This document shows positions 1-33,837 of a DNA stretch of 33,837 bases, piece after piece. A model generated the notes under the pieces. That model did not search any database and was not told where the DNA came from. It saw only the letters and a list, made by a program, of their open reading frames with translations. This DNA is from a virus. The position numbers and the translations under genes are program-made. Where the stretch lies: positions 1 to 33,837 of IMG/VR virus record IMGVR_UViG_3300045136_000201. One strand, written 5' to 3'. Every line of letters starts with the position of its first letter. Positions within the stretch are counted from its first letter, which is position 1.

Positions 1-66
1 GGTGGAGCTTCACGTGCCTCCTCGCAGTGAAGGTACGCCTTGGACGCACCGGACATTACTCCTCTC

Positions 67-91
67 GCGGAAGCTTGTCAAGGGCTTCCGC
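67..91 (+). other. Hairpin, 8-bp perfect stem
   Basis: GCGGAAGC (67-74) and GCTTCCGC (84-91) form a perfect 8-bp stem with a 9-base loop. A short T-containing sequence follows on the plus strand (GGTTTGT). It could be a weak terminator for an RNA entering from the left edge of the window. Confidence 0.4.
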
Positions 92-120
92 TCCCGGTTT
101 GTAAAGATCCGTTCTCAGGT

Positions 121-149
121 TTGACAAATCCCCCGAACGGGGTAACAAT
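121..149 (+). promoter_or_regulatory. Plus-strand promoter, TTGACA-17-AACAAT
   Basis: A perfect -35 TTGACA (121-126) is separated by 17 bp from AACAAT (144-149, preceded by T). The spacer contains the small inverted repeat CCCCG/CGGGG. Transcription would start near 156 and run through the 191-250 hairpin. There is no protein gene downstream on this strand, so the product would be a non-coding RNA. Confidence 0.45.
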
Positions 150-190
150 TCGCACCCCACTCGGTACCCGGCACTAGCGGGTAGAGTGTC

Positions 191-250
191 GAAGCCCCCG
201 GCCCGAGGGGTACGCCTTGGACAGCTCCCTCGCAGTGGGCCGGGGGCTTC
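191..250 (+). ncRNA. Long GC-rich hairpin, candidate structured RNA or terminator
   Basis: A perfect 14-bp outer stem (191-204 with 237-250) encloses a second stem GAGGG/CCCTC and a 17-base loop that carries the shared 14-mer motif. The outer stem ends in GGGGGCTTC followed by AGTTGTT. It lies about 35 bases after the predicted transcription start at about 156. The size and the internal conserved motif suggest a structured RNA. A simple terminator would usually have a short loop and a T-run. Confidence 0.35.
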
Positions 251-378
251 AGTTGTTACGCGGGGCCGCAGTGCTCGAAGCGTTGCCAGGCTCGCCGCGT
301 GGCTTGAATCTACTTTCACAGGATGAGAGCCCTCTATCACCCTAAGGAGTGATTTGCCTGCGGGGAAATACGTATAGT

Positions 379-415
379 GCCCGGCCCCGGTGGGAGGAGG
401 GCACCGGGGCCGGGC
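379..415. other. Perfect 14-bp hairpin with purine loop
   Basis: Arms 379-392 and 402-415 are perfectly complementary (GCCCGGCCCCGGTG and its reverse complement). The 9-base loop reads GGAGGAGGG on the plus strand, so the minus-strand RNA loop would read CCCUCCUCC, resembling the anti-SD end of 16S rRNA. There is no T-run on either side, so this is not a standard intrinsic terminator. Confidence 0.5.
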
Positions 416-598
416 TAGACAGCCGCCCGGAGGAGGACGAGCGGCATCCTTGTAGACTTGGGCCCGTAGGAGAAACGCGGTCGATCAGCCGCGACGGAGC
501 TTTCCTACCGCCCGGGCCCCGCAAGGGGCCTTGGTGTCTCCAAAGAGAGAGGCCGCCCAATCCCCCGAGGGAGAAGAGCGGCAGCAACTAACGCGAGA

Positions 599-632
599 GC
601 AGGTGGGGGGGGCTGGGGCTGCCCCCACCTGC
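599..632 (-). terminator. Terminator-like hairpin after the left gene block
   Basis: GCAGGTGGGGG (599-609) pairs over 11 bp with CCCCCACCTGC (622-632). It lies about 30 bases beyond the stop of the last minus-strand gene (666). It lacks a T-run, but position and stability suggest a transcription end or a stabilising 3' structure for the long leftward transcript. Confidence 0.4.
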
Positions 633-665
633 CGGTTCGCGCTGTAAGCCTAGCAAACGAGCGGG

Positions 666-860
666 TCAAAGCAGAATGTCGAGCGCCGTGCGGGGCGGGC
701 AGCCCTTTGCCAGCAGGGCCAGCGCGGCGCGCAGGTCCACGTGGGGCGCGCTCGCGAGCAGATCAGCGTCCGTCGGGCTGAACCCCGCCTTCTCCAGCTG
801 CTCGCGACGCCAGGCGATAACTCGCTCGTCCTCGCTAGGCCGCTCTTCGCAATCGCTCAT
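666..860 (-). CDS. Small actinobacterial-type phage protein
   Basis: This 64-residue protein has an acidic N-terminus, a WRREQLEKAGF helix and then a helical segment ending in GCPPRTALDIL. From memory, small proteins of this pattern (WR.EQL..AG, DLH/R.A..L...GCP...A..IL) are common in actinobacterial genomes and their phages, with no known function. The ATG at 860 overlaps the end of the upstream gene (stop at 835-837), which indicates translational coupling. It is the last gene of the leftward block. Confidence 0.7.
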   Translation of the reverse strand: MSDCEERPSEDERVIAWRREQLEKAGFSPTDADLLASAPHVDLRAALALLAKGCPPRTALDILL

Positions 861-1398
861 CCGCGTACTCGCGCTCGAGGGTGAGCATCGTGTTGAACCG
901 GCTCGGGGTCTCGATGAGGTCCACCGGAACCCCGTAGGCGTCGAGCCCGCGTGGGTCGAGCCCCGCGGTCACGCCCTCGACGAGCACCCACAGCCGGGAC
1001 GGGTAGGAGTACTGAGCGCGGTAGCCGTGCTCGTACTCCACGACGCGCCCCCAGGACTTCGCGAGCCCGAACACGATCGCCCTCGGGAAGGCGGGCTTGA
1101 TCCACGCCGGATAGCTCAGGTAGTCGCGCAGGACCTCGATGTTCGTGACGCTGTAGATCCCGCACTCCATCGGGTGCTCGCCCGGACCGCACGGGCACTC
1201 GTGCTTCACCTCCGAGTGCTTCGGGCTCTGGCATGAGGCCTCGAGGGCCCTGCCTGGCTCCCAGGTGGCGTCCTGCACCCATGAGGTGAGCCTGTGGCCA
1301 TCATCCGTGGCCTGCAAGCGCCAGATGCGCCAGCCCAGGAACGGCTCGATGTAGTCCGGGGCGACGTTCCCGGGCCTAGGCTGGGACCGGCTCTCCAT
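835..1398 (-). CDS. Conserved hypothetical protein with Cys-rich centre
   Basis: This 187-residue protein of unknown function starts at an ATG with the strong SD sequence GAGGAGG. It reads EPFLGWRIWRL near the N-terminus, then a Cys/His segment (HECPCGPGEHPMECGIYSV, about residues 66-84), then WGRVVEYEHGYRAQYSYP. I recall this layout (GWR.WR..., H.P...C.CGIY, WG.V..H..GYRA.YAYP) from uncharacterised actinobacterial and actinophage proteins. The Cys/His cluster could bind zinc; that is inference. It overlaps the next gene by 26 bases. Confidence 0.75.
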   Translation of the reverse strand: MESRSQPRPGNVAPDYIEPFLGWRIWRLQATDDGHRLTSWVQDATWEPGRALEASCQSPKHSEVKHECPCGPGEHPMECGIYSVTNIEVLRDYLSYPAWIKPAFPRAIVFGLAKSWGRVVEYEHGYRAQYSYPSRLWVLVEGVTAGLDPRGLDAYGVPVDLIETPSRFNTMLTLEREYADERLRRAA

Positions 1399-1501
1399 CC
1401 GGAACCTCCTCGGGGGCCGTGGCCGGAGCGGGCTCCGTCTGGGGCACCGGGTCCTCCACGGGCTCTACGATCGTGATGCGCCGAGGGTCTCCGATCTCCA
1501 T
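1376..1501 (-). CDS. Short acidic proline-rich protein
   Basis: This 41-residue protein has an ATG start and a near-perfect SD (GAGGAGGAACG then ATG). The sequence is highly acidic and rich in Pro, Val and Glu (repeated PVP and EPAP patterns), so it is probably disordered. No family is recognised. It overlaps both neighbours: its SD lies inside the gene upstream and its stop overlaps the start of 835-1398. The strong SD is the main evidence that it is expressed. Confidence 0.6.
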   Translation of the reverse strand: MEIGDPRRITIVEPVEDPVPQTEPAPATAPEEVPDGEPVPA

Positions 1502-1590
1502 CGTTCCTCCTCGAGGTTGTTGAGCGCGAGCAAAAGCAGGTAGCGCTCGCGCAGCTCGAGCTGCGTCAGGTGGCGGGGGCACGCTCCCAT
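1465..1590 (-). CDS. Short helical protein, uncertain
   Basis: This possible 41-residue protein contains a leucine-rich helix (QLELRERYLLLLALNNLEEE). It fills the gap between 1616 and 1501, which is otherwise empty in a tightly packed block. The ATG at 1590 has no clear SD, and the last third overlaps the better supported gene 1376-1501 in another frame. The helical pattern and position support it. The start is uncertain. Confidence 0.4.
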   Translation of the reverse strand: MGACPRHLTQLELRERYLLLLALNNLEEERWRSETLGASRS

Positions 1591-1615
1591 GAGCCGGGCC
1601 CGCCGGTCGGGCCAA

Positions 1616-1864
1616 TCACTCGTGCAGGCGCTCGTAGGCCCGGGCATAGCCCGCGATATCAACCAGGCTGTCCGTGTGCCCGGGCGTGTGCTTCAAGCGC
1701 GAGAGCTTCACGCAGATCATCGCCAGGGCCACGTCCTCCTCGGTGAACTCGAAGCCGAAGAGGGCCGTCCACATTCCTGCGATCCGGCGGAAGTTGGCCC
1801 GAGGGTCGTCGTAGTTGTCCGACCGCTGCTCGACGACGCGGGCAGCCTCATCGAGGATGGTCAC
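1616..1864 (-). CDS. DUF6378-like phage protein
   Basis: This 82-residue protein starts at a GTG that overlaps the previous stop (GTGA). The pattern SDNYDDPRANFRRIAGMW, then EEDVALAMICVKLSRL, then HTDSLVDIAGYA matches the small phage family I know as DUF6378 (R..YG.P..NF..IA..W, DV...M...K..R, DS..DIAGY). The helical fold recalls MazG-like proteins, but no pyrophosphohydrolase activity should be assumed. It is complete, and translation is coupled to the phosphoesterase gene upstream. Confidence 0.75.
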   Translation of the reverse strand: MTILDEAARVVEQRSDNYDDPRANFRRIAGMWTALFGFEFTEEDVALAMICVKLSRLKHTPGHTDSLVDIAGYARAYERLHE

Positions 1865-2976
1865 CCGACGACCCTCCCCTCCCAGACGCGGAACCACCGT
1901 GGGGCGAACTGCACGAGCGAGCCGTCGTCCCCCAGCGTCATCTCGAGGACGTGAAAGCCCACGTCCGGGGTCAGGCCCAGCCGGGTCATGAACCGGGACT
2001 GCCACTCCGTGCAACCCGGGAAGATCACTTCGACGCCGCGGGCGGAGAAGTTCGCCCGCACGTGCCAGTGCCCGCAGATGAGAACCACGGGCTTGCGCCC
2101 GGGCGGGTACGCGCTCACGAGCTTGAGCGCCTTGTAGTCCCGCGAGTAGGACATGCCGCCCTTGCCGTGCAGGAGATGAATCCACGCCCCGCCGTGAACC
2201 TCGAGCCACGCCGAGTACGGCCCCAGGTAGGTAACGTCGTCGCGGCGGGCGGCGAACGCGGCAGCCAGGTCGAGCCCCACGCGGGCGGCGTCACCCTCCA
2301 GGTCGTGGTTCCCGCCGATCAGGAGCGTCTCGATCCCCTTGCGGACGGGGTAGCCGTCAACCAGCAGGTCGATCTGCTCGTCGAGGGTGCGGTGCTGCAC
2401 CTCCGCCTGCTGTCCACGGTAGATCCCCATGCCGGCCCCGACGTCGCCGGCGTGCAGGACCTTGGTGATTCCCTCCCGCTCGAACAGGTCGTAGGCGAGC
2501 TCCAGCACCTCGCTCGCGCACTCGCGGGAGCCCAGGTGCGTGTCCGAGACGACGCCGAACCTGAGCGTCTTGCCCTTGAGCAGGTCGAGGTGTAGGTTCT
2601 CCTTGGCCGGGACGACGCGCTCCACGCGCACCTCCGTCTCGGCCGTCACCCGGTAGCCCTTCTCGCCGAGGGCTGCCAACGCCTCGCGGATACGTCGGGG
2701 GCTCACGTCCGCCTCGTCCGCGAGGCTCTCCACGGTCGTCCCGTCCTTGATCTTCCCGAGCTTGCGGGACAACCACTTCTCGAGCTGGTCCGGCTCCCTC
2801 TCCGTGGGGAGGGGGAGCGTTGTGAATTCGGGGGTGGCGAACCCGTACTTCTTCCACCAGTGATGCACGGTGGACGGGTTGCACCCGTGGGCCCGTGCGG
2901 CGGCGCGCATCGAGCCGTGCTTTGCTACCTCCTCACGCAACCTCTCGGGGTCGCGCCAGAACTGGTCGCGACTCAA
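1861..2976 (-). CDS. HTH-calcineurin-like metallophosphoesterase fusion
   Basis: This 371-residue protein has a TTG start with a strong SD (GAGGAGGACTGC then TTG). Residues about 10-45 look like a helix-turn-helix (GSMRAAARAHGCNPSTVHHWW) and about 80-110 like a second winged-helix segment. The phosphoesterase core carries all expected metal motifs: DTH (145-147), GD (177-178), GNHD (222-225), His270 and GHWH (302-305). Such enzymes cleave phosphodiesters or phosphomonoesters with two metal ions; the substrate here is unknown. The DNA-binding N-terminus suggests action on nucleic acid. It sits between the lysis genes and the left-end genes. Confidence 0.85.
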   Translation of the reverse strand: MSRDQFWRDPERLREEVAKHGSMRAAARAHGCNPSTVHHWWKKYGFATPEFTTLPLPTEREPDQLEKWLSRKLGKIKDGTTVESLADEADVSPRRIREALAALGEKGYRVTAETEVRVERVVPAKENLHLDLLKGKTLRFGVVSDTHLGSRECASEVLELAYDLFEREGITKVLHAGDVGAGMGIYRGQQAEVQHRTLDEQIDLLVDGYPVRKGIETLLIGGNHDLEGDAARVGLDLAAAFAARRDDVTYLGPYSAWLEVHGGAWIHLLHGKGGMSYSRDYKALKLVSAYPPGRKPVVLICGHWHVRANFSARGVEVIFPGCTEWQSRFMTRLGLTPDVGFHVLEMTLGDDGSLVQFAPRWFRVWEGRVVG

Positions 2977-2994
2977 GCAGTCCTCCTCTGTGGT

Positions 2995-3099
2995 TTACGA
3001 ATCGCGGCGCCTCATCCGGGCGCGCAAGCGCTCCGTGAGATACGCGATCAAGAGCGCGCCCGCGACCTTGAGGCCGAAACGAAGAAGCGCGTTGCTCAC
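2995..3099 (-). CDS. Small membrane protein in the lysis region
   Basis: This is a 34-residue protein whose GTG overlaps the previous stop (GTGA). One hydrophobic segment (about residues 5-20, ALLRFGLKVAGALLIAYL) is followed by a very basic tail (RLRARMRRR). A short membrane span with a positive cytoplasmic end, next to holin and endolysin genes, fits an accessory holin or lysis regulator. It is too short for family assignment. The frame is supported by the stop-start overlap and by hydrophobic codon choice. Confidence 0.55.
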   Translation of the reverse strand: MSNALLRFGLKVAGALLIAYLTERLRARMRRRDS

Positions 3100-3434
3100 C
3101 GCTTGGAGAAAAGCCCAAGCAGGTTCTTGAGCACGTCGGCCGCGTTGTAGGTGAGGCCGAGCTCGAAGGCGAGCGTCGCACCGAGAAGAATCACGCGGCC
3201 CACGACGCGCAGCGCCTCCAGGTTCAGCGCGCCCTCGACGCCGACGATGTCCCCGATGCGAACGCTGAACGGCTTGATGTTCTCCTGCTCTTCCATCTCG
3301 ATCCTTTCCACTCGGACGGTTCCCGGAGCCGTCATCTCGGCGTCCAGGAGCACAGCGATGTACGCGAGCGCGTCCTCCTCCCTGTCGAACTCCGCGATGA
3401 GAGCGCCGTCGGAGACGACGCGGTAGAGGGTCAT
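3096..3434 (-). CDS. Putative membrane protein of the lysis cassette
   Basis: This is a 112-residue protein starting at an ATG that overlaps the previous stop (ATGA). The N-terminal half (YRVVSDGALIAEFDREEDALAYI) looks like a small soluble alpha/beta unit. The C-terminal half has a hydrophobic stretch (about 78-97, VVGRVILLGATLAFELGL) and an amphipathic end. An internal ATG at 3296 has its own SD (GGAAAGGA), so a shorter second product (about 66 residues, mainly the membrane part) may be made in a dual-start manner. Position between two other small membrane genes supports a lysis role. Confidence 0.6.
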   Translation of the reverse strand: MTLYRVVSDGALIAEFDREEDALAYIAVLLDAEMTAPGTVRVERIEMEEQENIKPFSVRIGDIVGVEGALNLEALRVVGRVILLGATLAFELGLTYNAADVLKNLLGLFSKR

Positions 3435-3691
3435 CCGCCCCCGGCGGCCTGGGTCAGCACGTAAACGAGCCCGCCAATGGCCGGGGCTGCGAAGAACCCG
3501 CACACGCCGCAGGCGATCCCGAGCTTGACGAGCAACCGAGTCTGGCGCTCCTCGTACTCCTCGAGGCGCTCGTTGATGTCCTTGCGCAAACCGTCGATGG
3601 AGCCGTTGATCGCGTTGAGCCGGCGCTCGTGCTCGTCAACCTGGCGCTGAATGTTCCCGCGCCAGAACTCGGGGATGCCCACGCTGGCCAT
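3431..3691 (-). CDS. Candidate holin, XhlA-like
   Basis: This is an 86-residue protein. Residues about 10-50 form a heptad-like helix (DEHERRLNAINGSIDGLRKDI and following) and about 52-80 form one or two close membrane spans (LLVKLGIACGVCGFFAAPAIGGLVYVL). This order, coiled coil then membrane hairpin, is typical of haemolysin XhlA-type phage holins. Its ATG overlaps the endolysin stop (TAATG), so the two are translated from one message. Holin is the most likely role; an endolysin accessory protein is the alternative. Confidence 0.65.
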   Translation of the reverse strand: MASVGIPEFWRGNIQRQVDEHERRLNAINGSIDGLRKDINERLEEYEERQTRLLVKLGIACGVCGFFAAPAIGGLVYVLTQAAGGG

Positions 3692-4794
3692 TACTTCTTC
3701 TTCTCCAGGTAGCGCGTCCCGCCGAGCTCGGCGTAGTACTTCTGGACGCACGGGATCCAGTGGGCGTTCTTGCCGTTCGGGTCGTTCGCAGCCTTCGAGG
3801 GCGCGTACCTCTGCCCGATCAGGTAGATCGTGGTGCGCCCCTCGTACTTGGGGCCGCTGAGCAGCTTCGCCAGGTAGACGATCGCCTGCTTGCGGCTCTT
3901 GAACACCCGGAGCTTGCCCGTCTGCGAGTCGAACAGGCCGAAGTCGTTGTTCACCGCTGGGCCTCTTCCCGTCGTCCCCCCGCCGGACTCGCATGATGCG
4001 ATTGCGGCGGGGAGGCGCGGGTCGACTCCATGGGCGCGGAAGATGCGCACCATCATCAGCCCGGTGCCGACAAGCGGCGATCCCTTGAATGTGTGCTTGA
4101 AGTGCAGGTTGATCCGGCGTGCGAGCTTCTGCCGGTTGTAGACGACGCGAGCCCTGGCCTCGCCCCCCTGGTACACCTTCTTCTTCGTTCCGACGTATAC
4201 GCGCCACCATTGGCCCTCATGGCGCAGGCGGACACGCGGGAATACCGGCTCGTTCGGCGTCCACACCGGGCCCTCGACGATCAGGAACTCGCCGTTCCGT
4301 CCGACGAGCTTCTCGAGCGGGTCCCCGCCCTGCCAGCCCATGTGGATGTGCGAGCGTCCAGGGTTGTTCGGCCAGCTCCACACGTACCCGACCGGGTCCC
4401 CTTGACGGAAGCACTCTCCGGGGCGCTTGAACAGCGAGCCGTACCTGGGGTCGCCGAAGTGGGCGAGGTACGCTGTCCTGCCGGTCTTCGTCTGCTGCAG
4501 GTAGATGCGCGCCCCCCCGAACCCGGCGTGGGGGTTCTGGTACGAGAGCCATCCCCAGGGCCTGTTCGTCGGCACGCAGCCCGAGAACGGGGCCCTGACG
4601 AGCGTGCCGCCGGGGGCCATGTAGTCGCGCGCCGGGAGACCGGGCAGGCCCGAGGTGGGGTGCAGTCCGGTGAGCCCCGTCGGGGCGGGCGGGGACATGA
4701 ACCGCAGCGGCTCCTTCACAGCCGCGTTGGCATGCGACGACAATAAAAAGGCCGCCAAGATGGCGGCCACGGCGGCGGCTAGCTTGTAACGCAT
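3691..4794 (-). CDS. Secreted endolysin: M23-like plus lysozyme-like domains
   Basis: This is a 367-residue protein. The ATG at 4794 follows GAGGTG and starts a clear signal peptide (basic MRYK, hydrophobic 5-18, AxA site near 22-25). Residues about 40-165 resemble peptidase M23/LytM: Asp57 (PARDYMAPGG), His112 (LAHFGD) and His149/His151 (HIHMG). The His normally four residues before the Asp is Leu53, so metal binding is atypical. Residues about 245-355 look like a lysozyme or transglycosylase domain with candidate catalytic Glu269 (IASCESGGG). The two domains would cut peptide and glycan bonds of the cell wall. A terminator hairpin lies inside the signal-peptide codons. Confidence 0.8.
   Translation of the reverse strand: MRYKLAAAVAAILAAFLLSSHANAAVKEPLRFMSPPAPTGLTGLHPTSGLPGLPARDYMAPGGTLVRAPFSGCVPTNRPWGWLSYQNPHAGFGGARIYLQQTKTGRTAYLAHFGDPRYGSLFKRPGECFRQGDPVGYVWSWPNNPGRSHIHMGWQGGDPLEKLVGRNGEFLIVEGPVWTPNEPVFPRVRLRHEGQWWRVYVGTKKKVYQGGEARARVVYNRQKLARRINLHFKHTFKGSPLVGTGLMMVRIFRAHGVDPRLPAAIASCESGGGTTGRGPAVNNDFGLFDSQTGKLRVFKSRKQAIVYLAKLLSGPKYEGRTTIYLIGQRYAPSKAANDPNGKNAHWIPCVQKYYAELGGTRYLEKKK
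4744..4768 (-). terminator. Intrinsic terminator inside the endolysin signal-peptide codons
   Basis: On the minus strand GGCCGCC (complement of 4762-4768) pairs perfectly with GGCGGCC (complement of 4750-4756) across a 5-base loop, followed directly by TTTTTATT. The hairpin and T-run occupy bases 27-51 of the endolysin gene. It has every mark of a factor-independent terminator, so full-length endolysin message may require ribosome coverage or antitermination. Confidence 0.7.
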
Positions 4795-4823
4795 TTGACT
4801 TGTTACACCTCGCTGTTTACAGT
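4795..4823 (+). promoter_or_regulatory. Plus-strand promoter, TTGACT-17-TACAGT, leaderless
   Basis: The -35 TTGACT (4795-4800) and -10 TACAGT (4818-4823) are exactly 17 bp apart. Only six bases separate the -10 from the ATG at 4830, so transcription would begin at the start codon and the message would be leaderless. The promoter lies just outside the endolysin start codon on the opposite strand, so the two could interfere. Confidence 0.6.
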
Positions 4824-4829
4824 CCGACC

Positions 4830-4931
4830 ATGAAAGTCTTGGGGTACTTGTGGGATTTCTTTTGGGCATTCGTCATCCTGGAAGCGGTGACGTTCTTGCC
4901 CTCCTGCCTGCTGTTCGGCTGGCCCTGGTAG
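4830..4931 (+). CDS. Membrane microprotein on the opposite strand in the lysis region
   Basis: This 33-residue protein is among the few plus-strand genes in the structural half. It is almost wholly hydrophobic and aromatic (MKVLGYLWDFFWAFVILEAV at the start, FGWPW at the end) with one Cys, giving a membrane span of about 20-28 residues. It has no SD but has a good promoter whose predicted start falls on the ATG, as in leaderless actinobacterial messages. It fills the gap between the two cell-wall hydrolase genes. Possible roles are holin-like pore, antiholin or superinfection protein. Confidence 0.55.
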   Translation: MKVLGYLWDFFWAFVILEAVTFLPSCLLFGWPW

Positions 4932-5963
4932 CTAAACGTCGTAGCGCCGGATGGCGCTTGGCTTGTACGGGTAGCCCTTGAGGGTCGATATCTTCACGGA
5001 GCCGGTCGAGCTCGCGTGAATGAACTTCCCGTTGCCCAGGTACATGCCGACGTGCCCGTACTTCTGGTTCGTATCAAAGAAGAGCGCGTCCCCGGGCTGT
5101 AGCTGGCCGAGCTTCACGGGGCGACCGCGCTTCACCAGGTCACCCGTGTAGGCGGGGAGCTTCACGCGCCCGTTGGTAGCGCGGAACCACACGTAGGCGA
5201 TGAAGCCCGAGCAGTCGAACGCCTGCGGGCGCGGGCCGAAGTCAGAGCGCCCACCCGCGGAGCCCCACACGTAGGGCGTTCCCAAGAAGTCCTTGGCGAT
5301 CGAGATGGCGCGCTGAACGGTCTTCGACCCGGCCGCGCGGCCGGCCCCGCGGCCGAACTCGACGCCGTTCTTCACCCGCTCCGTGGGGGTCTTCGGGGAC
5401 ATGAGCGACTGGATCATGGGGATCATGAGCCGCATGGACTCCGAGCCGCCCACGGTGCGGCGAAGTAGGAGCATGCTCAGGATCATCTGCCGACGGTCGT
5501 CGACGTCAGCGCCGATACCCCTGGCACCGCGCCCGCCCCGTGCGCCACCGCCCCCGGCGGGGGCAGCGGGGACCCCGCCCCCAAAGCGGTTCATCACGGA
5601 ACGCACGTTGCGAAGCCAGGTGCTGGCGTCCCCGCCCACATAGCTTCGTGCGAACTGGGCCGGATCGCGCCAGCCGCGTTTACCGAGCGTGTTCCCGACA
5701 TGCCGGATCGCTGCCGGCCAGGAGGGGAAGCTCATCTGGTTCGGGGGGCCGGCGGAAGTCATCCAGCCCCAGGCGTTGTGTATCGACGGGCCCCGCCCGG
5801 CCTTGCCGAGGCTTGTCTCCGCAAGCGCGATCCCGGCGAGCAAGCCCTTCGGGAGCTTGTTCTTCGACTCGACGCGGGCGATCAGGCCCGCGTATGGGGC
5901 AAGCGGTGAGCCGTGGGACTTGAGATACCGGCTGAGTTGGGCGACGTAGTTGTTCTTTGCCAG
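4932..5963 (-). CDS. Virion-type lysin: lysozyme-like plus NlpC/P60 domains, CTG start
   Basis: With the CTG start at 5963 this protein has 343 residues. The N-terminal domain (about 5-130) resembles glucosaminidase/lysozyme folds, with candidate catalytic Glu49 (IALAETSLG) and SIHNAWGW. A Gly/Ala/Arg-rich linker follows. The C-terminal NlpC/P60 peptidase has Cys251 (FDCSGF), His304 (HVGMYL) and His316 (KFIHA). The first TTG (5843) would remove 40 residues of the lysozyme-like domain, so a non-standard start is favoured. The frame is the same as that of the preceding 1298-residue gene, separated by one TAG (5979-5981). It probably aids DNA entry through the cell wall. Confidence 0.75.
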   Translation of the reverse strand: MAKNNYVAQLSRYLKSHGSPLAPYAGLIARVESKNKLPKGLLAGIALAETSLGKAGRGPSIHNAWGWMTSAGPPNQMSFPSWPAAIRHVGNTLGKRGWRDPAQFARSYVGGDASTWLRNVRSVMNRFGGGVPAAPAGGGGARGGRGARGIGADVDDRRQMILSMLLLRRTVGGSESMRLMIPMIQSLMSPKTPTERVKNGVEFGRGAGRAAGSKTVQRAISIAKDFLGTPYVWGSAGGRSDFGPRPQAFDCSGFIAYVWFRATNGRVKLPAYTGDLVKRGRPVKLGQLQPGDALFFDTNQKYGHVGMYLGNGKFIHASSTGSVKISTLKGYPYKPSAIRRYDV

Positions 5964-5978
5964 CCTTCCTAGCAGTCC

Positions 5979-8900
5979 CTATGGGAGATCGGGGAGCTCG
6001 TAATCGCTCATCCCGTACTTGTCGCGAAGCAGTGCGCGGGCGTCGTAGTAGGCCTTGTATGCCTCTCGGAACTCGTTGTTCCCGGCCCGCATGCGCGCAT
6101 CCCGAAGCTCCGCCTCGGATGCACCCCTGATCCAGTTCAGCGCCGCAGCCGCATCCTCATCGGAGATGATGCCCCACTTCGCGAGAAGTCGCACGTCGGC
6201 GGACGTGAGCTCGCGCAGAGCATCAAGCGACAGCGACCGAGTGCCCGTCTTGTAGGCGTCCTCGCCCAGGCGCTCGAGGATCGTGTTGCGTTCGGCCAGG
6301 CGCTCGGCGTGACGGTTGAAGACCGTCTTGATCTCCTCGTTCAGCCGATCGCCAAGACCATGCTGTACCGCAAGCTGCCGGTACTGCTCGCGCACCTTGA
6401 ACACGTCCTGGTAGGCGCGCTCTGCCGGCGAAAGCGAAGCCCGAATCTCCTGGGCCCGGCGGGCCTCATCGCGCTCAAGCGACTCGAGGACTCCCTCGCC
6501 GCTGAGGGTACGGGGGAAGAAGGAGCCGAAGATGCGCGCCCCGATCGCCTGGCTCGGACTGTACTTGAACCACTGTGTCCCGCCCTCTGCCAGGCGCTTG
6601 ACGAGCGAGTAGTCTCGCGAAAATCCGCCGAGCTCGCGCTCCACCTCCGGCCCGAGTCCCTCGCTGTAACGGTCGTACAGGGACCGCATAGCCGCCATGA
6701 AGAGACCAACCGCCGGGGATCCGAAGTCGATGACGTTTAGCGCGAGCGTCCGCCAGTCTCCCCGCTTGAGCGGATCGAGCGCATGGATGATCTCCCCCGG
6801 TGTCGAGAGGAGCGCGATCGAGAGGGGTGTGATGGCAGAGTTTCCCATCACGAAGATGCCTGGCACCTTGGACATGATGTACTCGGCGGCCTGCTTGGCC
6901 TCTTCGCGAGTCATCCCCTGCTGGACGAAGATGCGCTCGAAGTCCCTGCGGGCCTTCTCGTTAGCGTGAGAGCCGCCGAACTCGAGGGCGGATGCCTTGA
7001 CGGGGTGGTTGATGGGGAACTTGAGCGCGAGCTCGGCGGACGCGCGAAGCCACGGGTAGATGAAGATGATATCCGTGATTGTGTTCCGCTCGAAGTCGGA
7101 CATGTGCCTGAACGCGCCGTAGTTCTGATCGACGTGCTCGGCGATCTCACGGATATCCGCGGCGGCCTTGCCGGCGGGGTTGCGCTTGGCCTCGGCGATC
7201 GCTCTCTGGATCGAATCAGCGTTGGTGTAGCCACGAAGGGCGAACTCGTAGAGGGTCGCGTTGCGCCTCCAGATCACGTCCATGAAGCGTGCGAGTTGCT
7301 CGCCGACGAGGTCGTTGAGGCGCGAGAACATGTGCAGCGGGCCACCGCCGGGGTCGGTAGAGCGCACGATCCCGTGCCCACCGATCGCATCGAGTTCCTT
7401 GTAGAACTTCACCCGCCGGGCACCGCGGGGAACCTGGCGGATGTTGCGCACGCTCCAGAAGATGTTTGGGACTGTGGCGAGCCCCTGATGGAGAAGAGTC
7501 GCGGCAGCCTGCCCGATGATGTTCGGTACCAGCCACGCGGTAAGACCCGCAGTGAACACTGCGAAGCGCCCGAGCTGGTTGATCGCAGATGCGACCGTGC
7601 GCAGGAAGCCTTTGCGCGTGAACACCACTGGCTCGGTGCCGATGCTCTTGTGGACGAACCCGAAGACGCCGTTCTGGTCGATGCGCTCCGCAAGCGCAGC
7701 GAAGTTCTCAACCGCGTAGTCGTCGAGAACGCCGAACAGGCTAGTGATCCTGGTGTTCGGGTCGGTGGCGACCCTGATCCCCAGCCTGGTCGCGGCGTTA
7801 ACGTCGCCAGGGCCGATGCGAATCGGAATGTAGTCCTCGAGGCGCGCCTGCCCGGAAACCACCTCGTTGAGCACCTGGGTGGCGGACTTGGCCTTGGTAA
7901 CGCCCTCTTTCCAGAGCTCGAGCCACTCGCGGTACTTGGCCACCTCGAGAGCGTCGCGCGCAGTCATCGTGACGACGTTCCCGTAGGATCCCTTGCGGAT
8001 CGTCTCGCCCGTCATGCGCCTCGCTCTTGGCGTGCGCCGGAGGCCAATGCGGTTCAGGACGCGGGTGGGAACGCTAGGCGGACGCCCCGCAATGTCCATC
8101 CTGTACGTGCCGTACGTCTGTCCCGGAACAAGGCCATCGGGATCGTCGAGCGCGTCGATGCCGCGGATGATGCGCCCAGGCTCGGAGAGGCGCGCCTCCT
8201 GCGTCTCCTCGCGCACGATGCCGAGAAGAGCCTTCTCGGCGGCCGTCTCGTCTGACAGGCGGGCGGTTCTCTCTGCGAGATCGGCCAGGGCTGGCTCGAC
8301 AACCCTGACGTTGCCCGGTTCCCCCTCGACGAGCTTGCGACTGATGATGAGCTTGTTCGCATCAATTCGCCTCTGGATGTTGCGGCGGTCGAACGCGCTG
8401 ATTGCCTCCTCGAGCCGACGTTCGAAATACGCGAGCCTCTCAGCGGGGGTTGTCTGGTCGAACTGCGCGCGAATCGCCTCATCCTGAACGGTCAACAGGA
8501 GATCGCGCTCGCGGCGACGGGAAAGTCGCCCCGTTCCCAGCGCGCGCATCTCCTCGCGAGTAACGCGAGAAACGACAGGCTTTCTACTTGAGCGCTCGAG
8601 CGCCAGCGGTTCGGCCTGGCGCAAGTCTGCGATCACGGCTCGGTTCCTGCGAGCAAGGCGCTCTGGAGCCCCCGGGAGGCGATTCGCACCGGGAACACTG
8701 CGTGCAGACGGGCGGGGGGCGACAGCACCGCGGACATCGCCGCGCAGGAGGCTGCGGAGCCTGCCCATTGCGCCGAGCGCCCCGCCGCCGGCACCCCATA
8801 CGAGGGCGATGATGTCCCCGGGGCGCTCGGCCGGATGAGTGACCGCGTACTTCGCCGTCTCGTAGACGCCCCGGATAGCATCCTTGGGATTCGTGAGAAG

Positions 8901-9875
8901 CTCCGCCACAAAGGCGGGCGTGTATAGGAACGACTCGGCGACCTGCTCGGCTGCCAGCCCCGGGAATCCAGCGGCAGCCACCGTGTCCCGCACGGCCCGG
9001 CGCGCATTAGACTCCGCAGCGGCCGCAGCAAGATCACGCGCAATGACATTGGAGCGATTCGCCCGCGGCACGATCGAGACTGCGCGGTTGCCGACACGCA
9101 TCGGGGAGGTCGCGTCACCCCGAAGCCCCAGCTCGGCCTGAAGCCGGTTTGCGATCGGATCGGCGATGTGCTGCTTGATCTTCCCCCCGAGCCACTGGAA
9201 CGGATCGGCGATGCGCCCCAGGATGCTGCCAGTACTCTCGCGCCGCTCGACCGCGTTGCGCTGGTTGAGGGCAAGAGCCTCTTCGGTCGTGCGCGGGAGG
9301 ATGCCGTAGACCTCGCGCTCGCGCCTGCTCCGCTCGGCCTCCCGCCTCTTCTGAACAGTGCGTGCGTCCTCGAACTGGCCGCGGGCCGCACGCTCGGCGA
9401 TGGCCCCGGTGCCGCGGAGTCCGCGGCGGCGCTCGACAAAGCGCAGATAATCCCCATAGGTCGGGGCGACATTCGTCTTCCCCGAGTCTCGAGAGAAGCG
9501 CCCCTGTTCGATGCGCCACTTCTCGAACTCCTCGGGGGAGAGAAGCCGACCACGGGCCGCGCGGCTCGACACGAGCGCGTCGAGAGCGGCGAGCGGACGC
9601 ACGGTGGTGCGCGGCTCGCGCTGTTTGCTTGTGCTGCGGCGCGATTCGGTCTGGGCAAGACCCTGCCGCTGCGAGCGGGGAAGCGAAAGCCTAGTGTCGG
9701 CACGCGGGCGCGGCTTGGGCGGCTTGGGCGGCCGACGGACGTCGCGGGGCGAATCCGTCGCCCGTCCCGTGCGCAGGTAGGTCGTGACAGGGCTGGTTGC
9801 CTTCGGCTTGGTCTTGGTCTTCGTCTTTGTCTTCTGCGTCCGAGACTTGACGAAGGCCTTGCTCGGAGGCGGCAT
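5979..9875 (-). CDS. Very large candidate internal virion protein
   Basis: This is a 1298-residue protein with an ATG start. The first 90 residues are basic and repetitive (KTKTKTKTKP, RRPPKPPKPRPRADTR), followed by long Arg/Glu-rich helical regions. A hydrophobic segment near residues 760-810 (FAVFTAGLTAWLVPNIIG) could insert into membrane. No enzyme motif was seen. Its size, membrane segment and place after the nozzle and helical proteins, just before a lysin, resemble the ejection or core proteins of podoviruses. That role is inferred. It starts just after the preceding stop (TAAATG) without a strong SD, and it ends with a single TAG in frame with the lysin gene. Confidence 0.7.
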   Translation of the reverse strand: MPPPSKAFVKSRTQKTKTKTKTKPKATSPVTTYLRTGRATDSPRDVRRPPKPPKPRPRADTRLSLPRSQRQGLAQTESRRSTSKQREPRTTVRPLAALDALVSSRAARGRLLSPEEFEKWRIEQGRFSRDSGKTNVAPTYGDYLRFVERRRGLRGTGAIAERAARGQFEDARTVQKRREAERSRREREVYGILPRTTEEALALNQRNAVERRESTGSILGRIADPFQWLGGKIKQHIADPIANRLQAELGLRGDATSPMRVGNRAVSIVPRANRSNVIARDLAAAAAESNARRAVRDTVAAAGFPGLAAEQVAESFLYTPAFVAELLTNPKDAIRGVYETAKYAVTHPAERPGDIIALVWGAGGGALGAMGRLRSLLRGDVRGAVAPRPSARSVPGANRLPGAPERLARRNRAVIADLRQAEPLALERSSRKPVVSRVTREEMRALGTGRLSRRRERDLLLTVQDEAIRAQFDQTTPAERLAYFERRLEEAISAFDRRNIQRRIDANKLIISRKLVEGEPGNVRVVEPALADLAERTARLSDETAAEKALLGIVREETQEARLSEPGRIIRGIDALDDPDGLVPGQTYGTYRMDIAGRPPSVPTRVLNRIGLRRTPRARRMTGETIRKGSYGNVVTMTARDALEVAKYREWLELWKEGVTKAKSATQVLNEVVSGQARLEDYIPIRIGPGDVNAATRLGIRVATDPNTRITSLFGVLDDYAVENFAALAERIDQNGVFGFVHKSIGTEPVVFTRKGFLRTVASAINQLGRFAVFTAGLTAWLVPNIIGQAAATLLHQGLATVPNIFWSVRNIRQVPRGARRVKFYKELDAIGGHGIVRSTDPGGGPLHMFSRLNDLVGEQLARFMDVIWRRNATLYEFALRGYTNADSIQRAIAEAKRNPAGKAAADIREIAEHVDQNYGAFRHMSDFERNTITDIIFIYPWLRASAELALKFPINHPVKASALEFGGSHANEKARRDFERIFVQQGMTREEAKQAAEYIMSKVPGIFVMGNSAITPLSIALLSTPGEIIHALDPLKRGDWRTLALNVIDFGSPAVGLFMAAMRSLYDRYSEGLGPEVERELGGFSRDYSLVKRLAEGGTQWFKYSPSQAIGARIFGSFFPRTLSGEGVLESLERDEARRAQEIRASLSPAERAYQDVFKVREQYRQLAVQHGLGDRLNEEIKTVFNRHAERLAERNTILERLGEDAYKTGTRSLSLDALRELTSADVRLLAKWGIISDEDAAAALNWIRGASEAELRDARMRAGNNEFREAYKAYYDARALLRDKYGMSDYELPDLP

Positions 9876-11090
9876 TTAGCTCGCGTACGACCCCGAGGGC
9901 TTCTTGAGCTTGCCCTTGTTCCGCATCACGTAGTTCTTCACCAGCTGGTTGATCATCTTCGTGTTCTTCACCACGGTCTTCCGTCCGAACTGGTCGAACA
10001 GGGACGCAGTGATGTACGAGATGGCCCCAGCCGGGTTTGGCTTGCTCGGGTTGCTCCGCACATAGTCGGAGAAGTACCTGCGCACCGCGGTGTTCAGGTC
10101 CTTGCGGAACTTCGCTTTGTCCGTGCCGCCCTTGCCGCCCTTCGGGACGTTGCGGTTGGCCCACGCCTGGTTCACGTACTGGCGCACCATGCCGAGAACC
10201 CGCTGCCGTCCGAGGCCGGCGAAGTTCGGGAACTGGAGCTCGATATCAGCCATGATCGCCCGGATCGCCTTCTGCTTGTTCTTCGCGGCCGCGCCCTCGA
10301 GGCCGTCGAAGGACGAGCGGATGGTGGAGCGGAGGTCTTTGCGGCGCTGCTGGATGGACTTCTTTCTGTCCTGCGCGGCCTTGGCCTTGTCCTTCTCCCG
10401 ATCCATGATGCCACCCAGCACGCTGGACCGCGTGCCCGCGCTCGCAAGCCCCGCGGCCCGCATGAGCCGCTTCATGAACTTCGGGTCGTTCACGAGCTCG
10501 GGGTTGAGGAACGCCATCCAAAGCAGAGCGTCCGCGGCGGCCTGGCTCTCCCGCTGCTGGCGCTCGTACTCGCGCTCCTCGAGCTCGGCCTGGAACTTCA
10601 TCCAGTCGAGCTCGTCCCGCGAGGCGTCCCGCTCCCGGTCGTAGCGAATCTCTTCGGCCCGAAGGGCCAGAGACGCGGCCTGGTACGGGGTGAGCCCATC
10701 TCCCCCGCCGCCTCCCCCGCCTCCGGAGAGGGATGCCATGCGCTGCGCGTGGGCCATCTCCGCCTGCTGGAGCGCAGCGTTCTGTGCAAGCTGGGCGCTA
10801 AAGATCCCGGGGAGGTTCTGGAACGCCGTCCCGAACGCCGCGCCCTGCTGGGACAGGGACTGGCCGGGGATCGACCCGTAGGCCCCGTAGAGCACGTCCA
10901 CGGGGAACTGAGCCGCGGAGGTGAACTGCGCGATCTGCTCCGGGGGGGCGCCGATCTGCTGGAGGAACGCCGCGGTGTTCTGCGACTCCTGCGAGGCCAG
11001 CTGGTTCTGCATGGCCGCGTAGCCCTGCGCATATGCGGCGCTCGCGTCAGCCGCGGTCTGATACGGAGTCTGGACGGGATTGGTTGCGAT
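9876..11090 (-). CDS. Helical virion protein, probable internal or tail component, ATC start
   Basis: The protein has 404 residues if it starts at ATC 11090 (xATNPVQTPYQTAADA). The first ATG (11012) lies 26 codons later without an SD. The ATC follows GGGAGG-TAGCTAGTC, and an in-frame TAG stands nine bases before it. The protein is Gln/Ala-rich and helical in the N-terminal half, has a Gly run (about residue 126), a long charged helix, and a basic C-terminal half. It resembles its neighbour 11469-12248 in composition. The role is inferred from place between nozzle and ejection protein. No family is recognised. Confidence 0.7.
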   Translation of the reverse strand: MATNPVQTPYQTAADASAAYAQGYAAMQNQLASQESQNTAAFLQQIGAPPEQIAQFTSAAQFPVDVLYGAYGSIPGQSLSQQGAAFGTAFQNLPGIFSAQLAQNAALQQAEMAHAQRMASLSGGGGGGGGDGLTPYQAASLALRAEEIRYDRERDASRDELDWMKFQAELEEREYERQQRESQAAADALLWMAFLNPELVNDPKFMKRLMRAAGLASAGTRSSVLGGIMDREKDKAKAAQDRKKSIQQRRKDLRSTIRSSFDGLEGAAAKNKQKAIRAIMADIELQFPNFAGLGRQRVLGMVRQYVNQAWANRNVPKGGKGGTDKAKFRKDLNTAVRRYFSDYVRSNPSKPNPAGAISYITASLFDQFGRKTVVKNTKMINQLVKNYVMRNKGKLKKPSGSYAS

Positions 11091-11096
11091 GACTAG

Positions 11097-11465
11097 CTAC
11101 CTCCCTCGAATCCACACGAACGGGGTGCCGCGCCAGGGGTATCCCCCGGTCTCTGTGGCGAATGCGACCACTCCACCGTTGCGCTTCGCCTCCTTCGCGA
11201 TCCGCTTGAGCTCGCGCACGAGGGCGAGCTTGTTCCGGTACTGTGCTCCCACGTCCTCTGCGAAGAGGCTGTCGCCGACGATGAGTCTTGACGCGCGGCG
11301 GATGCCGTGCTTGCGAATCCAGTTCGCGGTGCGGATCGCGTTCTCGGCGGTCGTGAAAGCAATGTCGACCTTGCGGAACTCGTCGTCCGAGTACCCGCCG
11401 AGTGTCTTCCACTTCTTCGGCCTCGGGGGGCCGACGGGGCGGCCGGCCATGATCAGTGGCGGCAT
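11097..11465 (-). CDS. Conserved hypothetical basic protein
   Basis: This is a 122-residue protein with an ATG start just after the upstream stop (TAGCCTATG) and no evident SD. It contains a helix-strand pattern with AFTTAENAIRTANWIRKHGI, RLIVGDSLFAEDVG and a basic helix. The end, GGVVAFATETGGYPWRGTPF, suggests a folded alpha/beta domain. No catalytic signature is certain. It lies between two helical virion genes and ends in GGGAGGTAG, which also provides the SD of the next gene. Confidence 0.6.
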   Translation of the reverse strand: MPPLIMAGRPVGPPRPKKWKTLGGYSDDEFRKVDIAFTTAENAIRTANWIRKHGIRRASRLIVGDSLFAEDVGAQYRNKLALVRELKRIAKEAKRNGGVVAFATETGGYPWRGTPFVWIRGR

Positions 11466-11468
11466 AGG

Positions 11469-12248
11469 CTAGTACTGTCCCACGGGCCCGTACAGGGCGT
11501 TGAACTGCCGGAGTAGATCCTTCTCATCATCCGTGCGGTGGCGCGCGGCCTTCTTCGCCACGGCCTTCGCCGCCGCAACCTCCTGCGGGCTCGGCATCGG
11601 AGCAGCCCCGCCCATGCCACCGCCGAGAATCTCGTTCAGGAACGCCTCGAGGTCGAACGCACCCCCGCCGCCAGCAGCCGCGGCCGCCATCTGCTGCTGG
11701 GCGAGCGCCATCTCCTGGGCCATCTGCTGCTGGCGGAACATGATCTCCTGCTGGCGCAGCGCGGCCTCCTGCTGGGCCTGGAGCAGGCCGAACTGGCGCT
11801 CCGCCTCGCGGTCGGCGATCGCCTGGTAGGCACCCGAGAGGAAGTCGAGGAGCTCACGGTTCGCGTCGTAGGTGGCCTGCTTGTTCCGTAGGGCCTCCTC
11901 GGACAGCTGGTAGCCGGTCTCACCGGAGAAGAGCATGCCCCGTGCGGCGAGCTGGTTCTTGATCTGGCGGATGTTGTCCTCGTGCGCCTTCTGGAGGAGC
12001 GCCAGCAGGCTCGTTCCCGCCTGGGTGTTCTGCTGGGCGAGCTGCTGAACCTCGGGGGTGATATGGGCCGCCCACGGCTGGGTTTGCAGGTTCAGCCCGA
12101 GCGAGGAGAAGTCGGGGACGCCGCCGAAGTTGATGAACGCCTGCCTGACCTGCTGTGCGAGCCGGGCGGCGTCAGCCTCGGACTGGGCCTTGAACAGGTT
12201 CTGGGTTTGGGCTACGAACGGGTCGGTGCCCGTGAAGATCGAAGACAG
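11469..12248 (-). CDS. Gln/Ala-rich helical virion protein, CTG start
   Basis: The protein has 259 residues from CTG 12248 (xSSIFTGTDPFVAQ). The frame stays open for 104 codons before the first ATG (11936), with no ATG, GTG or TTG, so the true start must be non-standard. AGGAG lies 11 bases before the CTG, overlapping the previous stop. Residues about 150-215 are a long Gln-rich helix (LLQAQQEAALRQQEIMFRQQ), then a Gly/Ala linker and a basic C-terminal helix. It is probably a tail or internal virion component with the neighbouring 9876-11090. Confidence 0.7.
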   Translation of the reverse strand: MSSIFTGTDPFVAQTQNLFKAQSEADAARLAQQVRQAFINFGGVPDFSSLGLNLQTQPWAAHITPEVQQLAQQNTQAGTSLLALLQKAHEDNIRQIKNQLAARGMLFSGETGYQLSEEALRNKQATYDANRELLDFLSGAYQAIADREAERQFGLLQAQQEAALRQQEIMFRQQQMAQEMALAQQQMAAAAAGGGGAFDLEAFLNEILGGGMGGAAPMPSPQEVAAAKAVAKKAARHRTDDEKDLLRQFNALYGPVGQY

Positions 12249-12261
12249 TCCTGGCTAGCTC

Positions 12262-12843
12262 CTAGAGGCCGATGGTTGGCGGCGGGGATGTCGTATCGAC
12301 TGGGGGGATGCTGGGCGGCGGTGGCGCGCCGGTGACGACGCCGCCGAGTATCTCCCAGGCTGCGTGCCGCAGCAGCTTGCGCTGCCGCGCCGGGAGCCGC
12401 GTCTTTCCCAGAAGCGCGTCAACCTCGCGCATGATCATCGGCCTGTCTCTCACCGTGTCGCCGAACACGTCGTGCTCGTGGAACTCGGCTCCGCGGTGGT
12501 GCGCAAGCTCGTGGCCGAGCAGGACGAGCGCCGAGGCCACCTTGCCGCGACTGACCCCGGGTGGGAGCACGCCCCGGCGAAACAGGGGGCGGAGCCGTTG
12601 CAGCTTGCTCCGCTCGAGCACGATGTACGGGCCTGGTCGCACGCCGTCGTTGCCCGGCGAGTAGTAGCCGGAGAACCCGTTGGCGCGAAACCATGCGTCG
12701 GGGGCGCTGAACACGTCCACGCCGACGAGGCGGGAGATGAGCTTCCAGGGTGTGAGCTGCGGGTAAGCCATGGTGCTACTCGGGACGAGGGCGGCGACGA
12801 GGGCCACGGTGGCCACCTGCACTATTGCCCTCATGGCTTGCAT
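12262..12843 (-). CDS. Secreted HExxH zinc metalloprotease-like protein
   Basis: This is a 193-residue protein. An N-terminal hydrophobic stretch (AIVQVATVALVAALVPSSTMA) is a likely signal peptide. Residues 112-117 read HELAHH, an HExxH zinc-protease motif, followed by HEHD, which could supply the third ligand. The C-terminal tail is Pro/Thr-rich. The first ATG (12843) lacks a good SD; a second ATG follows three codons later. It could be an extracellular or virion-borne protease acting on host surface protein. It lies in the tail module between a structural gene and helical proteins, and its TAG overlaps the SD of the next gene. Confidence 0.65.
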   Translation of the reverse strand: MQAMRAIVQVATVALVAALVPSSTMAYPQLTPWKLISRLVGVDVFSAPDAWFRANGFSGYYSPGNDGVRPGPYIVLERSKLQRLRPLFRRGVLPPGVSRGKVASALVLLGHELAHHRGAEFHEHDVFGDTVRDRPMIMREVDALLGKTRLPARQRKLLRHAAWEILGGVVTGAPPPPSIPPVDTTSPPPTIGL

Positions 12844-12867
12844 CGTAGACGAACGGGCGCGCGCTCA

Positions 12868-13671
12868 TCACGCGGAGATGTAACGGACGAAGACGGTGGT
12901 GAAGCGGATGCCGGCACTTATTCCCCCGCTGATCTTGCCCACGAGCAGCAGGAACGCGAAGTCCTTGGGGTTGGAGGCGATAGCGCTCTCGAGGTCTCTC
13001 CACCCCGAGTCCTTAAGCGCGACTAGCGCGCTTGTGTTGATGCTCCACGACGGCTCGGTGAACGATGGCTCAGGGTCGCCGGCGTTGGCCGTCGCCTGGG
13101 CGAGAGTGAAGTGGGCCGTTCCACCCCCGGTGGGGCTTATCAACGCGACAAGCCTGACTTGCGCCTTGAGCCCCGCGCCGGCGAGGGTGGCCAACGGGAA
13201 CATGCCCCCGATCGTGTGGCTAAGAGTGAAGAGGCCCCCGGTGCTGTCTGTAACCTGGCGGCCGCCATTCGACGTGTAGGAGGTCGAACTATAGGCGAGA
13301 TTGAGAAACGAGGTGGCGACGATGAGCGGGTCTGACGCCCACACTCCGTTCTCGGCGTCATAGGAGACGCCGAGGAAGTCCCCGCCCCGGAAGATCGTCC
13401 CCTTGCGCCCATGGATGTTCCCGCCCAGGCCGGCCACATTGTCCGCGGTGAGCGTGTTCCCCACCACCTGAGAGAACGGGAGCTGTATATTCTGGAGCTC
13501 GATGTAGGGTCCCACCCAGCCGCGAAACTCGGCGGGGAAGTTCCCGGGGTCGGAGAGCGCCGCTATGGCGATCTCTCTCCGGACCTCGTGGTCGAACTCT
13601 GAGCGCATAATGCGAACGAGCGCATCGCGGACCTTCTGGTCGAAGCTGTCAGTCTCGAAAAGCTCGGCCAC
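12868..13671 (-). CDS. Putative tail or adsorption protein
   Basis: This is a 267-residue protein with a GTG start that overlaps the nozzle stop by one base. The N-terminal 45 residues are a charged helix (DQKVRDALVRIMRSEFDHEVRREI) that could anchor to the tail. The rest is Gly/Ser/Thr-rich beta sequence with NIHGRKGTIFRGG and a C-terminal region like a receptor-binding or jelly-roll domain. No signature identifies it. Place directly after the nozzle gene supports a tail-fibre or accessory tail role. Confidence 0.6.
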   Translation of the reverse strand: MAELFETDSFDQKVRDALVRIMRSEFDHEVRREIAIAALSDPGNFPAEFRGWVGPYIELQNIQLPFSQVVGNTLTADNVAGLGGNIHGRKGTIFRGGDFLGVSYDAENGVWASDPLIVATSFLNLAYSSTSYTSNGGRQVTDSTGGLFTLSHTIGGMFPLATLAGAGLKAQVRLVALISPTGGGTAHFTLAQATANAGDPEPSFTEPSWSINTSALVALKDSGWRDLESAIASNPKDFAFLLLVGKISGGISAGIRFTTVFVRYISA

Positions 13672-15143
13672 TAGGATAGCCTTGAGTCTTCGCGCGGGTG
13701 AGCAGCAACCGCGACGCCACGTAGATGGGTGATCGCAGAATTACCAGACTGGGTGTACTTGAGCGCGAACCCGTATGCCGCCTTGTTGCACGACGACCGC
13801 GCCAGCGTCTCGGTGCCCGTCTCCGCCAGCGTGTCAATCGTCGTGTACTGGGAACTCTCGGGAGAGTAGATGGCACTCACGGTGATGGTCGGATTGTCGG
13901 AGCCCGCGTCGCGGAGGTAGTAACGTGTATACACGCTCTTGATGCGGCCCCTCGAGTGTCCGAGCCGTACAAACTGGGTCTCGAGCACCGGTTGTACGTC
14001 GGTTCCGTCCGCATCCTCCTTGGTCGAGGATGATGCGGAAAAGATACTGGAGAGACTGTTGATCCGGGGTTCGGAGAAGTCGCCCCAGTAAAGCTCCTCT
14101 TTGTCCTTCGAGACACGATGCCAGAAAGACTCGGCGGTGAGGTTAGAGATGCGGAACCATCGCCGAGAGGGGATGTGGACGAGGAAGGCGTCTATAAACG
14201 CTGGCGGGTTCCCGTCTGTGGTCACATTGCACACGTAGTAGTCTCGGAACACGCCGCCGTGAACACGCCGGGCCGTCCCGCCAAATAGACTCGACCAGTA
14301 GGACTTCATCCCGCCCTGTCTCGCAAGATCGACCACCGTGGTGCCGTCAGTCATGTACACTCCCAGCGCGTTAGCGAAGACGCAATACTCATCGTTCCCA
14401 GCGAGAGAATTGGCGAACGTGAGATATGTGCCCTGATCCCACAATGGCTGCAGCTGCATGTCTGAGCCGGGCGGGGGAATCGAACCGATGATGCGGTTCA
14501 GCTTGAACTCGTGAAAGACGAGAATGGCGTTCCTGAGCGGGTAGAGCGCGGTGACAGGGTACTCGGCGTCGATCCACGACGTTGACGTGTTCCAGGAGTC
14601 GAAGTTGCCTGCACCCGAGAACCAGATGCGATTCGAGTTGCTGCCAGAGTTCGCAAGAACTACCCGGTCCTTGTAGATACAGCTTCGTCGGCCCGTGGGG
14701 GGGCTCCCGCCAAGGTTTACGATCTGGGAGCCGTTGAATCTCTGTGGGGTTGAGGTTCCGTCGCGGCCAGTGATGATGAAGTTCCGGCGATAGTAGGTGA
14801 GTGGCTCATCAACGAAGTTAGTCGCGGCGACATCCGACGTCCCCCCGCCCGAGGTCACCACGAACAGCCTGTTGTTCCCGCTGCCATTGTCCCGGGCGAT
14901 GCCAATAACAATGTCCCCGCCCGTCACGTTCCCGTAGCCGACGGCAATAACCCGGTCGGGGTTCGTCGGCAGGGTTGGGGGCGTCGTCGTCACGTACGAC
15001 CAGCCGCCGCGTTTCGCCAGAGCGGCTCCGGACTCAAGCGGAATCCAGTCCACCATGTTGTGGGCGGCACCCGGCGGGAGCATGTCCCGGGGCGCGTCGC
15101 GAATCATCTGTCTGGGAACCGGCAGTTGGAGAACCTTGGCTAT
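13671..15143 (-). CDS. Tail nozzle or hub protein, beta-propeller-like, ATA start
   Basis: The protein has 490 residues if it starts at ATA 15143 (xAKVLQLPVPRQMIRDAPRDML). The first ATG (15107) is 12 codons later without an SD. AAGGAG and the TAGCTAGGG spacer precede the ATA. The sequence has repeated beta-blade patterns (YKDRVVLANSGS, NRIWFSGAGNFDSW, RVHGGVFRDYYVC, RRWFRISNL) typical of podovirus nozzle proteins such as P22 gp10 or T7 gp12-like proteins. It would form the distal tail tube. A divergent plus-strand promoter overlaps its leader. Confidence 0.75.
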   Translation of the reverse strand: MAKVLQLPVPRQMIRDAPRDMLPPGAAHNMVDWIPLESGAALAKRGGWSYVTTTPPTLPTNPDRVIAVGYGNVTGGDIVIGIARDNGSGNNRLFVVTSGGGTSDVAATNFVDEPLTYYRRNFIITGRDGTSTPQRFNGSQIVNLGGSPPTGRRSCIYKDRVVLANSGSNSNRIWFSGAGNFDSWNTSTSWIDAEYPVTALYPLRNAILVFHEFKLNRIIGSIPPPGSDMQLQPLWDQGTYLTFANSLAGNDEYCVFANALGVYMTDGTTVVDLARQGGMKSYWSSLFGGTARRVHGGVFRDYYVCNVTTDGNPPAFIDAFLVHIPSRRWFRISNLTAESFWHRVSKDKEELYWGDFSEPRINSLSSIFSASSSTKEDADGTDVQPVLETQFVRLGHSRGRIKSVYTRYYLRDAGSDNPTITVSAIYSPESSQYTTIDTLAETGTETLARSSCNKAAYGFALKYTQSGNSAITHLRGVAVAAHPREDSRLS

Positions 15144-15159
15144 CCCTAGCTAGCACTCC

Positions 15160-15188
15160 TTGTCAAGATGGTCAACGTGTTCTAGAAT
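15160..15188 (+). promoter_or_regulatory. Plus-strand promoter, TTGTCA-17-TAGAAT, leaderless
   Basis: TTGTCA (15160-15165) and TAGAAT (15183-15188) are 17 bp apart. The GTG at 15197 follows after eight bases, so the transcript would start at or within a base or two of the start codon. The layout matches the promoter at 4795-4823. Its -35 abuts the SD of the nozzle gene on the opposite strand. Confidence 0.65.
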
Positions 15189-15196
15189 CCAGCCTC

Positions 15197-15349
15197 GTGC
15201 GGCGCGCCACGAGGCTGTGCTGGTTTGTGTTCGGGGTGATTGCCTATGTCGCCTTGCTCGCCCTGGAGGTCGTGATCGGGGCCGCACTTGTCGTGGTCGG
15301 CATCATCGATGGCGCTCACGGACTGCTACGCGCCACTAGAGATTCCTGA
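15197..15349 (+). CDS. Small plus-strand membrane protein
   Basis: This is a 50-residue protein with a basic N-terminus (RRATR), a hydrophobic stretch of about 30 residues (CWFVFGVIAYVALLALEVVI and AALVVVGII), then HGLLRATRDS. It likely crosses the membrane once or as a tight hairpin with an internal Glu. It starts at GTG directly after a strong promoter and has no SD, so it should be translated leaderless. It is isolated among minus-strand tail genes. With its own promoter it could act early or in lysogeny, for example in superinfection exclusion. That is inference. Confidence 0.55.
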   Translation: MRRATRLCWFVFGVIAYVALLALEVVIGAALVVVGIIDGAHGLLRATRDS

Positions 15350-15360
15350 TGAACACTTGA

Positions 15361-16296
15361 TCACGCCGAGACCCAACGGCCCATGACCGTCACGGCGCAG
15401 GTCCCAACCGAGCCAGTGGTCGACAGCGTCGCGATCACGCGGACGAGCCCATGCGCCTGGGACGCAGGCACGCCCGCGGTCGCCCAGACTGACTGAATGT
15501 AGCGCGGGTTCGCGACGTCGTGCACGTGTGAGATGAGGCCCGTGTTGATCGCGACCGGGTTCTGATCGTCCCCGTCGTACTCCTCGACGTTGAGCGACAG
15601 CGTCGTGTTCGAGCCTGCGCCCGCCGGTCGGGTTGCTGCCGTGGCCATATGGAGCATCAGGCGCAGCCCGGCGTCGGTGTGGGCCTTGTAGTTCTTCAGC
15701 GCGCCGACCGCGACCACGCCGCTCGCCGTCACGGTGCCGCCGCCTCCGGCTGCGACCGTGAACACGGGCGATACCCACTTGCCGTAGGTGTCATCGTAGG
15801 TCAGCGAGACGAAGTCGTAGGGGCTCGCGCCGATCCGCAGCTGCCCGATCTGGCCAGGCCCCGGGGTGCCGAGCCCGGCGACCGTGGACGCAACCACAGC
15901 ACGACCGCCACCGGCGGCAGGGGTGGCCCACTTCATCCCCCCTGTTTGCGAGGAGTCGGCGGTGAGGACCTGGCCGTCCGAGCCCACCGGGAGACGTGCG
16001 GCGGTGTCTGCCGCGGTACCAACGATCAGGTCGCCCTTCGCCTGGATGAGGTCGAACAGCGGGGCCCACCTGATCCCCGTGCTCTGCGAGGAGTCGGCGA
16101 CCGGCACGTGGCCGTTCGTTCCGACGGCGAGCCGCTCCAGCGTGCCCGCCGCCGTGGCGACGATCAGGTCGCCCTTCGAGGTAACGAGGTTGTAGATCGC
16201 CTTAAGCCCGCCCTCGAGCTGGTTCAGGTTGTTCGCGTTGAGCGCCGGCGGCGTGCCGTTCGCCCACGGGCCGACGGGCGTGTACGTGATCGCGAT
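15361..16296 (-). CDS. Tail fibre-like repeat protein, ATC start
   Basis: The protein has 311 residues from ATC 16296 ([20 protein letters not shown]). The first standard start (GTG 16107) would discard 63 codons of good fibre sequence. It contains imperfect repeats of the form KGDLIV..AA.T..RL.VG..G.VL.ADSSQ..G..W, as in phage tail fibres and head-fibre proteins. The C-terminus (about 110-311) is beta-rich with Gly/Thr. It probably acts in adsorption. AGGAGA precedes an in-frame TAG and the ATC start. Its 3' end faces the plus-strand membrane gene. Confidence 0.75.
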
Positions 16297-16309
16297 ATCT
16301 AGCTATCTC

Positions 16310-16504
16310 CTAGGGCGTGTCCGGGGCGAGTGGGGTGAGAGTATGCGTATCCGGCGCGAGCGCTACGAGCTCGGGCGGAACCAATCCGTCCCGCGGGAGC
16401 AGCGTGTCAGAGGGGAAAAGGTCGTCGGCGGGGAAAAGCGCGAACGGGTTCGGGTCGCCGAGTGTCTGCGTGTCCGGGTTGAGTGGAGCGAGCGGCACGT
16501 GCAA
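16310..16504 (-). CDS. Short proline-rich protein
   Basis: This is a 64-residue protein of repeated Pro, Asp and Leu (PLAPLNPDTQTL, ALFPADDLFPSDTLLP), with similar ends (PLAP, TPLAPDTP). A TTG (or a GTG two codons later) follows AAAGGG. The composition suggests a disordered linker or virion decoration peptide. It lies between the adaptor and fibre genes, and its TAG overlaps the next SD (CCTAGGAG), which supports real translation. Confidence 0.5.
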   Translation of the reverse strand: MHVPLAPLNPDTQTLGDPNPFALFPADDLFPSDTLLPRDGLVPPELVALAPDTHTLTPLAPDTP

Positions 16505-16514
16505 TGCCCTTTCT

Positions 16515-17228
16515 TTAGAGCAGGCCTACGCTCGGGTCGTTCGTCAAGAACCGGCGCGAACGGTCGCGTCGGCCCACGCGTGCGATTGGGAGCCGGTTTC
16601 CGCGCTTGCGGAGAAGCTCCCGGCGCATCTCTTGAATACGCTGCAGGTAGCGAGCGAGATACTGGTTGCCCCTAGCCGATCCCTGGTGGTCGTCCCCGCG
16701 GGCCGCGTAGTAGAAGATGTACTCCTCGATCAGGTCGTGGTATTCGGAGGGGATGCCGCCGTAGGTGGTCGTGGAGGGGTCGTTTCCGGCCGCGCTCATC
16801 GCCGTCGGCCGGGGCACGTACTGGCCTTTCAGGGTGCCGCCCGAGTCCGGGGTTGGGAAGACGATCAAGAGATCGGAGCCCTGGAGCGTGTAGTAGGAGA
16901 CAGGCGGGGTGGCGAGATCGCCGTACAGCCTGCGCGTGTTGATCTCATCCAGCGCCATCGGCTCGAGCACGCGCTCGTTCCCGTTCGCGTCCGAGGCCCA
17001 CAGCTCGAGCATCACGAGCACGTCCGTGTCGAGCGAGTACGCGTCCTTGCCCGCCGTCAGGTTCAGGCTCATTTCCCGCACACGGCACTTGGTCTTGATC
17101 AGGATGTCGAGAACCGCCCTGTTGGCAAGCTGGGTGACGCGCGCCGCGTCGTCCCCGGAGAGGGAGCTGTTCGTGTCAAGCCCCAGCTCGGCCGCGGCGG
17201 CCGTGTGGAAGTCAGCGAGCGTCGCCAT
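16515..17228 (-). CDS. Head-to-tail adaptor (connector) protein
   Basis: This is a 237-residue protein with an ATG start. The helical N-terminus (VTQLANRAVLDILIKTKCRVRE), then SLNLTAGKDAYSLDTDVL, then PVSYYTLQGSDLLIVFPTPD and a C-terminal GIPSEYHDLIEEYIFYYAARGDD are the familiar layout of phage adaptor proteins. These bind the portal ring and start the tail (P22 gp4 / T7 gp11-like). Place between capsid/portal and nozzle genes agrees. The basic C-terminal tail is unusual but not diagnostic. Confidence 0.7.
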   Translation of the reverse strand: MATLADFHTAAAAELGLDTNSSLSGDDAARVTQLANRAVLDILIKTKCRVREMSLNLTAGKDAYSLDTDVLVMLELWASDANGNERVLEPMALDEINTRRLYGDLATPPVSYYTLQGSDLLIVFPTPDSGGTLKGQYVPRPTAMSAAGNDPSTTTYGGIPSEYHDLIEEYIFYYAARGDDHQGSARGNQYLARYLQRIQEMRRELLRKRGNRLPIARVGRRDRSRRFLTNDPSVGLL

Positions 17229-17316
17229 GACGTCTACGCTCCCTTTCCCTGCCGTTGCGCTTGCGCGCCCTGCGGGTGTAGAACCGCGCGTACCTGCGCC
17301 CCGTCTTCTTGTCCAC
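17212..17316 (-). CDS. Small basic protein, uncertain
   Basis: This possible 34-residue protein is nearly half Arg and Lys (KKTGRRYARFYTRRARKR). It would start at GTG 17316 with a poor SD and end 17 bases inside the adaptor gene. The gap between 17228 and 17324 is otherwise empty, and overlap with the adaptor start is consistent with coupling. The high-GC arginine content could also be accidental. Confidence 0.35.
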   Translation of the reverse strand: MDKKTGRRYARFYTRRARKRNGRERERRRHGDAR

Positions 17317-17323
17317 TCCGACG

Positions 17324-17659
17324 TTACGACGTGGCAATCGATCTAGGCACGATGATCCCCGCTCGCGCTGCGCGCTTGCGGTAGTCGTAGTCATAGTCGT
17401 CCGGCGGCTCGTACAGCCCGATCTCTTCCAGGCAGGCGCGGAAGTCGTCCGGCTGGTTCTTCTTGATCTCGTAGCCGCACCATTCGTTCGGGCACACGTC
17501 CGGGTAGGCGGTGCTGAGCGGCTCCAGGCAGCGCAGGCACGCGTACCCGTTGGCGAGCCTGTCGATCAGCCCCTGCGGAAGCTCGATCTTGACTTCGCGA
17601 AGTGGCCTGCCGCCGATGATGACGACCCTATCGGGGTCGTCCTCATAGTAGAGGCGCAT
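17324..17659 (-). CDS. Small zinc-ribbon-like phage protein
   Basis: This is a 111-residue protein. It has two Cys pairs, CLRC (about 41-44) and CPNEWC (about 56-61), set as in zinc ribbons, followed by an acidic DDYDYDY segment. The ATG lies right after the previous stop (TGAATG). It contains ALIDRLA-like helices. No catalytic motif is seen. It ends the sugar-gene cassette and may be a structural or DNA-binding accessory. Confidence 0.65.
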   Translation of the reverse strand: MRLYYEDDPDRVVIIGGRPLREVKIELPQGLIDRLANGYACLRCLEPLSTAYPDVCPNEWCGYEIKKNQPDDFRACLEEIGLYEPPDDYDYDYRKRAARAGIIVPRSIATS

Positions 17660-18199
17660 TCATTCCTCCCTGCTGAGCGCGTTCCACTCGTACAGGGTCT
17701 CCGTGACCTTTACCGGCGTGGTGCGAGCAGCAATCTCGTTGATGAAGTACCCGTCGGCGCAGTAGTCGCGCCACGGGTACCCGATTTCCTTCGCGATCCG
17801 GGAGAGCACGATGAAGTTTCCGGATGTGCTCGACCCGAGCCGGAACTCGCACCCATCGATGTTCCAGTCGCAGTAGACCGCCCCCGCGGGCGCGTGGGCG
17901 AGCATCTTCTCCACGTACGACGGGTGATATCGGTCGTCGTCGTTGAAGAACCCGAGATACTCACAGGAGGCATCCTTGATGCCCAGCTCGCGCTTGGCGT
18001 GCCCCCAATCCTGCTCGTCTTCGACGGCGACGATCTTCGCCTCCGGGAACTCCTCGCGAATCCGCTCGAGGTCGCACGCGCCGGAGACGTAGACGAGCGT
18101 CTCGTCCGGCGGCCTCGTCTGGTAGCGGAGGTTTCCGAGCATGTGCCTGAGCCCGCGCTCGAACGAGTGCGAAGTGACTATCGCGGTGAACGTCGGCAT
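17660..18199 (-). CDS. Glycosyltransferase family 2
   Basis: This is a 179-residue protein starting at ATG 18199, inside the end of the cytidylyltransferase gene. The GT-A fold is shown by TAIVTSHSFERGLRHMLGNL at the start, an acidic patch (VAVEDEQDW) and FFNDDDRYHP (about 88-97), which holds the metal-binding DXD motif. It is shorter than most family 2 enzymes (220-300), so the acceptor domain is minimal. It would transfer a sugar from a nucleotide sugar to an unknown acceptor, perhaps the virion or a wall polymer. Confidence 0.75.
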   Translation of the reverse strand: MPTFTAIVTSHSFERGLRHMLGNLRYQTRPPDETLVYVSGACDLERIREEFPEAKIVAVEDEQDWGHAKRELGIKDASCEYLGFFNDDDRYHPSYVEKMLAHAPAGAVYCDWNIDGCEFRLGSSTSGNFIVLSRIAKEIGYPWRDYCADGYFINEIAARTTPVKVTETLYEWNALSREE

Positions 18200-18621
18200 C
18201 GTTCGATCACCTCGGTGGTAGTGCAGAGCGGCGAGTAGGGGAGGTAGCGGAGCTCGATTCCGTGGTCGTCGAGCCACTGGTCGCTCACACCGAGCTGGCG
18301 CGTCAGGCTCTCCCCCGTCCAGTCGTCTCCGTGCACGATCACCGTCGCGCCGGAGGAGAGGATCGCCGGCCGGGAGTCCTCGTCGCCAATGTTCCGTATC
18401 ACCCGGGATACGTGCTTGCAGGATGCGAGAACGATTCTGCGCTCCTCGTAGCTCATGATTGGCTTGCGCTTGTAGCGGGCGGCGAACTCGTCGGAGTTCA
18501 ACCCGACGACAACGGGGCCGATGAGGGAGGCCCTGCGCAGGAACTCGACGTGTCCGGCGTGGAAGAGGTCGAACGTTCCGCCCGCGTAGACGATCGTCGG
18601 CCGAAGAGGCTTGCTAGACAC
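18178..18621 (-). CDS. TagD-like cytidylyltransferase
   Basis: This is a 147-residue protein from GTG 18621, overlapping the upstream stop, with GGAGG nearby. It has the nucleotidyltransferase signature GTFDLFHAGHVEFLRR (HxGH at about 18-21), MSYEERRIVLASCKHV and GDDWTGE, and ends in a STT-like CTTTEVIERC, as in glycerol-3-phosphate cytidylyltransferase. The likely reaction is CTP plus a phosphorylated polyol or sugar giving a CDP-activated donor and pyrophosphate. RfaE-type ADP-heptose synthesis is the alternative. It may supply the adjacent transferases. Confidence 0.8.
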   Translation of the reverse strand: MSSKPLRPTIVYAGGTFDLFHAGHVEFLRRASLIGPVVVGLNSDEFAARYKRKPIMSYEERRIVLASCKHVSRVIRNIGDEDSRPAILSSGATVIVHGDDWTGESLTRQLGVSDQWLDDHGIELRYLPYSPLCTTTEVIERCRRSPR

Positions 18622-19642
18622 CGATCGCTCTCCTCCACTTGGAGACGGTCTTGCGAATGTCCCGCTCGTCAAGCACGTACTCGCGAGCGGAGCTCGCAAG
18701 GTCGAGAACCTCGTCACGGTTGCGGACGAGGTGCTTGACGATCTTGAGAAAGTCCTTCTCGGTCTTGCAGGTGTACGTCCTGTCCCACCAGGGCCGGTAC
18801 GCCTCCACGTGGGACACCACCGGGGCCGCGTATGCCATCGCGGCCTCCAGGGCTTTGAGGTCGCTCTTGCCGTCCGCCCAGAACCCCGGGCGAAGCGGGC
18901 AGAGCATGAGGTCGATCTTCGAGAGGGTCCGCCGGTACTCGGCCAGCGAGTCGGTCCACGGGACGTACTCGTAGTCGAAACGGAAGCCGGTGAGCTCGGG
19001 CTTGATGCCCATGATCACAACCCGGGTGTCCGGCTGCCGCGAGGCCCAATCGAGCGCCCTGCGGATCAGCGCCGCGTCGAAGGCGTGCGAGTCCGAGGCT
19101 GCCCAGCCGATGCGGAGAACCCCATCGGGCTGGTGCGGCGGGTCGTCCGGCCAGTCGCCGGGGTCGACCGAGTTTGGGCAGACGTGGACGTTCTCGTTGT
19201 GGCGGCCGAACAGGTCGGCCAGGAAGGGGGTGGAGACGATCACTCCGTCCACCCACTCGAGGAACCTGCGGAACCCCTCGTAGGTGTGGTTCCCTCCGAA
19301 GAGCCTGGGGTCGTAGCGGGTGCCCCAGGTGCCGAGGTTCACGGGCGGGCCGACGAAGTAGTTGTCGTCCGCCTCCATGAACACCGGGATGCCCTGCTCC
19401 TGCATCCCAGCCATGAACACCCCGCGGGCGGCGCTAGCAGCGAACATCCACACCGCCGCGCCCTTCTGGCGGGGGAACACGATCTCCCCGTCCGGGCCCG
19501 CCCCGATATCAGTGGTGTCGAGGCGGAGAACCTGCCCGGGAAGGTAGCGGGCCGGGAGCTCGGCCCTTACGTAGTTGACCCCTTCGGTTAGCTGAACCCA
19601 GAACGTCGCCTTGCATTTCTGCAGGGCGAGCGGGAGCGTCAG
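18614..19642 (-). CDS. GT-B glycosyltransferase, probable CTG start
   Basis: With CTG 19642 as start the protein has 342 residues (xTLPLALQKCKATFWVQL). The CTG overlaps the previous TGA just as ATGA or GTGA overlaps do, and GGAGG lies seven bases upstream. Longer GTG/TTG readings would run in a shadow frame of the neighbour. Features of GT-B enzymes include EADDNYF, HVCPNSVDPGDW, IGWAASDSHAF and the C-terminal donor-site region LKALEAAMAYAAPVVSHVEAY. It acts with the cytidylyltransferase and the family 2 transferase. Confidence 0.75.
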   Translation of the reverse strand: MTLPLALQKCKATFWVQLTEGVNYVRAELPARYLPGQVLRLDTTDIGAGPDGEIVFPRQKGAAVWMFAASAARGVFMAGMQEQGIPVFMEADDNYFVGPPVNLGTWGTRYDPRLFGGNHTYEGFRRFLEWVDGVIVSTPFLADLFGRHNENVHVCPNSVDPGDWPDDPPHQPDGVLRIGWAASDSHAFDAALIRRALDWASRQPDTRVVIMGIKPELTGFRFDYEYVPWTDSLAEYRRTLSKIDLMLCPLRPGFWADGKSDLKALEAAMAYAAPVVSHVEAYRPWWDRTYTCKTEKDFLKIVKHLVRNRDEVLDLASSAREYVLDERDIRKTVSKWRRAIGV

Positions 19643-20217
19643 GCGCGAACCTCCACCTCGCCCTCGGACTGCTCCTCCTGGACGCCGAGGATCGCGTTGA
19701 CGACCTCCTCCCGGTTGCGGTTCGCGCGCTCGTACGCGATGACCTCCTCCGGGTCGAGGCCGAGGTCGCGCACGGTCTCCGCGATCTTCTCCGCGACCAT
19801 CTCCGAGGTGCGCCGGCCGTGCGCAACGAGCTCGTCGTACTTCGGCCACGGGGCCGGAAGCTCGGGCTGCTCGACCATGAGGAACTCGGATCCGTGGAAC
19901 GGGTTGGAGAGGAGCCCCTGCTCGACCTGCTCGCGGAACTCGTCCGACCAGCCCTCCTCCCGCTGCGCCTCGAGCGTGTCGTAGTAGGAGACGCGAATGC
20001 TCGGATCGATGATGTCCCCGGCGGCCCCCGGCTCGCCGATCTGGGTGAGACCGTTGAACTTGAAGTGCCGCCTGGCCGCGTCAACCTCCCAGGCGTACAG
20101 GAACCCGGGCTTGAACTTGGCGATGATGGGGAGCCGCTTGGGGCGGCCTGTAAACAGGTCGTCCTCGCCGGGGATGGCGGTGACCTTGAACCCCGGGTAC
20201 TTGGAGATGAAACGCAA
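19639..20217 (-). CDS. Conserved virion-region hypothetical protein
   Basis: This is a 192-residue protein. TTG 20217 follows a strong SD (GAGGAGGTTTCT). The N-terminal part is beta-like (FISKYPGFKVTAIPG, PIIAKFKPGFLYAW); the C-terminal 60 residues are acidic helices. It lies directly after the capsid gene. It may be a head-completion or decoration protein, but no family is recognised. Its last codons overlap the glycosyltransferase CTG. Confidence 0.6.
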   Translation of the reverse strand: MRFISKYPGFKVTAIPGEDDLFTGRPKRLPIIAKFKPGFLYAWEVDAARRHFKFNGLTQIGEPGAAGDIIDPSIRVSYYDTLEAQREEGWSDEFREQVEQGLLSNPFHGSEFLMVEQPELPAPWPKYDELVAHGRRTSEMVAEKIAETVRDLGLDPEEVIAYERANRNREEVVNAILGVQEEQSEGEVEVRA

Positions 20218-20236
20218 AGAAACCTCCTCGAAAGGG

Positions 20237-20262
20237 GAGAGGGGGCCCGAGGGCCCCCTCTC
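20237..20262 (-). terminator. Strong hairpin after the capsid gene
   Basis: GAGAGGGGGCCC (20237-20248) and GGGCCCCCTCTC (20251-20262) form a 12-bp perfect inverted repeat just beyond the capsid stop. On the minus strand CCCCTTTC follows. It may partly end transcription or protect the 3' end of capsid message. Confidence 0.55.
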
Positions 20263-20270
20263 TCTTGCCG

Positions 20271-21452
20271 CTACGTAGCCGAGTAGGACGTGATGCCCTT
20301 CATGATGCCGTGGGCCTTCTCCTGCGCCAGCTCGAACGAGTACACGGTGCGGTACTCGTGGACGACGCCGGTCACGTCCGGCGGCTCGATGTTCATCCGC
20401 AGCTTCGTGTTGAAACCGCGGAGCGGGCGGAACTTCACGTAGTCGAGGTCGACCAGGAACGCGTAGGTTCCGAAGCCCGTGCCCGTCTTGCTGAGATCCT
20501 GCCACTCCCGCTTCACGATCACGGGGATGGAGGTCCCGTAGGTCGAGTGCAGGAAGGCATTCACGTGCGCGCCGAACAGCCGGTTGTTGCCCGGCTCGGT
20601 CGGCTGCCACTTGTCCCGGTACATCTGCGAGAGGACAGTTGCGACCCTCGGAGCGACGAACAAAACCTTGTTCATCGACCCGACGCCGAACGGGCCCTCG
20701 AGGAACGTGTCGAACTCTGCGGGCGTGAGAGCGCCCTGAGCGTTCTCGACGTTCGTGGTGATGAACTCGAGGAGGCCACCAGCCGAGCCGCGAGGCCCAG
20801 GCGAGGCGTTCGTGTCGAGATCCCGAGCGCCGAAGAAGAGGCCCGACTCGATAGCACGGGTGTGCTCGACGAGCTTCTTCTGCTGCTCCGTCTCCGGCTC
20901 GCGACCGGAGTACATTTCGATGGCCGTCTCAACGTCCGAGAAGGCGAACTGGTGCCGCTCGTCGGTGAGATAGTTGAACTGAACGACCTTCTCCACCACC
21001 CGGGCGGTGCCGGAGCCGGCGTACTCGGCCGAGACGTTGGCCACGATCATGAGCTGAGCCCCGCTGTCCGAGGAGGCGGCCGCCTTGTCGCCCCAGCCGC
21101 GCACGACTCCGATGGAGTTCGCGGAGACGGAGGTGACGAGGTACGCCTCGAGGGTCAGCGTGTTCCGCACAACGTCGTTGACGCGGAACACCGTGTTGCC
21201 CTCGCCCGTCGAGACGGTAAGAGCGGTGTCTGCGGACGTAGCCGAAGTCGCCAGCGTCGAAACGCGGGGCATGAGCTCGTCCTCGACCCACTCGACCTTG
21301 CGGGCCACAGCGTCCTTTGAACCGAGGCGTCCAAGCAGAATGCGGAACTGAGCCTCGTCCGGCTGGAGCTCGAAGACCTTGTCGTCGACGTCCCGAACCT
21401 GGACGGCGGTGTTCGCATTCGAAGTCTGGACGCCCGTAAGAACGGTTGTCAC
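20271..21452 (-). CDS. Major capsid protein, DUF5309-like
   Basis: This is a 393-residue protein from a GTG start (GGGAG ten bases upstream). The N-terminus has DDKVFELQPDEAQFRILLGRLG, as in DUF5309 / SU10-type capsid proteins (…I..L.P...PF...LG). Mid-region SAEYAGSGTARVVEKVVQFNYLT and the C-terminal VKFRPLRGFNTKLRMNIEPPDVTGV also match that family as I recall it. These form the HK97-fold shell. Place after a scaffold-like gene and portal agrees. It is flanked by GC-rich hairpins on both sides. Confidence 0.85.
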   Translation of the reverse strand: MTTVLTGVQTSNANTAVQVRDVDDKVFELQPDEAQFRILLGRLGSKDAVARKVEWVEDELMPRVSTLATSATSADTALTVSTGEGNTVFRVNDVVRNTLTLEAYLVTSVSANSIGVVRGWGDKAAASSDSGAQLMIVANVSAEYAGSGTARVVEKVVQFNYLTDERHQFAFSDVETAIEMYSGREPETEQQKKLVEHTRAIESGLFFGARDLDTNASPGPRGSAGGLLEFITTNVENAQGALTPAEFDTFLEGPFGVGSMNKVLFVAPRVATVLSQMYRDKWQPTEPGNNRLFGAHVNAFLHSTYGTSIPVIVKREWQDLSKTGTGFGTYAFLVDLDYVKFRPLRGFNTKLRMNIEPPDVTGVVHEYRTVYSFELAQEKAHGIMKGITSYSAT

Positions 21453-21468
21453 TTGTTGCTAACTCCCA

Positions 21469-21497
21469 AAACCCGGCCCCTCGCCGGGGCGGGGTTT
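21469..21497 (-). terminator. Terminator-like hairpin between scaffold and capsid genes
   Basis: On the minus strand AAACCCCGCCCC pairs with GGGGCCGGGTTT (one mismatch) around a 5-base loop, followed by TTTTGGG. It overlaps the scaffold stop codon. It could be a partial terminator or a processing/stability element that isolates capsid message. Confidence 0.5.
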
Positions 21498-22353
21498 ACT
21501 TGTTCTTGTTTTCCCAGAGCTGTGCACGCCGGGCGAGATTCTCGAGAACCCGGTCGTGCGCAAGGTCCGCCGGGTGTCTATCGGCGGTCTGGAGCGGCGG
21601 CACGTTGGTCTGCTGCGTCACGTAAGGAACCTGGGGTGGCTGCTGCTCCGTGGGTGCCGGCTGCTGCGCCTGGGCCTGGGCAGGAGCTCCCTGTTCCCGC
21701 ATTCCCCGCGCCATGTAGTACAGGGTCTCGATGACCTGCTTCTTGGCCTCCACGCCGCCCGCGGTGAGTGGCTGGAGAACGTGCGGGGCGACCTCGGCCG
21801 CTTTCGCCATCAGGGGCTCCAGCTGGTCGAAGTCGGGGTGCGCGGAACGCACCGCCTGAAATGCGGCTACGAGCTGCTGCTGTCCGAGCTCCTGCTGGAC
21901 AGGGGCGTAGTACTGCTGGACAAGCTGCTGCATCTCGAGCCGCCGCTCGAATTGCGAAGCCCTCCGGGGGTCAACGTCGTACCACGCCTCGAGGGCGCGG
22001 TCGAGCCGAAGCGGATCCCCCCTGCGGAGGGCCTCTTCCGCAGCGCGCGCAGGGTCTTCCTCGATGAGGTCTTCGAGAGTGTCCTCATCGTACGCGGAGT
22101 ACTGCTGCAGGCCGCGAATCTCTTCGACGGCCTGCTTAACCGCGTTCAGCTCGCTCTGGAGCTTGCCGATGTAGGAGTCCTTCTCCCGAATCGCTCTCTC
22201 GGCTTCCTCCGCCGTGCGGTAGTGGAGCAGGAAGTTCTGCTGCTCCTCCGACGCAGCCTCCTGGGTAGCCTCAGCATCCGTGGGCTGCGCGTCCTCTGCC
22301 CCGGGTGCTCCCTCGTCGGGGAACTCCGGGAGCTCGTTCTCAATCTGAGACAA
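21496..22353 (-). CDS. Scaffolding-like protein
   Basis: This is a 285-residue protein from TTG 22353 with SD AAAGGA. The N-terminus is acidic and disordered (FPDEGAPGAEDAQPTDAE). Residues about 45-80 form a coiled coil (AEEAERAIREKDSYIGKLQS). The centre is helical and Gln-rich, and a Pro/Gln-rich linker leads to a basic C-terminal helix (LENLARRAQLWENKNK) as used by scaffold proteins to bind capsid. The gene lies directly before the capsid gene. Confidence 0.75.
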   Translation of the reverse strand: MSQIENELPEFPDEGAPGAEDAQPTDAEATQEAASEEQQNFLLHYRTAEEAERAIREKDSYIGKLQSELNAVKQAVEEIRGLQQYSAYDEDTLEDLIEEDPARAAEEALRRGDPLRLDRALEAWYDVDPRRASQFERRLEMQQLVQQYYAPVQQELGQQQLVAAFQAVRSAHPDFDQLEPLMAKAAEVAPHVLQPLTAGGVEAKKQVIETLYYMARGMREQGAPAQAQAQQPAPTEQQPPQVPYVTQQTNVPPLQTADRHPADLAHDRVLENLARRAQLWENKNK

Positions 22354-22666
22354 GACGGTTGATCCTTTCCTGGTCGCTTAACGCCCTCTCGAGCGCCTTC
22401 TCGGCCGAGTCGGGGGCGTGTAGGATCGCCTGCACGCCGGCCCAGAAACCGGCCGTGTAATCGACCCTCCGTTGGTTCACGGGTTGGGCCGAAAAGACGA
22501 GCTGCTGCCTGCCGAGGTACTCGGAGAGCTCTCGGCGGCGTCGCTCGTAAACCTCCTTGAGTAGCTCCCACCTCGTGTCACGGGACAGCGAGGCGATCTG
22601 GGCTATGACGTTCGGGTCGAGGTCTGAGTAGATCCGCTCGCGTCTAGCCAACGTTGTTCGCGCCAC
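22340..22666 (-). CDS. Small hypothetical protein between portal and scaffold
   Basis: This is a protein of 108 residues from GTG 22666, or 103 from TTG 22651. It is helical and rich in Arg and Glu (RDTRWELLKEVYERRRRELSEYL, ALERALSDQERINRLV). It overlaps the portal end and the scaffold start, so translation is coupled on both sides. Position suggests a head-assembly accessory. No family is recognised. Confidence 0.65.
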   Translation of the reverse strand: MARTTLARRERIYSDLDPNVIAQIASLSRDTRWELLKEVYERRRRELSEYLGRQQLVFSAQPVNQRRVDYTAGFWAGVQAILHAPDSAEKALERALSDQERINRLVSD

Positions 22667-24545
22667 CGGTCAGAGCGAGGGCGCGCTGGAGGAACTGCTC
22701 GCCGCTGCCGCTGATCGGGGACGACGGGGACATGGGGGACGTGGCAAGCTCGCTCGTCACCCCGTTCCCGGACGCGATCACGCCGTTCACGGAGGCACCG
22801 GGGATCTCCCCTCCTCCGCCGCCTCCGCCTGCGCCGGCCATCATCTGGGCCATCGCGGGTGGCGGCTGGGTGGAGAAGTACCTGTCGATCGAGTCCTTGT
22901 CGAACGCGCGGAACAGGTCTGCGACGAGCTCGCGCATGTTCGGGTACACGCCGACGCTGACGAGGTTCGGGAGCATGTTGCTGACCGCGGTGACGAGCTG
23001 GATCGCCTCCGCCCGCTTCTCCTGGCGGACGAGGCTCTCCATGACCGGCTCGATGTTCACGACGTAATCCATCTGAATGTCATCGGGGAACACGCTCTCG
23101 AACTGGATCGCGCCGTCCTGGCCGATGCGGGGGATGAGCTTGGGGGCGTCGAGGAACTGCTGGTCGAGGCCGAGCATCTGCGTGCCCATCTCCTCGGCCC
23201 CGTAGAGGACGTTCTGCTTCTGGTGGGCGATGAGCCGCTGGGCGATCGTGGTGATGATCGCCGCCGCCGTCGCGGTCTCCGCGTCGATCTGCGTGTTCGG
23301 CCCCGACGGGGGCACGCCGCCGGAGACGAGGTTCTGGAGGTCGGCCTTGATCAGCGCCTCCGCCTCCAGGGAGTAGCGGGCAACGTCGCCGTTCGGCGTC
23401 CACGGCACGACCTGGGTGGCGTCGCTCACGGGCCACTGTGCGCCGGGGAAGAACTCGAACGCCTCGAAGTCCTGGGCGTCGTCGCGGATCATGAAGATCG
23501 CGTTGTTGATCAGCCGCAGGTTGTCGAGCCGCTGGTTCATGATCGACCAGAGGTACTCCTGCAGCTGCGCGACCTTCTGCGTCAGCGAGATGCCAGGGAT
23601 GCGGAACGGGTACGTGCTCGTAGAGGAGAACGCGTAGGGCTTGCGCCCGTGCCAGAACGGGTTCTTGCGGTCGTGCGGGTCGATGTGGACCCGCCGGTTC
23701 GCGACCGTGATCTTCTCCGACCCGTCGCGCGACCAGAACTCGAGAAGCTCGACCCGGCCCCGGGTCTTGTTCTCGTTCCAGAGCTCCTCTTCGAGGTGGC
23801 GGAAGTCATCCGTGATGATGTTCCGCTCGTACTCGTCCCGATCCATGGGGATCTGGTCGATGTTCTTGTAGTAGCCGAGCTTCTCGAGCTCCCTGAGCTG
23901 ATCGATGGTGACGAAGGACTGCTGGATGATCCAGGTGTCCTCCGGGCAGGTCGCCGACTCCTCGAAGATGAGCGAGCGAACGTCGACGACTTCGATGCAC
24001 GGCCCCTCGAACATGGTGGCCTCGATCTCCTCGGGAATGTAGTCCTCGCCGATCTGCTCCCCCCAGATGTCCGTATACACCTCGAGCCGCTTGCGCTTCG
24101 TCTTGCGCTTCTCGACCTTCCAGTACTGCTTCGTGCAGGTGAGCCCGGTGATGACCGCCTGCATCATCCACGGCCGCGCGCACTTCGCATGGAACCGCGC
24201 CTGGTCAAGCTGCGCCTGGAGGAGTAGCTCGGCCGCGCGGGCCCCCTCCATGAGCCGGTCGATGTCCTGGGAGTTCGTGAGAAGGGGCCACGGCTTGAGC
24301 TTGAAGCTCATCCGGTCGTCGAGGAGGCTCGCGACGACGCCCTCCACGATCTGCATCGCGTAGGGCGGGGTCAGCTTGGAGGTCCACTGGAGAACGTCGG
24401 AGGCTTCCTCCTTGCGCTCTACGACGCCGAGGTAGGTGCGGTACCGATCCTCGATCGTGGAAACCCACTGCTCGTGGTGGGGCTTCTCGTCGTAGAGGTG
24501 CCTGAGGACGAGCTCGACGGCTGGGTCGCGTTCCTTCTTAGCCAA
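22644..24545 (-). CDS. Portal protein
   Basis: This is a 633-residue protein from TTG 24545 (overlapping the previous stop). The N-terminal half has WTSKLTPPYAMQIVEGVVASL and a wing region with GLTCTKQYWKVEKRKTKRKR. The centre has the long stem and crown helices typical of podovirus portals (SLTQKVAQLQEYLWSIMNQRLDN), followed by VPPSGPNTQIDAETATAAAII. The tail end is Gly/Pro-rich. The ring of 12 copies is the DNA entry pore and binds terminase and adaptor. Order terminase-portal-scaffold-capsid supports the call. Confidence 0.85.
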   Translation of the reverse strand: MAKKERDPAVELVLRHLYDEKPHHEQWVSTIEDRYRTYLGVVERKEEASDVLQWTSKLTPPYAMQIVEGVVASLLDDRMSFKLKPWPLLTNSQDIDRLMEGARAAELLLQAQLDQARFHAKCARPWMMQAVITGLTCTKQYWKVEKRKTKRKRLEVYTDIWGEQIGEDYIPEEIEATMFEGPCIEVVDVRSLIFEESATCPEDTWIIQQSFVTIDQLRELEKLGYYKNIDQIPMDRDEYERNIITDDFRHLEEELWNENKTRGRVELLEFWSRDGSEKITVANRRVHIDPHDRKNPFWHGRKPYAFSSTSTYPFRIPGISLTQKVAQLQEYLWSIMNQRLDNLRLINNAIFMIRDDAQDFEAFEFFPGAQWPVSDATQVVPWTPNGDVARYSLEAEALIKADLQNLVSGGVPPSGPNTQIDAETATAAAIITTIAQRLIAHQKQNVLYGAEEMGTQMLGLDQQFLDAPKLIPRIGQDGAIQFESVFPDDIQMDYVVNIEPVMESLVRQEKRAEAIQLVTAVSNMLPNLVSVGVYPNMRELVADLFRAFDKDSIDRYFSTQPPPAMAQMMAGAGGGGGGGEIPGASVNGVIASGNGVTSELATSPMSPSSPISGSGEQFLQRALALTGGANNVG

Positions 24546-24960
24546 GTGGCGACTGCGGGGCGTTCTTGAGCATGAACTTCTGCGCCGGCCCGATGCCGAG
24601 CGCAGCCTCGGCCTGCTTCTGGTTCTTCGCCAGAAGGTCGCTCAGCGACGAGATGATCTTGTTGATCTGCGCCAGGTCAGCGTCATCCGTCTCCATCTGC
24701 AAGTACGGGTGGTTGCGCACGTACTCGAAGATGTCCCGGATCGCGTCCGCGGGGCTCTGGAACTGCGGTGCCTCGGGGGCCCCGGGCCCGCCGGGGCCCA
24801 TCGGAGCGCCCCCCATGGCACCCATGAGGCCGGACAGGAGCCCACCCATGTCCCCGCCCTCGGGCGGGGGAGAGCCCCCCATGGGCGGCGGGCCCATGCC
24901 CTCGTCCCCATAGGGAAGCTGGATGACCTGTCCCGTGTTTGGGTCAACGATAGTAGGCAA
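24538..24960 (-). CDS. Gly/Pro/Met-rich small protein before portal
   Basis: This is a 140-residue protein from TTG 24960 (GGAG upstream, overlapping the terminase stop TAG). Residues about 20-65 are a Gly/Pro/Met low-complexity stretch (GMGPPPMGGSPPPEGGDMGG). The rest is helical (ADAIRDIFEYVRNHPYLQM, INKIISSLSDLLAKNQ). It is likely a portal or head accessory. Similar low-complexity regions occur near portal genes. No family is recognised. Confidence 0.6.
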   Translation of the reverse strand: MPTIVDPNTGQVIQLPYGDEGMGPPPMGGSPPPEGGDMGGLLSGLMGAMGGAPMGPGGPGAPEAPQFQSPADAIRDIFEYVRNHPYLQMETDDADLAQINKIISSLSDLLAKNQKQAEAALGIGPAQKFMLKNAPQSPLG

Positions 24961-24964
24961 GTCT

Positions 24965-26677
24965 CTAGCTCCAGACGTAATCGCGCCTGTACGGGCGCGT
25001 CTTTGGCTTCGGCTTCCGCGGGTGCTCGCCCCGCTGGCGGTACATCTCGCACGCGATAGCCGCCGCCATTACGAGGTCGTCGTTGCAGCCCTCCATCGCC
25101 CGCGGCCACGTGCCCGTGGGGCTCTTACCCGTCCTCGGGTCGAACCGCACGAACGTCCCCATCTCCGAGTGAAGCTTGGGGGTCAGCCAGGCGAGCGCGT
25201 GCTCGCGCAACGCCTCTTCCAGGTACTCGAGCACCGGGGCCCGGGTCGCCTTGTTCATCGGGAACCCGAACTGCTTGTGCTCGAGCTGGTCGGGGCGGAC
25301 GAACTGCCGGTGCCGGTACAGGCGCGGGTAGGCGGGCCTGCCCTCGCGGCCGTCGCGGAGGGCGATGATGGTCGCGTTCCCGAACCCGCCCGCGTCCTCC
25401 ACGGCGATCAGCGCCGTGTTGTACCAGCGGCCGAGGTAGTGCAGCTGCTCCGCGAACTCGTCCGTGTCGAGCTTCCCGTGGAACTCCGCGCAGAACGCCA
25501 TGTCCTGCAAGTCGATGACGTACGCGGCGGAGAAGTCAAGGCCGTGCCCGGTGGCCACGTCCGCGCCGATCGCGTACTGGTGGTCAGCCTCGGGCTCGCG
25601 AAACACGGTGATCCAGCCCTTCGGGTCCTTGACAAGCCGGGCCAGGCCGGTCTTGCGGAGCTCGAACCGGCCCCGGTAGAGCGGCTCTGGGATGCGCTGC
25701 GCGTACCAGTAGAGCGCGCTCTTGTCGAACCAGCAGGCGTCCGTGATCTCGAACGCCTCCTCCGGGGTGGACGGGTACTGCTCCTTCCGCTCCCACTCCC
25801 GGAGGTTCAGGATCTCCGGGCTCTTCTCCCACTCCTCGTCCCGGTCCGGGTGGAACCAGTACGGGAGGAAAAGCGTTGCCAGGCCGATCTCGTCGGCCTT
25901 CGACCACAAGTAGTGAAAGTAGTTGCCGGCCCCGGTGAGCTCGTTGTAGACGCCGTTCGCGGTGGAGACGATGAAGATCTTGCCCTCCTGGCCGGCGGCG
26001 GAGGAGACCGACTTCATGATCGCCGGGGGGTTCTCGACCCAGGCGAACTCGTCCAGAAGAACGAACGCCGCCGTCTTACCCATACCGGAGGCGTCAGCTG
26101 ACGACTGAGCGAGAATCTGGGACTTCTTCCCGTCAGGGAACAGGAACTCGATCCCCTGCTTGGAGACCCTCACCTCCGCCCCGTTCAGAAGATGCGGGGG
26201 AAGGGAGCGAACCTGCACGGCGGCGCGCTCCACAAGCTCCTTCGCGTCCGCCTCCTTCTGACGGTAGAACAGGCTCAACGAGCCCGGCCGGTACAGGCTC
26301 ACCCACACGCCGTAGCCGCAGCCGAGCCAGGTGACGCCAAGCTGGCGCGCCTTGAGCACGATCATGCGCTGGGATTCGAACAGCGTGTCGATCAGCTGCC
26401 GCTGCCACGACCAGGGCTCGAACCGCTGATCGGGCTTGCGCCAGTCCCACGTCCCAGCAGGGGGGTTCATGTTGAACCGGAACGCGCCCGAGCCCGAATC
26501 GGCCACGCGGCGCTGATCCCAGCACTCCATGTGCTCGAGCAGGTGCGCCGGGTGCCTGCCGGCCCGAACCCGCTCCTCTAGACGCTTGAGCTCCTCGAGC
26601 TCGAGGAGAAAACGCTCCTGCTCCTCCGGGGGGAGCTTCTGAAGCTCCTCCCAGGTGGGGAGAGCCGCTGTTGCCAA
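24965..26677 (-). CDS. terL: Terminase large subunit
   Basis: This is a 570-residue packaging motor from TTG 26677. The ATPase domain shows a Walker A-like KARQLGVTW (109-117), Walker B VLLDE (206-210) and coupling motif STAN (238-241). YPSTPEEAF (301-309) is the usual linker. The RNase H-fold nuclease has Asp373 (GADVATG), Glu427-Asp428 (AVEDAGG) and Asp533-Asp534 (NDDL). It cuts and pumps DNA into the portal. An N-terminal helical extension of about 80 residues may bind the small subunit. Confidence 0.93.
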   Translation of the reverse strand: MATAALPTWEELQKLPPEEQERFLLELEELKRLEERVRAGRHPAHLLEHMECWDQRRVADSGSGAFRFNMNPPAGTWDWRKPDQRFEPWSWQRQLIDTLFESQRMIVLKARQLGVTWLGCGYGVWVSLYRPGSLSLFYRQKEADAKELVERAAVQVRSLPPHLLNGAEVRVSKQGIEFLFPDGKKSQILAQSSADASGMGKTAAFVLLDEFAWVENPPAIMKSVSSAAGQEGKIFIVSTANGVYNELTGAGNYFHYLWSKADEIGLATLFLPYWFHPDRDEEWEKSPEILNLREWERKEQYPSTPEEAFEITDACWFDKSALYWYAQRIPEPLYRGRFELRKTGLARLVKDPKGWITVFREPEADHQYAIGADVATGHGLDFSAAYVIDLQDMAFCAEFHGKLDTDEFAEQLHYLGRWYNTALIAVEDAGGFGNATIIALRDGREGRPAYPRLYRHRQFVRPDQLEHKQFGFPMNKATRAPVLEYLEEALREHALAWLTPKLHSEMGTFVRFDPRTGKSPTGTWPRAMEGCNDDLVMAAAIACEMYRQRGEHPRKPKPKTRPYRRDYVWS

Positions 26678-27169
26678 CTACGCCGGGACGACCGAGAGAA
26701 TCGGCGGGGTGTTGCCGCCGAACAGCTGCTGACCGGGGCCCCACGACATCAGCACAGAGCCCGGGGTTCCGGCTGGGACAACCTGCCACAGCTGCCCGCC
26801 ATGGCTTATCACTGACGGAATCCCGGTCGGGGCCGCCGGCTGGGACACCGCCTGGGCCGCAGCCTGCGAGGCAAGCGCAGAGGGGAGGCTAGAAGCGTAC
26901 GCACGCGTCCTCAGCGACAGGTTCATCGCGTTTTGAATCGTCCTAAGCGCGTCGAGCAGAGACTGCCGCTGCTCAGGTGGGCGGCTAGCCAGAAAACGAT
27001 GCAGGAAACTAGGCACGACATGCCCATGAGGAAGCGCGCCAGCAGCACGCAAAGTCTGCAATGCCTGATACACAGGGCTCGGGCTAGGCACGTACGGGTT
27101 CGGCGCGTTCGGATTGGCCGCGCGCGGCGTGCTAACCGTCTGCCTGAGAGTCGTCAAAAGATCCGCCAC
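26678..27169 (-). CDS. Hypothetical protein before large terminase
   Basis: This is a 163-residue protein from GTG 27169. The first 40 residues are Pro/Asn-rich (NPNAPNPYVPSPSPVYQA), then comes a helical segment with SFLHRFLASRPPEQRQSLLDAL, an Ala-rich helix and a beta-like C-terminal unit (GGQLWQVVPAGTPGSVLM). It could be a small virion or packaging protein. No family is recognised. It ends at the terminase start. Confidence 0.6.
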   Translation of the reverse strand: MADLLTTLRQTVSTPRAANPNAPNPYVPSPSPVYQALQTLRAAGALPHGHVVPSFLHRFLASRPPEQRQSLLDALRTIQNAMNLSLRTRAYASSLPSALASQAAAQAVSQPAAPTGIPSVISHGGQLWQVVPAGTPGSVLMSWGPGQQLFGGNTPPILSVVPA

Positions 27170-27173
27170 CTAC

Positions 27174-27323
27174 CTAGTTTTCCTTCCTTCCCTTCGCCGC
27201 GTACCGGGCTCGCACCGACGCCAAGGCCTTCGCCCTCGACGTCGAGGAGCCGACTACCCGGCCGTCCCTGTCAACGATCTTCCACGGGCGCTTGCCCGAT
27301 CCCCTACGAACACTCCACGGCAT
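27174..27323 (-). CDS. Small basic phage protein
   Basis: This 49-residue protein reads PWKIVDRDGRVVGSSTSRAK then ALASVRARYAAKGRK. I recall many actinophage and phage-like loci with short proteins of this pattern (W.IVD...G.VVG.S.S..KA..SVRAR.A). The ATG at 27323 lies close after the previous gene. The beta-hairpin plus helix could bind DNA. The function is unknown. Confidence 0.6.
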   Translation of the reverse strand: MPWSVRRGSGKRPWKIVDRDGRVVGSSTSRAKALASVRARYAAKGRKEN

Positions 27324-27353
27324 CGCCACCTAGCCCCCATCCCACACGCCGAG

Positions 27354-27527
27354 CTAGTCACGCTCCTCGAACACGACCTCATCGACACACTCGGACTCCG
27401 GGTACCCAAAAGCGAGCAAGCTCACCTCCGCGGCCACCCGGCACGACTCCCGATCCCGAGCCCACGCGTACACGCCGCCCACCGGCATCCCAAGCCAGTA
27501 CACGATCGCGCAACCCAGATGAGTCAC
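27354..27527 (-). CDS. Short hypothetical protein
   Basis: This is a 57-residue protein whose GTG overlaps the previous TGA (GTGA). It has a mildly hydrophobic N-terminus (LGCAIVYWLGMPVGGVYAWA), three Cys and an acidic tail (ECVDEVVFEERD). No family is recognised. The stop-start overlap and the close-packed neighbours support it. Confidence 0.5.
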   Translation of the reverse strand: MTHLGCAIVYWLGMPVGGVYAWARDRESCRVAAEVSLLAFGYPESECVDEVVFEERD

Positions 27528-27754
27528 CTAGCGCGACCCTTCCCGCGCCGCTTGGGACGCCCAACAGACTGCAAGTTCATCTCCCTCACAAGCCCGCGGG
27601 CCTTAGACACAGCCTGGGCGCGAAGGCGAGCCCTATTGGGACCCAGCGTGTTCTTCAACACCTGGAACTGGCGCGAAGAAGAACCAGACGAGCGGGACTT
27701 CAACTTGCTCAACGGGGGAAGCTTGGACTTGCGAGCGGAAATCTTCTTAGCCAC
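27524..27754 (-). CDS. Small very basic protein
   Basis: This is a 76-residue protein with GTG 27754 and SD GGAGTG. It is Lys/Arg/Ser-rich throughout (AKKISARKSKLPPLSKLKSR, GRPKRRGKGRAR) and likely binds nucleic acid. It begins the leftward packaging block just after the non-coding repeat region. No family is recognised. Confidence 0.55.
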   Translation of the reverse strand: MAKKISARKSKLPPLSKLKSRSSGSSSRQFQVLKNTLGPNRARLRAQAVSKARGLVREMNLQSVGRPKRRGKGRAR

Positions 27755-27858
27755 TCGAACACTCCAATCAAGTAGGAACTAGCCGATCCGTACCCGGTGC
27801 ACCCCCCAAGGGGACCCGGGTCGTGAATGGATGGAGAACAGCTGGGACCTCCCTTTAC

Positions 27859-27886
27859 GCCGAAGCCGCCTCCGGGCGGCTTCGGC
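27859..27886. terminator. 12-bp perfect hairpin
   Basis: GCCGAAGCCGCC (27859-27870) and its reverse complement (27875-27886) are separated by TCCG. It could end a leftward transcript that has crossed the repeat region, but the T-run is weak. Confidence 0.4.
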
Positions 27887-28051
27887 CCCGACCACCGAAG
27901 CAGCCGGGGGGATTACCCCCAAGCTATCACAGTTGTCTGACAAAGGGGGATAGACTGGGACCCGCGCGCTCATTTACACGCGCGGGGGAGGGTTACACGC
28001 GCGAAGGGGAGAGGTGCACGCGTGTACACGCCCGCTAGCCGGCTGGTGTCC

Positions 28052-28079
28052 CGGGGCGGGGGCATGCACCCCGCCCCCG
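28052..28079. other. GC-rich imperfect hairpin around GCATGC
   Basis: CGGGGCGGGG and CCCCGCCCCCG face each other around a GCATGC-type centre. It lies just before the 28-bp tandem repeats and may be part of an origin or packaging site. Confidence 0.4.
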
Positions 28080-28090
28080 TACACGCCTGT

Positions 28091-28165
28091 GCGCGCCTGT
28101 GCACGCAAGCGCGCCCGTGCGCGCCTGTGCACGCAAGCGCGCCCGTGCGCGCCTGTGCACGCACG
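28091..28165. repeat. 28-bp tandem repeats of alternating purine-pyrimidine
   Basis: Units begin at 28091, 28119 and 28147. The first two are identical and the third diverges after about 18 bases. Each carries GCGCGCCTGTGCACGC, a run of alternating purine and pyrimidine that favours Z-DNA, and the palindrome GTGCAC. The array has no spacers and is not a CRISPR. It resembles iterons or a packaging-recognition array. Confidence 0.75.
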
Positions 28166-28209
28166 CAGGCGTGTCACAAAGTCGGGCGGGCCGGCGCAAG
28201 CGTGGCCCG

Positions 28210-28230
28210 CTAGCAGGAAATCCCTGCTAG
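28210..28230 (-). terminator. Hairpin over the stop of the small-terminase candidate
   Basis: CTAGCAGG (28210-28217) and CCTGCTAG (28223-28230) form an 8-bp stem with a 5-base loop. The stop codon lies in the arm. No T-run follows on the minus strand. Confidence 0.4.
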
Positions 28231-28682
28231 TCGCGGGAATCCGGGCCCGTGATATCCGTCGAAATCCCGTCCTGCCCGCTCAGGACACGCTCGAGCTCCG
28301 CGCGCATGCGCTCATAGCGCGCGCGCAGAGCCTCCTCGGTGGCCGGCTCGTACGCCTGGGCCTGCTCGATCCTCTGCGTGGGCTTGCCCCACTCGCGATC
28401 GAGCACGGAGTCGGCCGCGCGCAGCGCGGGGTGCGCGTCCCCTTGCCCGGCCAGGTAGGCGCGTAGTGCCTTCTCGTGCGCCTTGAGAGAGAGCGGGACG
28501 AGATCGCGCAGGGCTAGCTCCTCGGCCTTCTTGCGCCTCTCTCGTCTTGCTTGGCCGCTGCGACGTCCTAGCTCGCGTGCCTCCTCGGTGGTGCGTGCTG
28601 GCCTGAGGTTGGCGAGGCTGTTCGGGTGGATCTTCGGCTTGGGCTTGTCTGGCTTGTCTGGCGTGTCTGGCTTGTCTGGCAT
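28227..28682 (-). CDS. Candidate small terminase or DNA-binding protein
   Basis: This is a 151-residue protein from ATG 28682 with GGGGG upstream. It starts with repeated PDKP units, then NSLANLRPARTTEEARELGR and RSGQARRERRKKAEELALRD, a basic helix. A helical region (SLKAHEKALRAYLAG, AADSVLDREWGKPTQRIEQ) follows. The last part (REWGKPTQ) is common in small terminases and in DUF5681-like proteins. Position upstream of terL and next to a repeat array agrees. The frame extends further upstream, but the operator and promoter lie there, so I chose the ATG. Confidence 0.5.
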   Translation of the reverse strand: MPDKPDTPDKPDKPKPKIHPNSLANLRPARTTEEARELGRRSGQARRERRKKAEELALRDLVPLSLKAHEKALRAYLAGQGDAHPALRAADSVLDREWGKPTQRIEQAQAYEPATEEALRARYERMRAELERVLSGQDGISTDITGPDSRD

Positions 28683-28703
28683 GTTCCCCCATGTACGCGC
28701 AGG

Positions 28704-28730
28704 GAAAAGTTCGCTATTTGCGGACTTTTC
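28704..28730. promoter_or_regulatory. 27-bp palindromic operator, copy 1
   Basis: The left arm GAAAAGTTCGC and right arm GCGGACTTTTC flank TATTT. The arms are complementary except for one position. The -35 of the plus-strand promoter starts four bases further on. Copies 2 and 3 share the arms and the TATTT centre. Confidence 0.8.
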
Positions 28731-28734
28731 CTGC

Positions 28735-28763
28735 TTGACACGTGCCGGGCGGTCGTGTAGTGT
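28735..28763 (+). promoter_or_regulatory. Promoter, TTGACA-17-TAGTGT
   Basis: The -35 is perfect (28735-28740) and the -10 is TAGTGT (28758-28763). It drives the gene at 28801. Transcription should start near 28770, at GTCAGCAGCC, a leader start that is also found after the second promoter. Confidence 0.8.
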
Positions 28764-28800
28764 CACGCCTGTCAGCAGCCTCCTACGAAGGGAGAGAACG

Positions 28801-29007
28801 ATGATGACGAGCGCCGACAAAGGGCCGTACGCGGTAGTCGTCGCCAGCGAGGCGAATGTCTACATCGATACGCGGGGCGATCTCGGTGGGGCGATGCGAG
28901 AGTTCGACGATCTCGACGAGGCGCGCGCGTTCGCCGAGTCGGTCGCCGGCGACTACCACTACGGCGTCGAGATCGTGGACTTGAGCACCTGGGAGATCGT
29001 GGATTAG
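28801..29007 (+). CDS. Small acidic plus-strand protein
   Basis: This is a 68-residue protein from ATG 28801 (GGGAGAGAACG upstream). The pattern YAVVVASEANVYIDTRGDLG, then DLDEARAFAESVAGDYHYGVEIVDL predicts a beta-alpha-beta fold. It is strongly acidic, as are many phage host-takeover or anti-defence proteins. That comparison is only suggestive. It has its own strong promoter with palindromic operator and is followed by terminators, so it is an independent early-type unit. Confidence 0.75.
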   Translation: MMTSADKGPYAVVVASEANVYIDTRGDLGGAMREFDDLDEARAFAESVAGDYHYGVEIVDLSTWEIVD

Positions 29008-29029
29008 ATCTCGCCCGCCCCGTGACGGG

Positions 29030-29100
29030 CTGCTGACAACTCCCCTTCACCGGGGTGTCAGCGAGAGAATGGGGGTCGCTTCGGCGGCCCTCATTCTTTG
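29030..29100 (+). terminator. Two hairpins ending the 28801 unit
   Basis: The first hairpin pairs GCTGACA with TGTCAGC around the 3' end of the leader (about 29030-29060). The second (29066-29096) pairs AGAATGGGGGTCGC with GCGGCCCTCATTCT across TTCG and is followed by TTTGGG. The second is a good terminator and could also serve the opposite strand. Confidence 0.6.
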
Positions 29101-29108
29101 GGCGGAGT

Positions 29109-29273
29109 TCATGCGCAAGTTCCCCGACGCGCACCCGGCTCCATGCTGTTTAGACCCACCGCCCGCATGGCCGAGCAGGACGGACAGCACCACGCCTCGA
29201 GGTCGTTCCCGTAGATGGGGGCGAGGACGGTCGGTTGCCGCGCCGGCGGGGTGTTTACGCTTGCGATTCCCAT
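29109..29273 (-). CDS. Possible small zinc-motif protein
   Basis: This possible 54-residue protein has ATG 29273 and SD GAGG seven bases upstream, the SD lying inside operator copy 2. It contains EAWCCPSCSAM, a CxxC-type site, and a further Cys near the end. It would be transcribed divergently from the 29316 promoter. The order mirrors copy 1, where a minus gene also starts beside the operator. It is uncertain because it is short and the plus-strand reading is also open. Confidence 0.4.
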   Translation of the reverse strand: MGIASVNTPPARQPTVLAPIYGNDLEAWCCPSCSAMRAVGLNSMEPGARRGTCA

Positions 29274-29274
29274 T

Positions 29275-29301
29275 GAAAACCTCGCTATTTGCGTACTTTT
29301 C
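29275..29301. promoter_or_regulatory. 27-bp palindromic operator, copy 2
   Basis: The arms are GAAAACCTCGC and GCGTACTTTTC around TATTT. The -35 of the next promoter begins 14 bases further on, exactly 10 bp more than in copy 1. Confidence 0.8.
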
Positions 29302-29315
29302 GCACTAGGTGGCCC

Positions 29316-29344
29316 TTGACTTCCCGTTTAAGCAGTGATAGTCA
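29316..29344 (+). promoter_or_regulatory. Promoter, TTGACT-17-TAGTCA
   Basis: TTGACT (29316-29321) and TAGTCA (29339-29344) are 17 bp apart. It drives 29381 and 29421. The predicted start near 29351 begins the same TGTCAGCAGC leader as at 28770. Confidence 0.7.
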
Positions 29345-29380
29345 TGTTCTTGTCAGCAGCTCGTTAACGAAGGAGGAGAC

Positions 29381-29446
29381 ATGGACGCGCAAGGAAACCC
29401 TCATGGCAGGAGGACTCCTGATGACTCGCACGCGCGCCACAATTGA
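29381..29446 (+). CDS. Short leader reading frame
   Basis: This 21-codon frame has the best SD of the unit (AAGGAGGAGAC then ATG) and ends 26 bases after the start of the next gene in another frame. The peptide (MDAQGNPHGRRTPDDSHARH and one more residue) is hydrophilic and has no recognised family. It may couple or limit translation of 29421-29753. It could also be the only purpose of its strong SD to load ribosomes. Confidence 0.45.
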   Translation: MDAQGNPHGRRTPDDSHARHN

Positions 29447-29753
29447 GCACCTGCGCCGGTGCCAGGCTATGCGCGCCGCCGGGCTGCCCGTCTCTTACAC
29501 AACCGACCCCGGCTGGCTAGTCGAGCAGGCAATCAACCGCCGCGCGGGCTGGCTAGAGGATGGCCACACGCGGGGAACAACCAAGCCGATCAACGGCAAG
29601 CTTCCCCGCAAGGCGCGCGGCGACTGGCAGCGCACCTTGCGGCTGATCGCGGACGAGATCAACACGCCACGTCTCATTGTGCGCGTGCAGAGGCTCGGCG
29701 AGCATCGCTGGCTAGCGGAGCGGCTTCCACACAGGTTCGAGGACGCAGAGTGA
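29421..29753 (+). CDS. Plus-strand hypothetical protein
   Basis: This is a 110-residue protein from ATG 29421 (AGGAGG, seven bases). It is helical and basic with RATIEHLRRCQAMRAAGLPV, then DPGWLVEQAINRRAGWLED and RGDWQRTLRLIADEINTPRL. The pattern resembles small uncharacterised actinophage proteins from early regions. I do not recognise a function. It is controlled by operator copy 2 and followed by a strong hairpin. Confidence 0.7.
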   Translation: MTRTRATIEHLRRCQAMRAAGLPVSYTTDPGWLVEQAINRRAGWLEDGHTRGTTKPINGKLPRKARGDWQRTLRLIADEINTPRLIVRVQRLGEHRWLAERLPHRFEDAE

Positions 29754-29783
29754 CCCCGGCCGGATTGTAAACGCTCGCCCCCT

Positions 29784-29830
29784 ACCGGCAGTGGTCGCGG
29801 AGTTTCCCGGCTCCTGCGACCACTGCCGGA
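29784..29830 (+). terminator. Perfect 14-bp hairpin after 29753
   Basis: CCGGCAGTGGTCGC pairs perfectly with its reverse complement, with a second small stem GGAG/CTCC inside the loop. It lies about 30 bases after the plus-strand gene. No T-run follows, but its position between convergent genes supports termination. Confidence 0.5.
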
Positions 29831-29895
29831 GGCGTGTCCGTCCGGAACGGACGCGCCTGGCCAGCAGCAGCCTGGCCGAGCGCAGGGCGGAAAAA

Positions 29896-29931
29896 GAAAG
29901 CCCCGGCCTTCCGTAGAAGCCGGGGCCCGTA
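29896..29931 (-). terminator. Intrinsic terminator for the methyltransferase unit
   Basis: On the minus strand GCCCCGGC pairs with GCCGGGGC over an 11-base loop and is followed by TTTCTTTTT. It lies 50 bases beyond the stop of 29981-30415 and should end the leftward early transcript. Confidence 0.75.
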
Positions 29932-29980
29932 AAAGCGCAGCCGAGCTCGCATCTAGGCCGTACGGCCGCGACGGCCCGGA

Positions 29981-30415
29981 TTACGCGGCCTCCCGCCTTG
30001 GTTCCCCCGGGGCCCAGGGGGCGCGGAACGCGCTCGTCCTGTCTTCTGGCTTGGGCTGCTGCTCCGCCCAGGCGGCCCATGCCCGCTCGAACTCGTAGAA
30101 CATCTGCCAGTCTGCGGCTACCACTGGCCCCGGGTAGTGCTGCAGGTGGGTGATGGTGAGCGTCTCCGGGTTACCGTAGACGATCAGGCAGGTGCGGCCG
30201 TCTCGCACCCGGGCTTCCATCGTGTACTTCTGCCCGCGCTCGAGGCGCTCGCCTGTCCGTTTGCCCTCCACGCAGAGGAAGCGGCCGTTGATTTCGGTTT
30301 CGCTATCTTGATCTGCGTGGGTGATGCCGCGGGGGAACGGGTGGCGACCCACGTGGAGGCGTAAACCACGGTCGAAGTCCCATCTGGCCGCCCGTGGGTT
30401 GCGAAGCTCTGCCAT
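29981..30415 (-). CDS. Conserved hypothetical partner of the methyltransferase
   Basis: This is a 144-residue protein. The ATG at 30415 overlaps the previous stop (TGATG). It has beta-rich segments (LRLHVGRHPFPRGITHADQ, INGRFLCVEGKRTGERLERG, QKYTMEARVRDGRTCLIVYG) and a C-terminal helix. Coupling suggests that it acts with the methyltransferase, for example in a modification or anti-restriction function. I do not recognise a family. Confidence 0.65.
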   Translation of the reverse strand: MAELRNPRAARWDFDRGLRLHVGRHPFPRGITHADQDSETEINGRFLCVEGKRTGERLERGQKYTMEARVRDGRTCLIVYGNPETLTITHLQHYPGPVVAADWQMFYEFERAWAAWAEQQPKPEDRTSAFRAPWAPGEPRREAA

Positions 30416-31464
30416 CAGGTGCGGCGGACTACCAGCCCGAACGGGCCGAAGGACGCCAGAAAGCCCTCGTCATGGGGGCCGATGTAAAGGACGGCCTGGC
30501 CCTGCAAGGGTGCTGACACCTTCGAGGGATGCCAGAAGCGCACGCGCCCCCTGGGGAAGCAGATAGCCGATGCGGCGCGCCCGAGTGTCTGGAACCACTC
30601 CGTCTCGGTGGCGTTGTTTACGAGCACGCACGCCTGCGTGACGCGCCCAGCGCGGTACTCGTCCACGAGCTTCGCCGCGAACTGGGCGATGAGTGGTTGC
30701 GCGTAGGGCGGGTTCATCCACACGCGCCCGTGCCAGTCGCGCTCAAGCGAATTGTCGCCCTCGGCGAAGAACAGGCGAGCGTTTACAACCGCGTTGGCCG
30801 CGGCCGTCGAGGCGGGATCGAGATCGATCGCCCCCATCGTCGCAACGGCCGCGGCGATGTACTCGGGCGGCGTGTACCACTCGTTGTCACCCGAGTTGTG
30901 CGCGACGTGGGCGCCCTTAGCCCGTGGCCCCTCAGGCTCGGGTGCGGCAGCCGCACTGGTCTCAAGATCGGCTTGAATAGAGGCCTCTTGTGCCACGGGT
31001 GCGTCATTTGACGCACCCCCGGCCCCAAGATCGGCTTGAATAGAGGCCTCTTGTGCCACGGGTGCGTCATTTGACGCACCCCCGGCCCCAAGATCGCGCC
31101 GAATAGTTACTTCGGCGAACCCCAGCGCCCGGGCCGTGGCACGCTGTGACGCCCGGAGCTCGGCAAGCTTCCGGGCGAGGCTCTTGCGCTGCTCGACAGG
31201 GAGCCTGAACTCGGAGAGATCGATCGTTGCGAGAAAGGCGTTAATGTCGTCGAACCCGTCGCCGGCACGCCTCCAACGATCATCCTCGAGCAACCACTCG
31301 AGCTCCGCACAGGCGCGCTCGAACGTGTAGCCGCTGATATGCACGGCTTCGAGGAGGCGGCCGTGGACCGTGGTTGGTGTCTCCCGATGCTCGTTTCTGG
31401 GCAACAAAAAACCCGCCTTCTCGGCGGGCTCGTGAGCGCGCGTGCCCCCTAGCGTGCTACTCAA
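30415..31464 (-). CDS. HTH-DNA N6-adenine methyltransferase fusion
   Basis: This protein has 349 residues from TTG 31464 (GGAGG seven bases upstream). Residues about 35-125 end in an HTH-like [20 protein letters not shown]. Residues about 127-168 hold two 21-residue repeats from a DNA duplication. The C-terminal domain is Dam-type (phage N6A methyltransferase): [10 protein letters not shown] (194-203), DLDPAS (214-219), NPPY (251-254). It would methylate adenine in DNA, protecting it from restriction or controlling genes. An intrinsic terminator lies near codons 12-19. If the true start is a later TTG (codon 20 or 21), the terminator lies in the leader instead. Confidence 0.8.
30964..31096 (-). 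repeat. Two identical 63-bp tandem repeats inside the methyltransferase gene
   Basis: Copies 30964-31026 and 31027-31089 are identical, and a third copy starts (AAGATCG). The period is 63 bp, so the reading frame is kept and encodes two 21-residue repeats. Each copy contains a perfect 10-bp inverted repeat GGGTGCGTCA/TGACGCACCC with a TT centre (30997-31018 and 31060-31081). It separates the HTH and methyltransferase parts. Confidence 0.95.
31406..31428 (-). terminator. Intrinsic terminator near the start of the methyltransferase gene
   Basis: On the minus strand CCCGCC and GGCGGG pair around GAGAA and are followed by TTTTTTG. The hairpin begins 36 bases after TTG 31464. It is a textbook terminator and a likely attenuator, or it ends an upstream transcript if the gene actually starts beyond it. 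Confidence 0.8.
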
Positions 31465-31488
31465 GCATCGTCCTCCCGCTCGCTCATC

Positions 31489-31500
31489 GCTGTATACAGC
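31489..31500. promoter_or_regulatory. 12-bp palindrome with TATACA
   Basis: GCTGTATACAGC is a perfect palindrome 25 bases before the methyltransferase start. The minus strand TATACA could be its -10; the -35 is weak. A repressor or an adenine-methylation-independent switch could bind here. The role is inferred. Confidence 0.4.
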
Positions 31501-31535
31501 CCGTCTCCAGAGCAGGCTCCGCCCCTGGGACGTCT

Positions 31536-31552
31536 CCCCGCCCAGGCGGGGG
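31536..31552. other. Short GC-rich hairpin
   Basis: CCCCGCC and GGCGGGG are separated by CA. It stands between divergent transcription units (methyltransferase leftward, 31683 unit rightward). It has no T-run on either side. Confidence 0.35.
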
Positions 31553-31568
31553 TACCCCGAGCATAGCA

Positions 31569-31595
31569 GAAAAGCTCGCTATTTGCAAACTTTTC
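31569..31595. promoter_or_regulatory. 27-bp palindromic operator, copy 3
   Basis: The arms are GAAAAGCTCGC and GCAAACTTTTC around TATTT. The -35 begins 24 bases further on, exactly 10 bp more than in copy 2 and 20 more than in copy 1. Confidence 0.8.
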
Positions 31596-31619
31596 TTCTC
31601 GTGGCCGGCCCAATATCGC

Positions 31620-31648
31620 TTGATTCCGGACGGGTAGTGGTATACGCT
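31620..31648 (+). promoter_or_regulatory. Promoter, TTGATT-17-TACGCT
   Basis: TTGATT (31620-31625) and TACGCT (31643-31648), within GGTATACGCT, are 17 bp apart. It drives the three plus-strand genes 31683-32344. The start should be near 31655. Confidence 0.6.
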
Positions 31649-31682
31649 AGGGCGGGACGTCTCGACGAAGGAGGAATCAGAG

Positions 31683-31805
31683 ATGGAGATCACGCCAGAG
31701 GCAGCCACCGCAGCCCTCGAGGGGCTGCGGTGGCCAAAGATTGATGTCCGCCTCTCGGCGGCGGACAGAGAGTGGCTCGAAGAAAACTGCCCCTACGCAC
31801 TCTGA
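31683..31805 (+). CDS. 40-residue plus-strand protein
   Basis: This small acidic protein starts at ATG 31683 after AAGGAGG. It reads EITPEAATAALEGLRWPKID then VRLSAADREWLEENCPYAL, with two predicted helices and one Cys. It is the first gene of the copy-3 operator unit. No family is recognised. The promoter, SD and close spacing to the next gene (13 bases) support expression. Confidence 0.65.
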   Translation: MEITPEAATAALEGLRWPKIDVRLSAADREWLEENCPYAL

Positions 31806-31817
31806 AAAGGAGGAGCC

Positions 31818-32021
31818 GTGTCGGAGAAAGGGGAGCCCGGTGCGCGCGGTGAATCCCAGTCACCCGCTGGCGCGTTCAGCCTGACGGGCCAGCGGGTGCG
31901 ATCTGTTCGTTACCGGGATGGGGTAACGCTCATCGAGACGCACGAGGGATGGGAGTACGAGCTAGTGGGCGAGCTGCGCGTGCTCCGGTGCGCGCCCCGA
32001 GACGAGGAGATGGTGCTGTGA
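31818..32021 (+). CDS. 67-residue plus-strand hypothetical protein
   Basis: The GTG at 31818 follows AAAAGGAGGAGCC. The disordered N-terminus is Ser/Gly/Glu-rich. The C-terminal half (GQRVRSVRYRDGVTLIETHE, then GWEYELVGELRVLRC) predicts a small beta sheet. It overlaps the next GTG by four bases (GTGA). No family is recognised. Confidence 0.65.
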   Translation: MSEKGEPGARGESQSPAGAFSLTGQRVRSVRYRDGVTLIETHEGWEYELVGELRVLRCAPRDEEMVL

Positions 32022-32344
32022 GCTACTACGATCCGTACGAGTTAGCCCTCGAGACGCGGGACGTGTCGATCCTCGAGGTTGGCTCGTCCCCGGTGCCCAA
32101 GCAGGTGAGCCCGGAGTCGTGCCGGGAGGGCTTGCGGGAGGCGGGGGCACGACGGGCGCTTGCCCGCATGCTCGCCGCGGAGGCGGCGCTGGACCTGGCC
32201 GACTGGGTGCGCGCGGCCCACGAGCAGGGGCTCTCGGTGACGGAGATCGCACGGCTGGGACGGCTTACTCGCCGTTCCGTGTACATCATGCTCGAGGGGG
32301 CCAGTAGCGGGCGAGGACTCGAACCTCCCGGCACCGGCTTATGA
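32018..32344 (+). CDS. HTH-containing plus-strand protein
   Basis: This is a 108-residue protein from GTG 32018. Residues about 63-95 (DWVRAAHEQGLSVTEIARLG then RLTRRSVYIML) form a helix-turn-helix as in resolvases and small regulators. It could bind the palindromes or regulate the early units; that link is inferred. The last 12 codons and the stop lie within the tRNA on the opposite strand. It ends the copy-3 operator unit. Confidence 0.65.
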   Translation: MSYYDPYELALETRDVSILEVGSSPVPKQVSPESCREGLREAGARRALARMLAAEAALDLADWVRAAHEQGLSVTEIARLGRLTRRSVYIMLEGASSGRGLEPPGTGL

Positions 32345-32375
32345 GGCCGGCCGAGCCACCTGGCTCTACCCGCTG
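32304..32375 (-). tRNA. tRNA with anticodon CAU (Met-type, initiator-like)
   Basis: The cloverleaf is acceptor AGCGGG/CCCGCT plus a C1-A72 mismatch, D-stem GAGC/GCTC with a short loop containing GG, anticodon stem CCGGC/GCCGG with loop CTCATAA, and T-arm GAGG-TTCGAGT-CCTC. C1-A72 and A11-U24 are marks of initiator tRNA; the GGG/CCC anticodon-stem pairs are only partly present. A lysidine-type tRNA-Ile is the alternative reading of CAU. CCA is not encoded. One T-stem pair (49-65) and the short D-loop are imperfect. Confidence 0.75.
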
Positions 32376-32393
32376 TGGTCTACCCGCTGTAGG
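32362..32393 (-). repeat. Duplicated tRNA 5' end
   Basis: TCTACCCGCTGTGG is followed directly by TCTACCCGCTGTAG, so the tRNA 5' end (ACAGCGGGTAGA on the minus strand) occurs twice in tandem. The outer copy is not followed by a cloverleaf. It may be a remnant of tRNA duplication or a processing signal. Confidence 0.7.
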
Positions 32394-32468
32394 TGGGGGG
32401 TCGCCAGCGAGGGCGGCCCCACCGGCCGGGTCAAGAGGCCCACGATCCGGGCCAAGAGCCATCATAGC

Positions 32469-32493
32469 AGAAAGGCTCGCGGCCGAGGGCTTT
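32469..32493 (-). terminator. Terminator-like hairpin at the end of 32493-33242
   Basis: On the minus strand GAAAG..CTCG pairs with CGAG..CTTTC around GCCG, and TCTGCTATGATGG follows. The flank CATAGCAGAAA-GCTCGC is shared with operator copy 3 (31563-31579), so it may be a degenerate operator relic. Confidence 0.4.
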
Positions 32494-33242
32494 CATGCCG
32501 CGCTCTTCATCGCCACCCGGGCCGCCGCCGCCACAGCGTTCGGCAGCCGGATCGGCTTAGGCAGTACGGCCGCGATAGCCCGGATCGTGTCCTGCACGTC
32601 CCGCTCGGCCCGCTCCGACCACTGCCACCATTCGCAGCGCATGACGGGCATGCCGTCCCGCGTGAGCGGCCGGCCGTCCTTGGCCACAAGTAGGCTTGAT
32701 TGCCGCCACGCCAACCAGCGGAGCAGCCTCTCGTACCTGCCGGGGGCGACGGCGCGCAGAGAGTCGAGCGCCCGCCTGAGATCGGCGTACGATCCCTGGC
32801 GCTCGTAGAGCTCGCGGGCGCGCCACATGGGTTCCTCGTCGCGCATCGGGCTCTCGTCGTCACTGAGGGCGAATGAGGGCCGTTTGCGCACGCGTTTAAG
32901 CTCGTCCGCCTCCCGGGCTTTGATCGCATCCTCGATCGTGAGCCCCGTGTAGGCGTCGTGCTCGGCCTCCCCCTTGCGCCGCCGGCGCTCGCCGCGCCCG
33001 TCGCATGCGGCGCACATCGAGCACCCGTGCCCCCGGGCGGGCTCGCCCAGGGACTTGCACACGTGGCACGGCCGGCGGTTGCGGAGGCGGCCCACCCCGT
33101 CGCACAGGTCGCACCGCACCCAACGGGACGGCTGGGGGCCGGGCAGCGCCCCGCTGTAAACGCGGGAGACGGGCGGGCTCGGCATCCAGTCGTACATGCT
33201 CTCCAGTAGGAGCCGCACGCGGGTGGCGTCGTCCCAGGTCAC
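32493..33242 (-). CDS. Zinc-finger protein with DnaJ-like CxxCxGxG repeats
   Basis: This is a 249-residue protein from GTG 33242 with SD GGAGGAA. Residues about 44-86 have CDLCDGVG, CHVC, CSMC and CDGRG, the CxxCxGxG pattern of DnaJ zinc fingers, so two zinc ions are likely. A charged linker and a helical C-terminal half follow (ARELYERQGSYADLRRALDS, RYERLLRWLAWRQSSLL). Phage proteins with such fingers often act in DNA metabolism. Here no catalytic motif is seen. It belongs to the minus early unit. Confidence 0.7.
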   Translation of the reverse strand: MTWDDATRVRLLLESMYDWMPSPPVSRVYSGALPGPQPSRWVRCDLCDGVGRLRNRRPCHVCKSLGEPARGHGCSMCAACDGRGERRRRKGEAEHDAYTGLTIEDAIKAREADELKRVRKRPSFALSDDESPMRDEEPMWRARELYERQGSYADLRRALDSLRAVAPGRYERLLRWLAWRQSSLLVAKDGRPLTRDGMPVMRCEWWQWSERAERDVQDTIRAIAAVLPKPIRLPNAVAAAARVAMKSAA

Positions 33243-33283
33243 TCAGTATTCCTCCGCGACGGGCGGCCTGTTGTCCACTCCAC

Positions 33284-33748
33284 TTAAGCAGCCTCCTCAT
33301 ACGCTTCCGTGTCACGCCGACCGGTATGACCCCGGCGCGGCACGCCGTTCGCGATCAGAATGCGACGCACCGCCCTCCCGGCCGTGCTCGGGGTCCTGTA
33401 TCCCAGAAGCTCGTAGAGCTCCTGCGCGATCGCGTCGATGGACTTGCCGCCAAGGTAGAGCCTGACCACCTCATCCTCCGGGACGGGAGGAGGAAGAACA
33501 CCAGCCAACTCCGTGTGCCACAAGGCCGGGTTGATCTCAGTCACGATCCTGTCAGCCACCGAGACCGACACGGTGGACTGCTCGCCGCTCAAGATCCCGC
33601 GCAAGCGCCTCTCCGGCACCCCCGAGCGCGCCGCGAACACCGTCAACGGCTCCCCGGTCTCATCGAGAGCCCGCCGCAGCACCCGCGCGATCGGGGCAGA
33701 CAAGACCGTGTCACGCTGATACCTCACGTAATCAAGCCCCCTGCTCAA
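33284..33748 (-). CDS. Double-HTH DNA-binding protein
   Basis: This is a 154-residue protein from TTG 33748. Residues about 20-65 form an Xre-like HTH (TVFAARSGVPERRLRGILSG). Residues about 92-130 form a second HTH (VVRLYLGGKSIDAIAQELYE then TAGRAVRRILIANG). It is a good candidate regulator of the palindromic operators. A start at a later codon is possible; the TTG overlaps the upstream stop region. It belongs to the minus early unit. Confidence 0.7.
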   Translation of the reverse strand: MSRGLDYVRYQRDTVLSAPIARVLRRALDETGEPLTVFAARSGVPERRLRGILSGEQSTVSVSVADRIVTEINPALWHTELAGVLPPPVPEDEVVRLYLGGKSIDAIAQELYELLGYRTPSTAGRAVRRILIANGVPRRGHTGRRDTEAYEEAA

Positions 33749-33836
33749 GCGTCCCCATCTCGCCGCTCTCGAGCGCCCGCCCCTCGAACCAGTTCATGCC
33801 ACACGTGAACGAGCACACGTCAACAAGCGAAGGCAA
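33732..33836 (-). CDS. 3' end of an upstream minus gene, partial
   Basis: A minus-strand frame enters at the window edge and stops at 33732-33734. It reads VDVCSFTCGMNWFEGRALES near its end, with a CxxxC pair. It overlaps the next gene by 17 bases. The start lies outside the window or at a near-edge TTG. Confidence 0.45.
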   Translation of the reverse strand: MPSLVDVCSFTCGMNWFEGRALESGEMGTLEQGA

Positions 33837-33837
33837 C

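Follow-up and report, generated by a model that had tools for sequence, protein, structure and literature searches.

The same 27-bp palindromic motif, with the same promoter layout and the same helical phase, is found in a phage and in bacteria of one order of the Thermoleophilia, a class label that rests on the record behind one assembly (L013) and on the class and order that were delimited around that assembly. The phage DNA analysed in this study (the window) is a virus record of 33,837 bases (IMGVR_UViG_3300045136_000201, 66% GC), and no close DNA relatives of it were found in the phage collection. The explanation favoured here, which is judged probable on balance from sequence data, is that a conserved host protein would bind this site and contact RNA polymerase from one face of the helix in a class I-like manner, and that the phage would use this protein for three of its operons.

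A previous sequence-only reading of the window described three 27-bp near-palindromes that end 4, 14 and 24 bp before the -35 elements of promoters with 17-bp spacers, and reading of the sequence confirmed these coordinates and gaps. The arms that it gave as common to the copies held in part: all three copies have the same centre (TATTT) and the same inner TCGC/GC, but the left arm of copy 2 and the right arm of copy 3 deviate from the consensus that was quoted. The sites, with their scores from a matrix built on bacterial sites only, and the promoters are as follows.

28704-28730, plus strand: site 1, GAAAAGTTCGC-TATTT-GCGGACTTTTC, 4 bp before the -35, 38.4 bits
28735..28763, plus strand: promoter 1, TTGACA (28735-28740), N17, TAGTGT (28758-28763)
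29275-29301, plus strand: site 2, GAAAACCTCGC-TATTT-GCGTACTTTTC, 14 bp before the -35, 33.1 bits
29316..29344, plus strand: promoter 2, TTGACT (29316-29321), N17, TAGTCA (29339-29344), a weak -10
31569-31595, plus strand: site 3, GAAAAGCTCGC-TATTT-GCAAACTTTTC, 24 bp before the -35, 34.1 bits
31620..31648, plus strand: promoter 3, TTGATT (31620-31625), N17, TACGCT (31643-31648)

A scan with the strict sigma-70 consensus reported none of these three promoters. That they were not chosen at will is indicated by the nearly constant distance from the start of the -35 to the probable ATG (66, 65 and 63 bp, for ATGs at 28801, 29381 and 31683), by the leader sequence TGTCAGCAGC that copies 1 and 2 share after the -10, and by a ribosome site of the ACGAAGG type that precedes the ATG in all three copies. 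Additionally, TAGTGT in copy 1 and the TAnnnT of copy 3 fit the bacterial promoters described below, because the -10 elements of those promoters read TAGATT, TAGGTT or TAGTGT. Packaging and structural genes of the phage are on the minus strand, and sites 1 and 3 are each flanked by a divergent gene pair.

20271-21452, minus strand: major head protein
22644-24545, minus strand: portal
24965-26677, minus strand: terminase
28227..28682, minus strand: divergent gene of 151 aa, its start lying 21 bp from site 1 (from the ORF and the sequence)
28801..29007, plus strand: early-type protein of 68 aa behind promoter 1 (ORF, without a convincing family)
29381..29446, plus strand: possible leader ORF of 21 codons with a ribosome-binding site, overlapping the following gene (from the sequence)
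29421..29753, plus strand: protein of 110 aa behind promoter 2 (ORF, without a convincing family)
30415..31464, minus strand: Dam-type methyltransferase gene, divergent from site 3 (PF05869, 8e-17; phrog_111, 7e-36)
31683..32344, plus strand: operon 3, with a 40-aa ORF, a 67-aa ORF (31818-32021) and an HTH-like 108-aa ORF (32018-32344)
33284-33748: second HTH-like phage protein (from a weak HTH match)

The three sites may plausibly form a single phage regulon made up of small plus-strand operons. The exact 4/14/24 step would arise by chance in about 2% of cases (the author's estimate, with gaps of 0-40 taken as equally likely and the bacterial phases as targets), and by itself this is weak statistics; it is made strong by the bacterial data. 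When the window was scored with the matrix of 63 bacterial sites, which included no phage sites, the three phage sites took the first three places and the next place scored 11.5 bits. The best score over 60 random sequences (first-order Markov, with the dinucleotide content of the window) was 17.7 bits.

The search for further copies that the sequence-only reading had proposed was productive, as the same site and phasing were found at bacterial promoters and one module was found on an IMG/VR contig. A genome-wide scan with exact 20-mers gave 7 scattered matches, which is about chance level. The match in L013, a Thermoleophilia assembly, was a half site without a promoter and was probably due to chance; it led to the search of its class, where the real module turned up in another genome, L018 (GAAAAGTCCGC-AACGA-GCGCACTTTTC, 14 bp, TTGACC, 18 bp, TAGAGT). 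In the order of L018 (129 genomes), the palindrome search found 18 genomes compared to 1 with the reversed control, and eight of these matches proved on inspection to have the phage promoter layout, with gaps of 4, 13 and 14. A general module pattern was found in 39 genomes of the same order compared to 3 with the control. The strict palindrome was present in 4 of 396 genomes phylum-wide, at least one of these matches being terminator-like. Class-wide, the strict module was present in 8 of 399 genomes, six of them inside the order; one of the two outside (L348) has a gap of 14 and is without the small RNA described below. When other IMG/VR records were searched, the exact phage motif was not found and a looser palindrome gave only terminator-like matches. 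A further IMG/VR contig (L331, 47.6 kb, 65% GC) has one clear module (AAACTTCCCGCAAATAGCGAACTTTTC, 12 bp, TTGACG, 17 bp, TATCTT).

In the bacteria, the module precedes two kinds of transcript. The rmuC loci were collected by protein family and most of the small-RNA loci by an RNA model, without use of the palindrome; these loci share ancestry, and the site counts that follow are not independent events. The first transcript is a structured RNA that lacks annotation. It is 107-123 nt long, its two ends pair with each other, and T residues often follow it. Its consensus fold has 32 pairs, ten of them changed on both sides, and when the host leaders including this RNA were compared with Rfam, no family fitted. 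A covariance model found it in 106 of the 129 genomes of the order, in up to six copies each. About 100 regions upstream of this RNA were analysed, in which the RNA start alone served to assign 96 promoters. The core site is upstream of 86 of these 96, at gaps of 4 (2 cases), 12 (7), 13 (50), 14 (21), 15 (5) and 23 (1) and at none elsewhere, and several of the ten promoters without the core have a decayed site in the same place. The spacer is 17 in 79 of the 96 promoters, and the -10 is mostly TAGATT or TAGGTT, with TAGTGT also found.

The second location is upstream of rmuC, although in some species a small CsbD-like gene intervenes. The transcript here opens with a strong hairpin, after which T residues follow, and the RmuC protein family is present in 96 of the 129 genomes. 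The 24 rmuC sites found by pattern have gaps of 4 (10 sites), 5 (1), 12 (1), 13 (3), 14 (4) and 15 (5). The absence of gaps from 6 to 11 is informative because the pattern permitted any gap from 0 to 30. When about 80 rmuC upstream regions were scanned for the palindrome without demanding a promoter, TTGAC was found 4 or 12-15 bp beyond the high-score sites, and one weak palindrome was at gap 2. Spacings one turn apart also occur together: two genomes (G626 and G164) have copies of the small RNA at gaps of both 4 and 13, and two others (G001 and G617) have a gap of 4 at rmuC and of 14 at the small RNA. This coexistence within genomes, and its repetition in the phage, is a stronger argument for phasing than the Rayleigh p-value calculated for the small-RNA promoters, which is not to be read literally given the shared ancestry of the loci.

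These data bear on the suggestion that the sites serve a class I activator. The part of that suggestion that concerns a phased, non-overlapping upstream site is strongly supported by the bacterial gaps of 4, 12-15 and 23; protein binding, activation, contact with the alpha C-terminal domain, early timing and the identity of the host are matters that we infer. All sites are upstream of the -35 without overlap (gaps of 4, 14 and 24 in the phage, 4-23 in the bacteria), the phage sites being centred near -53, -63 and -73. The gaps of 4, 12-15 and 23 bp are separated by whole helical turns, which is a statement about positions and not about activity. A host repressor or silencer, whose phased contact would hold polymerase at the promoter so that the phage stays silent or times its expression in a lysogeny-like manner, is rather unlikely. 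Repressors of the contact type can work through polymerase as well and also need phasing, and the position of sites 1 and 3 between divergent genes would suit such a protein. However, the core promoter is overlapped in none of the 86 and 24 bacterial cases, and one of the bacterial transcripts served resembles a stable small RNA.

The sequence-only reading also named the phage HTH proteins (32018 and 33284) as candidate binders, and this part of it is not upheld. Conservation of the site at bacterial promoters across an order leads one to expect a conserved host binder, and the HTH matches of both proteins are weak (E 0.0004 to 0.03, below the Pfam cut-offs); a search for their relatives in the PDB gave none that were useful. 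It is accordingly improbable that one of these proteins (32018-32344 or 33284-33748) binds the sites to activate or repress, with the host resemblance being mimicry that competes at host promoters. It is true that two HTH-like proteins are encoded in the vicinity, and operon 3 contains one of them, but no site adjoins the 33284 gene, and a binder found only in the phage would leave the bacterial sites unexplained. Given the same site and the same turn-by-turn spacing at the small-RNA promoters of the probable host group, the phage most likely borrowed a host activator.

The composition of the site was considered next to these positions. The 63 bacterial sites give a consensus of GAAA..CGC-N5-GCG..TTTC, and their A/T tracts have maxima spaced about 10.5 bp from one another, at positions 3-5, 12-16 and 23-26. 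CGC and GCG flank the centre in almost all sites, but site calling required or favoured this core, so its apparent invariance is inflated, partly by construction. The spaced A/T tracts, in phase with the -35, could also be a UP element or curved DNA in which the alpha C-terminal domains bind the tracts directly with no further protein. This is very unlikely, as UP elements need no two-fold symmetry and the CGC/GCG beside the centre is kept (with the calling bias already mentioned). The A-tract, stem and T-tract also give the palindrome the look of an intrinsic terminator, which would shield the promoter from transcription arriving from upstream, and some palindrome matches elsewhere resemble true terminators. 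However, no opposite pair of arm positions among the 63 bacterial sites covaried clearly above shuffled columns. This result counts against a terminator or a hairpin formed in RNA and is in keeping with a protein dimer. Additionally, the arms of phage copies 2 and 3 are mismatched, the upstream gene at sites 1 and 3 is divergent, and a terminator does not require helical phase in its spacing, so that a terminator is hardly credible here.

The favoured model, that of a host activator, proposes that the palindrome is the predicted target of a conserved host DNA-binding protein, probably a dimer. Gene neighbourhoods did not single out this protein. The dimer would read the invariant CGC/GCG through the major groove and would also contact three A/T tracts (the outer AAAA/TTTT and the centre) about 10.5 bp apart. 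It would sit upstream of sigma-A-type promoters at positions whole helical turns apart (centres near -53, -63 and -73), always on the same face when it touches RNA polymerase (probably the alpha C-terminal domains), and would thereby aid initiation. In the host, it may act at the promoters of the multi-copy 107-123-nt RNA and of the hairpin transcript before rmuC. By placing the site before three plus-strand operons, the phage may have its early genes read by unmodified host machinery.

The host of the phage is probably a member of this Thermoleophilia order. Relatives of its terminase are present in metagenome-assembled genomes (MAGs) of the order at up to 38-40% identity, compared to 32% for the best IMG/VR match, though binning of phage contigs in MAGs is fallible. 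One of these relatives is on a 43-kb contig (G112:C304) that is syntenic for terminase, portal, capsid and glycosyltransferase; a scan of this contig for the module found none.

The data suggest a testable promoter code (the site, whole helical turns and the -35) for a bacterial class with little known regulatory biology, and a literature search on regulators or small RNAs of Thermoleophilia found nothing relevant. They also offer natural evidence of helical-turn flexibility across three positions and a regulatory link between a host group and a phage that has no close relatives in the databases. In addition, they point to a new regulator and to a multi-copy structured RNA that lacks annotation. 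A wider proposal, to which an even chance is given, is that a global class I-type activator of Thermoleophilia recognizes a p4/Fis-like 27-bp target, that it drives the multi-copy small-RNA family, activator and family both being undescribed, and that the phage may have captured the sites, in three positions spaced by one helical turn, for its early operons.

Comparison with known systems shows partial likenesses. The LexA (SOS) box of actinobacteria, with the consensus CGAAC-N4-GTTCG overlapping the promoter, differs from the present site in both motif and position. The stoperators of actinobacteriophage L5 are asymmetric 13-bp sites of the phage repressor; they are similar in being repeated phage regulator sites near promoters, whereas the sites described here are palindromic, upstream and common to phage and host. 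Fis sites at E. coli stable-RNA promoters are phased upstream and have an A/T-rich centre between G/C contacts, as do the sites in this study, but the core G/C of Fis is at +/-7 and CGC/GCG here is at +/-3 to 5. The target of phi29 p4 is 27 bp with G at +/-13 and two outer and one central A-tract (PMC3100819), and the phage sites are strikingly similar in this geometry. However, the p4 consensus is CTTTTT-15-AAAATG and the polarity here is the reverse (GAAAA...TTTTC), and p4 is phage-encoded, whereas no p4 match was found among the early proteins scanned here, which were part of the ORFs. CRP sites centred from -60.5 to -82.5 have been assayed (PMC6301791), compared to centres near -53, -63 and -73 here, and the CRP/FNR half sites (TGTGA-N6-TCACA) are absent, with a 27-bp site carrying CGC-N5-GCG in their place. 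Class I action by CRP in E. coli is nonetheless the textbook parallel: it too involves non-overlapping upstream sites about one helical turn apart, and CRP acts through the alpha C-terminal domain.

An unannotated structured RNA of 107-123 nt was detected with an RNA model (R1) in 106 of the 129 genomes of one Thermoleophilia order, the inferred host group, at up to six copies per genome. This RNA contains covarying pairs, and an Rfam search with it returned no match. The loci noted for this RNA are as follows.

Loci L187, L193, L185, L186, L198 and L025: structured RNA, model R1

A second RNA-like element was observed at the bacterial rmuC loci (L018, L024 and L033-L037), where a strong hairpin and a T-rich stretch lie downstream of the palindromic site, directly 3' of the rmuC promoter. 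It is possible that these represent a short RNA or an attenuator; an Rfam search of the hairpin region before rmuC gave no match.

Several other elements were seen in the early region of the window and to its left.

28084-28163: left of the early region, GC-rich 28-bp unit in a tandem array (2.9 copies, 98% matches)
30963-31096: within the gene for the Dam-type methyltransferase, a 63-bp unit repeated in tandem (2.1 copies)
31409-31431, minus strand: terminator-like hairpin within the start listed for the methyltransferase ORF
32304-32375, minus strand: tRNA-Met (CAT) gene, overlapping the plus-strand HTH ORF at its 3' end

The 63-bp repeat is in frame and adds a 21-residue repeat to the methyltransferase. 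Because the terminator-like hairpin falls inside the listed start, the real start of this ORF is probably further downstream, or its leader is attenuated.

The promoter module was also found in a second phage contig (IMGVR_UViG_3300047409_000304, 65% GC), which has one copy with the site at 3236-3262 and a gap of 12 bp before the -35. Over the part of this contig that was compared, no proteins matched those of the window. Another viral contig (L343, 55% GC) carries a similar palindrome at 4123-4149, followed after 13 bp by TTGACA-N17-TATACT, though this arrangement may be a coincidence. The module was looked for and not found in G112:C304 (loci L205 and L206), a contig of 43 kb from a MAG that belongs to the host order. 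This contig is syntenic with the window over the terminase, portal, capsid and glycosyltransferase genes.
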